From the NCBI RefSeq assembly GCF_013376455.1, contig NZ_CP045504.1, forward strand, positions 248,001 to 312,000: a stretch of DNA of 64,000 nt, given 5' to 3'. The translations under genes were made by a program, and so were the position numbers. Source of the DNA: Desulfolutivibrio sulfodismutans DSM 3696. GTDB taxonomy: Bacteria; Desulfobacterota; Desulfovibrionia; Desulfovibrionales; Desulfovibrionaceae. Numbering within the stretch: position 1 is the first letter of the stretch; each line of letters starts with the position of its first letter. The notes under the pieces are model-generated. The model saw only the letters and a program-made list of their open reading frames with translations, was not told where the DNA came from and ran no database searches. Of the stretch, positions 1 to 64,000 are shown piece by piece.

Positions 1-1
1 G

Positions 2-1204
2 ACGTTTATCGGCGTGCCCATCTCGCTGCACGGCAAGGTCATGGGTGTTTTGAACGTGGACCGGCTGTTCGGCGACGAGGTGAACTCCGAGGAGGACGTG
101 GCCTTTCTCAAGGTGGTGGCCACGCTGATCGCCCAATTTTTGAGCATCAACCAGCAGGTGGCGGCCCGGGTCGAGAATCTGCGCCGGGAAAACGTCTCGC
201 TCAAGTACCAGTTGTCCCAGGAATCGCGCGGGCTGTATATTGTCGGCAAGAGCCTGTCCATGCAGGAGGTGCAGCGCCAGATCCAGAAGGTGGCCCCGAC
301 GCGGGCCACGGTCCTGCTTCTGGGCGAATCCGGCACGGGCAAGACGCTTATCGGCCGCATCATCCACGACCTTTCCGACCGCAAGGGGTTTCCCTTCATC
401 AAGGTCAACTGTGCCTCCATTCCGGAAAACCTCCTGGAGTCGGAACTTTTCGGGTATGAGAAGGGGGCGTTCACCGGGGCGGATTCCGTCAAGCCCGGGC
501 GTTTCGAGGATGCCCACAAGGGCACCATCTTTCTCGATGAGATCGGGGAGCTGCCGCTGGGGCTTCAGGCCAAGCTTTTGCGGGTGCTCCAGGACCGGGA
601 GTTCGAACGCCTGGGCAGCAACAAGACAAGGCGCGTGGACGTGCGCATCCTGGCCGCCACCAACAAGGATCTGGGATTTTTGGCCGAGTCCGGGGCCTTC
701 CGGCCGGACCTGTATTACCGCCTAAACGTCTTTCCCCTGCGCGTGCCGCCGCTTCGCGACCGCAAGGAGGACATCCAGAGCCTTCTGATCCATTTTCTGA
801 CCAAGGTGTCCAAGGAGTATTCCCGCACCCTGTCCTTTTCCACCCAGGCCCTGGCCATGCTCACCCGCTACGACTGGCCGGGCAACGTGCGCGAGATGGA
901 GAACCTTGTGGAGCGGCTGGTGATCCTGGCCGAGGACGAGCATATCGGCACGGACCTGATCCTGCCGTTTCTGTCCGGTTCCCTGCGCGAGGAGGGGCCG
1001 GAGCTGACGGCGGAGCTTGAGACCGGGCCGTCGCTTGAGAACATGGAAAAGACCGTGGTCATCGAGGCCCTGCGCCGGGCCGGGGGCATCCAGCACCGGG
1101 CGGCCAGCGATCTGGGCATCACGCCCCGCCAGATGGGCTACCGGGTCAAGAAGTTTTCCCTGGAGGCCATGGTGGCCGTGCAGCGGGCCAAAGGGCGGGG
1201 ATAG
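2..1204 (+). CDS. nifA: NifA-type sigma-54-dependent activator (5' end outside window)
   Basis: The reading frame is open to the left edge, so the N-terminus is missing; GTG 14 is only the first start codon in view. What remains is the end of a GAF sensor domain (motif [17 protein letters not shown]), a linker, and a complete AAA+ sigma-54 interaction domain with Walker A GESGTGKT, the sigma-54 contact loop GAFTGA and Walker [12 protein letters not shown] Fis-type helix-turn-helix ends the protein, with the NifA-like signature [14 protein letters not shown]. The family activates nif promoters from upstream sites together with RpoN. The GAF + AAA + HTH order and the C-terminal signature favour NifA over other enhancer-binding proteins, but no nif structural gene is visible here. 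A sigma-54 promoter is present near 39.88 kb; whether this protein acts there is unknown. Confidence 0.88.
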
Positions 1205-1262
1205 TCCCGGCGGCACGCCGCCGCGCGGCATCCCTCGACGCCTCCGCCCCGCCCGGGCGGCG

Positions 1263-1598
1263 TTATTCCATCAAAAGCAGCAACGCCCCGGTCGGCACGG
1301 ATGCCGGGTCCGCCGGTTTGACGTTGCGAAAGACCGTGGCGCTGCCGGTTCCGGCGTAGATGACGTTCGGGTCGGCCGGGGACACGGCCAGGGCCGTGAT
1401 CACCCGGTTGCCCTGGCCCGTGGCCAGGGGCCCCGTGCCCTCCCACTCGCCGTAGGCGGCGTGCAGGACGCCGACCGCGCTTAAGAGCGCCGCCACGGCG
1501 GCGCAGACCAGCCAGAAAAGAACCACGCCGCGCGAGCGCAGGCCTTGGCGTCCCGGCCACAGGCCTTCGGGCGCGCATATCATGCCGGGGTGTGACAT
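1263..1598 (-). CDS. small membrane-anchored BNR-like protein (111 aa)
   Basis: The start ATG at 1598 is set by an AAGGAG box seven bases or so upstream. The protein has one N-terminal membrane segment (about residues 22-46, VVLFWLVCAAVAALLSAVG) followed by a short stretch resembling one BNR/sialidase-type repeat (ALAVSPADPNVIYAGTGSA). It then stops soon after. It lies 25 bp behind the larger EGF/BNR-repeat gene and shares its repeat type, so the two probably form an operon of envelope proteins. The single partial repeat suggests a shortened relative of a longer repeat protein. No catalytic residues are visible and the function is unknown. Confidence 0.6.
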   Translation of the reverse strand: MSHPGMICAPEGLWPGRQGLRSRGVVLFWLVCAAVAALLSAVGVLHAAYGEWEGTGPLATGQGNRVITALAVSPADPNVIYAGTGSATVFRNVKPADPASVPTGALLLLME

Positions 1599-1623
1599 CG
1601 TTTTCTCCTTCATTTCCAGAATC

Positions 1624-2553
1624 TTATTCTGGCAGGCCGGTGTTTTGCTCCGTCCACGAGGAGCAGTCGTTGCTGCTGGCGAAGACCCCGGCCCCGGTCC
1701 CGGCGAAAAGCTGTCCGGCCCCGGTGACGATGAGCGAGAGGACGTTCGGGGAATCAAGGCCCGTATCGGCGCAGGCATTCCAGGTCAGGCCGCTGTCCCG
1801 GCTGATGAACACCCCGCCGCCGTCGGTGGCGGCGAAAAGCGTCGCGGTGTCGCCCGGCTTGATGGCCAGGGCCGTCAACCGGGTGTCGGAGGGCTGCACG
1901 GTGGCCGCCGTCCACGTCGCGCCGCCGTCGGCGCTGGCATAGACCCCCGAACCGGCGATGGCGGCATACAGCGTGGAGGCCGCGACCGGATCGGCGGCGA
2001 TGGCCCGGACCGTAGCGCTTCCCGTGCCGCTCAGGCTCACAGGCAACGACGTGACGGCCAGGGTCAGTGTGGCGGGACGGCTGCCGACGGCGGTGGGCGA
2101 GAAACCGATGATAAGGGCGCATGACGTCGCCTGTGTGAACGTGGCGGGGCATGCGGAGGTGACGGTATAGTCGCCGCTGCCCTCGCCGGAAAGCGTGGCG
2201 GAAAGCCCGCCCGTGCCGGCCAGGACGGACAAGAGCAGGGATTGGCTCGTGGTGCTGCCCACGGCCACAGCGCCGAAATCGATGGCGGTCTTGTCCGGTT
2301 CCACGGGTTTGGACTCGCATTCCTTCCCGACGTATCCGGGGTCGCACACGCAGGTGTTGAACGCCGTGCATGTCCCATGCCCGGAGCAGCAGTCAGCGCC
2401 AGGGCAAACCTTGCCCCAGCAGACTACGGCCTCGGCCCGGCCGGTCCACAGACAGGCGAGGGCGAGCAGCACGGCCGCCAGGGCGGCCGGGCGCCGGGGG
2501 GCGATCCGCGCGTGGGACGCGGAAAGGGGGATGGCATGATGTTCACGACGCAT
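1624..2553 (-). CDS. secreted EGF-like / choice-of-anchor-D / BNR-repeat protein (309 aa)
   Basis: The start at 2553 (MRREHHAIPL) is chosen over an upstream ATG at 2586 because AAGGAG sits 7 nt before it. A signal peptide (hydrophobic core ALAAVLLALACLW) is followed by a Cys-rich EGF-like module (CCSGHGTC, then CVCDPGYVGKEC). Next comes a choice-of-anchor-D/HYDIN-like beta domain (IDFGAVAVGSTTSQSLLLS), then two or three BNR-type repeats with the SADGGATW and SRDSGLTW signatures. All of this points to an exported adhesin-like or envelope protein; the ligand is unknown. It is divergent from the gene at 2777 and followed after 25 bp by the small BNR protein. Confidence 0.72.
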   Translation of the reverse strand: MRREHHAIPLSASHARIAPRRPAALAAVLLALACLWTGRAEAVVCWGKVCPGADCCSGHGTCTAFNTCVCDPGYVGKECESKPVEPDKTAIDFGAVAVGSTTSQSLLLSVLAGTGGLSATLSGEGSGDYTVTSACPATFTQATSCALIIGFSPTAVGSRPATLTLAVTSLPVSLSGTGSATVRAIAADPVAASTLYAAIAGSGVYASADGGATWTAATVQPSDTRLTALAIKPGDTATLFAATDGGGVFISRDSGLTWNACADTGLDSPNVLSLIVTGAGQLFAGTGAGVFASSNDCSSWTEQNTGLPE

Positions 2554-2776
2554 GTTCAGGCTCCTTGTGTGCCGTTGCCGGTCCATTCTAAAGTCTATGC
2601 CCGGCGGACGCCGAAAAGAACAAGATGGTTTCCCTGGTTTTTTCGCCCCAGAAAAACCACAAATAACCCAGATAAATTCCGCCCGGCCCGCAAACCGCCC
2701 GGGCGCGCCCTGGACATGACCGGAAAAACCTGTCAGGCATGGCGGATACCGTCACCACGACTCACGGCAGCGCCTC

Positions 2777-3688
2777 ATGGACATTCCCTCCCGTTCCGGC
2801 AGACCCGCCAAGCCGCGCCACCCCGTGGCCGGGGGGCATCTGCGCCGCGCCTTGAAGATTCTCGGCAAGAACTGGCGCAAGAACACCGAAGACCCGGAGC
2901 ACGTCCTCAACTGGGAGGCCTGGACCGCCCAGGGACTGCCCCGGAGCACCACCACCATCGACGCGGACATCCGCCAGGGCGTCCCCGAGGAGCGCCTCGC
3001 CGCCTACGCCCGCTGCCTGGGGCTGTCGCCGGACGCGCTCCTGTCGCCGGACACGGATATGGCCGCCCTCCTGGGGGCCGCCCGCCGGGACCGGAAACCG
3101 GCCGCGCCCGTGGCGCCCCCAGGCCTCGGCCCCGCCTTCCGCGACGAATATCCGGCCTTCAATTCCCCGCGCTACCTGGAGCGGCTCTTTGCGCTGCTCG
3201 GCGGCGTGTACCGGGCCCACTACACGTTGCCCATCGCCGACTTCGTGAACCGCTGCGCCTTCCGGGTCCACGGCATCGCGGACGGCTGCCTCGCGGCCCG
3301 GGGGCTTTTTATGCGCTTTGGCCTGGACAATCCCTTCCAGGCCGCCATCTTTCGCTGGCACAACAACCTGCATGTGTCGTATCTGTGCGACAACAAAAAA
3401 GAACTCGGCCATTTCCTGCTCGTCGACCCCCTGCGCCACAATCTGGTGGCCCGGCGCGACCCCTTCTGGCTCAAGGGCCAGGGCGTCACCGACAGCGGCC
3501 TGGCCGACAACATGCCCGTGCCCTTCGCCTTCCGCATGCAAAAGCTCCCCGCCCCGGCCGAGGGCGGCCAGGGGGAACTCTGGGACCGGGAGTGCGCCGA
3601 CCTCAGGCTGCGGCCGAGCATCCTGCCCGGGGACGCGGAGTATGCGTCCCTGCGTGAGGAGGTTACCTCGCCGGACACGCTGTTGTGA
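2777..3688 (+). CDS. uncharacterised protein with HTH-like N-terminus (303 aa)
   Basis: I do not recognise this family. Residues 20-100 look like a degenerate XRE-type DNA-binding region (helices around RRALKILGKNWRKN and DIRQGVPEERLAAYARCLGLS). A linker rich in Pro and Ala follows, then a 190-residue globular domain with many aromatic residues and motifs such as FRWHNNLHVSYLCDNKKE and RDPFWLKGQGV. There is no signal peptide or membrane segment, so it is probably cytoplasmic. The ribosome-binding site is weak. It is divergent from the EGF/BNR gene and may regulate it, but nothing in the sequence proves that. Confidence 0.6.
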   Translation: MDIPSRSGRPAKPRHPVAGGHLRRALKILGKNWRKNTEDPEHVLNWEAWTAQGLPRSTTTIDADIRQGVPEERLAAYARCLGLSPDALLSPDTDMAALLGAARRDRKPAAPVAPPGLGPAFRDEYPAFNSPRYLERLFALLGGVYRAHYTLPIADFVNRCAFRVHGIADGCLAARGLFMRFGLDNPFQAAIFRWHNNLHVSYLCDNKKELGHFLLVDPLRHNLVARRDPFWLKGQGVTDSGLADNMPVPFAFRMQKLPAPAEGGQGELWDRECADLRLRPSILPGDAEYASLREEVTSPDTLL

Positions 3689-4102
3689 GACAAGGCCGCT
3701 GCAAAACGGGCCGGATAGCGGGGGCAGGACGGCCCGTAAAAATCCGCACAGGGAAATCGGACTGCCCCTGGAGGCGGAAGGGGAGTCCTGTGCGTTCGCG
3801 GCATTTCCGCCGTTTTGCCTCGCCGCCGGGAAACGCCTTTTGTGTTGCCGAAATCCCGCGATGCGGACGATGATGCGAAAGAAAGTTCTTCAAGCCGCGT
3901 AGCCCCTCGAGAATTCAGGGATACCCCCTGTTTGCCAAGATCATCCCCGGTTGGTTCATAAAAAGAGTTTCATGCGGAAAGCGCATGGGGTATGTGGGGT
4001 AGGAGTCCTTTCCGGGGGGAAAGGCGGGCTTTGTATTCGTCAGACCGTCTCATTCTGATGCATTGCGTGGCGGACACAAACATGTATGCGAAGGAGGAGG
4101 AC
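3689..4102. other. 414-bp intergenic region without a convincing gene
   Basis: Short open frames here have no ribosome-binding site and no protein-like composition. The only structure noticed is a weak inverted repeat, ACGGGCC (3706-3712) with GGCCCGT (3731-3737), just after the preceding stop codon. The right half becomes AT-richer toward the secreted-protein gene. Confidence 0.4.
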
Positions 4103-4621
4103 ATGAAGACGTTATCATGGGCAATCGGAATCCTGATAGTTTTTTTTGCTTCGTCGACATCTCTCGCACAAGTAAAAGTGCTAAGCGGAAATAATGAATT
4201 TCTGGGATATTATCATACGAGTCATTACGATTCCGGAGTCAATAGTTATATTGAAGTTTACAACCCAACATGGAATGCGGTCTTTGCTATTTCGCCGCAT
4301 TCGCTCGACATGTTTTGTGTGACTGGGGACATCATTCTGTTTTCCCAAATCAATTGCTTCGGAAATCTTTACATGAGATACAAGATCGTGCCATATGTTA
4401 TTTCAAATAACGGGAATTTTTATAGAACGACTGGAGATATGCAAATAATAACCGCAAGAAGCTCTTCAGCGAACGGAACGTGCACAAATATAAATGAAAA
4501 TGTGACTGTGCATCAGTTGGAAGTTGTTTCGCCTCCATCGTTCACGGAATATTTTTCAGGGCCTTTGAAGTTCAATAATGAATCAGGTATGAAGACTGTG
4601 GTTGTTCCATTAGGGAATTGA
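4103..4621 (+). CDS. AT-rich small secreted protein of unknown function (172 aa)
   Basis: ATG 4103 is preceded by a strong AAGGAGGAGG box (4091-4100), which sets the start rather than the longer in-frame ORF from 3992. The N-terminus is a classical signal peptide (MKTLSWAIGILIVFFASSTSLA, cut after SLA). The mature part of about 150 residues is rich in Asn, Ser, Thr and Tyr and has four Cys, consistent with a beta-rich exported protein. No family was recognised. Base composition is clearly AT-richer than all neighbours and the codon choice is different, which suggests recent horizontal acquisition. Confidence 0.65.
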   Translation: MKTLSWAIGILIVFFASSTSLAQVKVLSGNNEFLGYYHTSHYDSGVNSYIEVYNPTWNAVFAISPHSLDMFCVTGDIILFSQINCFGNLYMRYKIVPYVISNNGNFYRTTGDMQIITARSSSANGTCTNINENVTVHQLEVVSPPSFTEYFSGPLKFNNESGMKTVVVPLGN

Positions 4622-4812
4622 AAAGGCCGTTGCCTTCGAACGAAACGGTAAAATGGGGAGAGGCCCGAGCGGGGAGCGTTCCCCGTTTTCCGGAAGAGGC
4701 GGGAATGGCTTGGCGGACATGTCTCCAGGGAAAGCCTCGTCGCCTTGTGCAATCGGTATGTTGTCCCGTGCGGCGTTCGGCACTGTCCGTTACGGATTGG
4801 CAGGCAGAATCA

Positions 4813-4868
4813 TCTTGAATTTATGATTTGCATTCGCAAAAAGAGAATATTTTTTGGTGTGCGCCATA
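4813..4868. repeat. dispersed 55-bp element, copy A
   Basis: This segment (TCTTGAATTTATGATTTGCA, then CGCAAAAA and ATTTTTTGG, ending GCGCCATA) is closely similar along its whole length to 38718-38772. Both contain an A-run and a T-run that can pair weakly, and both end in CGCCA. It lies between the AT-rich secreted-protein gene and the alpha/beta hydrolase. It may be a terminator or a protein-binding site. Confidence 0.4.
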
Positions 4869-4967
4869 CGGGCAGGGGGATGAGGTGCGGACGCCGGACC
4901 TGGTCCGGAAGGCGCCGCATGGGGATTCAGCCGGTCCAGACAGGGGCCGCCAGGGGGGGGATGGGCC

Positions 4968-5945
4968 ATGGGACGCGCTGAAAGACCGCTTTTCGCACGC
5001 CTGACGCGCTACGCCGCCACGTTTTTCGCGTTGGCGCTTGTGGCCGGGCTCGTCTGCCGGGGGGCCGGTTGGGCGGAAACGGCCGAGCCCCAGCGCACTG
5101 TGGCCGCCGCCGACGGGACGCTCCTCGACGTGCGCGTCCTGGGCCAGGGGCCGCCGCTGCTGCTTCTGACCGGCTACGCCATGACCAGCGGGATGTGGGA
5201 TCAGGAGTTTGTCCGGGGACTTGCCGCCGGGCACACGGTGATCCTCATGGACAACCGGGGCATGGGGCCGTCGGCCCTGCCCCCCGGGGCGGAGATCTCC
5301 ATAGGCCGCATGGCCGACGACGCCGCAACCGTCCTGGAGGCCCTCGGCCTCGGACGGGCCGACGTGCTCGGCTGGTCCATGGGTGGCATGATCGCCCTGG
5401 AGTTGGCCCTGGCCCGGCCGGAGGCGGTCTGTTCGCTGGCGCTTATGTCCAGCGTGGCGGACATGGGGCTGCTTCTCCCGGCGCTAAACCGCATGGGGAC
5501 CATGGGCGGCGAGGAGATTCGCGGGGCCATGTTCCCGGCCGACTGGCTGGCCGCCCATCCCGGGGTGTGGGCCAGGGTGGTCCCCAGACCCCGGCCGCCG
5601 GACATGGCGGTGATTCAGGGGCAGGAGGCCGCCATGCGCCGCTGGCCGGGGGCCATGGGACGGCTCCTTGAGCTTCGCGGCCCGGTGCTTCTTTTGGCCG
5701 GGGGCGCGGACTGGGTCTGCCCGCCCGAGGCGCAACAGGCCATGTACGACCGTCTGGACGGCAGGACCGCTGCCCCGACGGTCCTTGCGATGGTGGGCCA
5801 GGGGTCGCATTGGATGATGCACCAGTTCCCGGACATGCTGGCCGGGATGGTGAACGGTTTCCTGGCCGCAGGCCGGGCCGGGCCGCCGGGTGAAGAGGCG
5901 CGCCCGTCCCCGCAGGCTGCTTGCAAAGGGCACGACGCCCGATGA
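4968..5945 (+). CDS. alpha/beta-fold hydrolase, probably exported (325 aa)
   Basis: An N-terminal hydrophobic segment (ATFFALALVAGLVCRGAGWA) looks like a signal peptide. The remainder is a complete alpha/beta-hydrolase fold: oxyanion strand PPLLLLTGYAMTSGMW, NRGMGPS, the nucleophile elbow GWSMGG (Ser nucleophile), an acidic residue in GGADWVCPPEA, and the catalytic His in GQGSHWMMHQF. The full Ser-Asp-His triad is therefore present. Substrate cannot be read from the sequence; relatives include esterases and haloperoxidase-like hydrolases. An upstream ATG at 4961 is out of frame. No obvious operon partner. Confidence 0.75.
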   Translation: MGRAERPLFARLTRYAATFFALALVAGLVCRGAGWAETAEPQRTVAAADGTLLDVRVLGQGPPLLLLTGYAMTSGMWDQEFVRGLAAGHTVILMDNRGMGPSALPPGAEISIGRMADDAATVLEALGLGRADVLGWSMGGMIALELALARPEAVCSLALMSSVADMGLLLPALNRMGTMGGEEIRGAMFPADWLAAHPGVWARVVPRPRPPDMAVIQGQEAAMRRWPGAMGRLLELRGPVLLLAGGADWVCPPEAQQAMYDRLDGRTAAPTVLAMVGQGSHWMMHQFPDMLAGMVNGFLAAGRAGPPGEEARPSPQAACKGHDAR

Positions 5946-6087
5946 CCAGCGATGCGCGCATGGGCCAGGACCGGCCCGAATCCGGCGCGGAGATGGACGA
6001 AGAGCGGATCTCCCGGCGGCAGGGCGAAATAAAGGGGCCGCTCACGGCGGTGCGGCAGCGGCCCCATGCGGATATCTCACGCGGGCG

Positions 6088-7776
6088 CTAGCCCCGGGCG
6101 AACTTGCGGTACTTGATGCGGTGCGGCACGTCGGCGTCGGAGCCGAGCCGGGCCTTGCGATCGGCGGCGTATTCCGAATAGTCGCCCTCGAAGAACACCA
6201 CCTTGCTGTCGCCCTCAAAGGCCAGGATGTGCGTGGCGATGCGGTCCAGAAACCAGCGGTCGTGGCTGATGACCATGGCCGACCCGGCAAAGCTCTCCAA
6301 GGCGTCTTCCAGGGCCCGCAGGGTGTTCACGTCCAGGTCGTTGGTGGGTTCGTCCAGAAGCAGCACGTTGGCCCCGGATTTTAAAAGCAGCGCCAGGTTG
6401 AGCCGGTTTTTCTCGCCGCCAGACAGCAGCTCGACCTTTTTTTGCTGGTCCTGGCCGGTGAAGTTGAACCGGGCCAGGTAGGCCCGGGAATTCACGTCCC
6501 GGTTGCCGAGGCGGATGGTGTCGTAGCCCTCGCTGACCACCTCGAACACGGTCTTGGCCGGATCAAGCGCCGCCCGGTTCTGGTCCACATGGGCCAGGGC
6601 CACGCTTTCGCCCACCTTGAATTCCCCGGCGTCCGGGGCGACCTCGCCGGTGATCATCCGAAAAAGGGTGGTCTTGCCCGCGCCGTTGGGACCGATGATG
6701 CCCACGATGGCCCCGCGCGGCACGGTAAAGGTCATGTCCTCAACCAAAAGCACATCCTCGTAGGCCTTGCTCACGCCCGTGGCCTCGATGACGTTTTTGC
6801 CCAGGCGCGGTCCTGGCGGGATGTAGATTTCCAGATCCTTGGAGCGTTTTTCGCCTTCCTGGCCCAAAAGGGACTCGTAGGCGTTGATGCGGGCCTTGCC
6901 CTTGGCGTGGCGGCCCTTGGGGGACATGCGGATCCACTCCAGTTCCCGGGCCAGGGTTTTCTGGCGCTCGCTCTCGGCCTTTTCCTCCTGCTTTAAGCGC
7001 TGTTCCTTCTGCTCCAGCCATGAGGAATAGTTGCCCTTCCAGGGGATGCCCCGGCCCCGGTCCAGCTCCAGAATCCAACCGGCCACGTTGTCCAGGAAAT
7101 AGCGGTCATGGGTCACGGCGATGACCGTGCCCGGATAGCTCTGGAGATGGTGCTCCATCCAGGCCACGGACTCGGCGTCCAGGTGGTTGGTGGGTTCGTC
7201 CAGAAGCAGGATGTCCGGCTGCTGCAAAAGCAGGCGGCACAGCGCCACCCGGCGGCGTTCGCCGCCCGAGATCTGGGACACCGGGGTGTCCGGCGGCGGG
7301 CAGCGCAGGGCGTCCATGGCCATGTCCAGCTTGCTGTCCAAGTCCCAGGCGTCCAGGGCGTCGAGCTTTTCCTGCACCTCGCCCTGGCGGGTGATGAGCT
7401 TGTCCATGGCCTCGTCGTCCATGGGCTCGGCGAAGGCGGCGTTGATCTCCTCGAATTCCTTCAAAAGCGCCACGGTCTCGGCCGCGCCTTCCTCCACCAC
7501 CTGGCGCACGGTCTTGGCGGAATCGACCAGGGGCTCCTGCTCCAGGAAGCCGATGGTGAACCCGGGGGAGACGTGGGTCTCGCCCTGGAAGTCCTTGTCC
7601 ACCCCGGCCAGGATTTTCAAAAGCGAGCTTTTGCCCGAGCCGTTGAGGCCCAGGACGCCGATCTTCGCGCCGTAGAAATAGGACAGGGAAATGTCTTTTA
7701 AAATGGGCTTTTTGTCGTGAAACTTGCTGACCCGAAGCATGGAATAAATGATCTTGTTGGGCTCGGTGACGGCCAT
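6088..7776 (-). CDS. ettA: energy-dependent translational throttle protein EttA (ABC-F ATPase)
   Basis: The start at 7776 (MAVTEPNKIIYSM) has AAGAGG upstream; the longer frame to 7929 is untranslated leader. At 562 aa it matches EttA length. It carries two ABC cassettes without membrane segments: cassette 1 has GLNGSGKSS, signature ISGGERRRVAL and DILLLDEPTNHLD; cassette 2 has GPNGAGKTT, LSGGEKNRLNLAL and NVLLLDEPTNDLD. Between them is the long charged P-site-tRNA interaction motif (around EQKEQRLKQEEKAESERQKT). EttA binds the ribosomal E site and gates entry into elongation according to the ADP/ATP ratio. It stands alone; a palindrome lies in its leader region. Confidence 0.93.
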   Translation of the reverse strand: MAVTEPNKIIYSMLRVSKFHDKKPILKDISLSYFYGAKIGVLGLNGSGKSSLLKILAGVDKDFQGETHVSPGFTIGFLEQEPLVDSAKTVRQVVEEGAAETVALLKEFEEINAAFAEPMDDEAMDKLITRQGEVQEKLDALDAWDLDSKLDMAMDALRCPPPDTPVSQISGGERRRVALCRLLLQQPDILLLDEPTNHLDAESVAWMEHHLQSYPGTVIAVTHDRYFLDNVAGWILELDRGRGIPWKGNYSSWLEQKEQRLKQEEKAESERQKTLARELEWIRMSPKGRHAKGKARINAYESLLGQEGEKRSKDLEIYIPPGPRLGKNVIEATGVSKAYEDVLLVEDMTFTVPRGAIVGIIGPNGAGKTTLFRMITGEVAPDAGEFKVGESVALAHVDQNRAALDPAKTVFEVVSEGYDTIRLGNRDVNSRAYLARFNFTGQDQQKKVELLSGGEKNRLNLALLLKSGANVLLLDEPTNDLDVNTLRALEDALESFAGSAMVISHDRWFLDRIATHILAFEGDSKVVFFEGDYSEYAADRKARLGSDADVPHRIKYRKFARG

Positions 7777-7892
7777 GCAAAAACCTCTTTTAGGGGGTAT
7801 TTCCGCCGCATCCGGCGGGAGTCGGCACTTTGTACCGGCCCGGGGGAGATTGTCAAATCCTCGGAAATTCTGTGCAGGCGCGTGGCCGACAG

Positions 7893-7912
7893 CCCCGGAC
7901 AGATGTCCGGGG
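7893..7912. promoter_or_regulatory. 20-bp palindrome between AOR and ettA
   Basis: CCCCGGACA (7893-7901) and TGTCCGGGG (7904-7912) form a perfect 9-bp inverted repeat with a 2-nt centre. It lies about 117 bp upstream of the ettA start and about 110 bp downstream of the AOR stop, both on the minus strand. The short centre favours a dimeric regulator site; no U-run follows on either strand, so it is a poor intrinsic terminator. Confidence 0.4.
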
Positions 7913-8023
7913 TGCGGCGGCATTGTCACATGGACGGTATTTTCGCAGGCGCGCGGTTCCGGGGGGAATGGATTCCGGAGGGGGAGCGCCCCGATGTTTT
8001 TTCGCAGGGGCGCGGCCCAGGCA

Positions 8024-9814
8024 TCAGGTTCCGGCCGCCGGGGCGTTTTCCCCGGCCAGGGCGATGATCTTTTGGGCGTAGGCCGTGCGCAGCCGTTCCA
8101 TATAGTCCGCGTCCACGGCCCCCTTCCAGGTGACGATTTCGGAAAACCGCTTGGGGATGCGCGTGGTGGCAGGATCGAATCCGGTCTGTATCTTGAGTTT
8201 CCAGCGCAGGTTGCGCACCGTCTCCGAGGTCTCGTCCAGGGTGTGGGCCAGGGTCGAAAACCCCAGGCAGTCCAGGGCCTCGGCGATGAGCGCGGGCTTG
8301 TAGACCCCGCGCGCGAACAGGCAGGACACCAGGTTGTTCAAAAGCACCCGCTCCCGCTCGTCGTCGAGCAGAAACTTCAGGGTGGCCTCAATGTCCTGGT
8401 CCTTGTTCTTCTGGTCGAAGGAATAGGCCCCGGTATCCAGGTGGGAATGCCTGAAGCCGATGGTCTGGGACACGAAATAGGTCTCGCCCGTGGCGTAGCC
8501 GGCCATCTCCTGCCCCAGCACGCAGGCGAAGTCGCCGCCGCCGTACTGCGCGGCGGCATATCCCGCGCCGCGCCCCAGGGCGGCGTAGAAGTCGTTGGTC
8601 ATGTGTCCCAGATGATACAGGGCGGTCTTGTAGCCCTCGGGTTCGCCGAAGGCCAGGGTGGTCAGGGCCGTCTCCGGGGTCACCAGCCCCTTTTGCATGG
8701 CCTCCGTGGCCCAGGCCAGGGCCACTCCGGCCGAGATGGCGTCCAGGCCCTGCCGGTCGGCGGCGTCGATCAGGGCCAGGATCTCCTTGGGGTCCGTGAC
8801 CCCGAGCATGGAGCCGCAGGCGAAGTTGGGCTCATGGTCGTAGGGCACCTGCCGGATGTAGAAGCGGTGCTTGTCCGAAAACATCTCCCGCAGCATGCCC
8901 ACATGGATGCAGCCCACGGGACAGCCGGAACAGGCGGCGTTGCTCATGAGCAGCTTGTCCGCGAACTCCTCGCCCGAGATCTTGCCCGCATCCGGGTCGG
9001 CCGTGGCCTGGAGGTTGCGCCAGGGCAGGGACTTGAGCTCGTTTAAGGGCAGCACGTTCACCGGCGTGCCCAGGTTGTGGTACTTTTCCATCATGTCCGT
9101 GGCCGTGGCCTTGGAGTGGATGTCGGCAAAAAGCTTGGTGTAGTTTTTGTTTTCGGGAAAGGGCAGGTCGGCATCGCCGTGGATGACGACGCCCTTGAGG
9201 TTTTTGGCCCCCATGACCGCGCCTGCGCCCAGGCGCCCGAAGTGGCGGTAGGTGTCCACGTTGATGCAGGCGTAGGCCTGGCGGTTTTCGCCTGCCGGGC
9301 CGATGCGCAGGATGCTGCGGTGGCCGGAATTGCCGGGCACGATCTTGCGCAGAAGCTTGCCTGCGGTGAAGATGTCCGCGCCCCACAGATAATGCACGTC
9401 CACCACCTGGAGCGTGCGCGACCCCAGCACCACGGCCGCCGGGGCGGCGGCCCTCCCCGTGATCACCAGGGCGTCGTATCCGGCGAAGCGCAGGGACAGG
9501 GCCGAGCGCCCCCCGGCATGGGATTCGGCGTAGTTTTCCACATACGGGGACTTGAACCCGCACACGGTCTTGCTCATGAGGGGGAATGCGCCCGTGAGCG
9601 GCCCGATGGCGAAAATGAGCGGCTGTCCGGGGTGAAAGGCCGGTTCGCCGGGAAGGCCGTATTTTTGATACAACAGGGCGGCCAGACCGCTGCCGCCCAT
9701 GACCTGGTCGCGGCCGTCCAGGATCACCACATCCCCGCGCCGGGCCGCAAGGTCCACCACCAGCACGCGGAAGCAGGCCGTGCGGTCGAAACTATTCGGC
9801 GACAGGGGGGACAT
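8024..9814 (-). CDS. aldehyde:ferredoxin oxidoreductase, tungstopterin enzyme (596 aa)
   Basis: Full-length AOR family protein. The N-terminal domain has the pterin-binding region (MGGSGLAALLYQKYG, IGPLTG and GRSALSLRFAGYDALVITG). The [4Fe-4S] ligands are Cys295, Cys298 and Cys302 (CSGCPVGC) and the distal Cys498 (SCLFARG). Such enzymes oxidise aldehydes to acids, or in reverse reduce acids, using bis-pterin W (or Mo) and ferredoxin in the cytoplasm. The start overlaps the last codons of the upstream poly-ferredoxin by 23 bp, so the two are translationally coupled and probably form one complex. Substrate is not determined by sequence; aromatic or aliphatic aldehydes are both possible. Confidence 0.9.
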   Translation of the reverse strand: MSPLSPNSFDRTACFRVLVVDLAARRGDVVILDGRDQVMGGSGLAALLYQKYGLPGEPAFHPGQPLIFAIGPLTGAFPLMSKTVCGFKSPYVENYAESHAGGRSALSLRFAGYDALVITGRAAAPAAVVLGSRTLQVVDVHYLWGADIFTAGKLLRKIVPGNSGHRSILRIGPAGENRQAYACINVDTYRHFGRLGAGAVMGAKNLKGVVIHGDADLPFPENKNYTKLFADIHSKATATDMMEKYHNLGTPVNVLPLNELKSLPWRNLQATADPDAGKISGEEFADKLLMSNAACSGCPVGCIHVGMLREMFSDKHRFYIRQVPYDHEPNFACGSMLGVTDPKEILALIDAADRQGLDAISAGVALAWATEAMQKGLVTPETALTTLAFGEPEGYKTALYHLGHMTNDFYAALGRGAGYAAAQYGGGDFACVLGQEMAGYATGETYFVSQTIGFRHSHLDTGAYSFDQKNKDQDIEATLKFLLDDERERVLLNNLVSCLFARGVYKPALIAEALDCLGFSTLAHTLDETSETVRNLRWKLKIQTGFDPATTRIPKRFSEIVTWKGAVDADYMERLRTAYAQKIIALAGENAPAAGT

Positions 9815-10247
9815 GGCAGGCCTCCTGGCAAAGGGGACGTTTTTCCTCGGCGTCGAAGAGTTCGAGGCAGCCGTGGGGGCAGAATTCGATGCACCGGCCG
9901 CAGTGGATGCACACGTAGGGGGCCTGCTGGTCGTCCAGGGCGATGGCCCCTACGGGGCAGGCCGCCGCACACTTGCCGCACCGGATGCACACCGAACGTT
10001 TGTGCAGGACTCCGCCGCCGGATTTGCGGGGGGTCATGGCCCCGGTGGGGCAGGCCGCGGCGCAGGGCGGCGGATCGCAGGCCAGGCACAGCACGGCCTG
10101 ATAGCCGCTGGTCACCCCGCCCGAGGACTTGATGCGGATGCCCGAGGCGTTCCAGGAAATCGTTTTATGGACCAGTCTGGCGCAGGCAAGGGAGCAGGCG
10201 TGGCATCCGATGCAGCGTTCCATTCTTGCGGCACGATGGACTTTCAT
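9792..10247 (-). CDS. 4 x [4Fe-4S] ferredoxin, electron-transfer subunit of AOR (151 aa)
   Basis: Four Cys-rich clusters are visible in order: CIGCHACSLAC, CLACDPPPCAAACPTGA, CIRCGKCAAACPVGA and CIHCGRCIEFCPHG. This is the HycB/DmsB-like arrangement that chains electrons from a catalytic subunit to a carrier. The ATG at 10247 has AAGGAGAG upstream. Its 3' end overlaps the AOR start by 23 bp, which argues for a dedicated subunit rather than a free ferredoxin. No membrane segment is present, so the complex should be cytoplasmic. Confidence 0.87.
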   Translation of the reverse strand: MKVHRAARMERCIGCHACSLACARLVHKTISWNASGIRIKSSGGVTSGYQAVLCLACDPPPCAAACPTGAMTPRKSGGGVLHKRSVCIRCGKCAAACPVGAIALDDQQAPYVCIHCGRCIEFCPHGCLELFDAEEKRPLCQEACHVPPVAE

Positions 10248-10353
10248 AATGGCGGCGTCTCTCCTTCAGGGAGGCTGTGGGGCCGTGCTGGCGACAGTCG
10301 CCCGGCCATGCGCCCCATCATTTCAAAACAATGGAGTTCGGTCAATCTGTCGC

Positions 10354-10390
10354 ATTATATGGCGACCGTGTTATGTACCGCCCGACATAA
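10354..10390 (-). promoter_or_regulatory. candidate promoter and operator of the AOR operon
   Basis: On the minus strand a perfect TATAAT lies at 10359-10354, about 107 bp upstream of the ferredoxin ATG. There is no good -35 hexamer. Instead a perfect inverted repeat, TTATGT-N8-ACATAA (10371-10390), covers the -35 position. A -10 without a -35, with a palindrome there, is typical of an activator-dependent promoter. The regulator is unknown. Confidence 0.5.
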
Positions 10391-10450
10391 GGCAACACTG
10401 CGGCGAGAATGCGGAGGTTGTGCGTTCATCCCTGAAAACCGTTTCCTTCT

Positions 10451-10546
10451 GGCGGCTTGGAGAGTAAGATGGCGGCAAACATCCCAGTAGGCGTTCAATG
10501 TTTGAACGTCTGCTGTGTGGCGTTGGAGAAAAAGGTGGCGGCAAAC
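10451..10546. promoter_or_regulatory. direct repeats and palindrome upstream of pgi
   Basis: Two near-copies of a segment ending GATGGCGGCAAAC / GGTGGCGGCAAAC occupy 10451-10480 and 10519-10546. Between them is a perfect inverted repeat, CGTTCAA-TGT-TTGAACG (10492-10508). The block ends 53 bp before the pgi start. The arrangement suggests a regulator-binding region, but could equally be a degenerate repeat. Confidence 0.4.
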
Positions 10547-10599
10547 CCCGGCGCTGACTACGCAACCGGCCGAATCGGCCCCAAGAGGATACCACGCCC

Positions 10600-12240
10600 A
10601 TGAGACCCACGGAACTGCCTTCCTGGATGGCCCTGCGGGCCCATGCCGGAGACATGCGCGACGTGCGCCTGCGCGACCTGTTCGCCGCCGATGCCGGGCG
10701 GTTCGCCACGTTTTCCCGCCGCCTGGGCGAAGACATCCTGGTGGATTTCTCGAAAAACCGCATCACGGCCACCACCTTCGGCCATCTGGCCTCCCTGGCC
10801 AACCAGTGCGGCCTGGACCGCAAGATCGCGGCCATGTTCGCGGGCGAAAAGATCAACGTCACCGAGGAGCGGGCCGTGTTGCATACGGCCCTGCGCAACC
10901 GCGTCAATCGGCCCATCCATGTGGACGGCGCGGACGTCATGCCCGAGGTCAACCGGGTGCTGAAGAAGATGCGCGGCTTTAGCGAACGGGTGCGCGGCGG
11001 CGACTGGAAGGGGTTCACGGGCAGGCCCATCACCGATGCGGTCAACATCGGCATCGGCGGCTCGGACCTTGGGCCGCGCATGGTGGCCGAGGCCCTGGCC
11101 CACTATGCGTCTGATGCGCCGCGCCTGCATTTCGTGTCCAACGTGGACGGAACCCACCTGGCCGAGACCGTGCGGCGTCTTGATCCCGAGACCACGCTCT
11201 TTCTTGTAGCCTCCAAGACCTTCACCACCCAGGAAACCATGGCCAACGCCCATTCCGCCCGGGACTGGCTGGTTGGGCGGCTCGGGGATCAGGCCGCCGT
11301 GGCCCGGCACTTCGTGGCCATCTCCACCAACCGCCAGGGCGTGGCCGACTTCGGCATCGACCCCGACAACATGTTCGAATTCTGGGACTGGGTGGGCGGC
11401 CGCTATTCCTTGTGGTCGGCCATCGGGCTATCCATCGCGCTTGCCGTGGGCATGGACCGTTTTGAGGAGCTTCTCGACGGGGCCTTCGAGGTGGATGAAC
11501 ATTTTCGCACCACCCCCTTTGTGGACAACATCCCGGCCATCCTGGGGCTGGTGGGGGTCTGGAACGGTGAATTTCTGGGGGCCGCGTCACACGCCGTCTT
11601 GCCCTACGACCAATATCTGGCCCGGTTTCCGGCCTTTTTGCAGCAGGGCGACATGGAATCCAACGGCAAGCGGGTGACCGTGTCCGGCCAGTGGGTGGAC
11701 TACGAAACCGGCCCCATCATCTGGGGCGAGCCCGGCACCAACGGCCAGCACGCCTTCTATCAGCTTATCCACCAGGGCACCCGGCTGGTGTCCGGCGATT
11801 TCCTGGTGGCCGCCAATGCGCTCAATCCCCTGGGCGACCATCATCTGCTTTTGGCCGCCAACTGCTTCGCCCAGACCGAGGCCCTCATGCGCGGCAAGAC
11901 CGAGGACGAGGCCCGGGCGGAACTGGCGGCCACCGGAGTCAGCGGCGACCGGCTGACGCTTCTGGCCCGGTCCAAGACCTTCCCCGGCAACCGGCCCACA
12001 ACGACCATTTTATATCGCAAGCTTACGCCCAAGATACTGGGGAGCCTCATCGCCCTGTACGAGCACAAGATCTTCGTCCAGGGGGCCGTGTGGGACATCA
12101 ATTCCTTCGACCAGATGGGCGTGGAGCTGGGCAAGAAGCTGGCCGGGGTCATCGAAAAGGAACTGCGCGGGGCGACGCCCTCGGCGGCGCACGACGCGTC
12201 GACCACGGGACTTCTGGCGGCGTATCGGAAGATGCGGTGA
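10600..12240 (+). CDS. pgi: glucose-6-phosphate isomerase
   Basis: At 546 aa it matches the long bacterial PGI form. The sugar-phosphate-binding loop [16 protein letters not shown] signature 1 ([16 protein letters not shown]) and signature 2 region ([20 protein letters not shown]) are intact, including the catalytic Glu in GEPGTN and the later His and Lys residues. It interconverts glucose-6-phosphate and fructose-6-phosphate in the cytoplasm. The ATG has AGAGGA upstream. It is a single gene, preceded by a repeat/palindrome region and followed by two copies of the dispersed hairpin repeat. Confidence 0.96.
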
Positions 12241-12298
12241 GGAGGGCGGCGGTGCGCGCGGGCGCGGGGCGCGGTACGGGCAAGGGGGAGTAGTTGGA

Positions 12299-12434
12299 GA
12301 ACCCTCCGGGGGCCAACGGGCTTGCGCCCTTTGGAATCCCGCAAAGGGGGATGGTTGGCGGCCAGGGGGCAGTGTCGGCGAACCCTTCGAGGGCCAAAGG
12401 ATTTGCGCCCTTTGGGATTCCGCGAATGGGATGA
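12299..12434 (+). repeat. two tandem copies of the CCAAAGGG-type 3'-UTR hairpin repeat
   Basis: Copies at 12299-12352 and 12380-12434 share GAACCCT, GGGCCAA, TTGCGCCCTTTGG and GATTCC-like blocks. Each contains an imperfect hairpin (GGCCAAAGG pairing with CCCTTTGG). They lie downstream of pgi in the same orientation that related copies have after other genes, so they may act as the pgi terminator or mRNA stabiliser. Confidence 0.6.
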
Positions 12435-12474
12435 TGCCGGGGGTTGGCTTCGGGAATGGATGGGGCGGGGTGGG

Positions 12475-12801
12475 TTACCTGGGGCCGAAAAGGATCAAGG
12501 CCCCGCCCACAAGACACAGGGACACCCCGGAGACGTCCCACAGGTCCGGGCGTTGCCCTTCTATGGCCCACATCCAGGCCAGAGAGGCCAGGATGTAGAT
12601 GCCGCCGTAGGCGGCGTAGGCCCGGCCTGCCGCGTCCGTGTCGATGCGGGTCAGAAAGAAGGCGAAGGCCGCCAGGGACGCCATGCCCGGGATGAGCCAG
12701 AGCGGGCTTTTGCCCAGCCGCAGCCAGGCCCAGAAGGCGAAACAGCCCGCAATCTCGCCGAAAGCGGCCAGCAGATAAAATCCATAGGTTTTGACGAGCA
12801 C
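12475..12801 (-). CDS. ynfA: YnfA family (UPF0060) small multidrug-resistance-like membrane protein
   Basis: The GTG start at 12801 is set by AAGGAA five bases upstream. This gives 108 aa, the usual YnfA length. Four membrane helices are visible (around [54 protein letters not shown] and [17 protein letters not shown], each slightly clipped here). The family belongs to the SMR-type fold and is reported as a drug-efflux dimer in some bacteria; the role here is unproven. Longer upstream frames only translate the 140-bp tandem repeat and are rejected. Confidence 0.85.
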
Positions 12802-12820
12802 GGGGATTCCTTGTGATGCG

Positions 12821-13090
12821 TCGGCAGGCCGGGCTCGGGGTTGGCGACCTGGCTTGGCGTCAGCAATGCTTCGCGCTGCCGCCTGCGCCGCGCGCAAACC
12901 CGTCGCCCGGCCCAACACGGCGCGGTTCGTCTTCCCCGTCCGGGGGTTCCCAAGGCATTGTCGGCAGGCCGGGCTCGGGGTTGGCGACCCGGCCTGGCGT
13001 CAGCAATGCTTCGCGCTGCCGCCTGCGCCGCGCGCAAACCCGTCGCCCGGCCCAACACGGCACGGTCTATTTTTCCCGTCCGGGGATTCC
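12821..13090. repeat. 140-bp direct tandem repeat, two copies
   Basis: Unit 1 is 12821-12960 and unit 2 begins at 12961; they are nearly identical for about 120 bases (TCGGCAGGCCGGGCTCGGGG through CCCGGCCCAACACGG) and then both contain a CCCGTCCGGGG block. The second unit runs into a CCAAAGGG-type hairpin. The repeat lies upstream of ynfA and holds no gene of its own. Confidence 0.8.
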
Positions 13091-13126
13091 AAAGGGGGCA
13101 AGCGCCCCCTTTGGCCGCCGGAGGCC
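13084..13126 (-). terminator. CCAAAGGG-type hairpin repeat after the 122-aa gene
   Basis: CCAAAGGGGG (13089-13098) pairs with CCCCCTTTGG (13105-13114), and the copy ends in the family's GCCGCCGGAGGC block. On the minus strand it starts 27 nt after the stop of the 13153-13521 gene, the same placement as copies after elbB and ilvB. There is no long U-run, so it may be a terminator or a stabilising 3' hairpin. Confidence 0.55.
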
Positions 13127-13152
13127 TCCCTACGACCCGACTTCCTCGCGCC

Positions 13153-13521
13153 CTAAGCGCATTTGGCCAGTTCCGCCACCATGCCCACGGGCGAGGCGAA
13201 GCGCCAATACATGGGCGGAATCTCCACGTGCAGGTCCGCCTCCAATTCCTCGATCTGGAAAAGGAAATACAGCGATTCGCTGGGCGGGACGATGAACAGG
13301 TTTCCGGCCATGGCCTTCTTGATGATCGGGATCGGCAACCCGAACTCCCGCGACAGGGTCAGGATTCCGCCCCCGATCAGGCGCACGGCCTCGGCGTTGA
13401 ACGCCACATCGAAGAGACCCACCCGCGTGGCCTTGCGGCCGTTGAGATACACCTCGACCCCGCCGTCGCGGTCCATGGTCCTGGTCACGTTTGAAACGCA
13501 CAGATTTTCGTTTTTCAGCAT
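13153..13521 (-). CDS. conserved-looking protein of unknown function (122 aa)
   Basis: The start MLKNENLCVSN at 13521 has an AGGAGGG box eight bases upstream. The protein has no signal peptide or membrane span. A mixed alpha/beta composition is visible, with motifs VEVYLNGRKATRVG, ILTLSREFGLPIPIIKKAM and IVPPSESLYFLFQIEELE. I do not recognise a family. It appears monocistronic, flanked by the hairpin repeat downstream and an AT-rich stretch upstream (13650-13700). Confidence 0.6.
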   Translation of the reverse strand: MLKNENLCVSNVTRTMDRDGGVEVYLNGRKATRVGLFDVAFNAEAVRLIGGGILTLSREFGLPIPIIKKAMAGNLFIVPPSESLYFLFQIEELEADLHVEIPPMYWRFASPVGMVAELAKCA

Positions 13522-13713
13522 TTTGCCCTCCTGTGGCACGGCCGCCCTGGGCGGCATTCATTTCCGGAACAGGTCCGGTCAACAAGCACAGGGGACGGGC
13601 GTCATGGGCAGGGTTTCCGTGTTGGGGGTGTGGGTGCGGCGCGGCATGGGAAGGGCTTATTGAAAATAGGAATCAATGTCAACTGTTATTCGGGTGACAT
13701 TTTGGCGATGCCT

Positions 13714-14478
13714 TCACGGCCATAAAAGCCCGGCCGCCGCCAGGACCACGGCCAGGGCGCAGGGCAGCGCCCCGCGCCAGGGATGGACGAACACGGGCCG
13801 CCAGGCCTCGGGCCGGTCCAGGTTGCGGGCGGCCACGGCCATGGTCCGGTCATAGGCCGTCAGGCTCACGGCCCGCAGCAGGGCCGTGGCGAACAGCCCG
13901 GGTTTGCGGGAAAACGGCAGGTCCGGGCAACGCAGGCGCATGGTGCGGCGGATGGCCGCGCCAGCGGTCCAGGCCAGGGGGAGATTGTGGACCAAAAGGG
14001 CCAGGGCCAGGGCGGCCTTCCAGGCCCGGCGGCCAAGCACCGGGGTCAGGGCGTAGGACAGGGCCGCGCCCATCTGGCGGGGCGAGGTGGAGGCGGCCAG
14101 GATCAGCCCCAGACAGATCAGGGACAGCAGCCTGGCCCCGAAGACCGCGCTTTCGGCGCAGGCTGCGGCCGGGGCGACGCCGCCCCAGATGTCGAACAGG
14201 GCCTTGGCTGCGGCCCAGAGGATGACGAAGACGGCGTTGCCGCGCAGGGCGGCCGGGCCGAAGCTTGATCCGGGAACCGTGAGAAAGGCCAAAAGGGCCA
14301 GGGTCAGGGTGGAGACGGCGGTCGCCCCGGGACCGAACCGCCAGATGATCGGCCCCAGCACAAGGGCCGTCGCCAGCTTCACCCGGGGGTCCATGGCCGC
14401 AAGGGAACTGGCCGGGGAAAACCGGACAGGGCCTGGAGATGCGGCCGCGGGAGACGTGTCGGGATGGAGGGCGGTCAT
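13714..14478 (-). CDS. EcfT/CbiQ-like energy-coupling transmembrane protein (254 aa)
   Basis: The ATG at 14478 overlaps the stop of the permease gene as ATGA. Residues 25-45 carry the family start (SSLAAMDPRVKLATALVLGP). Several membrane helices follow (TAVSTLTLALLAFLTV, ARLLSLICLGLILAAST). The typical EcfT coupling region appears as SPRQMGAALSYALTP, then AIRRTMRLR. EcfT normally links S-components to EcfA ATPases for vitamin or metal uptake, but no ATPase or S-component gene is adjacent. Translational coupling to an SO_0444-type permease suggests they work together, perhaps in metal handling. Confidence 0.7.
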   Translation of the reverse strand: MTALHPDTSPAAASPGPVRFSPASSLAAMDPRVKLATALVLGPIIWRFGPGATAVSTLTLALLAFLTVPGSSFGPAALRGNAVFVILWAAAKALFDIWGGVAPAAACAESAVFGARLLSLICLGLILAASTSPRQMGAALSYALTPVLGRRAWKAALALALLVHNLPLAWTAGAAIRRTMRLRCPDLPFSRKPGLFATALLRAVSLTAYDRTMAVAARNLDRPEAWRPVFVHPWRGALPCALAVVLAAAGLLWP

Positions 14479-15644
14479 GGCCGTGGCGCGTCCGGGCCGG
14501 TGCATCCGCATTCGCAGGTGGTGCGCCGTTTGGCGAAAAGCGGCCACAGCAGGCAGGCGGCCAGGACCGCCGCCGCCAGATACGAGGGCAGACCGGGGGC
14601 ATCCTTGCCGGACGTGGCCAGGAAGTCGGCGGTTTTTGCGGCCACGCCGGGGAAAAAGGCGTCCAGGCACAGACCGGCGGCCAGGGAGCAGACGACGATG
14701 GCCGCCAGGTAGCTGGCCGCGCCGCGTTTCCCCAGGATCTTGACGGCCACGGCCAGGGTGGCGGCGTTGGTGGCTGGTCCGGCCAGCAGGAAAACCAGGG
14801 CCGCGCCCGGCGACAGGCCCTTGACCAGGAGCGCCGCCGCGATGGGGGTGGAGGCCGTGGCGCAGACGTACAGGGGCACGGCCACGGCCAGGACCGCCAG
14901 CATGGGCGCGATGCCGGAGCCCAGCCGGGCTTGGATGAAATCCGGCGGCACAAGGGCGCTGATGATCCCGGAGAGCACGACCCCCAGCACGAACCAGCCG
15001 CCGATGTCCGGCAAAAGCTCCCCGAAGGCGTAGCGGATTCCGGCCATGAGCCGAACCAGGAGGGGGGCCTGTTGTGATGGCCTGCCGCCGCAGCCGCACC
15101 CGGCCGTACAGGCGTTGGCGCAGGCGTCGGGCGTGGACAGCCCGGCGGCGAAATCCGCCGGGGCATGCAGGGCGCGCCCGGAGCGGGGGGCCTGCGGGGC
15201 GGCCGCGGCTGGCCGGTCGCTGTCCAGGGCGTTGACGAACAGCCCGGCCAGGGTGGCCGTGACCACGGCGGCCAGGGGGCGGATGACGGCCATGGCCGGA
15301 CCCAGGAGGGCATAGGTCACGGCCACGGAATCCACGCCCGTCTCCGGGGTGGAGATGAGAAATGCGGCCGTGGCCCCCCTGCCTGCGCCGCGCCGCCGTA
15401 TCTCCGCCGCCGCCGGGATCACCCCGCAACTGCACAGCGGAAGCGGCGCGCCCAGAAGCGAGGCCAAAAGGACGCTGCCCGGGCCGCGTCCGCCAAGCCT
15501 GGAAAAGATGAATCCTTCGGGCACAAAGGCCCGCAACAAACCGGCTACGAACATGCCAAAAAGCATATACGGGGCCGATTCCACGAAAACGTTCAGGGAC
15601 GCGGCGGCCATGGCCGAAATGGCCTCGATGACGGCGTGTGGCAT
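14475..15644 (-). CDS. SO_0444/UPF0718-type permease, putative metal efflux (389 aa)
   Basis: The start MPHAVIEAISAM at 15644 has AAGGAGAG upstream, at a long spacing. About eight to ten membrane helices fall in two halves. The first half contains the family motif GAPLPLCSCGVIPAA, and the second half has the matching VPLYVCATASTPIAAALL. Between them is a Cys-rich loop (CANACTAGCGCGG), and the C-terminus ends in CECGC; both are good candidates for soft-metal binding. Related proteins are annotated as Cu/Zn or arsenical efflux permeases; the substrate here is inferred only. It overlaps the EcfT-like gene by 4 nt. Confidence 0.78.
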   Translation of the reverse strand: MPHAVIEAISAMAAASLNVFVESAPYMLFGMFVAGLLRAFVPEGFIFSRLGGRGPGSVLLASLLGAPLPLCSCGVIPAAAEIRRRGAGRGATAAFLISTPETGVDSVAVTYALLGPAMAVIRPLAAVVTATLAGLFVNALDSDRPAAAAPQAPRSGRALHAPADFAAGLSTPDACANACTAGCGCGGRPSQQAPLLVRLMAGIRYAFGELLPDIGGWFVLGVVLSGIISALVPPDFIQARLGSGIAPMLAVLAVAVPLYVCATASTPIAAALLVKGLSPGAALVFLLAGPATNAATLAVAVKILGKRGAASYLAAIVVCSLAAGLCLDAFFPGVAAKTADFLATSGKDAPGLPSYLAAAVLAACLLWPLFAKRRTTCECGCTGPDAPRP

Positions 15645-15842
15645 GCGGTGTTTTTCTCTCTCCTTCTGGCGCTGGTGCGCCCGGGCGGACCATACCGCGC
15701 CCGGGGGGCTTGGGCCAATGCGGAATAAATCATATGAAAAAAGCATGATAATCCCGGGCTGGTCCCGGCGTCAAAGCGCAAGGGCCGCCATTCCCGGAAA
15801 GGGACGGCGGCCCGAAGGGGTCGTTTCAGGGCGCGGGACGGG

Positions 15843-17969
15843 TCAGCTCAAGGCCCGGGGCTTGGCGGAACCGGCCGGGAAGACGATTTCGGCCCGGGAG
15901 GATTCGGCATTGAGCGTGGTGACGGTGATCTTCACCCGCTCTTTGAAAAACTCGGCCGCGCCGTTTAAGATGCCCTCGAAATAATGCGGATAGCCGCGTT
16001 TGGAGTGGTAGGTCATGATCAAGGTGTCGCCCTTGTCCTCATAGGTGAAGCGGGGCGGGTGGATGCCCGGAAATTCCTTGGTCAGCCGGGCATGGGTGTC
16101 GTTCATGGTCAGGTAGAATTCCTTGAGGGTCTTGGCCTTGAAGTAGCGGCGGTACATGCGGTGGAACTGGGGCACGGTGAACCGGCCAAGCTTCAGGAAG
16201 ATGTCCCGCTGGCTCTGGCCGGTCAGGCCGGAGATCAGGTCGGCCATCTGGGAGAGTACCTGGTCGGGATAGCTGTCCGTGGGCAGAAAGGTGGGCTTGC
16301 CCATCTCTTCCTGCATGCGTTCGTAGACCTTGTGGTCAAAGTTCTGGCGGATGAACTCCTGCATGAGTTTGGGCAGGATGCCCTTCATGTCGCCCTTGGA
16401 GGCCCGCAGCTTGGTCCTGTCGGCGGACTCTCCGGAAAAGGCCAGGGACAGGGTCAAAAGCTCCTGGGACAGGGCCGCCAGCTCCCGGGTGGCCTGGGCC
16501 GTCTGGGTGGCGCCCTCTTCGGCCTCGGTGGCCACCACGGCGATTTCCTCGATACTGTGGTTGATCTCCTCGGCGGCGGCGGACTGCTCCTCGGCGGCCG
16601 TGGCGATCTGGGCCACCTGGCCGGACATGTCCAGGATGCTTTGGATGATCTGCTCCAGGGAGGTTCCGGCCTTTCCCGTGGCCTCGGTCCCGACAGCCAC
16701 CTGGCGTTCGGTGTCGCGCATGGAGGACACGGCCTGGCGCGAACCGTCCTGGATGCGGCCAATGGATTGCTCCACCTCCTTGGTGGCGGTCATGGTCTTT
16801 TCCGCAAGCTTTCTGACCTCGTCGGCCACCACGGCGAATCCGCGCCCGGCCTCTCCGGCCCGTGCGGCCTCGATGGCGGCGTTTAAGGCCAACAGGTTGG
16901 TCTGGTCCGCGATGTCGTTGATGACCCCGATGATGCGCCCGATCTCGGCGGCCTGGGAATCGAGGTCGGCCAAGACCTGGCCGAGTCGGCTTGCGGACTG
17001 GGCCACCTCGTTGATGCCGTCCACGGCCTCGCGCACCCGGCCGGAGCCGTCGCTTGCGGCGTTGTTGGCGTGATTGGCGGCCTCGGCGGTCTTGGAGGCG
17101 TTTTGGGCCACTTCCAGGACCGTGGCCGTCATCTCTTCCATGGCCGTGGCCACGGTGTCGGCCTGACCCTTCTGCTGCTGCGCCCCCCGGGCCTGCTCGT
17201 CGGCCGAGGCGGACAACTCTTCCGAGGCCGAGGCCACACGCTGGGCCAACTCATTGATCTGGCGGCCAAGGGTCAGCATCTCCTCGTTGGTTTCGTCGAT
17301 CTTGTGGCGCTGCTCGTTGGCCAGGGTCATGTCCGTCAGGGACAAGACCGCGCCGAGAACGTCGCCCTTGGAATTTGTGATGCAGTCGACATAAAAAAAG
17401 ATGTCCACGCTGCGGCCGTCCCACAGGGTCAGGCGTTTTTCCTCGGATACCTTGGCCTTGGTGCGCATGACCTCCTCGGTGACCGACGCGCCCTCCTTGC
17501 CGTAAAAGGTCCGGCTCACGGTCTGCCCTACGATATCCTTGACCGGCTTTTTGAGCAGGGCGGCCATGGAATCGCTGACGTGGGTCACGATTCCCTTCTC
17601 GTCGCACATGAGAAACGGGGTGCCCACAGCCTGGACCGCTCCACGGTAGAACTCCCGGCGATGCATGTTGAAAGCAACCACATCGGAAACAAGCGCGGCC
17701 AGAGGGCCGTGTTCCTTCCAGGCATGCACCTCGTCGAACAGGAAGTCCCGCTTCTTTTCATTGACCTTGGAAAGCCCGGCCATGAGCAAGCCATCGGAAC
17801 CGGAAACGGTCATGGCCAGCCAGATGGCGCAGGCTGCTCCGAGCGCCACGCATCCGATCATCACCCACAGATTGGCGAAAAAGAAAGACACAACGATGAG
17901 GGCGCATAGCGCCGCCCCCACAACGCTCGTTTTCACGGACGGGGAAAAGGCAGGTGATGATTGGTCCAT
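15843..17969 (-). CDS. methyl-accepting chemotaxis protein with PAS and C-terminal H-NOX heme domain (708 aa)
   Basis: ATG 17969 has GAGGAGA upstream. Two adjacent membrane helices (about 12-32 and 35-53) leave almost no periplasmic loop. A PAS-like domain covers roughly residues 105-225. The signalling domain (about 250-515) has the conserved hairpin tip [19 protein letters not shown]. Residues 528-708 form an H-NOX domain starting [12 protein letters not shown]. The expected proximal heme ligand is His626 ([13 protein letters not shown]), and the heme-propionate motif YxSxR is Tyr654-Ser656-Arg658 (YHSKR). H-NOX binds NO or O2, so this should be a cytoplasmic gas-sensing chemoreceptor. In the well-known thermophile example H-NOX is N-terminal; here it is C-terminal. 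Confidence 0.88.
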
Positions 17970-18196
17970 GAAGGTCTCCTCGCGGGTGTCTCTGAATTTT
18001 TAGGCATGAAAACGATAGCCCATTCCCGGGCCGGGCACAACTGCGCAGCGGCGGCATTTTTGCATTGCAAAAAGACTGCATGAGGCGGATGTGGCGGGAG
18101 TATACCGTTTGATCTTCCGGAAAAGCCTCGTGCTTTTCCGGTCATTTCCATGGCGAAAGTGTGTAGTTTGTTACGTAGCCTGGGCGAAAGCGGCGT

Positions 18197-20002
18197 TTAC
18201 CGGGAATCGGGGGCAAAAGGCCCGGCCAGTCCGATATCGACCGGGCAGACGCCGCGAAAGGGATTGTCGCCGTAAAGGGACTGCCCCAGGGCCGTCAGGG
18301 AGGCCGGGACATCGCCGTAGGTGGCGACCAGACATGGGGCGTCCGGGAAAAGGGCTGCGTCATAGGGCGCGCCCGAGGCCACAAGCACCACCTTGCCCGG
18401 ATGCGCGGCAAAAAGCTCCTGGGCCAGCCGGGCCTGACCCGGTTTCGTGGCCGCCCCGGAGACGAGCAGGACCACGGCCCGGGCCTCCCGGGCCAGGGCC
18501 AGAACCTCCGTCGTCTCGGTCGACGAGGGGTCGCCGGAAACGGGCGCAAGCCGGACGCCGGGCCAGGCGGAAAGTGCCGCCTCGGCTGGCTCGTCCACAT
18601 CCGGCGCGCCGCGCCGGGGGCGAATGACCAGGGTGAGGCCGGTTTTTTTCAGGGGCAGCAGATGGGCGTCGTCGCGCAGAAGGGTCATGCTGCGCCGGGC
18701 GATCTTTTCCGCCTCCCGGATGTGGGCGGCGGTGGCCAGGCGGGCCGCCAGTTTCTGCGGATCGGTTTCCGGGGCCTTGATGTCCCTGGCCGCGAGAATC
18801 CCCAGACGTTTTTTCTCCGTGAGAATGCGGCGAACGGTCTCGTCCAGGCGGGCCATGGGAATCTCGCCGGAGCGCACGGCGGCCACGATGCGGGCATGAG
18901 CCTGGCGCTGCTGGTCCGTGGTATGGCCTTTGTCCGCGCCGAAAAGCAGCACGTCGGCCCCGGCGGCCAGGGCCTTGGCCGCAGCCTCCACCGTGCCCAC
19001 GGTATTGGCCATGGCCCCCATGCCCAGGGAGTCGGTAAAAATCAGTCCCTGGAAACCGAGTTTTTCCCGTAAAAGCCCGACGAGCACCTTGTGCGACAGG
19101 GTGGAGGGGGCCATGGACGGGTCCACGGCCGGAAGCTCCACATGGGCGGTCATGATGGCCCGGGTTCCGGCCGTGATCGCCGCCTGAAAGGGCGGCAGGT
19201 CCGTGCGGGCAAAGGTTGCCGCGTCATGGGCGACCACGGGCAGGCCCAGGTGGGAGTCCACGGCCGTGTCGCCGTGGCCGGGGAAATGCTTGGGGGTGCA
19301 GAGCATCTTCTCACGGCTGTAGCCGCGTACGGCGGCGGCGGTGAAGGCCGCCACCTTGGCCGGATCCTGGCCGAAGGAGCGGATGCCGATGATGGGGTTT
19401 TTCGGATTGATGTTGACGTCGGCCACGGGGGCGAAATTGACGTTGACGCCCAGGGCCGACAACTCCCGGGCCATGATCCGGGCCATGATTCCGGCGTTGT
19501 CCGGATTCCCCGTGGCGGCCACGGCCATGTTCGAGGGAAAAAGGGTCACCCCCCGGCGAAGCCTGGCCACGGGACCGCCTTCCTGGTCCACGGATACGAA
19601 AAGGCCCACGCCCTTTGGCGTCCCGGCCGCCGCTTTCTGGATCTCCCGCGACAGCGCGGCCACCTGGGCCGGACTCTCGACGTTTCCGGACACGCTGTAA
19701 TAGATCACGCCGCCGATGTGGTAGTCGGCGATCAAGGACCGCAGGTCGTCCGACACCACCGGCCCTGTAAAGTAGACGGTGAATACCTGGCCGACTTTTT
19801 CTTCCAGGCTCATGGCCGCGCACAAGGCGTCCACGCTTGAGGCACGTCCGGCCATGCCGGGCATGGCCCAGGCCAGGACGCAAAAAAAGGCGGCCAGGGC
19901 CGCCTTGGCGCAGGCCTTCGCGAGGTTGGGGGAATGCCTCCGGCGGCCAAAGGGCTCCGCCCTTTGGAATCCCTTTTCAGGTATCTTGCTCATGCAATCC
20001 AT
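18197..20002 (-). CDS. nagZ: GH3 beta-N-acetylhexosaminidase (NagZ/YbbD type), exported
   Basis: The GH3 catalytic domain contains SVDQEGGPVARLR, KHFPGHGDTAVDSHLGLP (substrate-binding KH and the His-containing loop of NagZ-type enzymes) and the nucleophile region FTDSLGMGAM. A C-terminal GH3_C-like domain follows. It should release GlcNAc from muropeptides or glycans. A signal peptide (core ALAAFFCVLAWAMPGMA) predicts export, unlike cytoplasmic NagZ. The start is uncertain: ATG 20002 has AAGGAA a few bases upstream, and ATG 19993 is also possible. Either way residues of about GFQRAEPFGRRRHS are encoded by a copy of the dispersed hairpin repeat, an odd N-terminal extension. Confidence 0.85.
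   Translation of the reverse strand: MDCMSKIPEKGFQRAEPFGRRRHSPNLAKACAKAALAAFFCVLAWAMPGMAGRASSVDALCAAMSLEEKVGQVFTVYFTGPVVSDDLRSLIADYHIGGVIYYSVSGNVESPAQVAALSREIQKAAAGTPKGVGLFVSVDQEGGPVARLRRGVTLFPSNMAVAATGNPDNAGIMARIMARELSALGVNVNFAPVADVNINPKNPIIGIRSFGQDPAKVAAFTAAAVRGYSREKMLCTPKHFPGHGDTAVDSHLGLPVVAHDAATFARTDLPPFQAAITAGTRAIMTAHVELPAVDPSMAPSTLSHKVLVGLLREKLGFQGLIFTDSLGMGAMANTVGTVEAAAKALAAGADVLLFGADKGHTTDQQRQAHARIVAAVRSGEIPMARLDETVRRILTEKKRLGILAARDIKAPETDPQKLAARLATAAHIREAEKIARRSMTLLRDDAHLLPLKKTGLTLVIRPRRGAPDVDEPAEAALSAWPGVRLAPVSGDPSSTETTEVLALAREARAVVLLVSGAATKPGQARLAQELFAAHPGKVVLVASGAPYDAALFPDAPCLVATYGDVPASLTALGQSLYGDNPFRGVCPVDIGLAGPFAPDSR
19936..19975 (+). repeat. CCAAAGGG-type hairpin repeat inside the nagZ 5' coding end
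   Basis: GCCTCCGGCGGCCAAAGGGC (19936-19955) pairs through CCAAAGGGC with GCCCTTTGG (19960-19968) and ends in AATCCC. It is the same family as the copies near 13.1 and 56.7 kb. It overlaps nagZ codons before the signal peptide and is antisense to the orientation seen in 3' UTRs. Confidence 0.65.
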
Positions 20003-20104
20003 ATTTTCCTTCCCGTACCCCCTCATCCCCGTCCTCACGGCGCTTTGCGCCGCGAGGACGGGGGGATGGGGGGTCCGGGGGGACTGGTCCCCCCGGGCGG
20101 GGTT

Positions 20105-20172
20105 CGGGGCGGCAGCCCCGACGAAGGCTCCGGGGCGGCAGCCCCGGCGAAGGCTCCGGGGCGGCAGCCCCG
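20105..20172. repeat. 26-bp tandem repeat x3, each a perfect hairpin
   Basis: CGGGGCGGCAGCCCCG occurs at 20105-20120, 20131-20146 and 20157-20172, exactly 26 bp apart, with GAAGGCTC between copies. Each copy folds as CGGGGC-GGCA-GCCCCG. The array ends 5 bp before the malic-enzyme stop codon, so it sits in that gene's 3' UTR. The same core occurs twice near 44.97 kb. Confidence 0.8.
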
Positions 20173-20176
20173 AGTT

Positions 20177-21496
20177 CTAGAACTCCAATCCGTACGAACC
20201 GGCGAAGGCTTCGATGCGTTTGCGCGAGGCGTCGAGGCGGGCGCGCAGGTCTTTTTTGTACTGGGCGATGTCCACTGTGGCGCGGGCGACGCCGGAATCC
20301 ATGGCGGCCTTGGCCACGGCCGGGGCTTCCCATTCCAGCATGCGGTGGTCGAGGGCCTTGGGGATGACGTAATCCATGCCGAAGGAGAGTTCCTTGACGC
20401 CGTAAGCCTCGAGGATGTCGGCGGGGATGGGCTCCTTGGCCAGGGCGGCCAGGGCCTTGGCGGCGGCCATCTTCATGGTCTCGTTGATTTTGGAGGCCCG
20501 CACGTCCAGGGCGCCCCGGAAGATGAAGGGGAAGCCGGAGACGTTGTTGACCTGATTGGGGAAATCCGAGCGGCCGGTGCCCATGATGCAGTCGGGGCGG
20601 GCGTCTTTGGCGTCGTTGTAGGTGATTTCCGGGTCGGGGTTGGCCATGGCGAAGAGGATGGGGAATTTGCCCATGGACTTGACCATGTCTTTGGAGACGA
20701 GGCCTTTGGCGGACAGGCCGAGGAAGACGTCGGCGCCTTTGAAGGCCTCGGCCATGGCGCCGATGTCTTTTTTCTGGGCGAAATAGCGCTTGGACTCGTG
20801 GAGATCCGGGCGACCGGCGTGGATCAGGCCCTTGGAGTCGTACATGAAGATGTTGGCGCGGTTGACGCCCAGGGTTTCGTAGAATTTGCAGCAGGCGATG
20901 GCGGCGGCCCCGGCGCCGGAGACCACGACTTTCACGTCCTCAATGCGTTTTCCGGAGATTTCCATGGCGTTTAAGATGCCCGCGCCGGAGATGATGGCCG
21001 TGCCGTGCTGGTCGTCATGGAAGACGGGGATATCCATTTCCTCGATGAGCTTCTGCTCGATGTAGAAGCATTCCGGGGCCTTGATGTCTTCGAGGTTGAT
21101 GCCGCCGAAGGTGGGTTCGAGCATCTTGACGAATTCGATGATCTTGTCGGGATCGGGCTGGTTGATGTTTAAGTCGTAGACATCCACGTCGGCGAAGATC
21201 TTAAACAGCACGCCCTTGCCTTCCATGACCGGCTTTCCGGCCTTGGGGCCGATGTTTCCCAGGCCCAGGACGGCGGTTCCGTTGGAGACCACGGCCACCA
21301 GGTTGCCCTTGTTGGTGTAGTCGTAGACCTTGTCCGGGTCGGCGTGGATGGCCCGGCAGGACTCGGCCACGCCCGGGGTGTAGGCCATGGACAGGTGCTT
21401 CTGGGTGCGGCAGGGTTTGGTGGGCACGACTTCGACTTTCCCCTTGGGGAAACTCGAGTGGTAGGACAGGGCTTCTTCTTTGGTAAAAAGCGACAT
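20177..21496 (-). CDS. malic enzyme, NAD(P)-dependent decarboxylating (439 aa)
   Basis: The start [13 protein letters not shown] at 21496 has GGAGGA upstream; the longer frame to 21682 overlaps the neighbouring gene and is rejected. The N-terminal malic domain has [15 protein letters not shown] with the catalytic Tyr, and [19 protein letters not shown] with the catalytic Lys. The metal-binding FHDDQHGTA is followed by the NAD-binding Rossmann region [14 protein letters not shown]. It lacks the C-terminal phosphotransacetylase-like domain of MaeB, matching the short bacterial form. It converts malate to pyruvate and CO2, feeding NAD(P)H. It is 55 bp downstream of the GGDEF gene. Confidence 0.93.
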
Positions 21497-21551
21497 GCAT
21501 TCCTCCGTGAGCTGATTTTGATATGTCAGGCGCATTGCGCCGGGTGGCGGT

Positions 21552-22793
21552 TCAGGTCGGGGAATCGGGCGTCGGGTCTCCCCGCTTGACCGCGTACATG
21601 TCCGCATCGGCCCGGCGGATGAGGGCGTCGAGACTCTCGCCGGGTTCGAGGCGGGCCAGCCCCACCGACGCGGACACGCCAAGGGGGGTGTCCAGGCCGG
21701 TGATCCGGGGCACGCTGAGGCTGGAAACGGCCTTGGTGATGCGTGCGGCCATCTCTGCGGCCTCGGTCAGGTCGGTATCGGGCAAAATGGCCACGAATTC
21801 GTCGCCGCCAAGACGCGCGAAGATATCGTAGCGACGCATGGACTCCTTAAGGCGCATGGCGACGGCCGTAAGAACCCGGTCGCCAGCCGCATGGCCCAGG
21901 GTGTCGTTGATCGACTTGAACTTGTCCAGGTCGATGAAAAGCGCGCACACCGGAAAGCCTTTGCGGCCGGAAAACTCAAGCATCCGTGGGGCGTGGCGGG
22001 TTAGGTACGCCCGGTTGGGCGCTGTGGTCAACTCATCGATGACCGTTTCCCGGTCCAGTTTTTCATGGTCGCGGACATTGATGAGATCCGCCGCCAGAAT
22101 ATCGCAGAAGTGTTCCAGAAAATCCGTGGCCTTGTCCGGGGTATAGCGTCCGGGGGCGGGGTCGAAGAAGGCCACCGCGCCCACCAGCCGGTCACGGCGG
22201 AATTTGTCCTTGAGGCCGCAGACGAAGCAGGAGCCGTCCAAAAGGGCCGTGGTGGCGGGAGCATCCGGGGGCAGGAAGAAATCGGGCCGGGGCATGCGCC
22301 GGGTCAGCCCCAGAAAGGGGCGGGGTGGCGTGGCCTGGCACAGGCGGCATATCTCGGTCTCCAGGGTTGCGGCGGAGACGGCGCGGCCGAAGGGGAAGTC
22401 GCCTGGCAGAAAATCCGCGAAATCCTCGGCGCAAAGGGCCAGGCCGATCTCGGACACCACCAGGGTTTCCTTGAGTTGCGGCAAAAGGGCCGGGAGATGG
22501 GCCAGGCTGTGCATGGCCCGGGAGTGTTTGATGGCCTGGCGGAACTTCCGGAAGCTGGCGGCGTCGCGGCGGTTATGTTCGAGGAGCCTGCGCCTGGTTT
22601 CGGCCAGCTTCGCCATCTTGGCGCGCAACAGGGCGGCCTCGTCCTCAATGATGCGGCGATCATGGGCGAATCCGGCGGCCTGTTCGGTTCGCAGGGCTTC
22701 GATCTCGCGCAGTACGGCGGCGTGGTGCTTTTGCGGCACATGGCGCAAAATTTCCATCAGACGGGTTTCCTGGTCACGGTGCAACAGTTTCAT
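21552..22793 (-). CDS. DUF484-like sensor + GGDEF diguanylate cyclase (413 aa)
   Basis: The C-terminal domain (about 245-408) is a GGDEF cyclase with an intact active site GGDEF at 329-333 and an intact RxxD inhibitory site (RRYD, 320-323) exactly five residues upstream. It should therefore make cyclic di-GMP under product feedback control. The N-terminal half starts with a charged coiled coil (about 25-90) and continues into a DUF484/GAF-like globular region containing several Cys (ICRLC, SCFVC) that could sense redox or metals. There is no membrane segment. ATG 22793 has CGGAGAA upstream. Confidence 0.85.
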
Positions 22794-23098
22794 GGACGGT
22801 TCTCCGATAACAAGATGGAGAGGCCCGGCAGGGGCGCGCGATGATCCCCGGAGCCCTGAAAAAAGGGGGGTGCATTCCTTTTCACGGCGGCCACAGAGGG
22901 GGAAAAGGCGTCTTTCGGATGTGCTGCAATCGGTATCGCCATGTCTGTCAATCAGTTACCATGTTCGGAAACAAGGGACAACCCGGCCAGGGGCGATGTG
23001 CATGTTGGGCAACGTTTTGCACGCGCATGCACATGCGGATCTGCACATGCAGGGGGGGATTCAGATACAGGCATGGTTCCTGCTAGCTGCCGGGAGTC
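22794..23098. other. 305-bp divergent intergenic region
   Basis: No convincing gene. Short palindromic runs precede the glycosyltransferase gene: GCATGCACATGC (around 23023-23036) and CTGCACATGCAG (23041-23052). The second is a 5-bp inverted repeat with 2-nt centre and could be an operator for the gene starting at 23099. Confidence 0.35.
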
Positions 23099-24682
23099 AT
23101 GAACACCCTGGTCATCAACCTGACGCGATTCGGCGATCTGCTGCAATGCCAGCCGGTTTTTGCGGAGCTTGCCGCGTCCGGAGGCCGCACGGGGCTTGTC
23201 TGCCTGGAAAACTTCGCGGGTGCGGCAGGACTTTTGCGGGATGTGGGGCAGATTTTTCCCCTGGCCGGGGCCTCGCTTCTGCACGCCGTGGATACGGACT
23301 GGAAAAAGGCCCTGTCCCGGTTCAGGGAGTTCATCGACGGGATCAAGCAAGAATTCTCCCCCACCCGGGTCATCAACCTGACCCCCTCGGTCTCGGCCCG
23401 GGTGCTGTCCCGGCATCTGGCCGATGGCGAGGCCACGGGCTTTGCCCTGGACGCGGAGGGCTTCGGACGCGACAGCTCGCCCTGGGCCGCTTTCCTGGAG
23501 ATTTCCGCCGCCAACAGGGGCCTGAGCCCCTTCAATATCGTGGATCTGTTTCGGCGTGCGGCCGGACTTGGACATGTGCCCGCCGCCTTCGATCTGCGCG
23601 CCATCCCGCCGGACCAGCGGGCCTGGGCCGGGGAGCGTCTGACGCAGGCCGCGCCCGAGGGAACCCGTGGATTCGTGGGCTTCCAACTCGGAGCCAGCGA
23701 GGAGGGCAGGCGGTGGCCGGTGGCATATTTTGCCCGGTTTGGCGAGGCCGTGTGGGAGCGGGCGGGGATCGTGCCGGTGCTTCTGGGGGCGGGGAGCGAA
23801 CGTGAGTTGGCCCGCAGGTACGCTGCGGCCTGCCGGGCTCCGGCCGTGGACCTGACCGGGGAGACCAGCCTGGACGAATTGGCCGCCGTGGTGTCCTGCG
23901 TGCGGGTGCTGGTCACCAACGATACGGGCACCATGCATCTGGCCGCCGGGCTGGGGACGCCGGTGATGGCCTTTTTTCTGGCCACGGCCCAGCCGTTCGA
24001 TACCGGGCCCTACCGGGCCGGGAGCCTGAGCCTTGAGCCGGACATGGCCTGCCATCCATGCCCCTTCGGAACCAAATGTCCCCATGATCGGGCCTGCCGC
24101 CGGGCCATTTCCCCGGAGACGGCGCAGGCGGCCCTCTTTTCCTACCTGGAGACCGGCCGTTTTCCTGTCGGCGGATACGCGACCGCCCGGGCCTGGGAAT
24201 CCTTTGCCGATGCGGACGGGTTCATGGCCCTGCGCTCCCTCTCCGGCCACGAAACCGAGGATCGCACGGCCTGGCTGTCGCTCCTGCGCCGGATCTTTCG
24301 TCAATTCCTTGACGACGAGCCCGTCAGGCCATCCGGGCCGCCCATCGGCTTCAGTCCGGAAGCGGTTCGGAATATCCGTTCAGTCCTGGCCGACAGCGCG
24401 GGGCTGCTGCGTCTGTTGCAGGGGCAGGCCGAGGCCTTGGCCCATGCCCCGCATCCCAATCGCAAAGACAAATTTCTGGGAGTCTGGCGGCGGGTGCATG
24501 GATTGTGGAGCGGCGATCCCCGCTTTCGGGCCATGGGATATTTGTGGATGCATCTTTCCCAGGCCCCGGGGGTGGACCTTTGTGGCCTGAAACGCATTAT
24601 TGACCGCTATTTCGGTCTGGTGGAAGCCGCTGGAAGGCTTGTCGGGCAAGGTGATCTGGCTGGTGGCACGGGAATTGAATGA
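23099..24682 (+). CDS. glycosyltransferase family 9 (heptosyltransferase-like) with C-terminal extension (527 aa)
   Basis: Start MNTLVINLTRFGDLLQ is a typical GT9 N-terminus, with GGGAG just upstream. The sugar-nucleotide-binding half has FQLGASEEGRRWPVAYFARF and the donor loop VLVTNDTGTMHLAAGLGTPV. A Cys cluster follows (CHPCPFGTKCPHDRACRR), seen in some GT9 proteins. The last 170 residues are helical with no recognised domain. GT9 enzymes transfer heptose or related sugars to LPS cores or, in some Desulfovibrio loci, may modify surface proteins. Two small cytoplasmic proteins follow on the same strand. The acceptor is unknown. Confidence 0.8.
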   Translation: MNTLVINLTRFGDLLQCQPVFAELAASGGRTGLVCLENFAGAAGLLRDVGQIFPLAGASLLHAVDTDWKKALSRFREFIDGIKQEFSPTRVINLTPSVSARVLSRHLADGEATGFALDAEGFGRDSSPWAAFLEISAANRGLSPFNIVDLFRRAAGLGHVPAAFDLRAIPPDQRAWAGERLTQAAPEGTRGFVGFQLGASEEGRRWPVAYFARFGEAVWERAGIVPVLLGAGSERELARRYAAACRAPAVDLTGETSLDELAAVVSCVRVLVTNDTGTMHLAAGLGTPVMAFFLATAQPFDTGPYRAGSLSLEPDMACHPCPFGTKCPHDRACRRAISPETAQAALFSYLETGRFPVGGYATARAWESFADADGFMALRSLSGHETEDRTAWLSLLRRIFRQFLDDEPVRPSGPPIGFSPEAVRNIRSVLADSAGLLRLLQGQAEALAHAPHPNRKDKFLGVWRRVHGLWSGDPRFRAMGYLWMHLSQAPGVDLCGLKRIIDRYFGLVEAAGRLVGQGDLAGGTGIE

Positions 24683-24749
24683 CGACGTGGGCAGAGGGGC
24701 CGAAAGGGAAAAATCGGCCGACAACACACAGGCACATGGAGGGCGAACC

Positions 24750-25355
24750 ATGATCATGGTCGATGGCCGGGAAACCGGTATAGTGATTGGAAACTTCGAG
24801 AATCTTGAGGAACTCCTGCTGAAGGTCATGGAGGACGACAACCTCGAGGGGCGCGTGGTGACCGACGTGTTTGTGAACAAGGAGCCCTTTTCGGAAATAT
24901 ATCCGCATCAGGCGGAGGATATCGAGGCTTCTGGGATCCAAAGCGTGGAGATAAAGACCGTCCCCGCCTCGGAGATGGCCGCCAACATCGTTGCCGAGTT
25001 GTTCAAGGTGGTTTCGCTCATGGACCTGGGGGCTCGTGAGGTGGCGGTGTTGTTTCGCCAGGCCCAGGATGCCGAAGGGCTGGAGGTGTACCGCGACCTG
25101 CTGGACGTGATCCAGGATTTCATGAGCATGGTCGGCCTGTTGCGCGAGAAGTTCGGCACCAAGGAACATCCCGCCTTTGTCAGCGCCGCCGATGAGATCT
25201 CGACCCTGTTTTCCGAGATGCTCGAGGTGGTGGAAAACGAGGACTGGGTTCTTCTGGCCGATCTTTTGGAATACGAATTCATTCCCGCCGTTTCCCGCTG
25301 GAAGCAGGTTCTCACCGATATCGGCGAGGACATCAGGATAACGACCGAGGGCTAA
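24750..25355 (+). CDS. uncharacterised helical acidic protein (201 aa)
   Basis: ATG 24750 (MIMVDGRETG) is preceded by GGAGGG. The protein is acidic and mostly helical with no signal or membrane segment. Visible stretches are NFENLEELLLKVMEDDN and LLEYEFIPAVSRWKQVL. I do not recognise a domain. It lies 67 bp behind the GT9 gene and 4 bp before the next gene, so the three probably form an operon. Confidence 0.6.
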   Translation: MIMVDGRETGIVIGNFENLEELLLKVMEDDNLEGRVVTDVFVNKEPFSEIYPHQAEDIEASGIQSVEIKTVPASEMAANIVAELFKVVSLMDLGAREVAVLFRQAQDAEGLEVYRDLLDVIQDFMSMVGLLREKFGTKEHPAFVSAADEISTLFSEMLEVVENEDWVLLADLLEYEFIPAVSRWKQVLTDIGEDIRITTEG

Positions 25356-25359
25356 TACT

Positions 25360-25710
25360 ATGTCAAAGAGCGTGACCTTCATCGATATGGCCCTTGAGGT
25401 GGGCGAACGCGAACTGGCCAGTCTGCTTGCCGGAGACATCGAAGAGGCCGAGCGGCTGGCGTTTGATCGCGGGAAACTCATGGAAGAGGCTTGGCAGATG
25501 CGCGAATCGGACAAGGTGAGCCAGCTTCGCGACAAGCTTTTGCGCCTGCAAACCTTGCAGGGGCAGTTGACCAGCGAGGCTAGGCGGCTGCATGAAACAC
25601 TGCGCAATGACCTGAAAAAGGCCAGGAAAGAGAATGAACGGCTCTCGGGATACCGGTCAAGCGTGGTGGCTACGCCCATCGCCAGCCGATTCCTCGACAA
25701 ACTGAGCTGA
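25360..25710 (+). CDS. coiled-coil protein, possibly FlgN/FliT-like chaperone (116 aa)
   Basis: The protein is nearly all helix, with a long heptad region (about 40-95, containing SQLRDKLLRLQTLQGQLTS and RNDLKKARKENERL). Size, charge and fold resemble flagellar export chaperones such as FlgN or FliT, but the sequence match is only impressionistic and no flagellar gene is adjacent in this window. The start is 4 bp after the previous stop. A strong intrinsic terminator follows at 25746. Confidence 0.5.
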   Translation: MSKSVTFIDMALEVGERELASLLAGDIEEAERLAFDRGKLMEEAWQMRESDKVSQLRDKLLRLQTLQGQLTSEARRLHETLRNDLKKARKENERLSGYRSSVVATPIASRFLDKLS

Positions 25711-25745
25711 TTGCGTCACGCCGTTTCCGCCATATGGGCATCATG

Positions 25746-25775
25746 GGCCGATCCCTTCGGGGGTCGGCCTTTTTT
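25746..25775 (+). terminator. intrinsic terminator of the GT9 operon
   Basis: GGCCGATCCC (25746-25755), a TTCG tetraloop, and GGGGTCGGCC (25760-25769) form a 10-bp stem with one G-U pair. It is followed directly by six T. This is a textbook rho-independent terminator. Confidence 0.93.
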
Positions 25776-25839
25776 GTGGCGACCCCGGCGCCAACGCCCC
25801 GGGCTAAGGGCCAGACCTGACAGGACGGGGGGCGGGGTT

Positions 25840-25868
25840 TTGACGGGCTGCTGCACACACGCTATTAA
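25840..25868 (+). promoter_or_regulatory. sigma-70 promoter of the ybjQ-like gene
   Basis: TTGACG (25840-25845), a 17-nt spacer and TATTAA (25863-25868) form a near-consensus promoter about 110 bp upstream of the YbjQ ATG. It sits right after the upstream terminator. Confidence 0.7.
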
Positions 25869-25981
25869 AGCATGTAAAATCAATACGATATGTGATGGCA
25901 GGATACTTGCTTGAGGGAAGTGAAGGCCAGGCTCCCTGGGGGGGGCGGCGGGATGGCCGGAGCACGTCCAAGGAGGATCCC

Positions 25982-26356
25982 ATGCTCTCATTTTTTGGCG
26001 GAACCGAGAAGAAGACCAGACGCACCGACGACCTCAAGCAGGGAAAAAGGCTGCAAAACGCCAAAGAGCTTTTCTATACGGGCAAGTTCCCCGTGGTGAC
26101 CACCCCGATCATCAAGGGCCGCAAGATCCGCCGGGTGCTCGGGCTGGTCAGCGGCCGGGGATTCGATTCCGAATGCGCGTTTTACGGTCTGACGGCCAGC
26201 GCCATCGACATCGGGGCCGACGCCATCATCGGCTATCAGGAGAACGTGGCCTTCCATCCGGACGGATCGCGCTATTTTTCCTGCTACGGGACGGCCGTGG
26301 TGCTGGAGAAGAATCCGCCCGCCAAGGCCCTGGGGGCCAAGGCGGTCATGCAGTAG
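25982..26356 (+). CDS. YbjQ/DUF74-family protein (124 aa)
   Basis: ATG 25982 has AAGGAGG upstream. The protein contains the YbjQ-type core: VVTTPIIKGRKIRRVLGLVSG, the conserved region where members pentamerise, and the helix AIDIGADAIIGYQ. An N-terminal extension of about 35 residues with basic character precedes it. YbjQ proteins are called heavy-metal-binding by structural annotation, but no biochemical role is settled. It has its own promoter and looks monocistronic. Confidence 0.75.
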   Translation: MLSFFGGTEKKTRRTDDLKQGKRLQNAKELFYTGKFPVVTTPIIKGRKIRRVLGLVSGRGFDSECAFYGLTASAIDIGADAIIGYQENVAFHPDGSRYFSCYGTAVVLEKNPPAKALGAKAVMQ

Positions 26357-26514
26357 GCCACGCCCGGTCCTTCCGGCCGCCACAGACGGGACTGGGGGGA
26401 GCGGGCGTCAACGGACCCGGGGGGCGATATGTCGGCGGCGCCATGTCAACGGGCGGCCCATAACCCCGACGGGTCACGGCGCGGCACGATCAGCCAGCGC
26501 CAAGGAGAGGATGC

Positions 26515-27093
26515 ATGTCACGCGCGCAAACGGGCATCTCCATGGTCCTGGCCGTGGCCGCGATCATGGTCGCCGCCGGGCCGTCCGCCCGGGCCGACGA
26601 TTACCGGCAGGGGGAATCCTATGTCGAAAAACGCGGCGGGGTCTACGGCACAAGCGGCGACAACGCCACCCGGTTGAGCTCCCAGGGCGGGGCGGCCGGG
26701 GTTTATGTGGCCAACGGCCTGGCCCTGGAGGCCGAGGGGCTTGGGTATACCACGGACCCGGCTGCGGCCAGCACGCCGGACGGCAGGCCCGTGGGACAGT
26801 CCGGAGAAACCGACGCCATGGGAACCAGCCTGCGGACCAAGTGGCACGTCGTACGCGGCAAGAAGGGCTCCCTGCACTTGGGGGCCGGGGCGGGCATCCT
26901 GTCCGGTGACGAGTCCGGCTTGGGCAAAAGTTCGATCAGCCAGACCAACAGCGCAGATCTGGGCATGAGCCTGAACATGAGCAAGTCCGTCAGCCTCAAG
27001 GCCCAGGCCCGCTATCAGAATATCGGCGGTATCGGCAGCTCGGGCACGACCGAGGCCATGGGCGGCAATGTGGGCCTGAAGATCAGTTTTTGA
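26515..27093 (+). CDS. small outer-membrane beta-barrel-like protein (192 aa)
   Basis: The start has AAGGAGAGG upstream. A signal peptide (core MVLAVAAIMVAAGPSARA) precedes a mature protein of about 165 residues made of alternating hydrophobic strands (GAAGVYVANGLALEAEGLGY, SLHLGAGAGILSG, SVSLKAQARYQNIGG). It ends in the C-terminal aromatic LKISF typical of outer-membrane beta-barrels. Size suggests an eight-stranded OmpW/opacity-like barrel. The function is unknown. Confidence 0.65.
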   Translation: MSRAQTGISMVLAVAAIMVAAGPSARADDYRQGESYVEKRGGVYGTSGDNATRLSSQGGAAGVYVANGLALEAEGLGYTTDPAAASTPDGRPVGQSGETDAMGTSLRTKWHVVRGKKGSLHLGAGAGILSGDESGLGKSSISQTNSADLGMSLNMSKSVSLKAQARYQNIGGIGSSGTTEAMGGNVGLKISF

Positions 27094-27241
27094 CGACCTC
27101 CGGGGGAATGCCCGTGGCGACGGACGGGCGTCCCCCGGCGGCGTTTGCGGTTTTGTGCGGCGACAAGGCCGGATGTGGGGCGTTTCGTGATGCAGGTTAT
27201 TTTTTGTCTTTCAGATCGCACCGATCCGAAGGGCCGACGCC

Positions 27242-27331
27242 TCAGCCCCGGATGCCCAGGCGGGGCAGGATGAACCGATTCAGGGCGTAAAACGCCGCAA
27301 AAATGACAACAAGGGTCAACAGGGTTTTCAC
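27242..27331 (-). CDS. 29-aa single-pass membrane microprotein
   Basis: GTG 27331 has AAAGGAG five bases upstream. It encodes KTLLTLVVIFAAFYALNRF followed by ILPRLGIRG: one membrane helix and a short basic tail. The ribosome-binding site, hydrophobic pattern and clean stop favour a real microprotein; its small size makes chance possible. It is convergent with the beta-barrel gene and divergent from the glutaminyl cyclase gene. Confidence 0.45.
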   Translation of the reverse strand: MKTLLTLVVIFAAFYALNRFILPRLGIRG

Positions 27332-27548
27332 TCGGACTCCTTTGCCCCCACCGCCTCGTGCCGGGGGGTTCGGTCGTGTCTGGGTTTTGCCGATGGCCGT
27401 ATCATAATCATCCCGTAAGCCCTGGCAAGTCGCCGGGCTGACAGTCGCCGGGCTGACCCGTGGCGCATCCGCCATTGCCTGGCGTTGCGCGGCGGGATAT
27501 CTGTGTTCGCGACGCCCGGGCGCAGGTGTGGCGGCCATCGGGGACGGG

Positions 27549-28397
27549 ATGGATTTCGGGCAAGGGGGCATGGGCATGGGTGTTTTGTCGCGCACGGCAT
27601 GGGTTTTTCTTTTTTTCGCCATCTGTCTGGCGGGCGGGGGCGTCCCCGAAAGGCTCGACGCCGCAGACGCCACGCCGGTCATCGGCTGGCGCGTGGCCGG
27701 GCGGCATCCCCATGATCCGGACGCCTTCACCCAGGGGCTGTGCCTGCGCAGCGGCGGGCGGTTCTACGAGAGCACGGGTCGCTACGGGAGCTCCAGCCTG
27801 CGTGTGGTCGATCCGGCCACGGGCCGGGTGCGTGTGCGCCGCAACCTGCCCGCCGCCTATTTCGGCGAGGGGCTGGAGGAGTACGGTGGACGGCTGTACC
27901 AGCTGACCTGGCGGGAAAATACGGTGTTCGTCTTCGACGCCGCCACCCTGGACGCCCTCGGGCAAAAGCCGCTGGCCACCGAGGGCTGGGGCATCTGCCA
28001 TGACGGAACCTCGTTCGTCGTAAGCGACGGTACCTCGGTCCTGCGGCGCTACGACCAGGACACCTTCGCCCCCGGAGGGCGCATCCGGGTGGCCGACCAG
28101 GGCGTCCCCGTGGAGGCCCTCAACGAATTGGAATGTGTCGACGGCCGCATCCTGGCCAACGTGTGGCAGACGGACCTCGTGGCGGTCATCGATCCCGGCG
28201 ACGGCCGGGTCGTGGCCTGGCTGGATCTTTCGGGCCTGCGGGCGCTGATGCCGCCGCTTCCCCCGGAAGCCGTGGCCAACGGCCTGGCCCGCGATCCGGA
28301 TACCGGCCGGTTGTGGGTCACGGGGAAACTGTGGCCGAACATGTTTGAACTGGAGCTGGCCCCGCTGCCCCAGGTCGGGGGAAAGGAAGCGCCATGA
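27549..28397 (+). CDS. glutaminyl-peptide cyclotransferase (bacterial beta-propeller type)
   Basis: The mature protein matches the glutamine cyclotransferase family: HDPDAFTQGLCLRSGGRFYES, YFGEGLEEYGGRLYQLTW, LNELECVDGRILANVW and ANGLARDPDTGRLWVTGKLW are the characteristic repeats. It forms N-terminal pyroglutamate on peptides. A signal peptide (RTAWVFLFFAICLAGG) predicts export. The start is uncertain: ATG 27549 after GGGGA is preferred, with ATG 27570/27576 or GTG 27528 possible. It overlaps the next small gene by 4 nt (ATGA). Confidence 0.85.
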   Translation: MDFGQGGMGMGVLSRTAWVFLFFAICLAGGGVPERLDAADATPVIGWRVAGRHPHDPDAFTQGLCLRSGGRFYESTGRYGSSSLRVVDPATGRVRVRRNLPAAYFGEGLEEYGGRLYQLTWRENTVFVFDAATLDALGQKPLATEGWGICHDGTSFVVSDGTSVLRRYDQDTFAPGGRIRVADQGVPVEALNELECVDGRILANVWQTDLVAVIDPGDGRVVAWLDLSGLRALMPPLPPEAVANGLARDPDTGRLWVTGKLWPNMFELELAPLPQVGGKEAP

Positions 28398-28636
28398 AAG
28401 CCCGCTGCAAGGTCTGCCGCTATTGGCAGGGCCCGATCACCGCCAACGAGCGGTATTGTCCGCCCGAGGACGTCCTGGCCCATGAATGGGGCTTCTGCCG
28501 CCGCTACGCCCCGCGCCCGGCCGTGGAGGCCATGGAGAACGCCCGGGGCAAGTCGTTCGTCGCCGTGTGGCCCGAGACCCGGGCCACGGATGTGTGCGGC
28601 GATTTCAAGATGCTGGTGCTGGCAAAGGAAGGGTGA
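28394..28636 (+). CDS. small Cys-rich protein, possible zinc-binding (80 aa)
   Basis: The ATG overlaps the cyclotransferase stop as ATGA, indicating translational coupling. Five Cys are visible: CKVCRYW near the N-terminus, then YCPPE, FCRRY and VCGDF. The pattern suggests a compact zinc or Fe-S site. No family was recognised. Confidence 0.6.
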   Translation: MKARCKVCRYWQGPITANERYCPPEDVLAHEWGFCRRYAPRPAVEAMENARGKSFVAVWPETRATDVCGDFKMLVLAKEG

Positions 28637-28767
28637 GCCCGGGGGCTTTCCCAGGCAGGCATGAACCCGTTGCGGCCGGGCCTTCGGCAGGACTTCCGGC
28701 CCTGGAATGCCTCGGGGCGGGGCTGTTGCGGGGGCTTGGGAAATGTTGCGGCGTGGTGAACGCGGGC

Positions 28768-29610
28768 TTAGGCCTTGTTCTTGCGGCCGCTTTTTTTCTT
28801 TCCCGGCAGGGGCCGCGACGCGGCGAAGACGTTTTTGCTGGCCGTCAGGTAGAGGGCCGCGCCGATAAGGATCATGGGCAGGCTCAAAATCTGGCCCATG
28901 GTCATCCAGCCAAAGAGCAGATAGCCGAGCTGCGCGTCGGGCACCCGCACGAATTCCACCGTGAACCGGAACAGGCCGTAAAATCCCAGAAAGAGTCCCG
29001 TGACCGTTCCCGTGGGCCGGGGCCTTCCCGAATACAGCCACAGGATGGCGAAAAGGGCCAGGCCTTCGAGTCCGGCCTCGTAGAGCTGGGAGGGATGGCG
29101 CGGCAGGCTGCCCGCCCGGGGGTCGGGAAAGACCATGCCCCACGGCAGGTCCGTGGGCTTGCCCCACAGTTCGGCGTTGATGAAGTTGCCGATGCGTCCG
29201 GCGAAAAGCCCCAGGGGGGCCAGGGGCGAGGTGAAATCGGACACGGCCAGAAACGTCCGGCCGGTCTTTTTGCCGAAATACCAGAACACCGCGCACATCC
29301 CCAGGGCTCCACCGTGAAACGACATGCCCCCCTGCCAGACCTTGAAGAGCAGCAGCGGGTCATGCACAAGGCCCATGAAATCGTAGAAAAGCACATAGCC
29401 CACCCGGCCGCCCACCACCACCCCCAGCACGCAGTAGGTGATGAGGTCGTCCACCAGGGCCGGGGTCCAGCCCGACTCCGGCCGGGCGGCCCGGTGTCGG
29501 CCCAGAAGCCAGGCCGCCGTGAAGCCCAGAAGGTACATGAGCCCGTACCAGCGCACGGACAGGGGGCCGATCTGTACGGCCACGGGGTCGATGACGGGGA
29601 AGACGATCAC
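28768..29610 (-). CDS. lgt: prolipoprotein diacylglyceryl transferase
   Basis: The inner-membrane enzyme that adds diacylglycerol to lipobox Cys. The GTG start at 29610 gives the usual IVFPVIDPVAVQIGPLSVRW N-terminus with AAGGA about 10 nt upstream; the TTG at 29634 is less likely. About seven membrane helices, the essential GMSFHGGALG loop, and the Lgt signature GRIGNFINAELWG are present, as is the Tyr/Arg region (RHPSQLYEAGLEG). It ends in a basic tail. It lies 13 bp behind the TPR/pseudo-receiver gene and is probably cotranscribed with it. Confidence 0.94.
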   Translation of the reverse strand: MIVFPVIDPVAVQIGPLSVRWYGLMYLLGFTAAWLLGRHRAARPESGWTPALVDDLITYCVLGVVVGGRVGYVLFYDFMGLVHDPLLLFKVWQGGMSFHGGALGMCAVFWYFGKKTGRTFLAVSDFTSPLAPLGLFAGRIGNFINAELWGKPTDLPWGMVFPDPRAGSLPRHPSQLYEAGLEGLALFAILWLYSGRPRPTGTVTGLFLGFYGLFRFTVEFVRVPDAQLGYLLFGWMTMGQILSLPMILIGAALYLTASKNVFAASRPLPGKKKSGRKNKA

Positions 29611-29623
29611 GCGCGGGGAATCC

Positions 29624-30973
29624 TTATGCCTCAAGGCGTTGCGTTTCGATTTCTCGTAGAAAGGCGGCGGCCTTTTTCGAATCGGGATTGAACTCCAGGG
29701 CCTTTCTCAGATAATCCTTGGCCAACTCGTTTTTTCCCGCCCGGCGGAAGATGGCGGCGATGTTCAGGCACACCGGCTCACCGGCCTTGTAGATGTCGGG
29801 GCTCAAGGAAAGGGCCTTGGTCATGAAGTTGTAGGCGTCCAGGAGTTGGCGCCCTTCCATGTGGGCCATGGCGATGTTGTAATAGAGGTTGCCGTCGACG
29901 GGCGAGATCTTGAGGGCCTTGCGGTATTCCGTGATGGCGTCTTCCCAGCGGCCCTGCTTGCGCAGGGTGATCCCCAGGCGGTTGAAGGTCTCGATATCGC
30001 CTCTGTCCAAAAATCCCTTCTTGGCCTCAAGCGTGCGGCGCAGGTATCGCTCGGACAGTTCCGGAGCCACGTCCAGGCAGATCTGGGCGATTTCCCGGGA
30101 GACCCGGCTTAAGGATTCCATGGCCTCCCGCGTGGCGACCTTGATGGCCTCGTCGAAAACCAGCTTGGCCTTTCCCGTGTCGCCCAGTCGGATGTATCCG
30201 TTGCCGATGTCGATCTTGCGGTCCACATTGAGCGGGCTCAGTTTGTCCAGGCGCTCCAGCAGCCGGATTTCCTCGGCGGTGTTGCCGGTCTCCCTGTGCA
30301 GGGCGGCGATCTTTTTCAAGGGTTCGAGGAAGAGCTTGGCGCTTTTTTCGGCCAGCTTGTAGCTTTCCAGGGCCTGGTCGATTTTTCCCTGCCCTTTGAG
30401 GGCGTCGCCCTGAAGGATCAGTCCGGCCGGGCTTTGGGCCTTGATCTCCAGCACCAGGCGGGCCTTCTCCTCGGCGTCCTGGTACTGGCCAATGGCCAAA
30501 AGCTTCTTGCCCTCGTCGATGAGCTCGCCGATCTGCCCACGGGGTTTGACGGTGAAGGCGATTTTTTCGATGAGGGTGTCCGGGGCGATGGGCTTGGTGA
30601 TGATGTTGTCGGCCCCCACCTCGTGCAAGAGGATCAGCTTTTCCCGCTCCATCTCGGTGGTCAGGACCACGAAGAGCACGTCAGGTTGGTCCTGCTTGAC
30701 GTATTTGATGATGTCCGTGGTGGGTTTCCCGGCCAGTTCGCGTTCGATGAAAACCAGGAGCCGATGCCCCCTGGACCGATACATCTTGATGACCTGTTGC
30801 AGTTCCTGCAGGGTGTAGGCGTTGAGGACGCAGTCGTCCTTCACGGACAGATGCCGGGTCAGGGTGCCGCGAAGGTTCTTGTTGAACAGGGCGTCGGCGC
30901 TCGCCGCCACAAGCAGTCCGCGCTGGGTGGCGAGAAATTCCCGGACGTCTTCGTCGTATGGTTTGGGCTTCAT
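29624..30973 (-). CDS. pseudo-receiver + TPR repeat protein (449 aa)
   Basis: Start MKPKPYDEDVREF is at 30973. Residues 15-135 have the CheY-like fold with the conserved Thr (VVLTTE) and Lys (IITKPIA), but the phospho-acceptor position is Glu77 (LVFIERE) instead of Asp. This suggests a constitutive or non-phosphorylated receiver. Residues 150-445 contain about eight TPR-type helix pairs (LAIGQYQDAEEKARLVLEI, LGITLRKQGRWEDAITEYRK, KNELAKDYLRKALEFNPDSK), a protein-interaction scaffold. There is no DNA-binding domain. It precedes lgt. Confidence 0.8.
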   Translation of the reverse strand: MKPKPYDEDVREFLATQRGLLVAASADALFNKNLRGTLTRHLSVKDDCVLNAYTLQELQQVIKMYRSRGHRLLVFIERELAGKPTTDIIKYVKQDQPDVLFVVLTTEMEREKLILLHEVGADNIITKPIAPDTLIEKIAFTVKPRGQIGELIDEGKKLLAIGQYQDAEEKARLVLEIKAQSPAGLILQGDALKGQGKIDQALESYKLAEKSAKLFLEPLKKIAALHRETGNTAEEIRLLERLDKLSPLNVDRKIDIGNGYIRLGDTGKAKLVFDEAIKVATREAMESLSRVSREIAQICLDVAPELSERYLRRTLEAKKGFLDRGDIETFNRLGITLRKQGRWEDAITEYRKALKISPVDGNLYYNIAMAHMEGRQLLDAYNFMTKALSLSPDIYKAGEPVCLNIAAIFRRAGKNELAKDYLRKALEFNPDSKKAAAFLREIETQRLEA

Positions 30974-31048
30974 GAGCTGTACTCTCGAAACGTCATGTGG
31001 AGCGCCTGCGGGCTGGCGTGTCCGCATTGGATGGGCATGGGGCGGCGC

Positions 31049-31885
31049 TCACCCGGCAAACCGTTTGAATTCGTCATCGTCGATGGAAAATTCATGTTCA
31101 GGGCCGGGGAAGCGGCCTTCCCGGACCTCGGCCGCATAGCGCGCCAGGGCCTCCCGGGAGGCCGTTCCCAGTTGGGCGAAATTTTTGACGAACCGGGGGG
31201 TGAAACGGTCGAAGAGCCCCAGGACGTCGTGATAGACCAATACCTGGCCGTCGCAGTCCCGGCCCGCGCCGATGCCGATGGTGGGCACGGGCAGTTCCCG
31301 GGTGACCACCTGGGCCACCCGGGCCGGGATGGCCTCCAGCACCACGGCGAAGCATCCGGCCTCGGCCACGATCCGGGCGTCCTCCAGAAGATGTGCGGCC
31401 TCGGCGGCCGTCTTGGACTGGACCTTGAAACCGCCCAGCCGGGCCACCTGCTGGGGCCGAAGCCCCACATGGCCCATGACCGGGATGCCCGCGTCCACCA
31501 TGGCCCGGATTTGGGGGGCCGTCTCCCGGCCGCCCTCGATCTTGACGGCCTGGGCCCGGCCTTCCTTGAGAAACCGTCCGGCGTTTCGCACCGCCTCGGG
31601 CACCGAAACCTGGTAGGACAGAAAGGGCATGTCCCCCACCACCAGGGCGTGATTCGTCCCCCGGGCCACGGCCTTGGTGTGGTGGAGCATCTCGTCCATG
31701 GTCACGGACAGGGTGTCGTCATGGCCGAGGACCACCATGGCCAGGGAATCGCCCACCAACAGGACGTCCATTCCGGCCTCGTCGGCGATTCGGGCTGAGG
31801 CGTAGTCATAGGCGGTCATCACCGCCAGCTTGCGGTTGCCCTTGGCAGCCAGAATCTCCGGCACAGTGACGCGTTTGCCAGACAT
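31049..31885 (-). CDS. panB: 3-methyl-2-oxobutanoate hydroxymethyltransferase (ketopantoate synthase)
   Basis: The start MSGKRVTVPEIL at 31885 has AAGGAG upstream. All PanB hallmarks are present: VMTAYDYASARIADEAG, the metal-binding VGDSLAMVVLGHDDTL, KIEGGRETAPQIRAMVDAG, VMGHVGLRPQQ with VLEAIP, and TIGIGAGRDCDGQVLVYHD. At 278 aa the length is normal. It makes ketopantoate for CoA synthesis from 2-oxoisovalerate. It lies 75 bp upstream of the TPR gene on the same strand. Confidence 0.95.
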   Translation of the reverse strand: MSGKRVTVPEILAAKGNRKLAVMTAYDYASARIADEAGMDVLLVGDSLAMVVLGHDDTLSVTMDEMLHHTKAVARGTNHALVVGDMPFLSYQVSVPEAVRNAGRFLKEGRAQAVKIEGGRETAPQIRAMVDAGIPVMGHVGLRPQQVARLGGFKVQSKTAAEAAHLLEDARIVAEAGCFAVVLEAIPARVAQVVTRELPVPTIGIGAGRDCDGQVLVYHDVLGLFDRFTPRFVKNFAQLGTASREALARYAAEVREGRFPGPEHEFSIDDDEFKRFAG

Positions 31886-32082
31886 GACGCAACTCCTTGC
31901 CGCTGCAACCGGAACGGGGCGCATGGCCGTTTCAGGCGGCCGCCCCGTTGCTGGCGCAGGCGCGCACCTGAAGGCCTACCCGATTTTAGGACACTTGTCT
32001 CGCCTGGAAAAAGCGTCGTCGCGGCTGGTCCCGGTCGAGGCGACCTTGCCTTGCCCCCGGGTTTTGCCTACATGATCCGGCC

Positions 32083-32670
32083 ATGCGAAACATTTCCGAA
32101 AACCGTCTGGAGCGCATCCGCCAGGTTGTGGCCGCCCGCCAGAAGGATTTGGCCCTGGTTTTGGACAACATTCATGACCCGCACAATGTGTCGGCCATAT
32201 TGCGAAGCTGCGACGCCTTCGGCGTGCCCCGGGTCCATCTGCATTATACCACGACGGCCTTTCCGCATCTGGGCAAGAAGTCGTCGGCCTCGGCCAAAAA
32301 ATGGGTGGAGTGCGTGCGCCACGCCGATACCGCCGCCCTGGCCGCACGCCTGGACATCGACGGCCTGCGGCTGGTGTCCACGGGGTTTGGGCCCCGGGCC
32401 GTGCCGCTGTGCGAGTGGGACTTCACCAAGCCCACGGCCATCGTGTTCGGCAACGAGCACAGCGGCGTCTGTCCCGAACTGGCCCGGTATGTGGCGGCGG
32501 AGATGTACATCCCCATGCGCGGCATGGTGCAAAGCTTGAACGTCTCCGTGGCCGCCGCCGTCATTTTGCATGAGGCCCAGCGCCAGCGGACGGCAGCGGG
32601 CATGTACGACCGTCCGTCGTATGCCCCGGAAGAGATTGAGGCGCTGGTTGCGATGTGGCGGGAGAAGTAG
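32083..32670 (+). CDS. trmH: SpoU/TrmH-family RNA 2'-O-ribose methyltransferase (195 aa)
   Basis: Contains the SPOUT motifs 1-3: NIHDPHNVSAILRSCDAFGV, AIVFGNEHSGVCPEL and IPMRGMVQSLNVSVAAAV, forming the knotted SAM site. It is of the size and order of TrmH, which modifies G18 of tRNA; other SpoU targets cannot be excluded. Its last 110 bp overlap the 3' end of the convergent MFS gene. The ribosome-binding site is weak. Confidence 0.87.
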   Translation: MRNISENRLERIRQVVAARQKDLALVLDNIHDPHNVSAILRSCDAFGVPRVHLHYTTTAFPHLGKKSSASAKKWVECVRHADTAALAARLDIDGLRLVSTGFGPRAVPLCEWDFTKPTAIVFGNEHSGVCPELARYVAAEMYIPMRGMVQSLNVSVAAAVILHEAQRQRTAAGMYDRPSYAPEEIEALVAMWREK

Positions 32671-34048
32671 ACGCCACAGGGGCCTTTTTGGCCAGAAAGG
32701 CCATGGCCGCGCCGATAAGGCCCAGGATGCCGAAGGCCGTAAACAGCGTGCGCATGGCCGCCAGGTACTCCCCGATGACCTCCGGCCCAAGAGGGTGGTT
32801 GCCCACATACCGGGCGATGACCACCGTGACCACCGCCATGCAGGCGGTCATGCCCATGGTCCGCGACTGGCCGGACATGGCCGAGGCCACGCCGTAGCGC
32901 GACGGGTCCACGGCGGACATGAGCACCACCATGCTCGGCGTGGAAAAAATGCCGATGCCAAGCCCCACCACGGACAAAACCCCGATCACCGCGGCCGTGC
33001 CGCTTTGGGCCGAAAGGGCGGCGGCGGCGAGCACCCCCAGGGCGGCCAGCCCGGCCCCGGTCCCGGACAGGAGATGGACGGGGGATTTGTCGGTCAGGCG
33101 GCCGATGACGGGAGACACGAGGCACTGGATGACCGGCTGGACGGCCAGGATCAGTCCGGCCTGGGCCGGGGTCATGGCGCGCGCGTATTGCAGATAAAGG
33201 CTTAGGAGAAACGAGACCCCGAAGGCGGCGCAGGACACGATGCACATGGCGGCCACGCCAAGCGAAAAGGCCCTGTTGGCGGAAAACAGGTCGAGATGCA
33301 AAAGGGGCGTCGCCGTGCGGCGTTCGATGGCGATGAATGCCGCCAGGGCCAGGACGCCCAGGCCAAGCCCCCACCAGCCCAGGGATGTCTCCAGATGCGC
33401 GCTGCCGAAGACCAGAAGCCCGATGCCCGCCGCGCTGCTGACCGCGCCCCACCAGTCGAAACGCGCCCCCGGGGCGGGCGACAGCCGCCAGGAGAGGTTT
33501 TTCAGGCAGACCAGAAGGGCCACGGCGCAGGGGGCCATGCCCAGATAAAACACCCAGCGCCAGCCAAGGCCCGAGGCGATGATCCCGCCCAGGACCGGGC
33601 CTGCCGAAATGCCCAAGAATATCCCGGCCACGCTGATCCCCAGGGCCCGGCCCCGCTCCTCGGCGGGGAAGGCGTCATACAAAAGGGCCAGCCCGGTGGC
33701 CAGGGTCATGGCCCCGCCCAGGGCCTGAACGCCCCGGATCACCAAAAACAGCTCCATGGTCGGGGACATGGTCAGGGCCAGGGCGCTCGTGGCGAAGAGC
33801 ATGAGGCCGATGAGGAACACCCCGCCCCGGCCGCAGATGTCCCCGGCCCGGCCGAACGGCAGAAGAAACATGGCGTTGACGCACAAAAAAACGGACTCGA
33901 CGAGGCTTAAGGAGATGGCTGAGGCGGCGTATTCCCGGCCGATGGCCGGGAGGCAGACCCCCACGGCCGACAGCATAAACGGCACCGCGAACTGGGTGGC
34001 GACCACGGCGAATAAAACAGCCCATTTTCTGGAACGGTTGTGAATCAT
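32561..34048 (-). CDS. MFS drug transporter, DHA2/EmrB-like (495 aa)
   Basis: The start MIHNRSRKWAVLF at 34048 overlaps the MarR stop as ATGA. About 13-14 membrane helices are predicted. The MFS motif A-like loop is LPFGRAGDICGRGG, and motif C-like GISAGPVLGGIIASGLGWRW lies in the fifth helix, as in drug antiporters. A C-terminal Ser/Pro-rich tail (VASTSPATSQPAPQ) is encoded entirely in the region overlapping trmH. The MarR-type repressor upstream suggests induction by a toxic compound that the pump exports. Confidence 0.87.
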   Translation of the reverse strand: MIHNRSRKWAVLFAVVATQFAVPFMLSAVGVCLPAIGREYAASAISLSLVESVFLCVNAMFLLPFGRAGDICGRGGVFLIGLMLFATSALALTMSPTMELFLVIRGVQALGGAMTLATGLALLYDAFPAEERGRALGISVAGIFLGISAGPVLGGIIASGLGWRWVFYLGMAPCAVALLVCLKNLSWRLSPAPGARFDWWGAVSSAAGIGLLVFGSAHLETSLGWWGLGLGVLALAAFIAIERRTATPLLHLDLFSANRAFSLGVAAMCIVSCAAFGVSFLLSLYLQYARAMTPAQAGLILAVQPVIQCLVSPVIGRLTDKSPVHLLSGTGAGLAALGVLAAAALSAQSGTAAVIGVLSVVGLGIGIFSTPSMVVLMSAVDPSRYGVASAMSGQSRTMGMTACMAVVTVVIARYVGNHPLGPEVIGEYLAAMRTLFTAFGILGLIGAAMAFLAKKAPVASTSPATSQPAPQSLPGHTTDGRTCPLPSAGAGPHAK

Positions 34049-34506
34049 GAATCCTCTCGCGTCAGCGCGTCTTCGAGGTTGGCGGCCATGTCGGCCAAAA
34101 TGCCAAGGGCCAACTCCCGGCGTACCGGGTCGAACCCCTGGAACAGGGCCTGGTTGTGGTCCTTGAGCACGGCAAAGAGCCCTTGCGCCAGATCGAGGGT
34201 TTTTTGCGTCGGAGAGACGAGTTTCTGGCGGCGGTCGCGTTCGTCTTCGAACCGATTCACATAGCCCCGTTTTTCCAATTCGAAGAGCGTCCTGGCCGTC
34301 GCCGCCGGGTCCACCTTGAGGCTCTTGCACAGGGCGTCCTGGGGCTGGCCCGGCCGGTCCAGCACCTCGAGCAGCACCCCGATCCAGCCGCGTTTGAGCC
34401 CGAGCTCCCGCATGCGGGGGGCCAGAAAGGCGGCCGAGAGACGGTGCAGCACAGCCAGGTGGTGGCCGGGGGCCTTGTGTCGGCACAGGGCCAAATTACA
34501 GGGCAT
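34045..34506 (-). CDS. MarR-family transcriptional regulator (153 aa)
   Basis: Winged-helix protein with recognition region LCKSLKVDPAATARTLFELEKRGYVNR followed by the wing DERDRRQKLVSPT, typical of MarR. ATG 34506 has AAGGA upstream. It is the first gene of a two-gene operon with the MFS pump. A TTGACTTGTCAA inverted repeat between its promoter and start is a likely autoregulatory operator. Confidence 0.88.
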   Translation of the reverse strand: MPCNLALCRHKAPGHHLAVLHRLSAAFLAPRMRELGLKRGWIGVLLEVLDRPGQPQDALCKSLKVDPAATARTLFELEKRGYVNRFEDERDRRQKLVSPTQKTLDLAQGLFAVLKDHNQALFQGFDPVRRELALGILADMAANLEDALTREDS

Positions 34507-34522
34507 GGCGATCCTTTTTTAG

Positions 34523-34575
34523 TTGACTTGTCAATTGTTGTCGTCGTCAATAGTCATGCCATTTCCGGTTGTCAA
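34523..34575 (-). promoter_or_regulatory. promoter and putative operator of the marR-MFS operon
   Basis: On the minus strand TTGACA (34575-34570), a 17-nt spacer and TATTGA (34552-34547) make a near-consensus sigma-70 promoter. Downstream, at 34534-34523, TTGAC-2-GTCAA-type arms form an inverted repeat (TTGACTTGTCAA on the plus strand) in the transcribed leader. This is the expected place for repressor blockage. Confidence 0.78.
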
Positions 34576-34722
34576 GGGCGGCATGTCACCCTTGGGAATG
34601 GGCGTGCCGCTGGCCGGCAGCGCCGCTGGCCGACCGGGGAGACGGCTGCCGGGGAAAAGGCGGGTTTCTTCTCGCTGTCGGCATCTTCGGGTATGGGTGG
34701 GTGCGAAAAAGGGGGATGGCCC

Positions 34723-35106
34723 ATGTCAGCCAGTTCGGACGAACTGATGCAGGCGGTGCGGCACATGTTTTTGGATTTGGGGTGGCGATCGGAAATCCAG
34801 CAGGATCGGGTCGTGGCCGCGAAAACAACCATCGCCATGAAATGGATGCTGGGAAAAAAGACCGTGCGCCAGGATGTGGAATGCCGCTTCGATAGCGCGC
34901 CACGACGTCCGGCGGTGGACTCTCGTGCCCGGTCGGCCTTACGTCCGGGCTCAGGGAAAGATTTTTCCCGGGTTGAGGATCATGTTCGGATCGAAGAGTT
35001 TTTTGATGCCCCGTTGCAGGGTCAGGCTGGCGGGGGACAGCTCCAGGGGGGCGTAACGCTTTTTGGCGATTCCCAGGCCATGCTCTCCGGAGATGGTGCC
35101 GTTTAA
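34723..35106 (+). CDS. doubtful ORF; N-terminal half looks coding (127 aa)
   Basis: ATG 34723 has a GGGGGA box. The first 60 residues (SSDELMQAVRHMFLDLGWRS, AAKTTIAMKWMLGKKTVRQD) look like a small helical protein. From 34951 onward the frame overlaps the oppositely oriented FAD oxidase gene and its composition becomes that of a shadow frame. It could be a small gene whose 3' end was lost when it was joined to the oxidase terminus, or a chance frame. Confidence 0.3.
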   Translation: MSASSDELMQAVRHMFLDLGWRSEIQQDRVVAAKTTIAMKWMLGKKTVRQDVECRFDSAPRRPAVDSRARSALRPGSGKDFSRVEDHVRIEEFFDAPLQGQAGGGQLQGGVTLFGDSQAMLSGDGAV

Positions 35107-36363
35107 ATTCAAAACCGTGTTCAGAATCCGCTCCACCAGACGGTCCATGCGTTCCCGGGTGTCCGGGTCAAGGGTCTCGGCGATGATGTTCAGGTGGATG
35201 TTGCCGTCTCCGGCGTGGCCGAAGGCGTACACCGTCAGGCCGAATTCCCGTTCCAGCATCTGCACGGAGGCGATCAGTTCCGGGATGTAGGCCAGGGGCA
35301 CGGCCACATCCTCGGACATGTACAGGGCGGCGGCGTCATGGATGCGTGTGGAGATCTGCCTCCGGACCTCCCACATTTTTTCCCGGGCCGTCGGATCACC
35401 GGCGGGCAGAACCTCCATGGCCGACATCTGCGTGCAGGCCGCGACCACGCAGGCCATGTCCGATTCGGCCGAAGCCTCGTCGCCGTCGGTCTCCACCAAG
35501 AGCAGGGAGGTCTGGCCGCCCCGCAGGGGGAAGGGCAAAAGCTCGGCCACAAGGGTCAGGCAACGGTTGTCCATGAGCTCCACGCAGGACGGGGTGACGC
35601 CCGAATTCATGACCGCCCCCACGGCGGCCACGGCCTTGCCCGGGTCGGGAAAAAGGGCCAGGGCCGTGCGCACGGCCCGGGGATGGGGGATGAGCTTCAA
35701 AATGAGCTTGGTGATGATCCCCAGTGTCCCTTCGCTGCCGGTCAGAAGACGCGTCAGATCGTAGCCCACCACCCCTTTGCGGGTGGCCACCCCGGCGCGC
35801 AGGAGATCCCCACCGGGAAGGACGGCCTCCAGCCCCAGCACGTAGTCCCGGGTCACGCCGTATTTGACGCAGGCCGGGCCCCCGGCGTCCGTGGCCACGT
35901 TGCCGCCGATGGTGCTTTTGTCCAGGCTGGCCGGGTCCGGCGGATAGAACAGGCCCTTTGCCCGGGCGGCCTTGCGGATGCGGCCGGTCACGGCCCCGGG
36001 CTCCACCACGGCCAGCATGTTCACCGGGTCCACGTCCAGGATGCGGTTTCGGCCCGCCAGGGACACCACCACGCCGCCATGCTCGGCCAGGGCCCCTCCG
36101 GCCAGCCCGGTCCCGGCCCCGCGCGGGGTGACCGCGAATTCATGCAGGTTGGCCAGATGCACGATCTCCTGGATGTCCTCCACGCTTTTGGCGAAGAGTA
36201 CGGCCTCGGGACGGCGGCGCAGGCCCGAGGCGTCTTCGGAGGCTGTCTGCAAATCGGCGTCGAGCCGGGAAAAGGCCGGGCCGAAACGTTTGGCCAGTTC
36301 GGCGGCCAGATGATCGTCGATGGGAGCGTACTGGACGGGGGAGGAAGGAGCGCCGTTTTGCAT
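34951..36363 (-). CDS. FAD-linked oxidase, glycolate/D-lactate dehydrogenase type (470 aa)
   Basis: GlcD/DLD-type protein. The PCMH FAD-binding domain has TPRGAGTGLAGGAL, STIGGNVATDAGGPACVKYG, LTGSEGTLGIITKLIL. The C-terminal FAD-oxidase domain has FGHAGDGNIHLNI, NGTISGEHGLGIAKK and the usual final DPNMILNPGKIF. It oxidises a 2-hydroxy acid (glycolate or D-lactate), probably passing electrons to a partner Fe-S protein not seen here. Its ATG shares one base with the stop of the amino-acid ABC permease (TGATG), so it is the last gene of that operon. That context suggests a substrate delivered by, or related to, the transporter. Confidence 0.9.
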   Translation of the reverse strand: MQNGAPSSPVQYAPIDDHLAAELAKRFGPAFSRLDADLQTASEDASGLRRRPEAVLFAKSVEDIQEIVHLANLHEFAVTPRGAGTGLAGGALAEHGGVVVSLAGRNRILDVDPVNMLAVVEPGAVTGRIRKAARAKGLFYPPDPASLDKSTIGGNVATDAGGPACVKYGVTRDYVLGLEAVLPGGDLLRAGVATRKGVVGYDLTRLLTGSEGTLGIITKLILKLIPHPRAVRTALALFPDPGKAVAAVGAVMNSGVTPSCVELMDNRCLTLVAELLPFPLRGGQTSLLLVETDGDEASAESDMACVVAACTQMSAMEVLPAGDPTAREKMWEVRRQISTRIHDAAALYMSEDVAVPLAYIPELIASVQMLEREFGLTVYAFGHAGDGNIHLNIIAETLDPDTRERMDRLVERILNTVLNLNGTISGEHGLGIAKKRYAPLELSPASLTLQRGIKKLFDPNMILNPGKIFP

Positions 36364-37054
36364 CAGGAATTTTTCACCTCGAAGCCGGGAATGGACAGGC
36401 GGTTTTCAATGAGACGCAAAAGCTGCCCGGCCAGGGTGACCAGGGCCAGGTAGTACAGGCCCACGATCACGTAGACCTCGGTGTTCTGGAAGGTGGCCTT
36501 GGCGATGCCCCGGCCCACGCCGGTCAGCTCGTTGACGGTGATGATGGAGGCCAGGGACGAATACTTGATGAGATAGATGATCTCGTTGCCGCAGCCGGGA
36601 AGCGCCCGGCGGAAGGCCTGGGGCAGGACGATGGACAGGATGCAGTTCAGCGGCGTGATCCCCAGGGCCTGGGCGGCCAGGAGTTGGCCGCGCTTGATGG
36701 AGAGAAGGCCCCCCGGATGTATTCCGATTGATAGGCCCCGCTGCACAGGGCGAAGCCGATGATTGCGGCCTGGACAGGGGTCAGGATCAGGCTCACCCCG
36801 CCGATGCTCACATAGGGCAGGGCGAAATACCAGAAATAGAGCTGCACCACCAAGGGCGTGCCCCGAAACAGCGAGACGTACCAGTTGGTGATCCGGCGCG
36901 GCCACGCCCCGCCGTAGACCCGCAGGGTTCCGGCGGTGACGCCGATCACGACGCCCAAAAGGGCGGCGGGCACGATGATCCCGATGCTGGCCCACAGACC
37001 AGCGTTCAGCCCCGGGACGACCCGCTCGAAGGCGAAGGCCAGGGCCTCGTTCAT
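36363..37054 (-). pseudogene. polar amino-acid ABC permease 2, frameshifted in a C6/G6 run
   Basis: The start MNEALAFAFERVVPG at 37054 overlaps the ATPase stop (ATGA). The frame codes for a HisM/GlnP-type permease up to CSGAYQSEYIRG, then leaves the frame. The -1 frame continues the family sequence without loss as GGLLSIKRGQLLAAQALGIT, the EAA loop, and on to FEVKNS at 36363. Inserting one G in the six-base run at 36709-36714 restores a 230-aa permease. Either the run was misread, or this is a true or slippage-correctable frameshift. Up to the break the protein is normal, and the downstream overlap with the oxidase gene is intact. Confidence 0.85.
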
Positions 37055-37818
37055 CCGCCCATCTCCCCGCTGAGCTCGGAAAGCTTGGCGCAAAAGGCCA
37101 TGGTCCGGGAACAGGAACCCCGGGCCAGCAGTTCGCTGGGCGCGCCGCGCTCGATGATGCGCCCCTTTTCCATGAACAGGAATTCGTCGGCCAGGGAGGA
37201 GGAAAAGCCGATCTGGTGGGTGGCCATGATCATGGTCATGCCTGCGTCGGCCAGGTCGCGGATGACCGCCAGGACCTCGCCGATGAGTTCCGGGTCCAGG
37301 GCGCTGGTGGGCTCGTCAAGGAGCATCACCGCCGGGTCCATGGCCAGGGCCCGGGCCACGGACACGCGCTGTTTCTGGCCGCCCGAGAGTTGGGCCGGAT
37401 AGAGCCCGGCCTTGTCCGCAAGGCCCACCCGGGCCAATTCCTCCATGGCCCGGTGGGTGGCCGTGCGTTTGTCCATCTTTTTGACCTTGATGAGGGCCAC
37501 GCGCACGTTCTCCATGGCCGTCAGGTGGTCGAACAGGTTGAAATCCTGGAAGATCATGCCCACGCGTTGGCGCAGCCACAAGAGGTCTTTCCTGCTTTTG
37601 GGGTTGATCTCGCGGCCGTCGAGAAAGACCTTGCCTTCGTCCGGGGGCAAAAGAAAATTGATACACTGCAAAAGCGTGGACTTGCCCGCGCCCGAGGGGC
37701 CGATGAGCACCTTGAGGCGGCCTTTTTTGACGGTGAGCGACACCTCGTCGAGGATGCGCTGCCCGCCCAGGTGTTTGACCACGTTTTCCACGCGCAGGAC
37801 GACGGATTCGTTTTGCAT
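37051..37818 (-). CDS. polar amino-acid ABC transporter ATPase (GlnQ/HisP type, 255 aa)
   Basis: Walker A GPSGAGKST, Q-loop MIFQDFNLFDHLTAMENV, signature LSGGQKQRVSVARAL, Walker B VMLLDEPTSALDPE and the H-loop ATHQIGF are complete. The ATG at 37818 shares a base with the upstream permease stop (TGATG); a GTG just before it is inside that permease frame. It powers uptake by the two flanking permeases. Confidence 0.93.
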   Translation of the reverse strand: MQNESVVLRVENVVKHLGGQRILDEVSLTVKKGRLKVLIGPSGAGKSTLLQCINFLLPPDEGKVFLDGREINPKSRKDLLWLRQRVGMIFQDFNLFDHLTAMENVRVALIKVKKMDKRTATHRAMEELARVGLADKAGLYPAQLSGGQKQRVSVARALAMDPAVMLLDEPTSALDPELIGEVLAVIRDLADAGMTMIMATHQIGFSSSLADEFLFMEKGRIIERGAPSELLARGSCSRTMAFCAKLSELSGEMGG

Positions 37819-38531
37819 CACAAAGATCCCTGGTGCGAATAGCCTTCCATGCGCACCTTGGCCTCAAGGGTCTTGAGGGCCTTTAAGCCCGCCCAGGTCA
37901 GGGCGAAAAAGATTAGCCCGGCCAGGATGGACAGGGGAAGGGGTTGATGGGTGGTGGCGGCCACGGAGCGCGTCCGGGACATGATTTCCAAAACGCCGAT
38001 CACGAAGGCCAGGGCCGAATCCTTGAGCAGGATGGAATATTCGTTGGACCAGGCCGGAATGGACAGGCGCAGGGCCTGGGGCAAGATGATGGAGGTGATC
38101 GCCGTGGCGTCGGTCATGCCCAGGGCCCGGGCGGCCTTGAGCTGGCCTTCGGGCAGGCTTTGGATGGCCCCCCGGAAGATTTGCGACTGGTAGGCGGCGC
38201 TGGTCAGGCCCAGGACCAGGACGGCGGCGGCGAAGGCGCTGTCCAGATGCAGGAAGGCAAGGGCCGGGATGCGGCTGAGGTAGGCCAGGATGCCGAAGTA
38301 AAACAGGTAGAGCTGCACCAGGATGGGCACGCCGCGAAACAGCCAGACGTAGAGCGACACCAGACGCCGCACGGGGCGTCGACCGTAGACCTGGCCCACG
38401 GCCAGGGGGACGCCGAAGACGAGTCCCACGGCCATGGCCCCGATGATGAGCCCAAGGGTCCACCAGATGCCGCCCAGGATGTAGGGCAGGGCCTCCCATG
38501 AGGCGGTAAGGGCCTTGAGCATGCCGTCCAT
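37818..38531 (-). CDS. polar amino-acid ABC transporter permease 1 (237 aa)
   Basis: The start MDGMLKALTASWEALPY at 38531 is preceded by GGGA at good spacing; the long frame upstream to 38708 has no membrane-protein character. Five or so membrane helices and the permease EAA loop (LPEGQLKAARALGMTDATAI) identify the HisM/GlnP family. It starts a tightly overlapping gene set and lies 243 bp downstream of the binding-protein gene. Confidence 0.9.
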   Translation of the reverse strand: MDGMLKALTASWEALPYILGGIWWTLGLIIGAMAVGLVFGVPLAVGQVYGRRPVRRLVSLYVWLFRGVPILVQLYLFYFGILAYLSRIPALAFLHLDSAFAAAVLVLGLTSAAYQSQIFRGAIQSLPEGQLKAARALGMTDATAITSIILPQALRLSIPAWSNEYSILLKDSALAFVIGVLEIMSRTRSVAATTHQPLPLSILAGLIFFALTWAGLKALKTLEAKVRMEGYSHQGSL

Positions 38532-38717
38532 GTGTTTTCCCGGCGCCGCGTCGCATGGGCGCGGTTTTTCGGTAAAAGGAGTGAGACAGGCGACGGCCCC
38601 GAAGGCCCCGGTCCATACGGGCCGGGAGCGTTCGGGGCCGGACGCGGGGCGACCGGGCCGCCCGGTGCACGAGTGTTGCGTTCGGTAATTCCCGTTATGG
38701 TCAAGCAAGCAGCAACA

Positions 38718-38772
38718 TCTTGAATGTACGATTTTTATTCACAAAAAAACAAAATGTTTTTTGTGAACGCCA
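38718..38772 (-). terminator. A/T-run hairpin between binding protein and permease; dispersed element copy B
   Basis: TTCACAAAAAAAC pairs with GTTTTTTGTGAA (38738-38765), giving a stem just 3' of the binding-protein stop on the minus strand. This placement could cause partial termination, so that the binding protein is made in excess over the membrane components, a common pattern. The whole segment resembles 4813-4868. Confidence 0.55.
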
Positions 38773-38774
38773 CA

Positions 38775-39527
38775 CTAGATGTCGTACTTCTTCTTGAGTT
38801 CCTGCCAGTAGGGATCCTTCATGAGCATTTCCAGACCCTTGTTGACGGTCTCCAGAAACTCCTTGTCTTCCTTGCGGATGGCGTAGCCGTACTTTTCAGA
38901 GGGCACGTCGAAGGTTCCGGCCACCTTGTAGGGCTGGCCCTTCATCAGTTCCTTGGCGATGGAGGAATCCATGCCCGAACCGGCGATGCGGCCGACCTTG
39001 ACGTCTTCCATGGACAGGTCCGTGGAATCGTAGAGCACCAGCTCGAATTTGTAGCCCTCTTTCTTGGACATTTCCTCAAGCAGCTTGTTGGTCACGGTGC
39101 CGCGCTGCACGCCGATCTTTTTGCCGGTCTTGAGCAGGTCGGCGAAGGGGGTGGCGTCGTCGCCCTTGACCAGCAGAACCTGGGTGACCTCGTAGTAGGG
39201 GATGCTGAAATTGACGATCTTGGCCCGCTCTTCGGTGGCGCTCATGCCCGAGGCGATGATGTCGATCTTTTTGGCGGTCAGGGCCGGGATGATGCCGTCC
39301 CAATCCATGGGCTGGTGCTTGATTTTAAAGCCCATTTTTTGGGCGATCCAGTCCATGGATTCCACGTCGAATCCGGCGGGTTTGCCGTCCTTGTCCACGA
39401 ACCCGAACGGAGGAAAGCCGAAATCGATGCCGTTGATGTAGGTTTTTTCCTCGGCCAAAGCCGCGCCGGAGAAGGCGAAGGCCAGGGCCACGGCCAGAAG
39501 GGCGGCGACGCGCAGCGTTTTGAACAT
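38775..39527 (-). CDS. periplasmic amino-acid-binding protein of the ABC transporter (250 aa)
   Basis: SBP_bac_3 family. A signal peptide (LRVAALLAVALAFAFSGAALA) precedes NGIDFGFPPFGFVDKDGKPAG, where members contact the ligand amino group. Further family blocks are KIDIIASGMSATEERAKIVNFS and the Arg/Asp region IGVQRGTVTN. ATG 39527 has AAGGAAG upstream. It heads the operon binding protein - permease 1 - ATPase - permease 2 - FAD oxidase. Ligand is a polar amino acid or similar; not readable from sequence. Confidence 0.92.
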   Translation of the reverse strand: MFKTLRVAALLAVALAFAFSGAALAEEKTYINGIDFGFPPFGFVDKDGKPAGFDVESMDWIAQKMGFKIKHQPMDWDGIIPALTAKKIDIIASGMSATEERAKIVNFSIPYYEVTQVLLVKGDDATPFADLLKTGKKIGVQRGTVTNKLLEEMSKKEGYKFELVLYDSTDLSMEDVKVGRIAGSGMDSSIAKELMKGQPYKVAGTFDVPSEKYGYAIRKEDKEFLETVNKGLEMLMKDPYWQELKKKYDI

Positions 39528-39876
39528 GATTTCTTCCTTTTCCCGGGGTTGTACGACGATGCAGATGGAAGCCTTGGCCGACGACGGACGCGCCCGGGAC
39601 CATTTCCCGGGTTTGGGCGTTAAGGCACAAGCGTCACAGAACCGTTACGCCGCATAGCAGAGATGTGCCCGGCGATCAAGAACATACGGTCCTGGCGGTG
39701 CGACGGATGCCGGATCGATCCTTGCGGGTGTGCGTGCGGAAACGTGTTCGCTGACTTTGACGGACTGTAAAGAATCCTGACACCAATCGATGGGAAACAA
39801 TCCGACACCTGGATTTGGACGACAAAAAATATTCATTTTTTCGGGGTGTTGACAATCCATGCCGAACACGCCGCCC

Positions 39877-39891
39877 TGGCACGCAAGTTGC
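39877..39891 (+). promoter_or_regulatory. sigma-54 promoter of the receiver-protein gene
   Basis: TGGCAC (39877-39882), five bases, then TTGC (39888-39891): a perfect match to the -24/-12 consensus with exactly 10 nt between GG and GC. Transcription should start near 39903, leaving a short leader with AAGGAGG at 39915. A TTGACA at 39849 has no matching -10. Confidence 0.88.
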
Positions 39892-39926
39892 CTTTCCCCC
39901 AACCGGCATTCCCCAAGGAGGAGCCC

Positions 39927-40295
39927 GTGGAGATTTTTGGCCGAACCATTCTCGTCACCGAGCGAAACGGAAACATCCGTGAGCTTTTGCGTCGGGAATT
40001 GGGGCGGGCGGGATATCGCGTGCTGACGGCTGCCGATGCCCCGACGGCGCGGGAGATCCTGCGGGAGAATGCCTCCGTGGAACTGGTCATTCTCGACGAG
40101 GAACTGCCCGGCATCACGGAAGAGGGCGGGCTTGCCGCCTTTTTTCGCATGGCGGGAGGGCCTCCCATGATTTTGCACGCCTTCTCCCACGGGGCGTGCG
40201 CCTATCGGGAGGATGGCCAGGTGGCGGCCGTGGTGGAGAAAGGGGGGGGGCTGGAGCTCCTGACGGCGGCTGTAGCCAGGGTCTTTGCGGCATAA
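39927..40295 (+). CDS. single-domain response regulator (122 aa)
   Basis: The GTG start at 39927 is set by AAGGAGG and by the sigma-54 promoter just upstream. It is a CheY-like receiver with the phospho-acceptor Asp in ELVILDEELPG; the acidic pocket is reduced (TERNGNIRE in place of the usual paired Asp), and the late part (VVEKGGG) supplies the conserved Lys. There is no output domain. It is 200 bp upstream of the TauE-type exporter on the same strand; a functional link is possible but unproven. Confidence 0.75.
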   Translation: MEIFGRTILVTERNGNIRELLRRELGRAGYRVLTAADAPTAREILRENASVELVILDEELPGITEEGGLAAFFRMAGGPPMILHAFSHGACAYREDGQVAAVVEKGGGLELLTAAVARVFAA

Positions 40296-40495
40296 CCCAT
40301 AACCGTTCCGGGAACCCGGCGCTCGGGAAATACGACATGAGCCTGTCGCCCGGACGATGCACGGCCCGCAGATTTATTTCCTTCTCGGGCGAAAACGGGG
40401 AACCGGAGCGAGACAGTTTGGGGACTCCTTTGTGAAGCGGGGTCCGGACAACCATGCAGCCGGTCGAGTCACACTTCAAAATGGAGGAAGAGGAA

Positions 40496-41758
40496 ATGGG
40501 TTTGGGCAGAAACGTCTTTGAGTTCCTAAAATCAGCGTCCATTGCGCACGCGAAATGGGATCTGGAAGTCTCCACGTCCATTTTGCGCAACCGGAAAAAA
40601 ATGCTGTTTCTCATCGCCCTGGCCTTGCCGATCATGGCGGTGTCCTTCGTGGAAGCCGGGGATTTCCTGGGCGGCAAGACGGCCTATGCGCCGGCCTTCT
40701 ACACCACGACCATCTTTCTGGTGTCCATCGCCGTGGGCCTGGCTGCGGGGCTCATCACCGGATGTATCGGCGCGGGCGGCGGCTTCATCATCACCCCGGC
40801 GCTGATGGCCGCAGGCGTCAAGGGCATCCTGGCCGTGGGAACCGATCTGTTCCACATCTTCGCCAAGGCCATCATGGGCACGGCCGTGCATAAAAAGCTC
40901 GGCAACATCTCGGTGAAACTGGCCATCGCCTTCCTTGTCGGCTCCGGCGGCGGCACGTTCATCGGCGGCGCCATCAACAAGGGCCTCTACAACAAGGATC
41001 CGCTTCTGTCCGAGCTTTTCATCAGCGTCATCTATTCCGTGCTGCTCGGCTTCCTGGGATTCTACGCCCTGTTCGACTTCCTGAAGTCCAGCCGTGGACA
41101 GGCGGCCCAGAGCGGCGGCGGCCATGACGCCCACGGCGGCCCCAGCGGCACCACGGGCCTGGCCGTGAAGCTTCAGAACATGAAGATTCCCCCCATGATC
41201 ACCTTCGACGAGGACTTCGTCCCCGGCGGCAAGCGCATTTCCGGCTGGATCGTGGCTGCAGGCGGCATGGTGGTCGGCATCCTGGCCGCCATCATGGGCG
41301 TGGGCGGCGGCTTCGTCACCTTCCCCATGTTCGTGTACATCTTCGGCGTGTCCTCCATGACCACCGTGGGTACGGACATCCTTCAGATCATCTTCACCGC
41401 CGGCCTTGGCGCCATCGCCCAGTACGCTATCTACGGCTTCGTGTTTTATACCCTGGCCATGGGCATGCTGCTCGGATCGCTTTTGGGCATCCAGGTCGGC
41501 GCGCTGACCACCAAGGTGGTCAAGGGCATCCACATCCGGGGCTTCTACGCCATGTCCATCATCGCCGGTTTCATCAACCGCATAGCCGTGTTGCCCAAGA
41601 AGCTGGTGGAGCTCGAATACATCGACATGTCCAAGGCCATGGTCAACAACATCGAGTTCGTGGGAAACATCATCTTCTGGGTCGTGGTGGCCATTTTCGG
41701 GGTCTGGGTTATCGGCAAGTTCCTTACCAACATTTCGACGCTCAAACAGGAGGCCTAG
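40496..41758 (+). CDS. TauE/SafE (DUF81) family anion exporter (420 aa)
   Basis: ATG 40496 (MGLGRNVFEFLKS) follows a purine-rich GGAGGAAGAGG box. Eight or more membrane helices are arranged as two related halves, with the Gly-rich repeats ITGCIGAGGGFIITPALMAAG and AAIMGVGGGFVTFPMFVYIFG that define TauE/SafE. A His/Gly-rich cytoplasmic loop (GGGHDAHGGPSG) separates them. Relatives move sulfite, sulfoacetate or other organosulfur anions; in sulfate reducers some are annotated as sulfate permeases. It is 3 bp upstream of its partner membrane protein. Confidence 0.85.
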   Translation: MGLGRNVFEFLKSASIAHAKWDLEVSTSILRNRKKMLFLIALALPIMAVSFVEAGDFLGGKTAYAPAFYTTTIFLVSIAVGLAAGLITGCIGAGGGFIITPALMAAGVKGILAVGTDLFHIFAKAIMGTAVHKKLGNISVKLAIAFLVGSGGGTFIGGAINKGLYNKDPLLSELFISVIYSVLLGFLGFYALFDFLKSSRGQAAQSGGGHDAHGGPSGTTGLAVKLQNMKIPPMITFDEDFVPGGKRISGWIVAAGGMVVGILAAIMGVGGGFVTFPMFVYIFGVSSMTTVGTDILQIIFTAGLGAIAQYAIYGFVFYTLAMGMLLGSLLGIQVGALTTKVVKGIHIRGFYAMSIIAGFINRIAVLPKKLVELEYIDMSKAMVNNIEFVGNIIFWVVVAIFGVWVIGKFLTNISTLKQEA

Positions 41759-41761
41759 GTC

Positions 41762-42484
41762 ATGGTGGCCAACAAGAAAGCCCTCTCCATGGGCATGATC
41801 CTGCTCGTCTCCTTTGCGGGCGTGTTTTTCCTGATCATGATGCCCATTTTCGGCAACGGCATGACCGGGTTGGACTACTCCGACGACCTGTTCAACAAAC
41901 TCTCCAAGGGGTCGTCCTACTTCATCCCGGACGTCAAGGCCCAGATCAAGGACTTCGAAGGCAAGCAGGCCAAGGCGGCCGTGAAGTTCAAGTCCGAGGA
42001 CGAGGCCAAGCATTCCCTGGCGGTCATGGCCAAGGCCGGTTTCAGCGCCGCCCAGGCCGGGGAGACCCTGAACGTGGACGTGGACCTGGGCAAGATGCTC
42101 TCCAAGGTCGTGGATGACGCCGACGCCATGTACCACGACGACGGGGCCAAGGTCGGCGCGTTCTACGGCCTGGACAAGGATGCCGAGGGCAAGCTGGCCA
42201 TGAAGGCCTGGTGGACGCTTCTGGCGGGCATGATCAAGCCCCTGCAGAAGGAAAAGCAGATTCCCATGGCCAATGCGGTCAACCTGGTCAACCAGAAGGC
42301 CATCGAACCGGCCTACAACTTCTACGGCATCAAGGCCGAGTCCATCCTGGACAAGATCCCAGCGGCCTCAGGTCTTCTCATCTTCTATGTGGTCTACACC
42401 ATGTGGTACGGCTTCGCCATCTTCGAGATCTTCAACGGCATCGGGCTGTCCATGAGCAAGTCCAAGATCAAGAAGGAAGTCTAG
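41762..42484 (+). CDS. two-TM partner protein of the TauE-type exporter (240 aa)
   Basis: A membrane helix at the N-terminus (GMILLVSFAGVFFLIMMPIFG) and another near the C-terminus (GLLIFYVVYTMWYGFAIF) flank a soluble region of about 170 residues, predicted on the periplasmic side. Inside it is a possible ligand-binding stretch (KFKSEDEAKHSLAVMAKAGF). I know of no characterised family. The 3-bp gap to the exporter gene implies coupled expression, so it may be an accessory or gating subunit. Confidence 0.7.
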   Translation: MVANKKALSMGMILLVSFAGVFFLIMMPIFGNGMTGLDYSDDLFNKLSKGSSYFIPDVKAQIKDFEGKQAKAAVKFKSEDEAKHSLAVMAKAGFSAAQAGETLNVDVDLGKMLSKVVDDADAMYHDDGAKVGAFYGLDKDAEGKLAMKAWWTLLAGMIKPLQKEKQIPMANAVNLVNQKAIEPAYNFYGIKAESILDKIPAASGLLIFYVVYTMWYGFAIFEIFNGIGLSMSKSKIKKEV

Positions 42485-42561
42485 TTGTGTTGAAGATTGT
42501 TCTGCCATAACGGAAAGTACCGAACCCATCACTCGTCCGCCTGGGCATGAAGGCGGGTGCG

Positions 42562-42596
42562 CGGCCGGTTCCGAAAGGGACCGGCCGTTTTTTGGG
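42562..42596 (+). terminator. intrinsic terminator of the TauE operon
   Basis: CGGCCGGTTCC (42562-42572), loop GAAA, and GGGACCGGCCG (42577-42587) form an 11-bp stem with one G-U pair, followed by six T. Confidence 0.93.
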
Positions 42597-42845
42597 CTTG
42601 CCTCGGACATGCCGCCGCAATGCCGGGCGCCCGGGCGTCATGGGAGGCGTCATTTCTCCCTGCGCCGCGATCGCCCCCATGACGAACGGACGGGCGGACG
42701 GTTCCCGGGATCAGGGTGTCCGGGGCTGGGGAGCGGGGGATACGGCCGGGGGGCATGATTGTCCTATTTGACGCCAGGGGGATTTCCGAGGCATAGCATT
42801 CCCATTCGAAGGATCATGCGTTCCGGATGCCTGGAGGGAAAAGCC

Positions 42846-43553
42846 GTGGAATTTCTCGCGCCGCATTTCTTGGATGTGGTCTGTCTGCTGATCTCCATCA
42901 CCATGTTTACGCTCTACAACGTGTTTATCTGGCGAAAATTGAAGTCAGATCCCATCTATACAATTCAAGGAGCATCAAATCTTGCCCGCAGGGCCTGGGT
43001 CGTTACCGTCATGGAGGAGAAAAACGACATCCTTGCCGTGCAGACGCTCCGAAATTCCACCATGGCTGCGACATTTCTCGCTTCAACTGCGATACTGCTC
43101 TCGGTGGGAGTCCTCTCGTTGACAGGCCAATTAGACACTATCGGAACCACATGGCATTCGCTCAACATCTTCGGTTCGACCGAGCAGAGCACCTTGGCCC
43201 TGAAGATTTTGGTTCTGCTGGTGAACCTGTTCATTGCTTTTTTCAGTTTCTCGTCGTCCATCAGGATGTATAATCATGTCGGGTTCATGATCAATGTGCC
43301 GTGCATGGATGGAAACTACAGCTCCTCGATGACATTCGTCGCCATGCAACTCAATCGCGCGGCAAGCCATTTTCACTTCGGGATGCATGCCTTTTATTTT
43401 CTTGTTCCCCTCGTGTTTTGGTTTTTTGGTCCGCTCTTGTTGGTTTTTTCCACGTTGGCCATGATCTGTGTCGTCTTCTGTTTGGACAGGACGTCTAAAA
43501 TGTACTGTGATTATATGACGCCGTTTAGCATGAAGAGTTGCAATCTGAAGTAG
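42846..43553 (+). CDS. DUF599-like integral membrane protein (235 aa)
   Basis: The GTG start at 42846 has GGAGGG seven bases upstream. Four membrane helices are clear (VVCLLISITMFTLYNVFIW, ATFLASTAILLSVGVLSL, LKILVLLVNLFIAFFSF, FLVPLVFWFFGPLLLVFSTL). The conserved stretch RAWVVTVMEEKNDILAVQTLRN matches the DUF599 pattern. Function is not established. It is noticeably AT-richer than the flanks. The 361 bp before it hold only the TauE terminator. Confidence 0.72.
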   Translation: MEFLAPHFLDVVCLLISITMFTLYNVFIWRKLKSDPIYTIQGASNLARRAWVVTVMEEKNDILAVQTLRNSTMAATFLASTAILLSVGVLSLTGQLDTIGTTWHSLNIFGSTEQSTLALKILVLLVNLFIAFFSFSSSIRMYNHVGFMINVPCMDGNYSSSMTFVAMQLNRAASHFHFGMHAFYFLVPLVFWFFGPLLLVFSTLAMICVVFCLDRTSKMYCDYMTPFSMKSCNLK

Positions 43554-43840
43554 CCCTCCGGGCCGTTCCGGTCTGTCCCCGGAAGAGGCCCGGGCCGCAT
43601 CCGGGGCGGCGATCCACGTTCGCCGGACACGGCATCCTCTCCCAAATAGCGGATGATACGGGGCGTCTGATGCCGGGAAGAAGCGGGCGGGTTGCCCCAG
43701 GAGGAGTCCCGCAGTGAAAGCCATGCGTGGAAGAAAGCCGGAACGGACAGATTCCGGCCAGGTGCGGCGACCACGGCCTCGGCAGGGATTTCCCTGGGTA
43801 GGACTGCCGTCGGGCCGGAACTTTTGATGGCGCGGCGGGG

Positions 43841-44239
43841 CTATTCGATGAGATTCAGATTTTTCAGAAGATGCAGCAGCATGTGCTTGTCGATGGGCTT
43901 GGGCACATACGACGTGGCGCCGCCCTTGTAGTAGGCCTCAACCACGTTCTTGGGATCGTCCAGGGCCGTGGTCATGATCACCTTGACCTCGTCGACGGGA
44001 TTGACGCCCTGGCCCCTCTCCAGCGCCCGGATTTTTTTCAGGGCCTCCTGGCCGTCCATCTCCGGCATCATGATGTCCATGCAGATCAGATCATAGGGGC
44101 GATCCTCGCGCAAAGACGCCTCGAACGCCTCCACGGCCTCCAGGCCATTGACCGCAATATCCACCTCGCCGTGGGGCGTGAGGATTTTTTGCAACACCTT
44201 CCGGCTGGTGAAATCGTCTTCCACGACCAAAACGCGCAT
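43841..44239 (-). CDS. CheY-like response regulator (132 aa)
   Basis: The start MRVLVVEDDFTSRK at 44239 has GGGTGGGA upstream. It is a complete receiver: acidic pair in VVEDDF, phospho-acceptor Asp in LICMDIMMPEMDG, Thr in IMTTALDD, Lys in SYVPKPIDK. There is no output domain, so it should act through a partner (kinase relay, flagellar switch or enzyme). The longer frame to 44668 is a shadow. About 127 bp without features separate it from the next gene upstream. Confidence 0.88.
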   Translation of the reverse strand: MRVLVVEDDFTSRKVLQKILTPHGEVDIAVNGLEAVEAFEASLREDRPYDLICMDIMMPEMDGQEALKKIRALERGQGVNPVDEVKVIMTTALDDPKNVVEAYYKGGATSYVPKPIDKHMLLHLLKNLNLIE

Positions 44240-44366
44240 ATATCCCACCCCACGGTTGCGGGCCAACAGCCCTTTTGAGAAGAGTTTGCAGCAAACCGAG
44301 GGAACATTCAAGGCCGTTTCCCTGCCAACTCCGGGCAAAACGACCGGAAAAGGCTTTCCACAGGCG

Positions 44367-44876
44367 CTACGGGCGACGTTTGGGGCAGGATTCCTGCAGC
44401 ATGCACACCCCGCAGCCCCCGGCATAGGGCATAGGCGTGAAAACGGCGTACTGCCGGTTGACGGTCCCGGCCGGGTTCCATTCCAGATCCAGAAATTTGA
44501 ACTGGCGCAGCATGTCCCGATCCGGGCTGGGAAGCGGCGCACAGCCGCCGTCGGCCACCTCGGGAACCACCTGGGCGGCCGCGCCCATGACCAGGGCAAT
44601 GGCCAGGTTGTGCAGGGAAAAGCCGTCCGAAGGCGAGATCTGCCAGGCCTGCTCGACCTCGTCCTCAATGCTTTTTTCCAGAAAGATCAAGACATAGCCC
44701 TTGCGACGGCCCAGGTCGAACCGGTAGGCTCGAAGGGCCGGGGCCCATTGCCCAAAACGGACGGCAAGCCTGTCCGCCTCTTCCTGCTCCATGCGCGGCA
44801 GGTCCGCTATTTCCATATAATGCAACATGTCGAAGCTCGGCGTGATGTCGAGCTTTTCCCGTGTGATCTTGCCCAT
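44367..44876 (-). CDS. uncharacterised cytoplasmic protein with C-terminal Cys motif (169 aa)
   Basis: ATG 44876 has GGGAGG upstream. The protein starts MGKITREKLDITPSFD and has an alpha/beta composition with no membrane span. Its end carries four Cys (GGCGVCMLQESCP), suited to a metal or Fe-S site. No family was recognised. It is on the same strand as, and upstream of, the receiver gene, so the two may be cotranscribed. Confidence 0.62.
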   Translation of the reverse strand: MGKITREKLDITPSFDMLHYMEIADLPRMEQEEADRLAVRFGQWAPALRAYRFDLGRRKGYVLIFLEKSIEDEVEQAWQISPSDGFSLHNLAIALVMGAAAQVVPEVADGGCAPLPSPDRDMLRQFKFLDLEWNPAGTVNRQYAVFTPMPYAGGCGVCMLQESCPKRRP

Positions 44877-44954
44877 GGCGGCCTCCCTTCTTACTCATCA
44901 CGAAACGAGGCCCGTTGATAAACCACCCCCCGCCGCCGGGCAACCCCCATACGT

Positions 44955-44994
44955 CGGGGCTGCCGCCCCGCACTGCGTCGGGGCTGCCGCCCCG
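44955..44994. repeat. two copies of the CGGGGC hairpin repeat
   Basis: CGGGGCTGCCGCCCCG at 44955-44970 and 44979-44994 is the reverse complement of the core repeated three times at 20.1 kb. Here the spacing is 24 bp. Confidence 0.8.
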
Positions 44995-45037
44995 AACCCC
45001 GCCCGGGGGAAATCATTTCCCCCGGACCCCCTGATAT

Positions 45038-45082
45038 CGTTGGCGTTTCCGGAGAAGCTTCGCTTCGCCGGAAACGCCAACG
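45038..45082. repeat. 15-bp perfect inverted repeat
   Basis: CGTTGGCGTTTCCGG (45038-45052) and CCGGAAACGCCAACG (45068-45082) pair perfectly around a 15-nt loop; outer bases CTGAT and ATCAG extend it. It lies in the gene-free stretch 44877-45218, which holds only hairpin repeats. Confidence 0.85.
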
Positions 45083-45158
45083 AAAATCAGGTTGGACGGA
45101 GAGAATGCTCTCTCTCGCACGCGGACGCGAAGCGCGCCGGAGTTTTTTGAAGAGGGGT

Positions 45159-45198
45159 CCAGGGGGGAACCTTTTTTTCAAAAAAGGTTCCCCCCTGG
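45159..45198 (-). terminator. 19-bp hairpin repeat downstream of ilvB
   Basis: CCAGGGGGGAACCTTTTTT pairs with AAAAAAGGTTCCCCCCTGG (45180-45198). It is followed on the plus strand by GCCGCCGGAGGC, the block that also accompanies the CCAAAGGG hairpins. On the minus strand it begins about 20 nt after the ilvB stop and is the likely transcription end. Confidence 0.75.
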
Positions 45199-45218
45199 CC
45201 GCCGGAGGCCTGCCCTCC

Positions 45219-46916
45219 CTAAACCGCCGCGCGTTCGCGCAGCATTTCGGGCGAGGCCACGGTGGCGCCGATCATGCGGGTATTGGCCTCGCCCGGGGCC
45301 ACCATGGGATAGACCTTGGCGGCCGCATCCACGGGAACCCGCACCAGGCAGGGGCCTTTGGCGCCCATGGCCCGGGCCAGGATCTCGGACGGGTCGCCGC
45401 CTTTCTCCATATCGAACACCCGCCAGCCGAACCCCCGGGCCACGGCCGGGAAGTCCACCCGGGCGCGGTAGTCCGTGGCGAAGCGCCGTCCGCCCATGAA
45501 GAGGTCTTGTTGTTGGCGCACAAGCCCCAGGCCGCCGTTGTCAAACAGCACCACGGTCATGTCGGCCTTGATCTCCGCTGCCGTGGCCATCTCCTGGATG
45601 TTCATGAGCATGCCGCCGTCGCCGCAGAAAAGCACCACCGGGGCCTGGGGTTCGGCCAGGGTCGCGCCGATGGCCGCCGGAAGTCCGAAGCCCATGGTCC
45701 CCAGGCCTCCGGAGGTCAGCCAGCGGCCGGGCGTGGTGAACGGATAGTGGCGCGCGGTCCACATCTGGTTCTGGCCCACGTCCGTGACCACGATGGCCGT
45801 CTCCCCGGCCAGGGCCGCCGCCGTGCGGATGATGGCCCGAGGCGAACCCGGGGTCGGGGAATGCGCGGCGTGCTGCCGTTTGAGGGCGGCGATGCGGGCG
45901 ATCCAGGCGGTGCGGGTCTTTTTCTCGATGAAAGGCTCCAGGTCGGCCAGGGCGCTGGCCGCGTCGGCGATGAGGCCCACATGGGCGGTCTTGATCTTGT
46001 GGATCTGGCCGGGGTCGATGTCGATATGCACCACCGAGGCCTCGGGGCAGAAGGCGGCCACCTTGCCCGTGGCCCGGTCGTCGAAGCGGGCCCCTACGGC
46101 GATCAGCGCGTCGCATTCGTGAAGGGCCAGGTTGGCCCAGGGCGAGGCGTGCATGCCGAGCATGCCCAGGCTTAAGGGGTGGCGGGAGGGGATCACGCCA
46201 AGGCCCATGAGGCTTTGCACGGCCGGGATGGCGGCCTTTTCCATGATGCGCCGGGCCAGGGCGGCCGCCCCGGAGCGGGCCGCGCCGCCGCCCAGGTACA
46301 GGATGGGCCGTTTGGCCTGGTTGATGATCCGGGCGGCTTTTTCGATGCCCTCGGGGCAGGCCTCGGGGGCCTCGTCCGGACGGCCCGGTTCGGGCCAGCG
46401 GGCGAAAGTGGCCGTCTCGGTCTGCACGTCCCTGGGAATGTCCACCACCACCGGGCCTGGGCGGCCGGAAGCGGCCAGGGTGAAGGCCTCGGGGATGATC
46501 GTCAGCAGCTCGGCCGCGCTTTGCACCCGGTAGGCCTTCTTGCACACCGGGGCGCACACCCCGGCCATGTCCACCTCCTGGAAGGCGTCGGTGCCGATCA
46601 TGGCCCGGGGCACCTGCCCGGTGAGGCACACCAGGGGGATGGAGTCCATGTACGCGTCGGCGATGGCCGTGACCAGATTTGTGGCCCCGGGGCCCGAGGT
46701 GGCCAGGCAGACGGCGGGCTTGCCGCTGACCCGGGCCATGCCCTGGGCCAAAAACGCCGCGCCTTGCTCGTGGCGGGTGAGGATGTGGCGGATGGATGAG
46801 GCGGCCAACGCGTCGTACAGCGGCAGATTGGCCCCGCCGGGGATGCCCGGGACGATGGTCACGCCCTGGCGTTCGATGAGTCTGGCGATGATGTCGGCGC
46901 CGGATTTCGTGGGCAT
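45219..46916 (-). CDS. ilvB: acetolactate synthase large subunit
   Basis: ThDP enzyme of 565 aa. The N-terminal domain has the catalytic Glu in LTRHEQGAAFLAQG and the conserved GPGATNLVTAIADAY. The central domain binds FAD (GARFDDRATGK). The C-terminal domain has the ThDP-Mg motif starting GDGGMLMNIQE. It makes acetolactate or acetohydroxybutyrate for Val, Leu and Ile. ATG 46916 has AAAGGAG upstream. A leader peptide and attenuator precede it. No ilvN (small subunit) follows, as the next 340 bp hold only hairpins. Confidence 0.94.
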   Translation of the reverse strand: MPTKSGADIIARLIERQGVTIVPGIPGGANLPLYDALAASSIRHILTRHEQGAAFLAQGMARVSGKPAVCLATSGPGATNLVTAIADAYMDSIPLVCLTGQVPRAMIGTDAFQEVDMAGVCAPVCKKAYRVQSAAELLTIIPEAFTLAASGRPGPVVVDIPRDVQTETATFARWPEPGRPDEAPEACPEGIEKAARIINQAKRPILYLGGGAARSGAAALARRIMEKAAIPAVQSLMGLGVIPSRHPLSLGMLGMHASPWANLALHECDALIAVGARFDDRATGKVAAFCPEASVVHIDIDPGQIHKIKTAHVGLIADAASALADLEPFIEKKTRTAWIARIAALKRQHAAHSPTPGSPRAIIRTAAALAGETAIVVTDVGQNQMWTARHYPFTTPGRWLTSGGLGTMGFGLPAAIGATLAEPQAPVVLFCGDGGMLMNIQEMATAAEIKADMTVVLFDNGGLGLVRQQQDLFMGGRRFATDYRARVDFPAVARGFGWRVFDMEKGGDPSEILARAMGAKGPCLVRVPVDAAAKVYPMVAPGEANTRMIGATVASPEMLRERAAV

Positions 46917-46983
46917 GGTCTGCTCCTTTGTGGGAGCCCCGCGCGCGCCGCCTTTGGGAGATGGGATGGAAAACGAAAGGAAA

Positions 46984-47015
46984 ATCCCCCGTCAGCGGTC
47001 GCGCCGACGGGGGAT
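46984..47015 (-). terminator. ilvB attenuator terminator
   Basis: ATCCCCCGTC and GACGGGGGAT form a perfect 10-bp stem (46984-46993 with 47006-47015). On the minus strand the stem is followed by TTTTCCTTTCG, a U-rich tract. It lies between the leader-peptide stop and the ilvB start, where a Val/Leu attenuator should be. Confidence 0.85.
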
Positions 47016-47041
47016 GAAGTGACGAATGAAAAAATATCCCG

Positions 47042-47137
47042 CTACGACGCGACGTGCATAACCACGCGTACGACGACGCCGGATAGGACCAGGGCGGCGC
47101 GGGCGGGGGCAGCGGTGCGGGTGGCGGAACGGTTCAT
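47042..47137 (-). CDS. ilvB leader peptide (IvbL-like, 31 aa)
   Basis: ATG 47137 with GAGGCCC upstream opens a 31-residue frame that ends in LVLSGVVVRVVMHVAS. The cluster of Val and Leu control codons strongly resembles the E. coli ilvBN leader, which ends AAVVVVRVVVVVGNAP. It stops 26 nt before the terminator hairpin on the minus strand. When charged Val-tRNA or Leu-tRNA is scarce, ribosome stalling here should prevent termination and allow ilvB expression. Confidence 0.85.
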   Translation of the reverse strand: MNRSATRTAAPARAALVLSGVVVRVVMHVAS

Positions 47138-47172
47138 TTGGGCCTCGATACTGGTTGAGAGTGCTTGGTTAT

Positions 47173-47202
47173 TGCCTAGCCCGGGCCGGGCGGCGGCGTC
47201 AA
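47173..47202 (-). promoter_or_regulatory. candidate ilvB promoter
   Basis: On the minus strand TTGACG (47202-47197), an 18-nt spacer and TAGGCA (47178-47173) lie about 36 bp upstream of the leader ATG. The -35 is good; the -10 is weak. Confidence 0.45.
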
Positions 47203-47342
47203 GGGGATTTTCATTATTCTCGGCCGTCGGCATCTCACGCCGCTGTCAGAGCTAACCAAAATCACCCGTTTCATCATTTCAGACGCCTATCTTTCCGGGG
47301 TGAGGACTTCCCTTATAGACCCAGCTCGTTTAATCTGAACCT

Positions 47343-47546
47343 ATGAGAAACAAACTCGCGACCATCGTCGCGTGGCTCGTTGGAGCGGCGGTTCTGGCTT
47401 ATTTTTCCCTGTTCGGGATCGGAGCAACCAGTTGCCCCCCGTGAGTGCTGGCTGGCGCTTCGGGAGTCGCGGGATACGGCTCCTTCATTTTGGCGAAATG
47501 GCTTGGCAGGGGGAAAAAGAAGGACCGGGAGGATGATGGGGATTGA
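47343..47546 (+). CDS. two-TM microprotein with in-frame TGA; candidate Cys-Pro-Pro-Sec selenoprotein
   Basis: ATG 47343 reads RNKLATIVAWLVGAAVLAYF, then SLFGIGATSCPP, and meets TGA at 47442-47444. Reading through in the same frame gives VLAGASGVAGYGSFILAKWL and GRGKKKDREDDGD before a second TGA at 47544. The two parts together make a plausible protein with two membrane helices, a redox-type CPPx loop between them and a charged tail. If TGA is selenocysteine the motif is Cys-Pro-Pro-Sec. The alternative is a 33-aa peptide ending at the first TGA, or a decayed gene with Cys TGC/TGT mutated to TGA. The ribosome-binding site is weak, and no certain SECIS hairpin was identified by eye. Confidence 0.4.
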
Positions 47547-47553
47547 ATTTACT

Positions 47554-47613
47554 GCGGGGCAGAGTTATCTGCCCTGCTAATTCCCGTTTTGTCATCTGAT
47601 ATATTAGCAGGGC
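47554..47613 (+). promoter_or_regulatory. two mutually exclusive hairpins at the island's left edge
   Basis: Segment 1 GCGGGGCAGA (47554-47563) pairs with segment 2 TCTGCCCTGC (47568-47577), while GCCCTGCTAAT (47571-47581) pairs perfectly with ATTAGCAGGGC (47603-47613). Because segment 2 is shared, only one structure can form. It may be an attenuator-like switch, a terminator for the preceding small ORF, or the footprint of integration. Confidence 0.5.
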
Positions 47614-47715
47614 AACTCATTGAAGTCGCTTTGGTTTCCTTCATAGTATTTGGTAAGTGCTAAATGCGAAGGCGATGAATAATTCCAAACAATTATGGAT
47701 CGCGAAGGAATTAAT

Positions 47716-48786
47716 ATGTCTCGTGACCATCATTCAAAACCTTATGACGAAGGAACACTGTTAAAACTTGAACTATTTGAAAATTATTGCAAGTCATGGC
47801 TTCCTGTGTTTATTCAATTGCCTAATGTTGTAGAAATTAACATTGCAGATTTCTTCTGCGGGCCAGGAGAAGATCAAAATGGCATCCCCGGAAGTCCATT
47901 AAGAATTATAAATACAATTAATTGTTTCAGAGACATATTGAGAAGTAAAAATAAAAGAATATGCACACTATTTAGTGACATAAAAGATAGCAAAGTAAAT
48001 TCACTGATGCGTTTAATTGATGGTATGCACACAGAATGCGTAGATATTAAGTATGAGTGCCTTGATTTTAAATCATGTTTTAGTAAATATGAACCTAAAT
48101 TTTCAGCAAAACATGCAGCAAACTTATTGTTTATTGATCCAACGGGGTTAATTGATGAAATTATGCTCAAAAAGGTGTTGAGCATGCCCAGAACAGATTT
48201 TATCCTTTTTATACCGGCAGAGCATATGCACAGGTTTAAAAATACAAAAGAATTCAAAAATAAACTACCTGGGATAGAAACAATTAATACAGATAGCCCT
48301 AAGAAATTTGCTGGAGGATTTTGTAAGCTTATTGAGTCGAGTTATACTAAAGATAGGGATTACTATCTAGCACATTTTGGAATACAAAAAAATTCAGGAT
48401 CAACACATAGCGTTGTCTTCGGTTCAGGTAGTCCGCTTGGTATTGAAAAATTTCTCATCGAATGCTGGAAATTTGACAAAGACAATGGTGAAGCATCATT
48501 TTCCCTTGAAGGTGATTTAATTATAGACAACAGACAATTCTCTTTGCCTGGTATTGTAAAAGGGGCAAAGCTAAGAAAATTTCAAGAATCTTTTAGGAGC
48601 GCCGTACTTTTAAATATAATAAGGAACAATAAGGATGCTTATTTGTATGCAATAAAATCAGCCTGCCTTCCTCGGCATGCGAAAGAAGTCCTTGCTCAGC
48701 TCAAAAAGGAAAGAAAAATAGTAAAAGTTCCTGCTTTAAGTTATAAAAAAATTTTTCATGATAAATGTATCGAGGATATTTCATGA
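47716..48786 (+). CDS. tcmP: three-Cys-motif partner protein TcmP (356 aa)
   Basis: The start MSRDHHSKPYDEGTLLKLE at 47716 has AAGGA six bases upstream, better than ATG 47695. The N-terminal two-thirds has a SAM-methyltransferase-like layout: motif I NIADFFCGPGEDQNGIPGSP and motif IV NLLFIDPTG. These are the features by which TcmP proteins are recognised, and they are encoded next to a three-Cys-motif protein, exactly as here. The C-terminal part has SVVFGSGSPLGIEKFL and a basic tail that looks like a winged helix (RHAKEVLAQLKKERKIVKVP). Biochemical activity is not established for the family. Its stop overlaps the partner's start (ATGA). Confidence 0.85.
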   Translation: MSRDHHSKPYDEGTLLKLELFENYCKSWLPVFIQLPNVVEINIADFFCGPGEDQNGIPGSPLRIINTINCFRDILRSKNKRICTLFSDIKDSKVNSLMRLIDGMHTECVDIKYECLDFKSCFSKYEPKFSAKHAANLLFIDPTGLIDEIMLKKVLSMPRTDFILFIPAEHMHRFKNTKEFKNKLPGIETINTDSPKKFAGGFCKLIESSYTKDRDYYLAHFGIQKNSGSTHSVVFGSGSPLGIEKFLIECWKFDKDNGEASFSLEGDLIIDNRQFSLPGIVKGAKLRKFQESFRSAVLLNIIRNNKDAYLYAIKSACLPRHAKEVLAQLKKERKIVKVPALSYKKIFHDKCIEDIS

Positions 48787-49490
48787 GTTTGAGTAAAATT
48801 GAATGGACTGAATGTACCTGGAATCCATTGACCGGATGCACAAAGTTCAGCATCGGATGTAATAATTGTTATGCAGAAAAAATGTCAAATCGACTAAAGG
48901 CAATGGGAGTAAAGAACTATTCCAATGGATTCAAACTAACACTTCATGAAGACACGCTTTCTATTCCAATGAGCTGGAAAAAGCCGCGAATGATTTTTGT
49001 GAATTCAATGAGCGATCTTTTTCATGAAGATGTTCCCGATGATTTTATTGTGAAAGTTTTTAAAACGATGAACTTAACTCAAATGCATACATTCCAGATT
49101 TTAACTAAAAGATCAGAAAGACTAAAGAAAATGTCTTCAGTGCTTACATGGACAAATAATATATGGATGGGTGTGACTGTTGAATCTATCATGTATAAGC
49201 AAAGAGTAAATGATTTAATTTCAACAGATGCATATATCAAATTTTTATCCTTGGAACCACTTTTAGACGATGTTCAAGGAATTGATATTAATGGGATTGA
49301 TTGGGTTATTGTTGGAGGGGAGTCCGGTCCTGGAGCTAGGCTAATGAAGGAGGAATGGGTGAAAAATATTAAAACACTATGTGTAGATAGGAGCATTCCA
49401 TTTTTCTTTAAACAGTGGGGAGGAGTAAATAAAAAGAAAACGGGGAGACTACTTGATGGCAAAACATGGAATCAGATGCCAGTAAAATAA
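48783..49490 (+). CDS. three-Cys-motif protein, DUF5131 / phage Gp37-Gp68 family (235 aa)
   Basis: The start MSLSKIEWTECTWNPLTGCT at 48783 overlaps tcmP by 4 nt and has GAGGA upstream. The family signature is complete: CTWNPLTGC followed by FSIGCNNCYAEKMSNRL, whose Cys cluster (GCNNCY) suggests Fe-S or zinc binding as in radical-SAM-like folds. Downstream blocks FVNSMSDLFHEDVPDDFI, LTKRSERL, GVTVES, FLSLEPLLDDV and VIVGGESGPGARLM are all characteristic. The end FFFKQWGGVNKKKTGRLLDG is typical too. The family occurs in phages and mobile islands; its reaction is unknown. Confidence 0.88.
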   Translation: MSLSKIEWTECTWNPLTGCTKFSIGCNNCYAEKMSNRLKAMGVKNYSNGFKLTLHEDTLSIPMSWKKPRMIFVNSMSDLFHEDVPDDFIVKVFKTMNLTQMHTFQILTKRSERLKKMSSVLTWTNNIWMGVTVESIMYKQRVNDLISTDAYIKFLSLEPLLDDVQGIDINGIDWVIVGGESGPGARLMKEEWVKNIKTLCVDRSIPFFFKQWGGVNKKKTGRLLDGKTWNQMPVK

Positions 49491-49514
49491 TGTACAGTGA
49501 TAGTATTCACTTGA

Positions 49515-49834
49515 CACCGCCGCCCCATTCTCAATCACCTCGGCCGCCCAGGCGTTGAGGCTCTTCCCCATGGCCGCAGCCGTCATGGCCGCCTTGGCGT
49601 GGACTTCCGGCCGGACGCGGATCAGCGCTTTCCGGAAGAGGGTTTGTTCGGGGCCGCCCCCCGGGCCTGGCAGGCCTCAAGGTAGTGGTCTACGGCCGCA
49701 TGAAATTGTGCGCGCATGTCCTGCACCGAGTCGCCGTGAAATCCCACGATATCCGTTATCCCGGCGATGTGCCCGACAAAACATTCGTCCTCGTCGCTGT
49801 ATTCGATCCGAGCGGCATATCCCTTATACGTCAT
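49515..49834 (-). pseudogene. hicB: hicB-type antitoxin remnant, frameshifted
   Basis: The first frame (ATG 49834, GAGAGG upstream) gives a HicB N-domain: YKGYAARIEYSDEDECFVGH, then AGITDIVGFHGDSVQDMRAQ and AVDHYLEACQARG, ending SSGKR-stop at 49622. The next frame continues the family's DNA-binding tail as ALIRVRPEVHAKAAMTAAAM, GKSLNAWAAEVIENGAA. One missing base near 49625-49635 explains the break. The tail then runs into island DNA near 49515. No hicA is adjacent (the next gene starts 60 bp upstream), so the toxin is absent. Confidence 0.75.
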
Positions 49835-49893
49835 CGGCGTCGCCTCTCATCCTTCGACGGCCTTGAAATCGTCCGGCCGCGAACGGATTCCCG

Positions 49894-50751
49894 CTACTCC
49901 CCCTCGACAATCCCCGGCAGAAACGCCACCTGCGGCTCGTCGCGGGGGACCGTGCGCCGGTAGCGGTACTTGGAATTGCCGACGAGGAGCGCCGCAGGCA
50001 CCACACGGCCCTCGGGGATGCCCAGGTGGCGCATAAGCTCCGGGCGATGCGACAGGGCGAACATGAGGTAGCCCGCAAAGCAGCTTCCCACCCCGTGGGC
50101 ATGGGCCACAATCTCAAACCAGGTGGTGGCGATGATGGCGTCGGTCACAGGCGTCACGCCGTCGTCCGGGACATGGGCGAACACCGCATGCGGCGCGCCG
50201 CGCGTCACCACGTCCTTGCCCTTGTCCACGGCCCGCACCGCCCCGGCCAGCTTCATGTTCCGGGCGAAGTCCGTCTTGGCCTTGACCTCGGCCCGCATCC
50301 ATTCGTTGACCTGCATCAGAAACGCGTTCACGGCCTGGCGTCCGTCCAGGATGGTCCACTGCACCTCCTGCCGGTTGTGGCCGGTGGGGGCGTGGCGCAC
50401 CGTGTCCAGGATGGCAGCGAAGGTCTCGCGCGTCACGGTGCAGGGCTTGAAGTTGCGGATGGAGCGCCGGGTCTTGAGGTGCGCGGCCAGGGCCTCGGGG
50501 GCCAGGGCGTTTTTACGGTCCACCAGGGGGAAGTCGTCAAAGGGCAGCAGGCTGTGGCGCAGGGCCCCGGCGGGACAGATGGCCACGCAGTGGCCGCAGC
50601 GGATACAGTGCTCCGCCTTGCCCGGCAGCGGATAGGGCAACTCGTCCGGGCCGTCCTGGCGTACCAGGCTGGCCGGGCAGGCCGCCGCGCACAGACCGTC
50701 GCGGCGGCACAGGTTTTCGTCGATGGTGAAAAGGGGCGGGGACGTCTCCAC
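49894..50751 (-). CDS. nitroreductase-family protein with N-terminal 2[4Fe-4S] ferredoxin domain (285 aa)
   Basis: The GTG start at 50751 lies one base after the typA stop and uses its GAGGAGG tail as ribosome-binding site. The N-terminus has two clusters, CRRDGLCAAACPASL and CIRCGHCVAICPAGAL. The nitroreductase domain follows (RRSIRNFKPCTV, RHAPTGHNRQEVQW, HAHGVGSCFAGYLMFA). Such fusions, common in anaerobes, pass electrons from ferredoxin to FMN; the physiological substrate is usually unknown. It is cotranscribed with typA by spacing. Confidence 0.88.
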   Translation of the reverse strand: METSPPLFTIDENLCRRDGLCAAACPASLVRQDGPDELPYPLPGKAEHCIRCGHCVAICPAGALRHSLLPFDDFPLVDRKNALAPEALAAHLKTRRSIRNFKPCTVTRETFAAILDTVRHAPTGHNRQEVQWTILDGRQAVNAFLMQVNEWMRAEVKAKTDFARNMKLAGAVRAVDKGKDVVTRGAPHAVFAHVPDDGVTPVTDAIIATTWFEIVAHAHGVGSCFAGYLMFALSHRPELMRHLGIPEGRVVPAALLVGNSKYRYRRTVPRDEPQVAFLPGIVEGE

Positions 50752-50752
50752 C

Positions 50753-52600
50753 CTACGCCTCCTCTTTGGCCTTTTTCTTCGCGCCGCCGATGACGTGGCG
50801 CTTCTGGGCCGACAGCTCCACCTTGCGCAGCCGGATGGACAGGGGGGTGACCTCGGCCAGTTCGTCCTCGCGGATGAAATGGATGGCCCGCTCCAGGGTC
50901 ATGGGCAGCACCGGGGTCAGGATGACGTTTTCATCCTTGCCCGAGGCCCGCATGTTGGTGAGCTTTTTTTCCTTGCAGGGATTGACGTTGATGTCGTTTT
51001 CCCGGTTGTGTTCGCCGACGATCATACCCTCGTAGACCGGGTCGCCCGGGCAGACGAAAAGCCTGCCGCGCGGCTCCAGGTTGAAGATGGCGTAGGGCAC
51101 GGCCGCGCCCGCCCGGTCGCAGACGATGGAGCCGGTGAAGCGTGACGGAAAGTCGCCCCGGTATTCCTCGTAGCCCAGGAAATAGGAGTTCATGATCCCG
51201 GTGCCCTTGGTGTCGGTCAAAAACTCGTCCCGGTAGCCGATCAGCCCCCGGGCCGGGATGGTGAATTCCAGGCGTACCCGGCCCGAGCCGTGGTTCACCA
51301 GGTTTTTCATGCGGCCCTTGCGGATGGACAGCTTCTCGGTGACGATGCCGGTGAACGACTCGTCGCAGTCGATGAACAGATGTTCGATGGGCTCTTTGCG
51401 CACCCCGTTTTCCATGCGGTAGATGACCTCGGGGCGTCCCACGGACAGCTCGAAGCCCTCGCGGCGCATGGTCTCGATGAGAATCGCCATCTGGAACTCG
51501 CCCCGGCCCTTGACCACGAAGCTGTCGCGCTCATCGCTCTCCTCCACGCGGATGGCCACGTTGAGCAGGGTTTCCTTGAACAGGCGTTCGCGGATGCGGG
51601 CGGACTGGACGTATTTGCCCTCGCGTCCGGCCAGAGGGGAGGTGTTGATGGTGAAGCGCATGGCCACCGTGGGGTCGTCCACGCTGATGCGTTTGAGGGC
51701 CGCGGTGGTCTCGGAGGAGCAGATGGTGTCCCCGATGGTCACCTCGTCCAGGCCGGAGATGACCACGATGTCGCCGGGATGGGCGGTCTCCGAGTCCACG
51801 ACCTTGAGGCCCTCGTAGACCTGAAGCCGGGTGACCCGAAGCGGCACGCGGCGGTTTTCCGCGTCGATGCGCACCAGGGAATCGTGGCTGCGGGCGGTCC
51901 CGGCCAGCACCCGGCCGATGGCCAGCCGTCCCAGGAAGTCGGAATAGCCCAGATCGGAGACCAGCATGGCGAAGGGTTTTTCCGGATCGCAGGCCGGGCC
52001 GGGAATCTCGGCGATGATGGTCTCGAAAAGCGGGGTGAGGTCAACGCCCTCTTCGTCAAGGGCGCGCATGGCCCGGCCTTCGCGGCCCACGGCGTAGAGC
52101 ACGGGGAATTCGAGCTGCTCTTCGTCGGCGTCCAGGTCGATGAACAGGTCGTAGATCTCGTTTAAGACCTCTTCCGGACGGGCGTCCTTGCGGTCGATCT
52201 TGTTCACGGCCACGATGACCCGAAGTCCGGCCTCCAGGGTTTTTTTGAGCACGAACCGGGTCTGGGGCAGGGGGCCTTCCGAGGCGTCCACCAGGAGCAC
52301 CGCGCCGTCGGCCATGGACAGGGCCCGTTCCACCTCGCCGCCGAAGTCGGCGTGGCCGGGGGTGTCGATGATGTTTATTTTGGTGTCCCGCCAGGTCACG
52401 GCGCAGTTTTTGGCGGCGATGGTGATGCCGCGTTCCCGCTCCAGGTCCATGCTGTCCATGATTCTTTCGGGGGCGTCCTGGCCTTCGCGGAACATTCCGC
52501 TTTGGCGGAACATGTGGTCCACCAGGGTGGTTTTGCCGTGGTCGACGTGGGCGATGATGGCGATGTTTCGGATGGAGTCGTTACGTGGCTGGGTTTTCAT
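50753..52600 (-). CDS. typA: ribosome-associated GTPase TypA/BipA
   Basis: 615 aa. Translation-factor G domain with IAHVDHGKTTLVDHMF (G1), ERGITI (G2), DTPGHADFGGEV (G3) and NKIDR (G4). Domains II, III and V and the BipA-specific C-terminal region follow (ARGLIGYRDEFLTDTKGTGI, REND INVNPCKEKKLTN). It binds the 70S A site and assists ribosome assembly or stress translation. GAGGACA precedes the ATG at 52600. The nitroreductase gene follows immediately. Confidence 0.95.
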   Translation of the reverse strand: MKTQPRNDSIRNIAIIAHVDHGKTTLVDHMFRQSGMFREGQDAPERIMDSMDLERERGITIAAKNCAVTWRDTKINIIDTPGHADFGGEVERALSMADGAVLLVDASEGPLPQTRFVLKKTLEAGLRVIVAVNKIDRKDARPEEVLNEIYDLFIDLDADEEQLEFPVLYAVGREGRAMRALDEEGVDLTPLFETIIAEIPGPACDPEKPFAMLVSDLGYSDFLGRLAIGRVLAGTARSHDSLVRIDAENRRVPLRVTRLQVYEGLKVVDSETAHPGDIVVISGLDEVTIGDTICSSETTAALKRISVDDPTVAMRFTINTSPLAGREGKYVQSARIRERLFKETLLNVAIRVEESDERDSFVVKGRGEFQMAILIETMRREGFELSVGRPEVIYRMENGVRKEPIEHLFIDCDESFTGIVTEKLSIRKGRMKNLVNHGSGRVRLEFTIPARGLIGYRDEFLTDTKGTGIMNSYFLGYEEYRGDFPSRFTGSIVCDRAGAAVPYAIFNLEPRGRLFVCPGDPVYEGMIVGEHNRENDINVNPCKEKKLTNMRASGKDENVILTPVLPMTLERAIHFIREDELAEVTPLSIRLRKVELSAQKRHVIGGAKKKAKEEA

Positions 52601-52727
52601 GGATGTCCTCGCGCAGGGTGAATAGGCCGCGCGGCTTTACGGTTTCATGACGGGAAAAGGGAGGAATGTCCTGCCGGGCGGCTCTTGTCGTCGAAAAACG
52701 AAGAAAAGACAATCCCCGCCGGAAGGA

Positions 52728-54440
52728 TTATCCGGGCAGGGGCAGGGTAAAGGTGAAAATGCTGCCCTTGCCGGGGGTGCTCTCGAACCAGATGCGGCCG
52801 CCGTGGGATTCCACGATATGCTTGCAGATGGGCAGCCCCAGGCCCGTTCCCTTGGGACGATCCGTGATCCCGCCGCGCACCTGGTTGAACTTTTCAAAGA
52901 TTTTTTCAAAATCCTTTTTGTGGATGCCGATGCCGGTGTCTGAGACGCTGATGCGCAGGAACTCGTCCTGGCTGACGGCGCACAGACCGATGGTTCCGTG
53001 GTCCGTGAATTTGACGGCGTTGGAGATGAGATTGACCAGAACCTGGATGATGCGGTCCCGGTCGCCCTGGATGGAGGGCAGGCCTTCGTCCAGGCAGCGC
53101 ACCATGCGGACGTCCTTGCCTTCCAGGAGCACCGAGGTGGAGGCCATGACCCGGCTGATGAGCTCGGAGGGATCTATGGCCTCCATGGTGAATTCCATGC
53201 GGCCCGATTCCAGTTTGGCCAGATCCAGGACATCGTTGATGAGATTGGTCAGACGCTCGCCCTCGGAGATGATGATGTCCAGGTTGCCGGACACCTGGCC
53301 GGTGGCCTTGTTCAGGCGTGGATCGGGAACCTCCAGGTTTTCGAAAATCTGCTTCAGTTTGCGTTGGATGATTTTTGAAAAGCCCAGGATGGAGGTCAGG
53401 GGCGTGCGGATTTCGTGGGACACCATGGACAGAAAATCGGACTTGGTGCGGTTGGCGGCCTCGGCGGCCTCTTCGGCCCGGCGGCGCTCCTGGACCTCGC
53501 GCATGAGGCGCTCGTTGGCCTGGTGGAGTTCCCGGGTGCGTTCCTCGACCCGTTTTTCCAGGAGGGCGTGGGCGTCCCGCAGGGCGTCTTCGGCCATTTT
53601 GCGGGCGGTGATGTCCTCGCAGGAGCCTTCCAGAAAAAGCGGCAGGCCGGACGCATCGCGCTCCACCCGGATATTGAGGGAGACCCAGATGGTGCGGCCG
53701 GACTTGTGCCGGAAGCGGGCCGGAAAATTGGTGGCCCCGCCACGGGCCTTGAGCAGTTGTATGAGCCGGTCGCGGTCGCCCGTGTCGGCGTAGATCTGGG
53801 AGCGGATGTCCGTGACCTCGGCCAAAAGCCTCTCGGGCGTTCCGTAGCCCAAAAGGGTGGCCATGGCCGGATTGGCGCTGGTGAAGCGGCCCGCCGGGGT
53901 GGAGGTGAAAAAGCCCTCCACGGCGTTTTCCACAATGCTGCGGTAGCGGTCCTCGGCCCGGCGCAGGGCGCGTTCGGCTTTTTTGCGCTCGGAGATGTCC
54001 CGGGCCACCACCACGGCCTTGCGTTGCGTGGGGCTTTGGGCCACCCGGATGGTCATTTCCACCGGAACCAGGGCCCCGTCGGGGCTGGCCATGTCCGTGG
54101 CCAGGGGGGCGTCGGTTCCCTGGGCGGCCAGGACGGCCGCGACCCGGGCCGCCGCCTTGGGACGCAGAAAATCGGAGAACGCCGCGCCGATGATGCGGCC
54201 CTTGTCCCGGCCCAGCAGGGACGGGGCGGAGCCGGCGGCGTCGAGAATGCGGCCGCTGTCCGCGTCCACGAGGAAAATGGCGTCGTTGCTTTGGTCGAGC
54301 AGTTCGCGGAACCGCTCAAGCTCGGCAAGCCGCTCGGACAGCTCCGGATAATAGCTCTTGCTTAGGGAACCTTCCCCAAGCCCGATGAGCTTTTCCCGGG
54401 AGGCGTTCCAATCAGGCGCGGAATCGGCAGGCGGCTTCAT
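52728..54440 (-). CDS. cytoplasmic PAS-PAS sensor histidine kinase (570 aa)
   Basis: No membrane helix. PAS 1 spans about 45-150 and PAS 2 about 165-280, each with a PAC-like tail (ARDISERKKAE, CEDITARKMAE). A coiled coil (285-330) leads to the HisKA domain with His342 in SHEIRTPLTS. The ATPase domain has N-box NLISNAVKFTD, G1 DTGIGIHKKD and G2 GTGLGLPI. No receiver is attached or adjacent. The first 29 bp overlap the end of the alcohol dehydrogenase gene, suggesting coupled translation. Confidence 0.9.
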   Translation of the reverse strand: MKPPADSAPDWNASREKLIGLGEGSLSKSYYPELSERLAELERFRELLDQSNDAIFLVDADSGRILDAAGSAPSLLGRDKGRIIGAAFSDFLRPKAAARVAAVLAAQGTDAPLATDMASPDGALVPVEMTIRVAQSPTQRKAVVVARDISERKKAERALRRAEDRYRSIVENAVEGFFTSTPAGRFTSANPAMATLLGYGTPERLLAEVTDIRSQIYADTGDRDRLIQLLKARGGATNFPARFRHKSGRTIWVSLNIRVERDASGLPLFLEGSCEDITARKMAEDALRDAHALLEKRVEERTRELHQANERLMREVQERRRAEEAAEAANRTKSDFLSMVSHEIRTPLTSILGFSKIIQRKLKQIFENLEVPDPRLNKATGQVSGNLDIIISEGERLTNLINDVLDLAKLESGRMEFTMEAIDPSELISRVMASTSVLLEGKDVRMVRCLDEGLPSIQGDRDRIIQVLVNLISNAVKFTDHGTIGLCAVSQDEFLRISVSDTGIGIHKKDFEKIFEKFNQVRGGITDRPKGTGLGLPICKHIVESHGGRIWFESTPGKGSIFTFTLPLPG

Positions 54441-55608
54441 ACAGGGACCGGATGTCCTCGACGGTTGGCTGGCGAGGGTTGGTGATCATGCACGGGTCGT
54501 TGATGGCCTTGGCCGACAACTCGGCGAGTTCGCTGGGGCGCACGCCCAGGTCGCTTAGGGTCTGGTCCACCCCGGCGGCGGTCTTGAGGGCGCGCAGGGC
54601 GGCGACCACGGCCTGCTTTTTTTCATCCTCGGCCATGTCCGGTTCGATGTGCGCCCCCAGGATTTTGGCGATGTCCGTATATCGCCCGGGGGCGCTGGAA
54701 TAATTGTAGGCCGTCACGTGGTCAAGCAAAATGGCGTTGCATTGGCCGTGGGGCAGATCCAGAAATCCCCCCAGGCTGTGGGCCATGGCGTGCACCGCGC
54801 CCAAAATGGCGTTGGAAAAGGCCAGTCCCGCGTAAAGGCTGGCGAACATCATGCCGGATCGGGCCGCCTGATCGTCAGGATGGCGTATGGCCGACACCAG
54901 ATGGTCGCGCACCAATTCCACGGCCTTGACGGCGAAGAGGTCGGTGATCGGGGAATGGGCGTTGGAGACGTAGGCCTCGATGGCGTGGGTCAGGGCGTCC
55001 AGGCCGGTATGCGCCGTCAGTTCGGGGTCCATGGTGCCGGTGGGCAGGGGGTCGATCAAGGCCGCGTCGGGGATCACGGTCTTGCTGACGATGGCGATTT
55101 TGACCTTGCGCTTGGTGTCGTTGATAATGGCGAACTGGGACACGTCGGCCCCGGTGCCGGAGGTGGTGGGCACGCAGACAAGCGGCGGGCCGGGCTTGCG
55201 CACATTGTCCACGCCCTCGAATTCCAGGACGTGGCGGTCGTTGGTGCACACGATGCCGATGGCCTTGGCGCAGTCCATGGGGCTGCCGCCGCCCACGGCC
55301 ACAATGGCGTCGCAGTCCTCGCGGCGGTAGACCTCGGCCCCGGCCATGACCTCATAGTCGCGGGGATTGGGGGTGACGTCGGCGAAGATGGTGGTGGAGA
55401 CGCCCGCCTCGCGCAGGCTGTCGATGACCTGCCCGGCCCAGCCCAGGCGGATGAGGTTGGGGCCGGTGACCACCAGGGCCTTCTTGACCCGGAGATTTCT
55501 GGCGTAGCGTCCGGCCAGGCGGGCCGAGCCCGGGCCGAACACGAACTCCGGAGCCACGAATTTGCGCAGTTCCGTCGTCGCTTCGTGGGTCACGTCGTAC
55601 TCCTTCAT
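54412..55608 (-). CDS. iron-containing alcohol dehydrogenase (398 aa)
   Basis: Group III ADH: NAD-binding DAIVAVGGGSPMDCAKAIG and PTTSGTGADVSQFAI, then the metal site with Asp/His ligands in TGLDALTHAIEAYVS, HAMAHSLGGFLDLPHGQCNA. It oxidises or produces primary alcohols and fits ethanol or other alcohol metabolism of sulfate reducers. The ATG at 55608 has only a distant purine box. It is followed by, and overlaps, the histidine kinase gene. Confidence 0.92.
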   Translation of the reverse strand: MKEYDVTHEATTELRKFVAPEFVFGPGSARLAGRYARNLRVKKALVVTGPNLIRLGWAGQVIDSLREAGVSTTIFADVTPNPRDYEVMAGAEVYRREDCDAIVAVGGGSPMDCAKAIGIVCTNDRHVLEFEGVDNVRKPGPPLVCVPTTSGTGADVSQFAIINDTKRKVKIAIVSKTVIPDAALIDPLPTGTMDPELTAHTGLDALTHAIEAYVSNAHSPITDLFAVKAVELVRDHLVSAIRHPDDQAARSGMMFASLYAGLAFSNAILGAVHAMAHSLGGFLDLPHGQCNAILLDHVTAYNYSSAPGRYTDIAKILGAHIEPDMAEDEKKQAVVAALRALKTAAGVDQTLSDLGVRPSELAELSAKAINDPCMITNPRQPTVEDIRSLYEAACRFRA

Positions 55609-55767
55609 GCGAACAGGCGGTTGCGGTTTCCTGCAAGTGAATGCCGGAGCATGCTACACGGCTTTTACCGCGTCGAAAAGCATTCTTCTGAAGCGTCAGG
55701 GGGACGGGCCCCTGGCGCAATACAAACACATCAGCGCCGTTATGGAAAAAGACGCTCCCGCAGGATG

Positions 55768-56580
55768 TCAGGAGGGCGGGCCGCCGCTTCCGTCGCGGAC
55801 GCCGCGCACGGGCCTGGGGATGCCCTCGGGACCGCACACGGCGACCCCCATGTCGGCCAGCCCCTGGCGGACCTCGGGGGACGACAGCACAGCGATCTCC
55901 TGTTCCCGGGCCTGATTGTAGGCCGAGATGCGGCAAAGTTCCGTATCGTTTTGCCCGGGATGGCACATGAGTTCCACCACGGCCGTGTCGGGCAGCGGGG
56001 CGAAGGCCGCTGCCACCAGTTCCAGGAACCGCCCGGGGGTCAGATCCTGGCCGAAAAAGTCGGTGATGAAGGCGTCGGCGTACGGCGCGCCAGCCGCCCG
56101 CAAGGCGGCGGCCATGGCCGGGTTGGTGGCCCTGGCCGGGATGCCGAGCCGCACGGCAATCTCCAGATAGACCGGGAACACGTCGGGCCGTTTGTGGACA
56201 TGGTGATGGGTGTCCATGTGGGAGGGGCTGACCCCGCAGGACCGCAGCAGATCGAGCTGGGCCTGCCATTCCCGGCGTATCTCGTCCGCCGATGCCTGGC
56301 CGATGTCCATGCGCTTGCGCGGGAATACGCCTTCGGCGGTCACCAGGGAGGGGACGTCCCCGGGCGGCAGGCAGGGGGCGTGGCCGCCGGTCAACTGGAA
56401 ATGGATGCCCATGCGCCCGGAAAGCGCATCGGCGTGGGCCGTGATGCGGGCCGCCGCGCCGGCCGGGCGGGTCATGGCCGTGGTGGCCCGGACCAGCCCG
56501 TGCTCCATGGCCTGGAGGATGCCCCGGCAGACGCCGTCGGTCAGGGCGAAGTCATCGGCGTTGATCATGAGGCGGCGCAT
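55768..56580 (-). CDS. YdjC/ChbG-family carbohydrate deacetylase (270 aa)
   Basis: Metal-dependent deacetylase: the Asp pair in MINADDFALTDGV, the His cluster in HMDTHHHVHKRPDVF and MCHPGQND near the end. The family removes acetyl groups from diacetylchitobiose (ChbG) or from hopanoid-linked sugars (HpnK); which applies here is open, and no hopanoid gene is adjacent. AAGGAG precedes ATG 56580. It stands between the dehydrogenase and elbB on the same strand. Confidence 0.85.
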   Translation of the reverse strand: MRRLMINADDFALTDGVCRGILQAMEHGLVRATTAMTRPAGAAARITAHADALSGRMGIHFQLTGGHAPCLPPGDVPSLVTAEGVFPRKRMDIGQASADEIRREWQAQLDLLRSCGVSPSHMDTHHHVHKRPDVFPVYLEIAVRLGIPARATNPAMAAALRAAGAPYADAFITDFFGQDLTPGRFLELVAAAFAPLPDTAVVELMCHPGQNDTELCRISAYNQAREQEIAVLSSPEVRQGLADMGVAVCGPEGIPRPVRGVRDGSGGPPS

Positions 56581-56662
56581 GATGCTCCTTGTGCTTGCAT
56601 CGACGGGACAGACTTCATGGCGTCAAGCCATCAGGGTTCCCGTCGCGAAACGTGCCCCGTGA

Positions 56663-56702
56663 CGGGATTCCAAAGGGCGAAAGCCCTTTGGCCGCCGGAG
56701 GC
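56663..56702 (-). terminator. CCAAAGGG-type hairpin repeat downstream of elbB
   Basis: CCAAAGGGC (56670-56678) pairs with GCCCTTTGG (56683-56691); the copy ends GCCGCCGGAGGC three bases from the elbB stop. On the minus strand it is the first structure after that gene. Confidence 0.6.
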
Positions 56703-56705
56703 ATA

Positions 56706-57371
56706 TCATTTCGTATTCTGTTGTGAGCGCCGCACGATTTCGGCCACGAACTTTTCGATGCCCCGGGCCACGTCGGCGATGCCGGGCCCGAGCATGTAGG
56801 CCGGGGTGGTCACGAGGTTGAGCGTCTCGTCCACCACGATGTCGTCCACGGCGCACTCCACATGCACCGCCCCGGTTTTTTCCAGGGCCTTGGCCGTGCC
56901 CATGTCGTTGCCGATGGTCAGGCGCGGCTTTTTGGCCCCGAGCACCAGTCCCAGCACCACCGGGGCGATGCAGATGGCCCCCACGGGCTTGCCCGCCTCG
57001 TGGACCTCGCGGATGACCCGGGCCACCTCGGGATGGGCCGCGCCGTCCGGGCCTTTGGTCGCGAAATCGCACAGGTTCTTGGCCACACCGTTGCCGCCGG
57101 GCAGGATCAGGGCGTCGAAATCCGCACCCCGGGCCGTGGCCACGTCGGCGATGTTGCCGCGGGCGATGCGGGCCGACTCCATAAGGACGTTTCGCGTCTC
57201 GCCCATGGGCTTTTTGGTCAGGAAATTCACGGCAGCGAAGGGGACGTCCGGGGCGAAGATCTTTGTCGTGGCCCCGGCCTGGGCCAGATAGAGGAGCGTC
57301 AGGACGGATTCGTGGATTTCCGCGCCGTCGATGTTGCCGCAGCCGGCCAAAATGACGCCGATGGTGGGCAT
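56706..57371 (-). CDS. elbB: isoprenoid-biosynthesis glyoxalase ElbB (DJ-1/PfpI superfamily)
   Basis: 221 aa, close to the usual 217-220. The start GVILAGCGNIDGAEIHESV and NFLTKKPMGETRNVLMESAR are family hallmarks. The superfamily's nucleophilic Cys lies in GAICIAPVVLG, with the helper residues in PGGNGVAKNL. ElbB has weak glyoxalase activity; its link to isoprenoids comes from genetic work in E. coli. AGGAGG precedes ATG 57371. Confidence 0.92.
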   Translation of the reverse strand: MPTIGVILAGCGNIDGAEIHESVLTLLYLAQAGATTKIFAPDVPFAAVNFLTKKPMGETRNVLMESARIARGNIADVATARGADFDALILPGGNGVAKNLCDFATKGPDGAAHPEVARVIREVHEAGKPVGAICIAPVVLGLVLGAKKPRLTIGNDMGTAKALEKTGAVHVECAVDDIVVDETLNLVTTPAYMLGPGIADVARGIEKFVAEIVRRSQQNTK

Positions 57372-57505
57372 GGTCGCCTCCTGTGTCGTTGTGGACGTGG
57401 CGTAGCGTGTGGAGCAGATGCAGATGTGTAGCCAGCGGGATGTGATTCGTCAAATGGGGACCGGGCCATGGGGACCATTCCTGGCGCGTTGCAATTCCCG
57501 GGAAT

Positions 57506-58756
57506 ATGACGCACAAGCGGCGCATGGCCGGTCAACGCGTCCTTTCCCCTCTCCTTCTGGGCGACACCACGCTTCGCGACGGCGAACAGATGCCCGGGGC
57601 CATGCTCGACCCTGCCGATAAGCTCGCCGTGGCCCGGGCCTTGGCTGCCGCCGGGGTGGATCTCATCGAGGCCGGGTTCCCGGCCGTGTCGCGCACCGAG
57701 GCGGCGGCCGTGGGGCTTGTGGCCCAGGCGGCGGGCGATTTTTTGGGGCCGGGCGGCGTGGGGGATTCGGGCGGGCCGGTCATCGCGGCCCTGTGCCGGG
57801 CCCTTCACCGGGACATCGACGCCGCGCGCGAGGCCCTGGCCGACGCGCCGCCCAGGCGCCGGGCGGCCAACATCTTTTTGTCCGCCAGCCCCCTGCACCG
57901 CCGCTACAAGCTGAAAAAATCCAAGGCCGACATCCTGGTCATGGCCGCCCGGGCCGTGGAATACGCCCGGAAATCTTTCGATTACGTCAATTTCAGCGCC
58001 GAGGACGCCAGCCGCACCGAACCCGGCTATCTGGTGCGGCTCTACGAGGCGGCCATATCCGCCGGGGCCACCTCCATCGGCTTCCCGGACACGCTGGGGG
58101 TGCTCACCCCGGACGAGGTGAAGGAGCGGCTGGAATTTTTGCGCGCCCATGTCCGGGGCCTTAGCGGCGTGTTGCTGGGGGTGCATTTTCACGACGACCT
58201 GGGGCTGGCCACGGCCAACACCCTGGCGGCCATCCAGGCCGGGGCGGACATGGCGCACTGCACCGTGGGCGGCATCGGGGAGCGGGCCGGGAACGCGGCC
58301 CTGGAGGAGACGGCGACGGTCCTGACCCTACGTCCGGACCTGTACGGCCGCTCCATCCACCTGGACGCCGCCAAACTCGCCCCCCTGTGCCGCCTGGTGG
58401 CGGACTTGACGGGCATTCCCACCCCGCCCAACAAGGCCGTGTGCGGGGAAAACGCCTTCGCCACGGGGGCGGGCGTGCACCAGGACGGGCTGCTCAAGCA
58501 TCCGGACACCTATCTGCCGTATCCGCCCCAGACCGTGGGAGCGGGACCGGCCCGCATCGTGCTGTCGAAACACAGTGGCCGGGCGGCCTTGCGGCTGCGG
58601 CTGGAACAGTTGGGGGTGGTCCTGGACGAGGCCCGGCTGACGGCCGTAAGCGAGGCGCTCAAAAACGCCTCCAAGGCGGAATGGGGGGATGAGGCGGGGC
58701 TTTTGGAAAGGGTGGCGGGGGAGCTTGTCGGCGGCAGGAAGCGGCTTTTGGGCTAG
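57506..58756 (+). CDS. 2-isopropylmalate synthase-like enzyme without the regulatory domain (416 aa)
   Basis: Claisen-type DRE-TIM metallolyase: DTTLRDGEQMPGAML carries the metal and catalytic residues, and HFHDDLGLATANTLAAIQAG has the metal-binding His pair. ASPLHRRYKLKKSKADIL, NFSAEDASRTEPGYL and GGIGERAGNAALEE match the LeuA branch. The ENAFATGAGVHQDGLLKHPD region is kept, but the C-terminal leucine-binding domain of full LeuA is absent. It may make isopropylmalate without feedback, or act on another 2-oxo acid, such as homocitrate synthesis linked to nitrogenase. It is monocistronic. Confidence 0.82.
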   Translation: MTHKRRMAGQRVLSPLLLGDTTLRDGEQMPGAMLDPADKLAVARALAAAGVDLIEAGFPAVSRTEAAAVGLVAQAAGDFLGPGGVGDSGGPVIAALCRALHRDIDAAREALADAPPRRRAANIFLSASPLHRRYKLKKSKADILVMAARAVEYARKSFDYVNFSAEDASRTEPGYLVRLYEAAISAGATSIGFPDTLGVLTPDEVKERLEFLRAHVRGLSGVLLGVHFHDDLGLATANTLAAIQAGADMAHCTVGGIGERAGNAALEETATVLTLRPDLYGRSIHLDAAKLAPLCRLVADLTGIPTPPNKAVCGENAFATGAGVHQDGLLKHPDTYLPYPPQTVGAGPARIVLSKHSGRAALRLRLEQLGVVLDEARLTAVSEALKNASKAEWGDEAGLLERVAGELVGGRKRLLG

Positions 58757-58862
58757 CGCGGGAGAGTAACCGGCCGGGGGCCGGGAGAGAAGAGGAGAAG
58801 GAAGGGCCGCATTGCGGCGGCAACAACGGCCCTGTTCTGGGGCGATGCCCCATCCCTCCCGT

Positions 58863-59351
58863 TCAGCGTTTCTCCGGGAAGGGCCGCAACACCAGGGTAA
58901 GCCGCAGCATGTCCTTGAGTTGGATGCCGTCTTCAAAGATGGGTTCCGGGTAGTTCGTAAGAAAAAAATTCGTGTCAATCCCCGTGACCCGAAATCCCTG
59001 CCGCTGATAAAACGCCAGTTGATAGCCGAACGTTCCCGTCCCAACCTCAAGGCGGCAGGCCCCTTCCTCTCTGAATACGGAAATGACGTGGCCGAGAAGC
59101 GTGGTCCCGATTCCTCTTTGTTGCCGGGAAGGCGCCACGGCGATGTTCATGATTTCATACGCCGCATCTGAAAGAGGGATGACTGCGCATACAGCGACAG
59201 GCGACGGCCCGGAATATGCCGCGAAGCAGCGTGAGCGCGGCAGATATGCCGTGACCTTGGCCTCGGACGGGTCCGCCAGAAGCAACAGTTCCCGTGGAGC
59301 GTCCGCCGGGGATATCTCCGCGATGCGAGGTGAAAGATCGCTGCTTTTCAT
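58863..59351 (-). CDS. GNAT-family N-acetyltransferase (162 aa)
   Basis: The acetyl-CoA-binding motif is intact: IMNIAVAPSRQQRGIGTTLLGHVI, with the pyrophosphate loop QQRGIG, followed by the beta-5/alpha-4 region GYQLAFYQRQGFRVTG. The acceptor is not predictable. It lies 27 bp downstream of the LOG gene on the same strand. Confidence 0.85.
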   Translation of the reverse strand: MKSSDLSPRIAEISPADAPRELLLLADPSEAKVTAYLPRSRCFAAYSGPSPVAVCAVIPLSDAAYEIMNIAVAPSRQQRGIGTTLLGHVISVFREEGACRLEVGTGTFGYQLAFYQRQGFRVTGIDTNFFLTNYPEPIFEDGIQLKDMLRLTLVLRPFPEKR

Positions 59352-59378
59352 GTGCCTACGTTTCGTGGCGTGTCGTGA

Positions 59379-59960
59379 TCAGCTCTTGTCCCGGTCGATC
59401 CACTTGGGGGCGGTGACCGGCCGGTAGGCCCGCATGGCGGAAAGGAGCGTCTCGGGCGTGGGCGCGGACAGCACGATGCCCGCATGGGCGTCGCGCACGA
59501 AGCGGTTCTCCACCATGGTCCGCACCAAGGCCAAAAGCGGATCGTAGAACCCGCCCACGTTGAGCAGCCCGCAGGGCTTGGCGTGCAGCCCAAGCTGGGC
59601 CCAGGTCACGATCTCGCAGAATTCCTCCAGCGTCCCCATGCCGCCGGGCAGGGCGACAAACCCGTCCGACAGCTCGGCCATGAGTGCTTTGCGCTCGTGC
59701 ATGGACGGCACGACGTGCAACTGCGTCAGCCCGGTGTGCTCCAGCTCCTTTTTCTTTAAAAAATCGGGCAATACCCCGATCACCTTGCCGCCTGCCGCCA
59801 GGCAGGCATTGGCCGTGGCCCCCATGAGCCCGACGGACGCCCCGCCGTAAACCACCGTCAGCCCCTCATGGGCCAGGAAGGCCCCCAGGGTCTTGGCGGT
59901 TTCCAGAAACACGGGATCGCCGCCGGGATTGGACCCGCAAAACACGCAGACGCTTTTCAT
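59379..59960 (-). CDS. LOG-family protein (TIGR00730), nucleotide N-glycosidase type
   Basis: 193 aa with the Lonely-Guy signature PGGMGTLEEFCEIVTWAQLG and the N-terminal CVFCGSNPGGDPVF. The family hydrolyses nucleoside 5'-monophosphates (cytokinin ribotides in plants; AMP in bacteria) to base and ribose phosphate. GGAGCC precedes ATG 59960. It is followed closely by the GNAT gene. Confidence 0.9.
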   Translation of the reverse strand: MKSVCVFCGSNPGGDPVFLETAKTLGAFLAHEGLTVVYGGASVGLMGATANACLAAGGKVIGVLPDFLKKKELEHTGLTQLHVVPSMHERKALMAELSDGFVALPGGMGTLEEFCEIVTWAQLGLHAKPCGLLNVGGFYDPLLALVRTMVENRFVRDAHAGIVLSAPTPETLLSAMRAYRPVTAPKWIDRDKS

Positions 59961-60038
59961 GCACAGGCTCCAAAAAGGGCGGGGAGCCGTGCTGGACGGC
60001 TCCCCGGTTGGTCGTCAGGGGTGAATCGGGCGCGTGGA

Positions 60039-60524
60039 TTATTCGACGCCCTCGAGCAGGGGGCGGTGCTGGCTTAGGTCGAAAAAGCCGCGCACGGCAA
60101 AGGGCAGGGGGAAATTGGGCACCTTGTCGAAATTGACGAAGCCTGAATCCTTGCCCTCGGTGAGTTCCGACAGGGCCACCAATCCCAGGGGGATGGGGAA
60201 ATTGAGGGAACAGGAGCGGATGGCCGCCAGCCGGTCCTGGTAGCGGTTCTTGAGATACTCCACGAGCTGGTCGCGCTCCTCCTCGGTAAAGGCCTCCAAA
60301 ACCACCCGCCGACAGCTCTCCAGGCTGACCTCCAGGTCCGGCACCAGCAGATCGCCCATGAGCGCGTTCCAATCGTAGAGTTTTTCCTCGGCCGCATCCC
60401 ATGTCGGCCGAAACAGATGGACCTCCACGTCCTTGCGTCCCTTGAAGCTTTTGATGACGATGGACAGGGAGTAGGCCCGGGCAACAGGCAGCGTGTTGTC
60501 CGCCGGGACGATGTCGATTTCCAT
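60039..60524 (-). CDS. uncharacterised cytoplasmic protein (161 aa)
   Basis: ATG 60524 has GGGAGAG upstream. The protein is acidic and alpha/beta with no membrane segment. Recognisable stretches are YSLSIVIKSFKGRKDVEVHL and TEEERDQLVEYLKNRYQDRL. No domain was recognised. It is 78 bp upstream of the LOG gene on the same strand and divergent from uvrB. Confidence 0.65.
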   Translation of the reverse strand: MEIDIVPADNTLPVARAYSLSIVIKSFKGRKDVEVHLFRPTWDAAEEKLYDWNALMGDLLVPDLEVSLESCRRVVLEAFTEEERDQLVEYLKNRYQDRLAAIRSCSLNFPIPLGLVALSELTEGKDSGFVNFDKVPNFPLPFAVRGFFDLSQHRPLLEGVE

Positions 60525-60658
60525 GGATGCTCTCCCGTGTGCCGCTGGCGGCGAATATGGTCTGGGATTTCCCCGTTGTGTCCGAAACGGCTTGGCCGTA
60601 CATTCGGTGACGCGGCCACACGGCCGCCCAAACCTCGTAAAACCGGATTTTACCCTAC

Positions 60659-62680
60659 ATGTCCAGTCTTTTCCAGCTCAAAAGCCCCTTCGAACCCAAG
60701 GGGGACCAGCCCCAGGCCATCGAGGAATTGGCGGCCAACCTTACGGCCGGTGTGAAAAACCAGGTGCTCCTGGGGGCCACGGGCACCGGAAAGACCTTCA
60801 CCATGGCCCAGGTGGTGGCCCGCCTGAATTGCCCGGCCCTGATCATGGCCCCCAACAAGACCCTGGCCGCCCAGCTTTACAACGAGTTCAAGGGACTTTT
60901 TCCGCATAACGCCGTGGAATATTTTGTCAGCTATTACGACTATTACCAGCCCGAGGCCTATCTGCCGCGTACGGACACCTACATCGAGAAGGACTCGTCC
61001 ATCAACGACGACATCGACAAGCTGCGCCACGCCGCCACCCATTCCCTGCTTACCCGGCGCGACGTGCTCATCGTGGCCTCGGTGTCCTGCATCTACGGCC
61101 TGGGCTCCCGGGACTACTACGAGCGGATGGTGCTGCCCCTGGCCGTGGGTGAAGAGACGAGCATGGACCGGGTGCTGTCGCGGCTGGTGGAGATCCAGTA
61201 CGAGCGCAACGAAATCGATTTCCACCGGGGCACGTTTCGGGTGCGCGGCGACGTGGTGGAGCTGATCCCGGCCTACAGCCGGGACACGGCCCTGCGGCTG
61301 GAATTTTTCGGCGACGAGCTGGAGGCCATCCTGGAGACGGACCCGCTTACGGGCGAGGTGCTGGGGACGCTCAAAAGGACCATCATTTTTCCGGCCAGCC
61401 ACTACGTGTCGGATCGCGAGAACCTGAACCGGGCCGTGTCGGACATCCGGGAGGAACTGCGTCTGCGGCTGGCCGAATACGAGAAGGGCAACCGGCTCCT
61501 GGAGGCCCAGCGCCTGGAGCAGCGCACCATGCAGGATCTGGAGATGATCGAGGAACTGGGCTACTGCACGGGCATCGAGAACTATTCGCGGCACCTGGAC
61601 GGCCGGGCCGCCGGGCAGCCGCCGTATACGCTTCTGGACTATTTTCCCGAGGACTTCATCACCTTTATCGACGAGTCCCACATCACCGTGCCCCAGATCG
61701 GCGGCATGTACAGCGGCGACCGCTCCCGCAAGCAGACGCTTGTGGATTTCGGGTTCCGGCTGCCCTCGGCCCTGGACAACCGGCCGCTCAATTTCGAGGA
61801 GTTCCTGACCCGGGTGGGGCGCATGGTCTTCGTGTCGGCCACGCCGGGGCCGTGGGAGATCGAACGCTCCCAGGGCCTGGTGGTGGAGCAGATCATCCGG
61901 CCCACGGGGCTGGTGGACCCGGTGGTTACGGTGCGGCCCACCACGGGCCAGATGGACGACCTGCTGGGCGAGTGCCGCAGGCGCATGCAGGCCGACGAGC
62001 GGGTCTTGGTGACCACCCTGACCAAGCGCATGGCCGAGGATCTGACGGATTATTTCAACGCCATGGGGGTCACCTCCCGGTATCTGCATTCGGACATCGA
62101 CACCCTGGAGCGGGTGGCCATCATCCAGGCCCTGCGCCAGGGGGAATTCGCCGTGCTGGTGGGCATCAACCTGCTGCGCGAGGGCCTGGACATCCCCGAG
62201 GTCTCCCTGGTGGCCATCCTTGACGCGGACAAGGAAGGATTTTTACGCTCCACGCGCTCCCTGGTGCAGACCTTTGGCCGGGCGGCCCGCAACGCCGCCG
62301 GGAAGGTGATCCTCTACGCCGACAAGGTGACCGGCTCCATGCACACGGCCATGGAGGAGACCAGCCGCCGCCGGGAGAAGCAGGAGGCCTACAACCGGGA
62401 GTGGGGCATCACCCCGGCCACCGTGCGCAAGGATATGGAAAACGTCCTGGATTCCCTGTACAGCCAGATTCGCGACGAGACGGCCCAGGCGGCGCGGATC
62501 CTGGCCGCCGAGGACACGGGCGAATACGGGGTGACCCCGGCGTCCATGAAACAGACCATCCGCCGCCTGGAGCGGGAGATGCGCGCGGCGGCCAAGGAAC
62601 TGGCCTTCGAGCGCGCGGCGGCCCTGCGTGACCGCATCACGGCCCTGCGCGAAAAGCTTCTAAGCCTGGGAGAGGCATGA
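60659..62680 (+). CDS. uvrB: excinuclease ABC subunit B
   Basis: 673 aa. Superfamily 2 helicase with Walker [12 protein letters not shown], the damage-locking beta-hairpin region [25 protein letters not shown] box [10 protein letters not shown], motif V/VI ([25 protein letters not shown]) and the C-terminal UVR coiled coil that binds UvrC. It verifies DNA damage in nucleotide-excision repair. The N-terminus [20 protein letters not shown] is the canonical start even though the ribosome-binding site is poor. It overlaps the K+ channel gene by 4 nt. Confidence 0.97.
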
Positions 62681-63717
62681 ACTCCATCAAGCTGCGCGGA
62701 CGCGTGCTGACGATGCAGCACCGTCTGGGAATATTCTGGCCCATCGTCATCGGCTGCGTGATCATGTCCGCCGTTGTGGCGGCGGGCGTGGCCTCGTATA
62801 TGATCATCGAGGGCTGGCCCTTTTTCGATAGCCTCTACCAGGTCATCATCACCCTTTCCACGGTGGGTTTCCAGGAGGTCAATCCGCTCTCCGAGCAGGG
62901 GCGGGTGGCCACCATGCTTTTGATCGTGTGCGGCGTGGGCAGCTTCGCCTATCTGGTGGGGTCGTTCACCCAGGTGCTCATTGAGGGACGTCTGCAAGAA
63001 ATTTGGGGGAGGCGGCGGGTGCAAAAAGCCATCGACAAGCTGACCGGACATATCATCATTTGCGGCTGCGGCCGGATCGGGGCCATCGTGACCGAGAAGG
63101 TCTTGGACGAGGGACACGGCGTGGTGGTCATCGAAAAAAATCCCGAGGTGGTGCGGGAGCTTGAGGAAAAGGGCATCCTGCACCTGTCCGGGGACGCCAC
63201 GGACGACGATGTGCTCATCGCGGCCGGGATCGACCGGGCCAAGTCCCTGGTGGCCGCGCTGCACCAGGAGGCGGCCAACGTCTACGTCACCCTCACCGCC
63301 CGGCAGATCAACCCCAGGCTGTTTATCGTGGCCCGGGCCGACACCGCGCCGCACATCCCCAAGCTCAAGCGGGCCGGGGCGGACCAGGTGCTCATCCCGC
63401 ACCTGTTCGGCGGCATCCGCATGGCCCAATCGGTTTTGCGGCCCACGGTCACAAGCTTCCTGGAACTGGCCCTGGGCGGCGGCGACATCGACCTCCAGAT
63501 GGAGGAGCTCCGGGTGGAGGCCGACTCCGAGGTGGTGAACCAGAATCTCATCGAGTCCAAGATACGGCCGCGCTTCGACCTGATCATCATCGGCATCAAG
63601 AAATCGAGCGGGGAGATGGTGTTCAACCCCCAGCCCCAGACCGTGCTCGAGGCCGGGGACACCATGATCCTGGTGGGCAAGGGCGAGGATCTGGACCGGC
63701 TGCGGGAGATTCTGTAG
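62677..63717 (+). CDS. two-TM potassium channel with RCK (TrkA-N/TrkA-C) domains (346 aa)
   Basis: The ATG overlaps the uvrB stop (ATGA). A pore module has TM1 ([19 protein letters not shown]), the selectivity-filter region [13 protein letters not shown] (TVGF, a TVGYGD relative) and TM2 ([19 protein letters not shown]). RCK-N follows with the Rossmann motif [12 protein letters not shown] and a GDATDDDVL loop, then RCK-C ([20 protein letters not shown]). It is a MthK/GsuK-like channel gated by cytoplasmic ligands. Coupling to uvrB is probably only positional. Confidence 0.92.
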
Positions 63718-63904
63718 CCGGAAGGCAGGCACGCCGGTGACGATGGGCCGGGGGATTGTTCCGGAGCTGGAAGGTCTTCGCCCGCAGGATTGTTGTCCCT
63801 GGGACGCGGCCTGCAGTTGCAAGAGCGGATGTGCAGGGCGTCCTTTCCCGATGTGCGTTTGGCCCTGGTTCGGAGAACAGGCAGGAAGCCGTGTGGAGGC
63901 GGAG

Positions 63905-64000
63905 GTGGCGGCACATCCCCGGATCGAATGCGTGGTAGCCCGGTACTCCGAGGACGTGTCCTGGACGGCGGCCCTTTGCTGTCCGGTCGTGGTCTACGAC
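63905..64000 (+). CDS. DUF3431-like protein, 5' end only
   Basis: An open frame runs to the right edge of the window. GTG 63905 has GGAGG five bases upstream; GTG 63893 and ATG 63743 are in the same frame but give Cys/Trp-rich, less protein-like starts. The segment RIECVVARYSEDVSWTAAL resembles the opening of DUF3431 (pattern VVARYxEDxSW). Only about 30 residues are visible, so family and start are tentative. Confidence 0.45.
   Translation, partial: MAAHPRIECVVARYSEDVSWTAALCCPVVVYD

Follow-up and report, generated by a model that had tools for sequence, protein, structure and literature searches.

The window analysed in this work is a stretch of 64,000 nucleotides from Desulfolutivibrio sulfodismutans DSM 3696 and contains a gene coding for a chemoreceptor of 708 amino acids that ends in an H-NOX domain (Table 1). 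The protein starts with two transmembrane helices, continues with a PAS domain and the long hairpin of the methyl-accepting chemotaxis proteins (MCP), and only then comes the H-NOX domain. In the Pfam search MCPsignal (PF00015) covered residues 296-476 (E 4e-50) and HNOB residues 529-683 (E 5e-36, 124.5 bits against a curated cut-off of 25.5). The two hydrophobic stretches seen by hydropathy adjoin with no periplasmic domain between them, and the Pfam search, taken up to E 1, found neither HAMP nor hemerythrin in the 708-aa receptor. Counted with a hydropathy window in 61 alignment rows, some of them truncated at the start, two such stretches were found in 43, one in 12, none in 4 and three in 2. 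A preliminary description, made from the letters alone, had proposed two short adjacent membrane helices with no periplasmic sensor, a PAS domain, the MCP hairpin and a complete C-terminal H-NOX domain with His626 and a YxSxR motif (654-658). All of this was borne out, the helices by hydropathy and the structural model, PAS and MCP by Pfam and the modelled hairpin, and the H-NOX domain by Pfam, fold and alignment, so that the H-NOX/MCP fusion in reversed order had been correctly seen.

Table 1 Features of the H-NOX chemoreceptor gene, in window coordinates (residue numbers are those of the encoded protein; Tt, T. tengcongensis H-NOX)
Feature	Position	Strand	Basis
Whole gene, 708-aa chemoreceptor TM-TM-PAS-MCP-H-NOX	15843..17969	-	ORF, translation, Pfam
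AGGAG, likely ribosome-binding site	17976..17980	-	sequence
TM helix 1, residues 10-31	17877..17942	-	model; hydropathy 16-34
TM helix 2, residues 34-55 (model helix continues to 71)	17805..17870	-	model; hydropathy 36-54
PAS domain, residues 106-215	17325..17654	-	Pfam PF00989/PF13426
Signal helix and N-terminal arm of MCP hairpin, residues 215-370	16860..17327	-	model; Pfam MCPsignal
Hairpin turn, residues 371-375, within nearly invariant tip	16845..16859	-	model; conserved columns 353-392
C-terminal arm of MCP hairpin, residues 376-512	16434..16844	-	model
Linker, residues 513-527 (513-519 variable, 520-527 more conserved)	16389..16433	-	alignment, entropy
H-NOX domain, residues 528-697	15879..16388	-	Pfam HNOB; PDB sequence match; fold
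Putative proximal heme ligand His626 (Tt His102)	16092..16094	-	alignment, 79/80 rows
Y654-x-S656-x-R658 heme motif	15996..16010	-	79/79 rows reaching motif
Distal Tyr663, aligned with Tt Tyr140	15981..15983	-	PDB chain alignment; 77/79 rows

Upstream of the receptor there are a glycosidase gene (18197-20038, minus strand) and a GGDEF gene (21552-22793, minus strand), with a malic enzyme gene (20177-21682) between them in the window that was found in none of the relatives' loci. Downstream lies a gene for an ArsP_1-family permease (14475-15746, minus strand), and an ORF at 13717-14610 that overlaps the coordinates of the permease gene had no Pfam match at E 0.001. We searched eight neighbour proteins in 77 loci of relatives, the limited length of which makes the counts lower bounds. 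The glycosidase and the GGDEF protein appeared in at least 9 of the 77 loci each and together in at least 8 (L006, L007, L011, L013, L018, L122, L132 and L133), forming a small block common to a few relatives, several of them named Solidesulfovibrio; each of the other six proteins appeared in 0 to 5 loci, again as minimum counts. The neighbourhood is not kept across the family and was rejected as a clue to a partner gene.

The full-length structural model (a monomer, built with 61 alignment rows; mean pLDDT 83.1, pTM 0.43, the five models spanning pLDDT 71.5 to 83.1) has helices at residues 10-31 and 34-71, a PAS region at 119-213, one helix at 215-370, a turn at 371-375, a second helix at 376-512 and, after a linker, the H-NOX domain at residues 527 to 696. 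Foldseek matched this model to H-NOX chains and to MCP hairpins. Since the pTM is low and the model is a monomer, the position of H-NOX relative to the hairpin is not to be trusted. Modelled alone, the H-NOX part reached a pLDDT of 93.4 and folded as an H-NOX, with a Z of 22.5 to the Nostoc H-NOX crystal 2o09 (171 residues at rmsd 1.6, 22% identity), 22.0 to the Tt H-NOX 4it2 and 20.4 to the beta subunit of soluble guanylate cyclase, 8hbe_B. By sequence, the best match in the PDB was the T. tengcongensis H-NOX (3nvr, 1u4h and others, E about 1e-15), the record of which is titled methyl-accepting chemotaxis protein, and the match to the Nostoc protein was weaker (E 5e-9).

The same domain order is the rule in the family. 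HNOB was present in 81 of 199 family genomes, once in each, and the order at all 81 loci was scored by phmmer with pieces of the window protein (P0001). In 80 of them, a few on shortened frames, MCP was followed by H-NOX; the remaining genome (G198) has a stand-alone H-NOX, and H-NOX before MCP was found in none of the 81. HNOB was also found in 76 of 199 genomes drawn from the class, a sample that overlaps that of the family. Four of the 76 belong to a sister family within the order, and all four have MCP and then H-NOX. The domain-order count does not include 11 newly drawn family genomes with HNOB, in which the open frames have 691-913 aa. Out of 395 genomes drawn from the phylum 11 had HNOB, namely 5 of the family that were already counted and 6 others with frames of 186-246 aa, all without MCP. 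Furthermore, 276 relatives were found in GTDB contigs and, among the matches listed, the H-NOX part appeared in 27 of the 80 loci (L002-L028); by record name these loci come from Desulfovibrio relatives or from unspecific proteobacterial bins, and the highest identity among the matches listed is 91%. No fusion was found in viral_contigs, and of the three records from plasmids one is an H-NOX-MCP fusion (L199) and the other two carry the annotation of separate heme NO-binding proteins. The recurrence in 80 family and 4 sister-family genomes indicates that the layout is due neither to chance nor to an assembly error: MCP followed by H-NOX is a conserved receptor layout of the family and no oddity. 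When 89 H-NOX rows were placed in a tree, a single branch (92/92, not starred) separated the 79 C-terminal rows from the others, and a fusion that arose once would be the simplest reading. The branches outside this group are long, that of the only N-terminal row very long, which makes the deeper order and the placement of the C-terminal group against the classic fusions unsafe.

The heme site was compared in an alignment of 80 rows, P0001 plus 79 ORFs, in which the gene of the window is present twice (P0001 and L001) and which thus represents 79 different genes; of the 108 fused ORFs, 9 shorter than 580 aa were not used, and 20 of the other 99 were merged as copies. The proximal His was conserved in 79 of the 80 rows and the YxSxR motif in all 79 rows that reach it. 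The complete set of His626, Pro639, Tyr654, Ser656 and Arg658 was present in 78 rows, the exceptions being L166 (Tyr for His) and L168 (row cut off). The counterpart of Tyr140 of the Tt chain is Tyr663; 77 of 79 rows have Tyr at this position and two have Phe, and the distal Tyr was found in none of the seven stand-alone H-NOX proteins of the phylum. The two rows with Phe are L166, which is also the one with Tyr instead of the proximal His, and L167, and the sensors of both are possibly altered or heme-free.

In the O2-binding H-NOX proteins of anaerobes the residues named for the distal pocket are Trp9, Asn74 and Tyr140 (PMC1435932, PMC7356049; here and below, papers are cited from the parts that were accessible). 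In the window receptor Thr598 aligns with Asn74 of Tt, and Met536 with Trp9 by ungapped extension to the start of the alignment. Positions 536, 598 and 663 read Met-Thr-Tyr in 52 of the 80 rows, Thr-Thr-Tyr in 10 and other combinations in the remainder, with no row of the alignment having Trp at 536 or Asn at 598. MCP-fused H-NOX domains of strict anaerobes have the distal Tyr and are regarded as likely O2 sensors (PMC8738867, PMC12329717). Judging from these residues, the H-NOX domain is likely to bind O2, the distal Tyr663 arguing for this ligand besides NO. Our main reading, to which we would give a probability of about 0.6, is that the protein is a chemoreceptor anchored in the membrane, which detects O2 as well as NO by its C-terminal H-NOX heme and reports to CheA. 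Trp9 and Asn74 hold Tyr140 in the Tt protein and their equivalents are replaced here, so that the affinity for O2 may be low. If O2 binding were too weak without these partners, NO would be the true signal and the receptor a NO sensor in practice, which we consider rather unlikely. The replacement in all rows speaks for it, as do the nrfA gene present in the same genome and the binding of NO, along with CO and O2, by the Tt H-NOX (PMC9814294), but the distal Tyr is retained almost throughout and nrfA is not associated with HNOB. It was present in 49 of the 81 HNOB genomes of the family versus 71 of the 118 others (120 genomes with matches at E < 1e-20; 123 over the profile cut-off), so its association was discarded as a sign of NO sensing.

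The tip of the MCP hairpin contacts CheA and CheW, and here the turn is at about residue 373, within the nearly invariant stretch 353-392. As the hairpin folds back at this tip, both of its ends are at the CheA-distal end. The C-terminal arm ends at residue 512, 139 residues from the turn, and the same distance on the N-terminal arm leads to about residue 234, some 20 residues after PAS. This would place H-NOX at the end of the hairpin that is distal to CheA and close to the membrane and the PAS junction; an arm of ~140 residues presumably fits the 40-heptad class of MCPs. Sensing at the CheA-distal end, as first suggested for this receptor, is thus upheld, but the idea of a signal reaching the coiled coil from the opposite side has to be abandoned. 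In the modelled geometry the H-NOX input would enter the other helix of the hairpin but at the same end, close to where PAS joins the MCP, and its integration with a PAS input appears possible.

CheA (PF02895) was found in 166 of the 199 family genomes and in all 81 that have HNOB, the 33 family genomes without CheA having no HNOB (hypergeometric 4e-9, an overstated value because it ignores relatedness and incomplete genomes). The genome of the window (G000) has 6 matches to PF02895 and 32 to the MCP domain, 30 of these given as loci.

The link between hairpin and H-NOX is short. From Phe511 to Met528, both counted, there are 16-22 residues (18 in 56 of the 80 rows). Mean column entropy in the linker is 2.85 bits at residues 512-519 and 1.89 at 520-527, and several junction residues are kept (Ser524 in 76 of the 80 rows, Leu521 in 68, Arg522 in 56 and Lys520 in 47). 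A single rigid helix from the hairpin to H-NOX as the sole link was rejected, since 512-519 varies in both sequence and length. We propose the following course of events. The heme would be held by His626 together with Tyr654, Ser656 and Arg658 of the predicted fold, and Tyr663 would stabilise O2 on it. Ligand binding would then move the N-terminal (distal) subdomain of H-NOX relative to the proximal one, as has been reported for other H-NOX proteins: in that of Shewanella the distal subdomain rotates by about 4 degrees, and the O2-binding Cs protein shows a similar rotation (PMC8196705). In full-length soluble guanylate cyclase the subdomain shift is less apparent and the helix of the proximal His shifts instead (PMC8196705), so that this step may not hold. 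As H-NOX is attached to the MCP by its N-terminus, it would be the turning subdomain itself that the linker ties to the C-terminal helix of the hairpin. The movement of this subdomain would alter how the helices pack where the bundle ends towards the membrane, close to the PAS junction, and with it the activity of CheA at the tip. The outcome would most likely be swimming away from oxygen, as the anaerobic lineage and the published view of MCP-fused H-NOX domains would suggest.

The position of H-NOX lends itself to one other use. The domain takes the place of the classic C-terminal tail of MCPs, with no more than 16 residues from its end to that of the protein and a linker that is variable in part, and it could act on adaptation by gating the access of CheR and CheB to the methylation helices. 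We find this distinctly improbable, because the conserved residues at the junction suggest a defined contact. Nor do we give much credit, indeed very little, to PAS as the main sensor with H-NOX as a passive or vestigial appendage: PAS is there and runs in the model by a continuous helix into the hairpin, but conservation is much stronger in H-NOX, whose heme residues hardly vary, and the PAS of P0001 was unmatched by phmmer in 31 of the 108 fused ORFs (some of them shortened, and with genes possibly duplicated between collections). In the alignment the mean column entropy was 2.64 bits for the transmembrane part, 2.32 for PAS, 2.66 for the helix after PAS, 1.27 and 1.31 for the hairpin arms, 0.12 for the tip and 1.37 for H-NOX. 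H-NOX is therefore about as conserved as the arms, and with PAS much looser (2.32 versus 1.37 bits) it looks like the constant sensor of these receptors. Least credible of all is a heme-independent redox sensor on the H-NOX fold, a behaviour reported for the Vibrio cholerae protein (PMC7108781), given that the heme-site His and the YxSxR motif are retained here.

The receptor shares with the classic H-NOX-MCP proteins, of the Tt/Caldanaerobacter type, an H-NOX domain with the distal Tyr fused to an MCP in anaerobic lineages. Our genome draws were within one phylum and the classic order rests on one record and on papers. The record is that of the Clostridial Acetoanaerobium noterae (L199 3869-5683), a 604-aa protein with HNOB at 8-165 and MCPsignal at 403-555, which by eye keeps Trp, Asn and Tyr where the window receptor has Met, Thr and Tyr. 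A review describes the H-NOX domains of anaerobes as fused to C-terminal effectors (PMC8196705), and both sources agree with the preliminary description in that H-NOX comes first in the classic fusion; other papers mention H-NOX fused to MCPs, in their accessible parts with no order given (PMC8738867, PMC9814294, PMC12329717). In the window receptor H-NOX (528-697) follows the hairpin (215-512) and PAS is in front. In the classic fusions the output comes after the C-terminal (proximal) end of H-NOX, and here it precedes the distal subdomain. A likeness of another sort is found in DcrH of Desulfovibrio vulgaris, also with a gas-binding domain after the MCP domain and in related bacteria, although DcrH has a non-heme diiron hemerythrin, a periplasmic domain and HAMP (PMC9388753, in the parts seen), none of which is present in the window receptor. 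The stand-alone H-NOX proteins that go with a histidine kinase or diguanylate cyclase have the same domain and heme motif but are separate proteins without the distal Tyr. The beta subunit of soluble guanylate cyclase combines the H-NOX fold with PAS and a coiled coil in one chain, but has H-NOX first and a cyclase as output (PMC8196705).

In the literature searched, which left most subscription papers out of reach, we found no description of an H-NOX domain C-terminal to an MCP. Early alignments of the family reportedly included the H-NOX of Desulfovibrio desulfuricans, and the domain order may thus have been visible to specialists. We consider the receptor a reversed-order variant of the H-NOX chemoreceptors with a layout parallel to that of DcrH, and not a new kind of system. 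The reverse order in all 84 class genomes with the fusion that were checked (80 of the family and 4 of the sister family) corrects the general statement on C-terminal effectors in the accessible text of the review (PMC8196705), and this correction, together with the question of coupling, is where the interest lies. How a C-terminal sensor drives the MCP is poorly understood for DcrH, as far as the available sections of two reviews tell (PMC9388753, PMC13401364). The receptors described here offer a natural test of how a sensor behind the hairpin does so, with a heme domain of described motions, and bear on the detection of oxygen by sulfate-reducing bacteria and their relatives. A bolder interpretation, doubtful but conceivable, is that they form a second and separately built kind of H-NOX chemoreceptor, with the output on the mobile distal subdomain, the signal of H-NOX passing into the C-terminal hairpin helix and that of the adjacent PAS into the N-terminal one. 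If so, the receptor would integrate two inputs from the cytoplasm at the same end of the bundle, and its kinase response may have the opposite sign to that of H-NOX-first receptors.

Some other genes deserve mention. In G198 (L206 4953-5534 and 5903-7162, plus strand) the sole HNOB gene codes for the stand-alone protein, which lacks the distal Tyr, and has a GAF-GGDEF gene 3' to it. A stand-alone H-NOX followed by a GGDEF gene is the usual arrangement of NO sensors. Only two further receptors in the genome of the window extend more than 100 residues beyond the MCP domain, and these were scanned. One of them (L186 847-3402, minus strand; around C1:921010-921561) has a PilJ-type N-terminal part, HAMP, MCP and then a hemerythrin domain at residues 731-845, being DcrH-like, and another MCP gene (L187; C1:919546-920097, plus strand) lies tail to tail with it. 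The other (L188 898-2622, minus strand; around C1:4178699-4179247), the frame start of which is unsettled, has after the MCP domain a Cache/PDC-like stretch at residues 447-537, with PF22673 over and PF02743 under the cut-off. Cache domains are usually extracytoplasmic, which makes this placement odd. In addition, in all four loci of the sister family (L202-L205) the H-NOX receptor adjoins another MCP-like frame on the same strand, which has 639-714 aa and matches weakly, and that of L205, the one scanned, matched MCPsignal over the cut-off.
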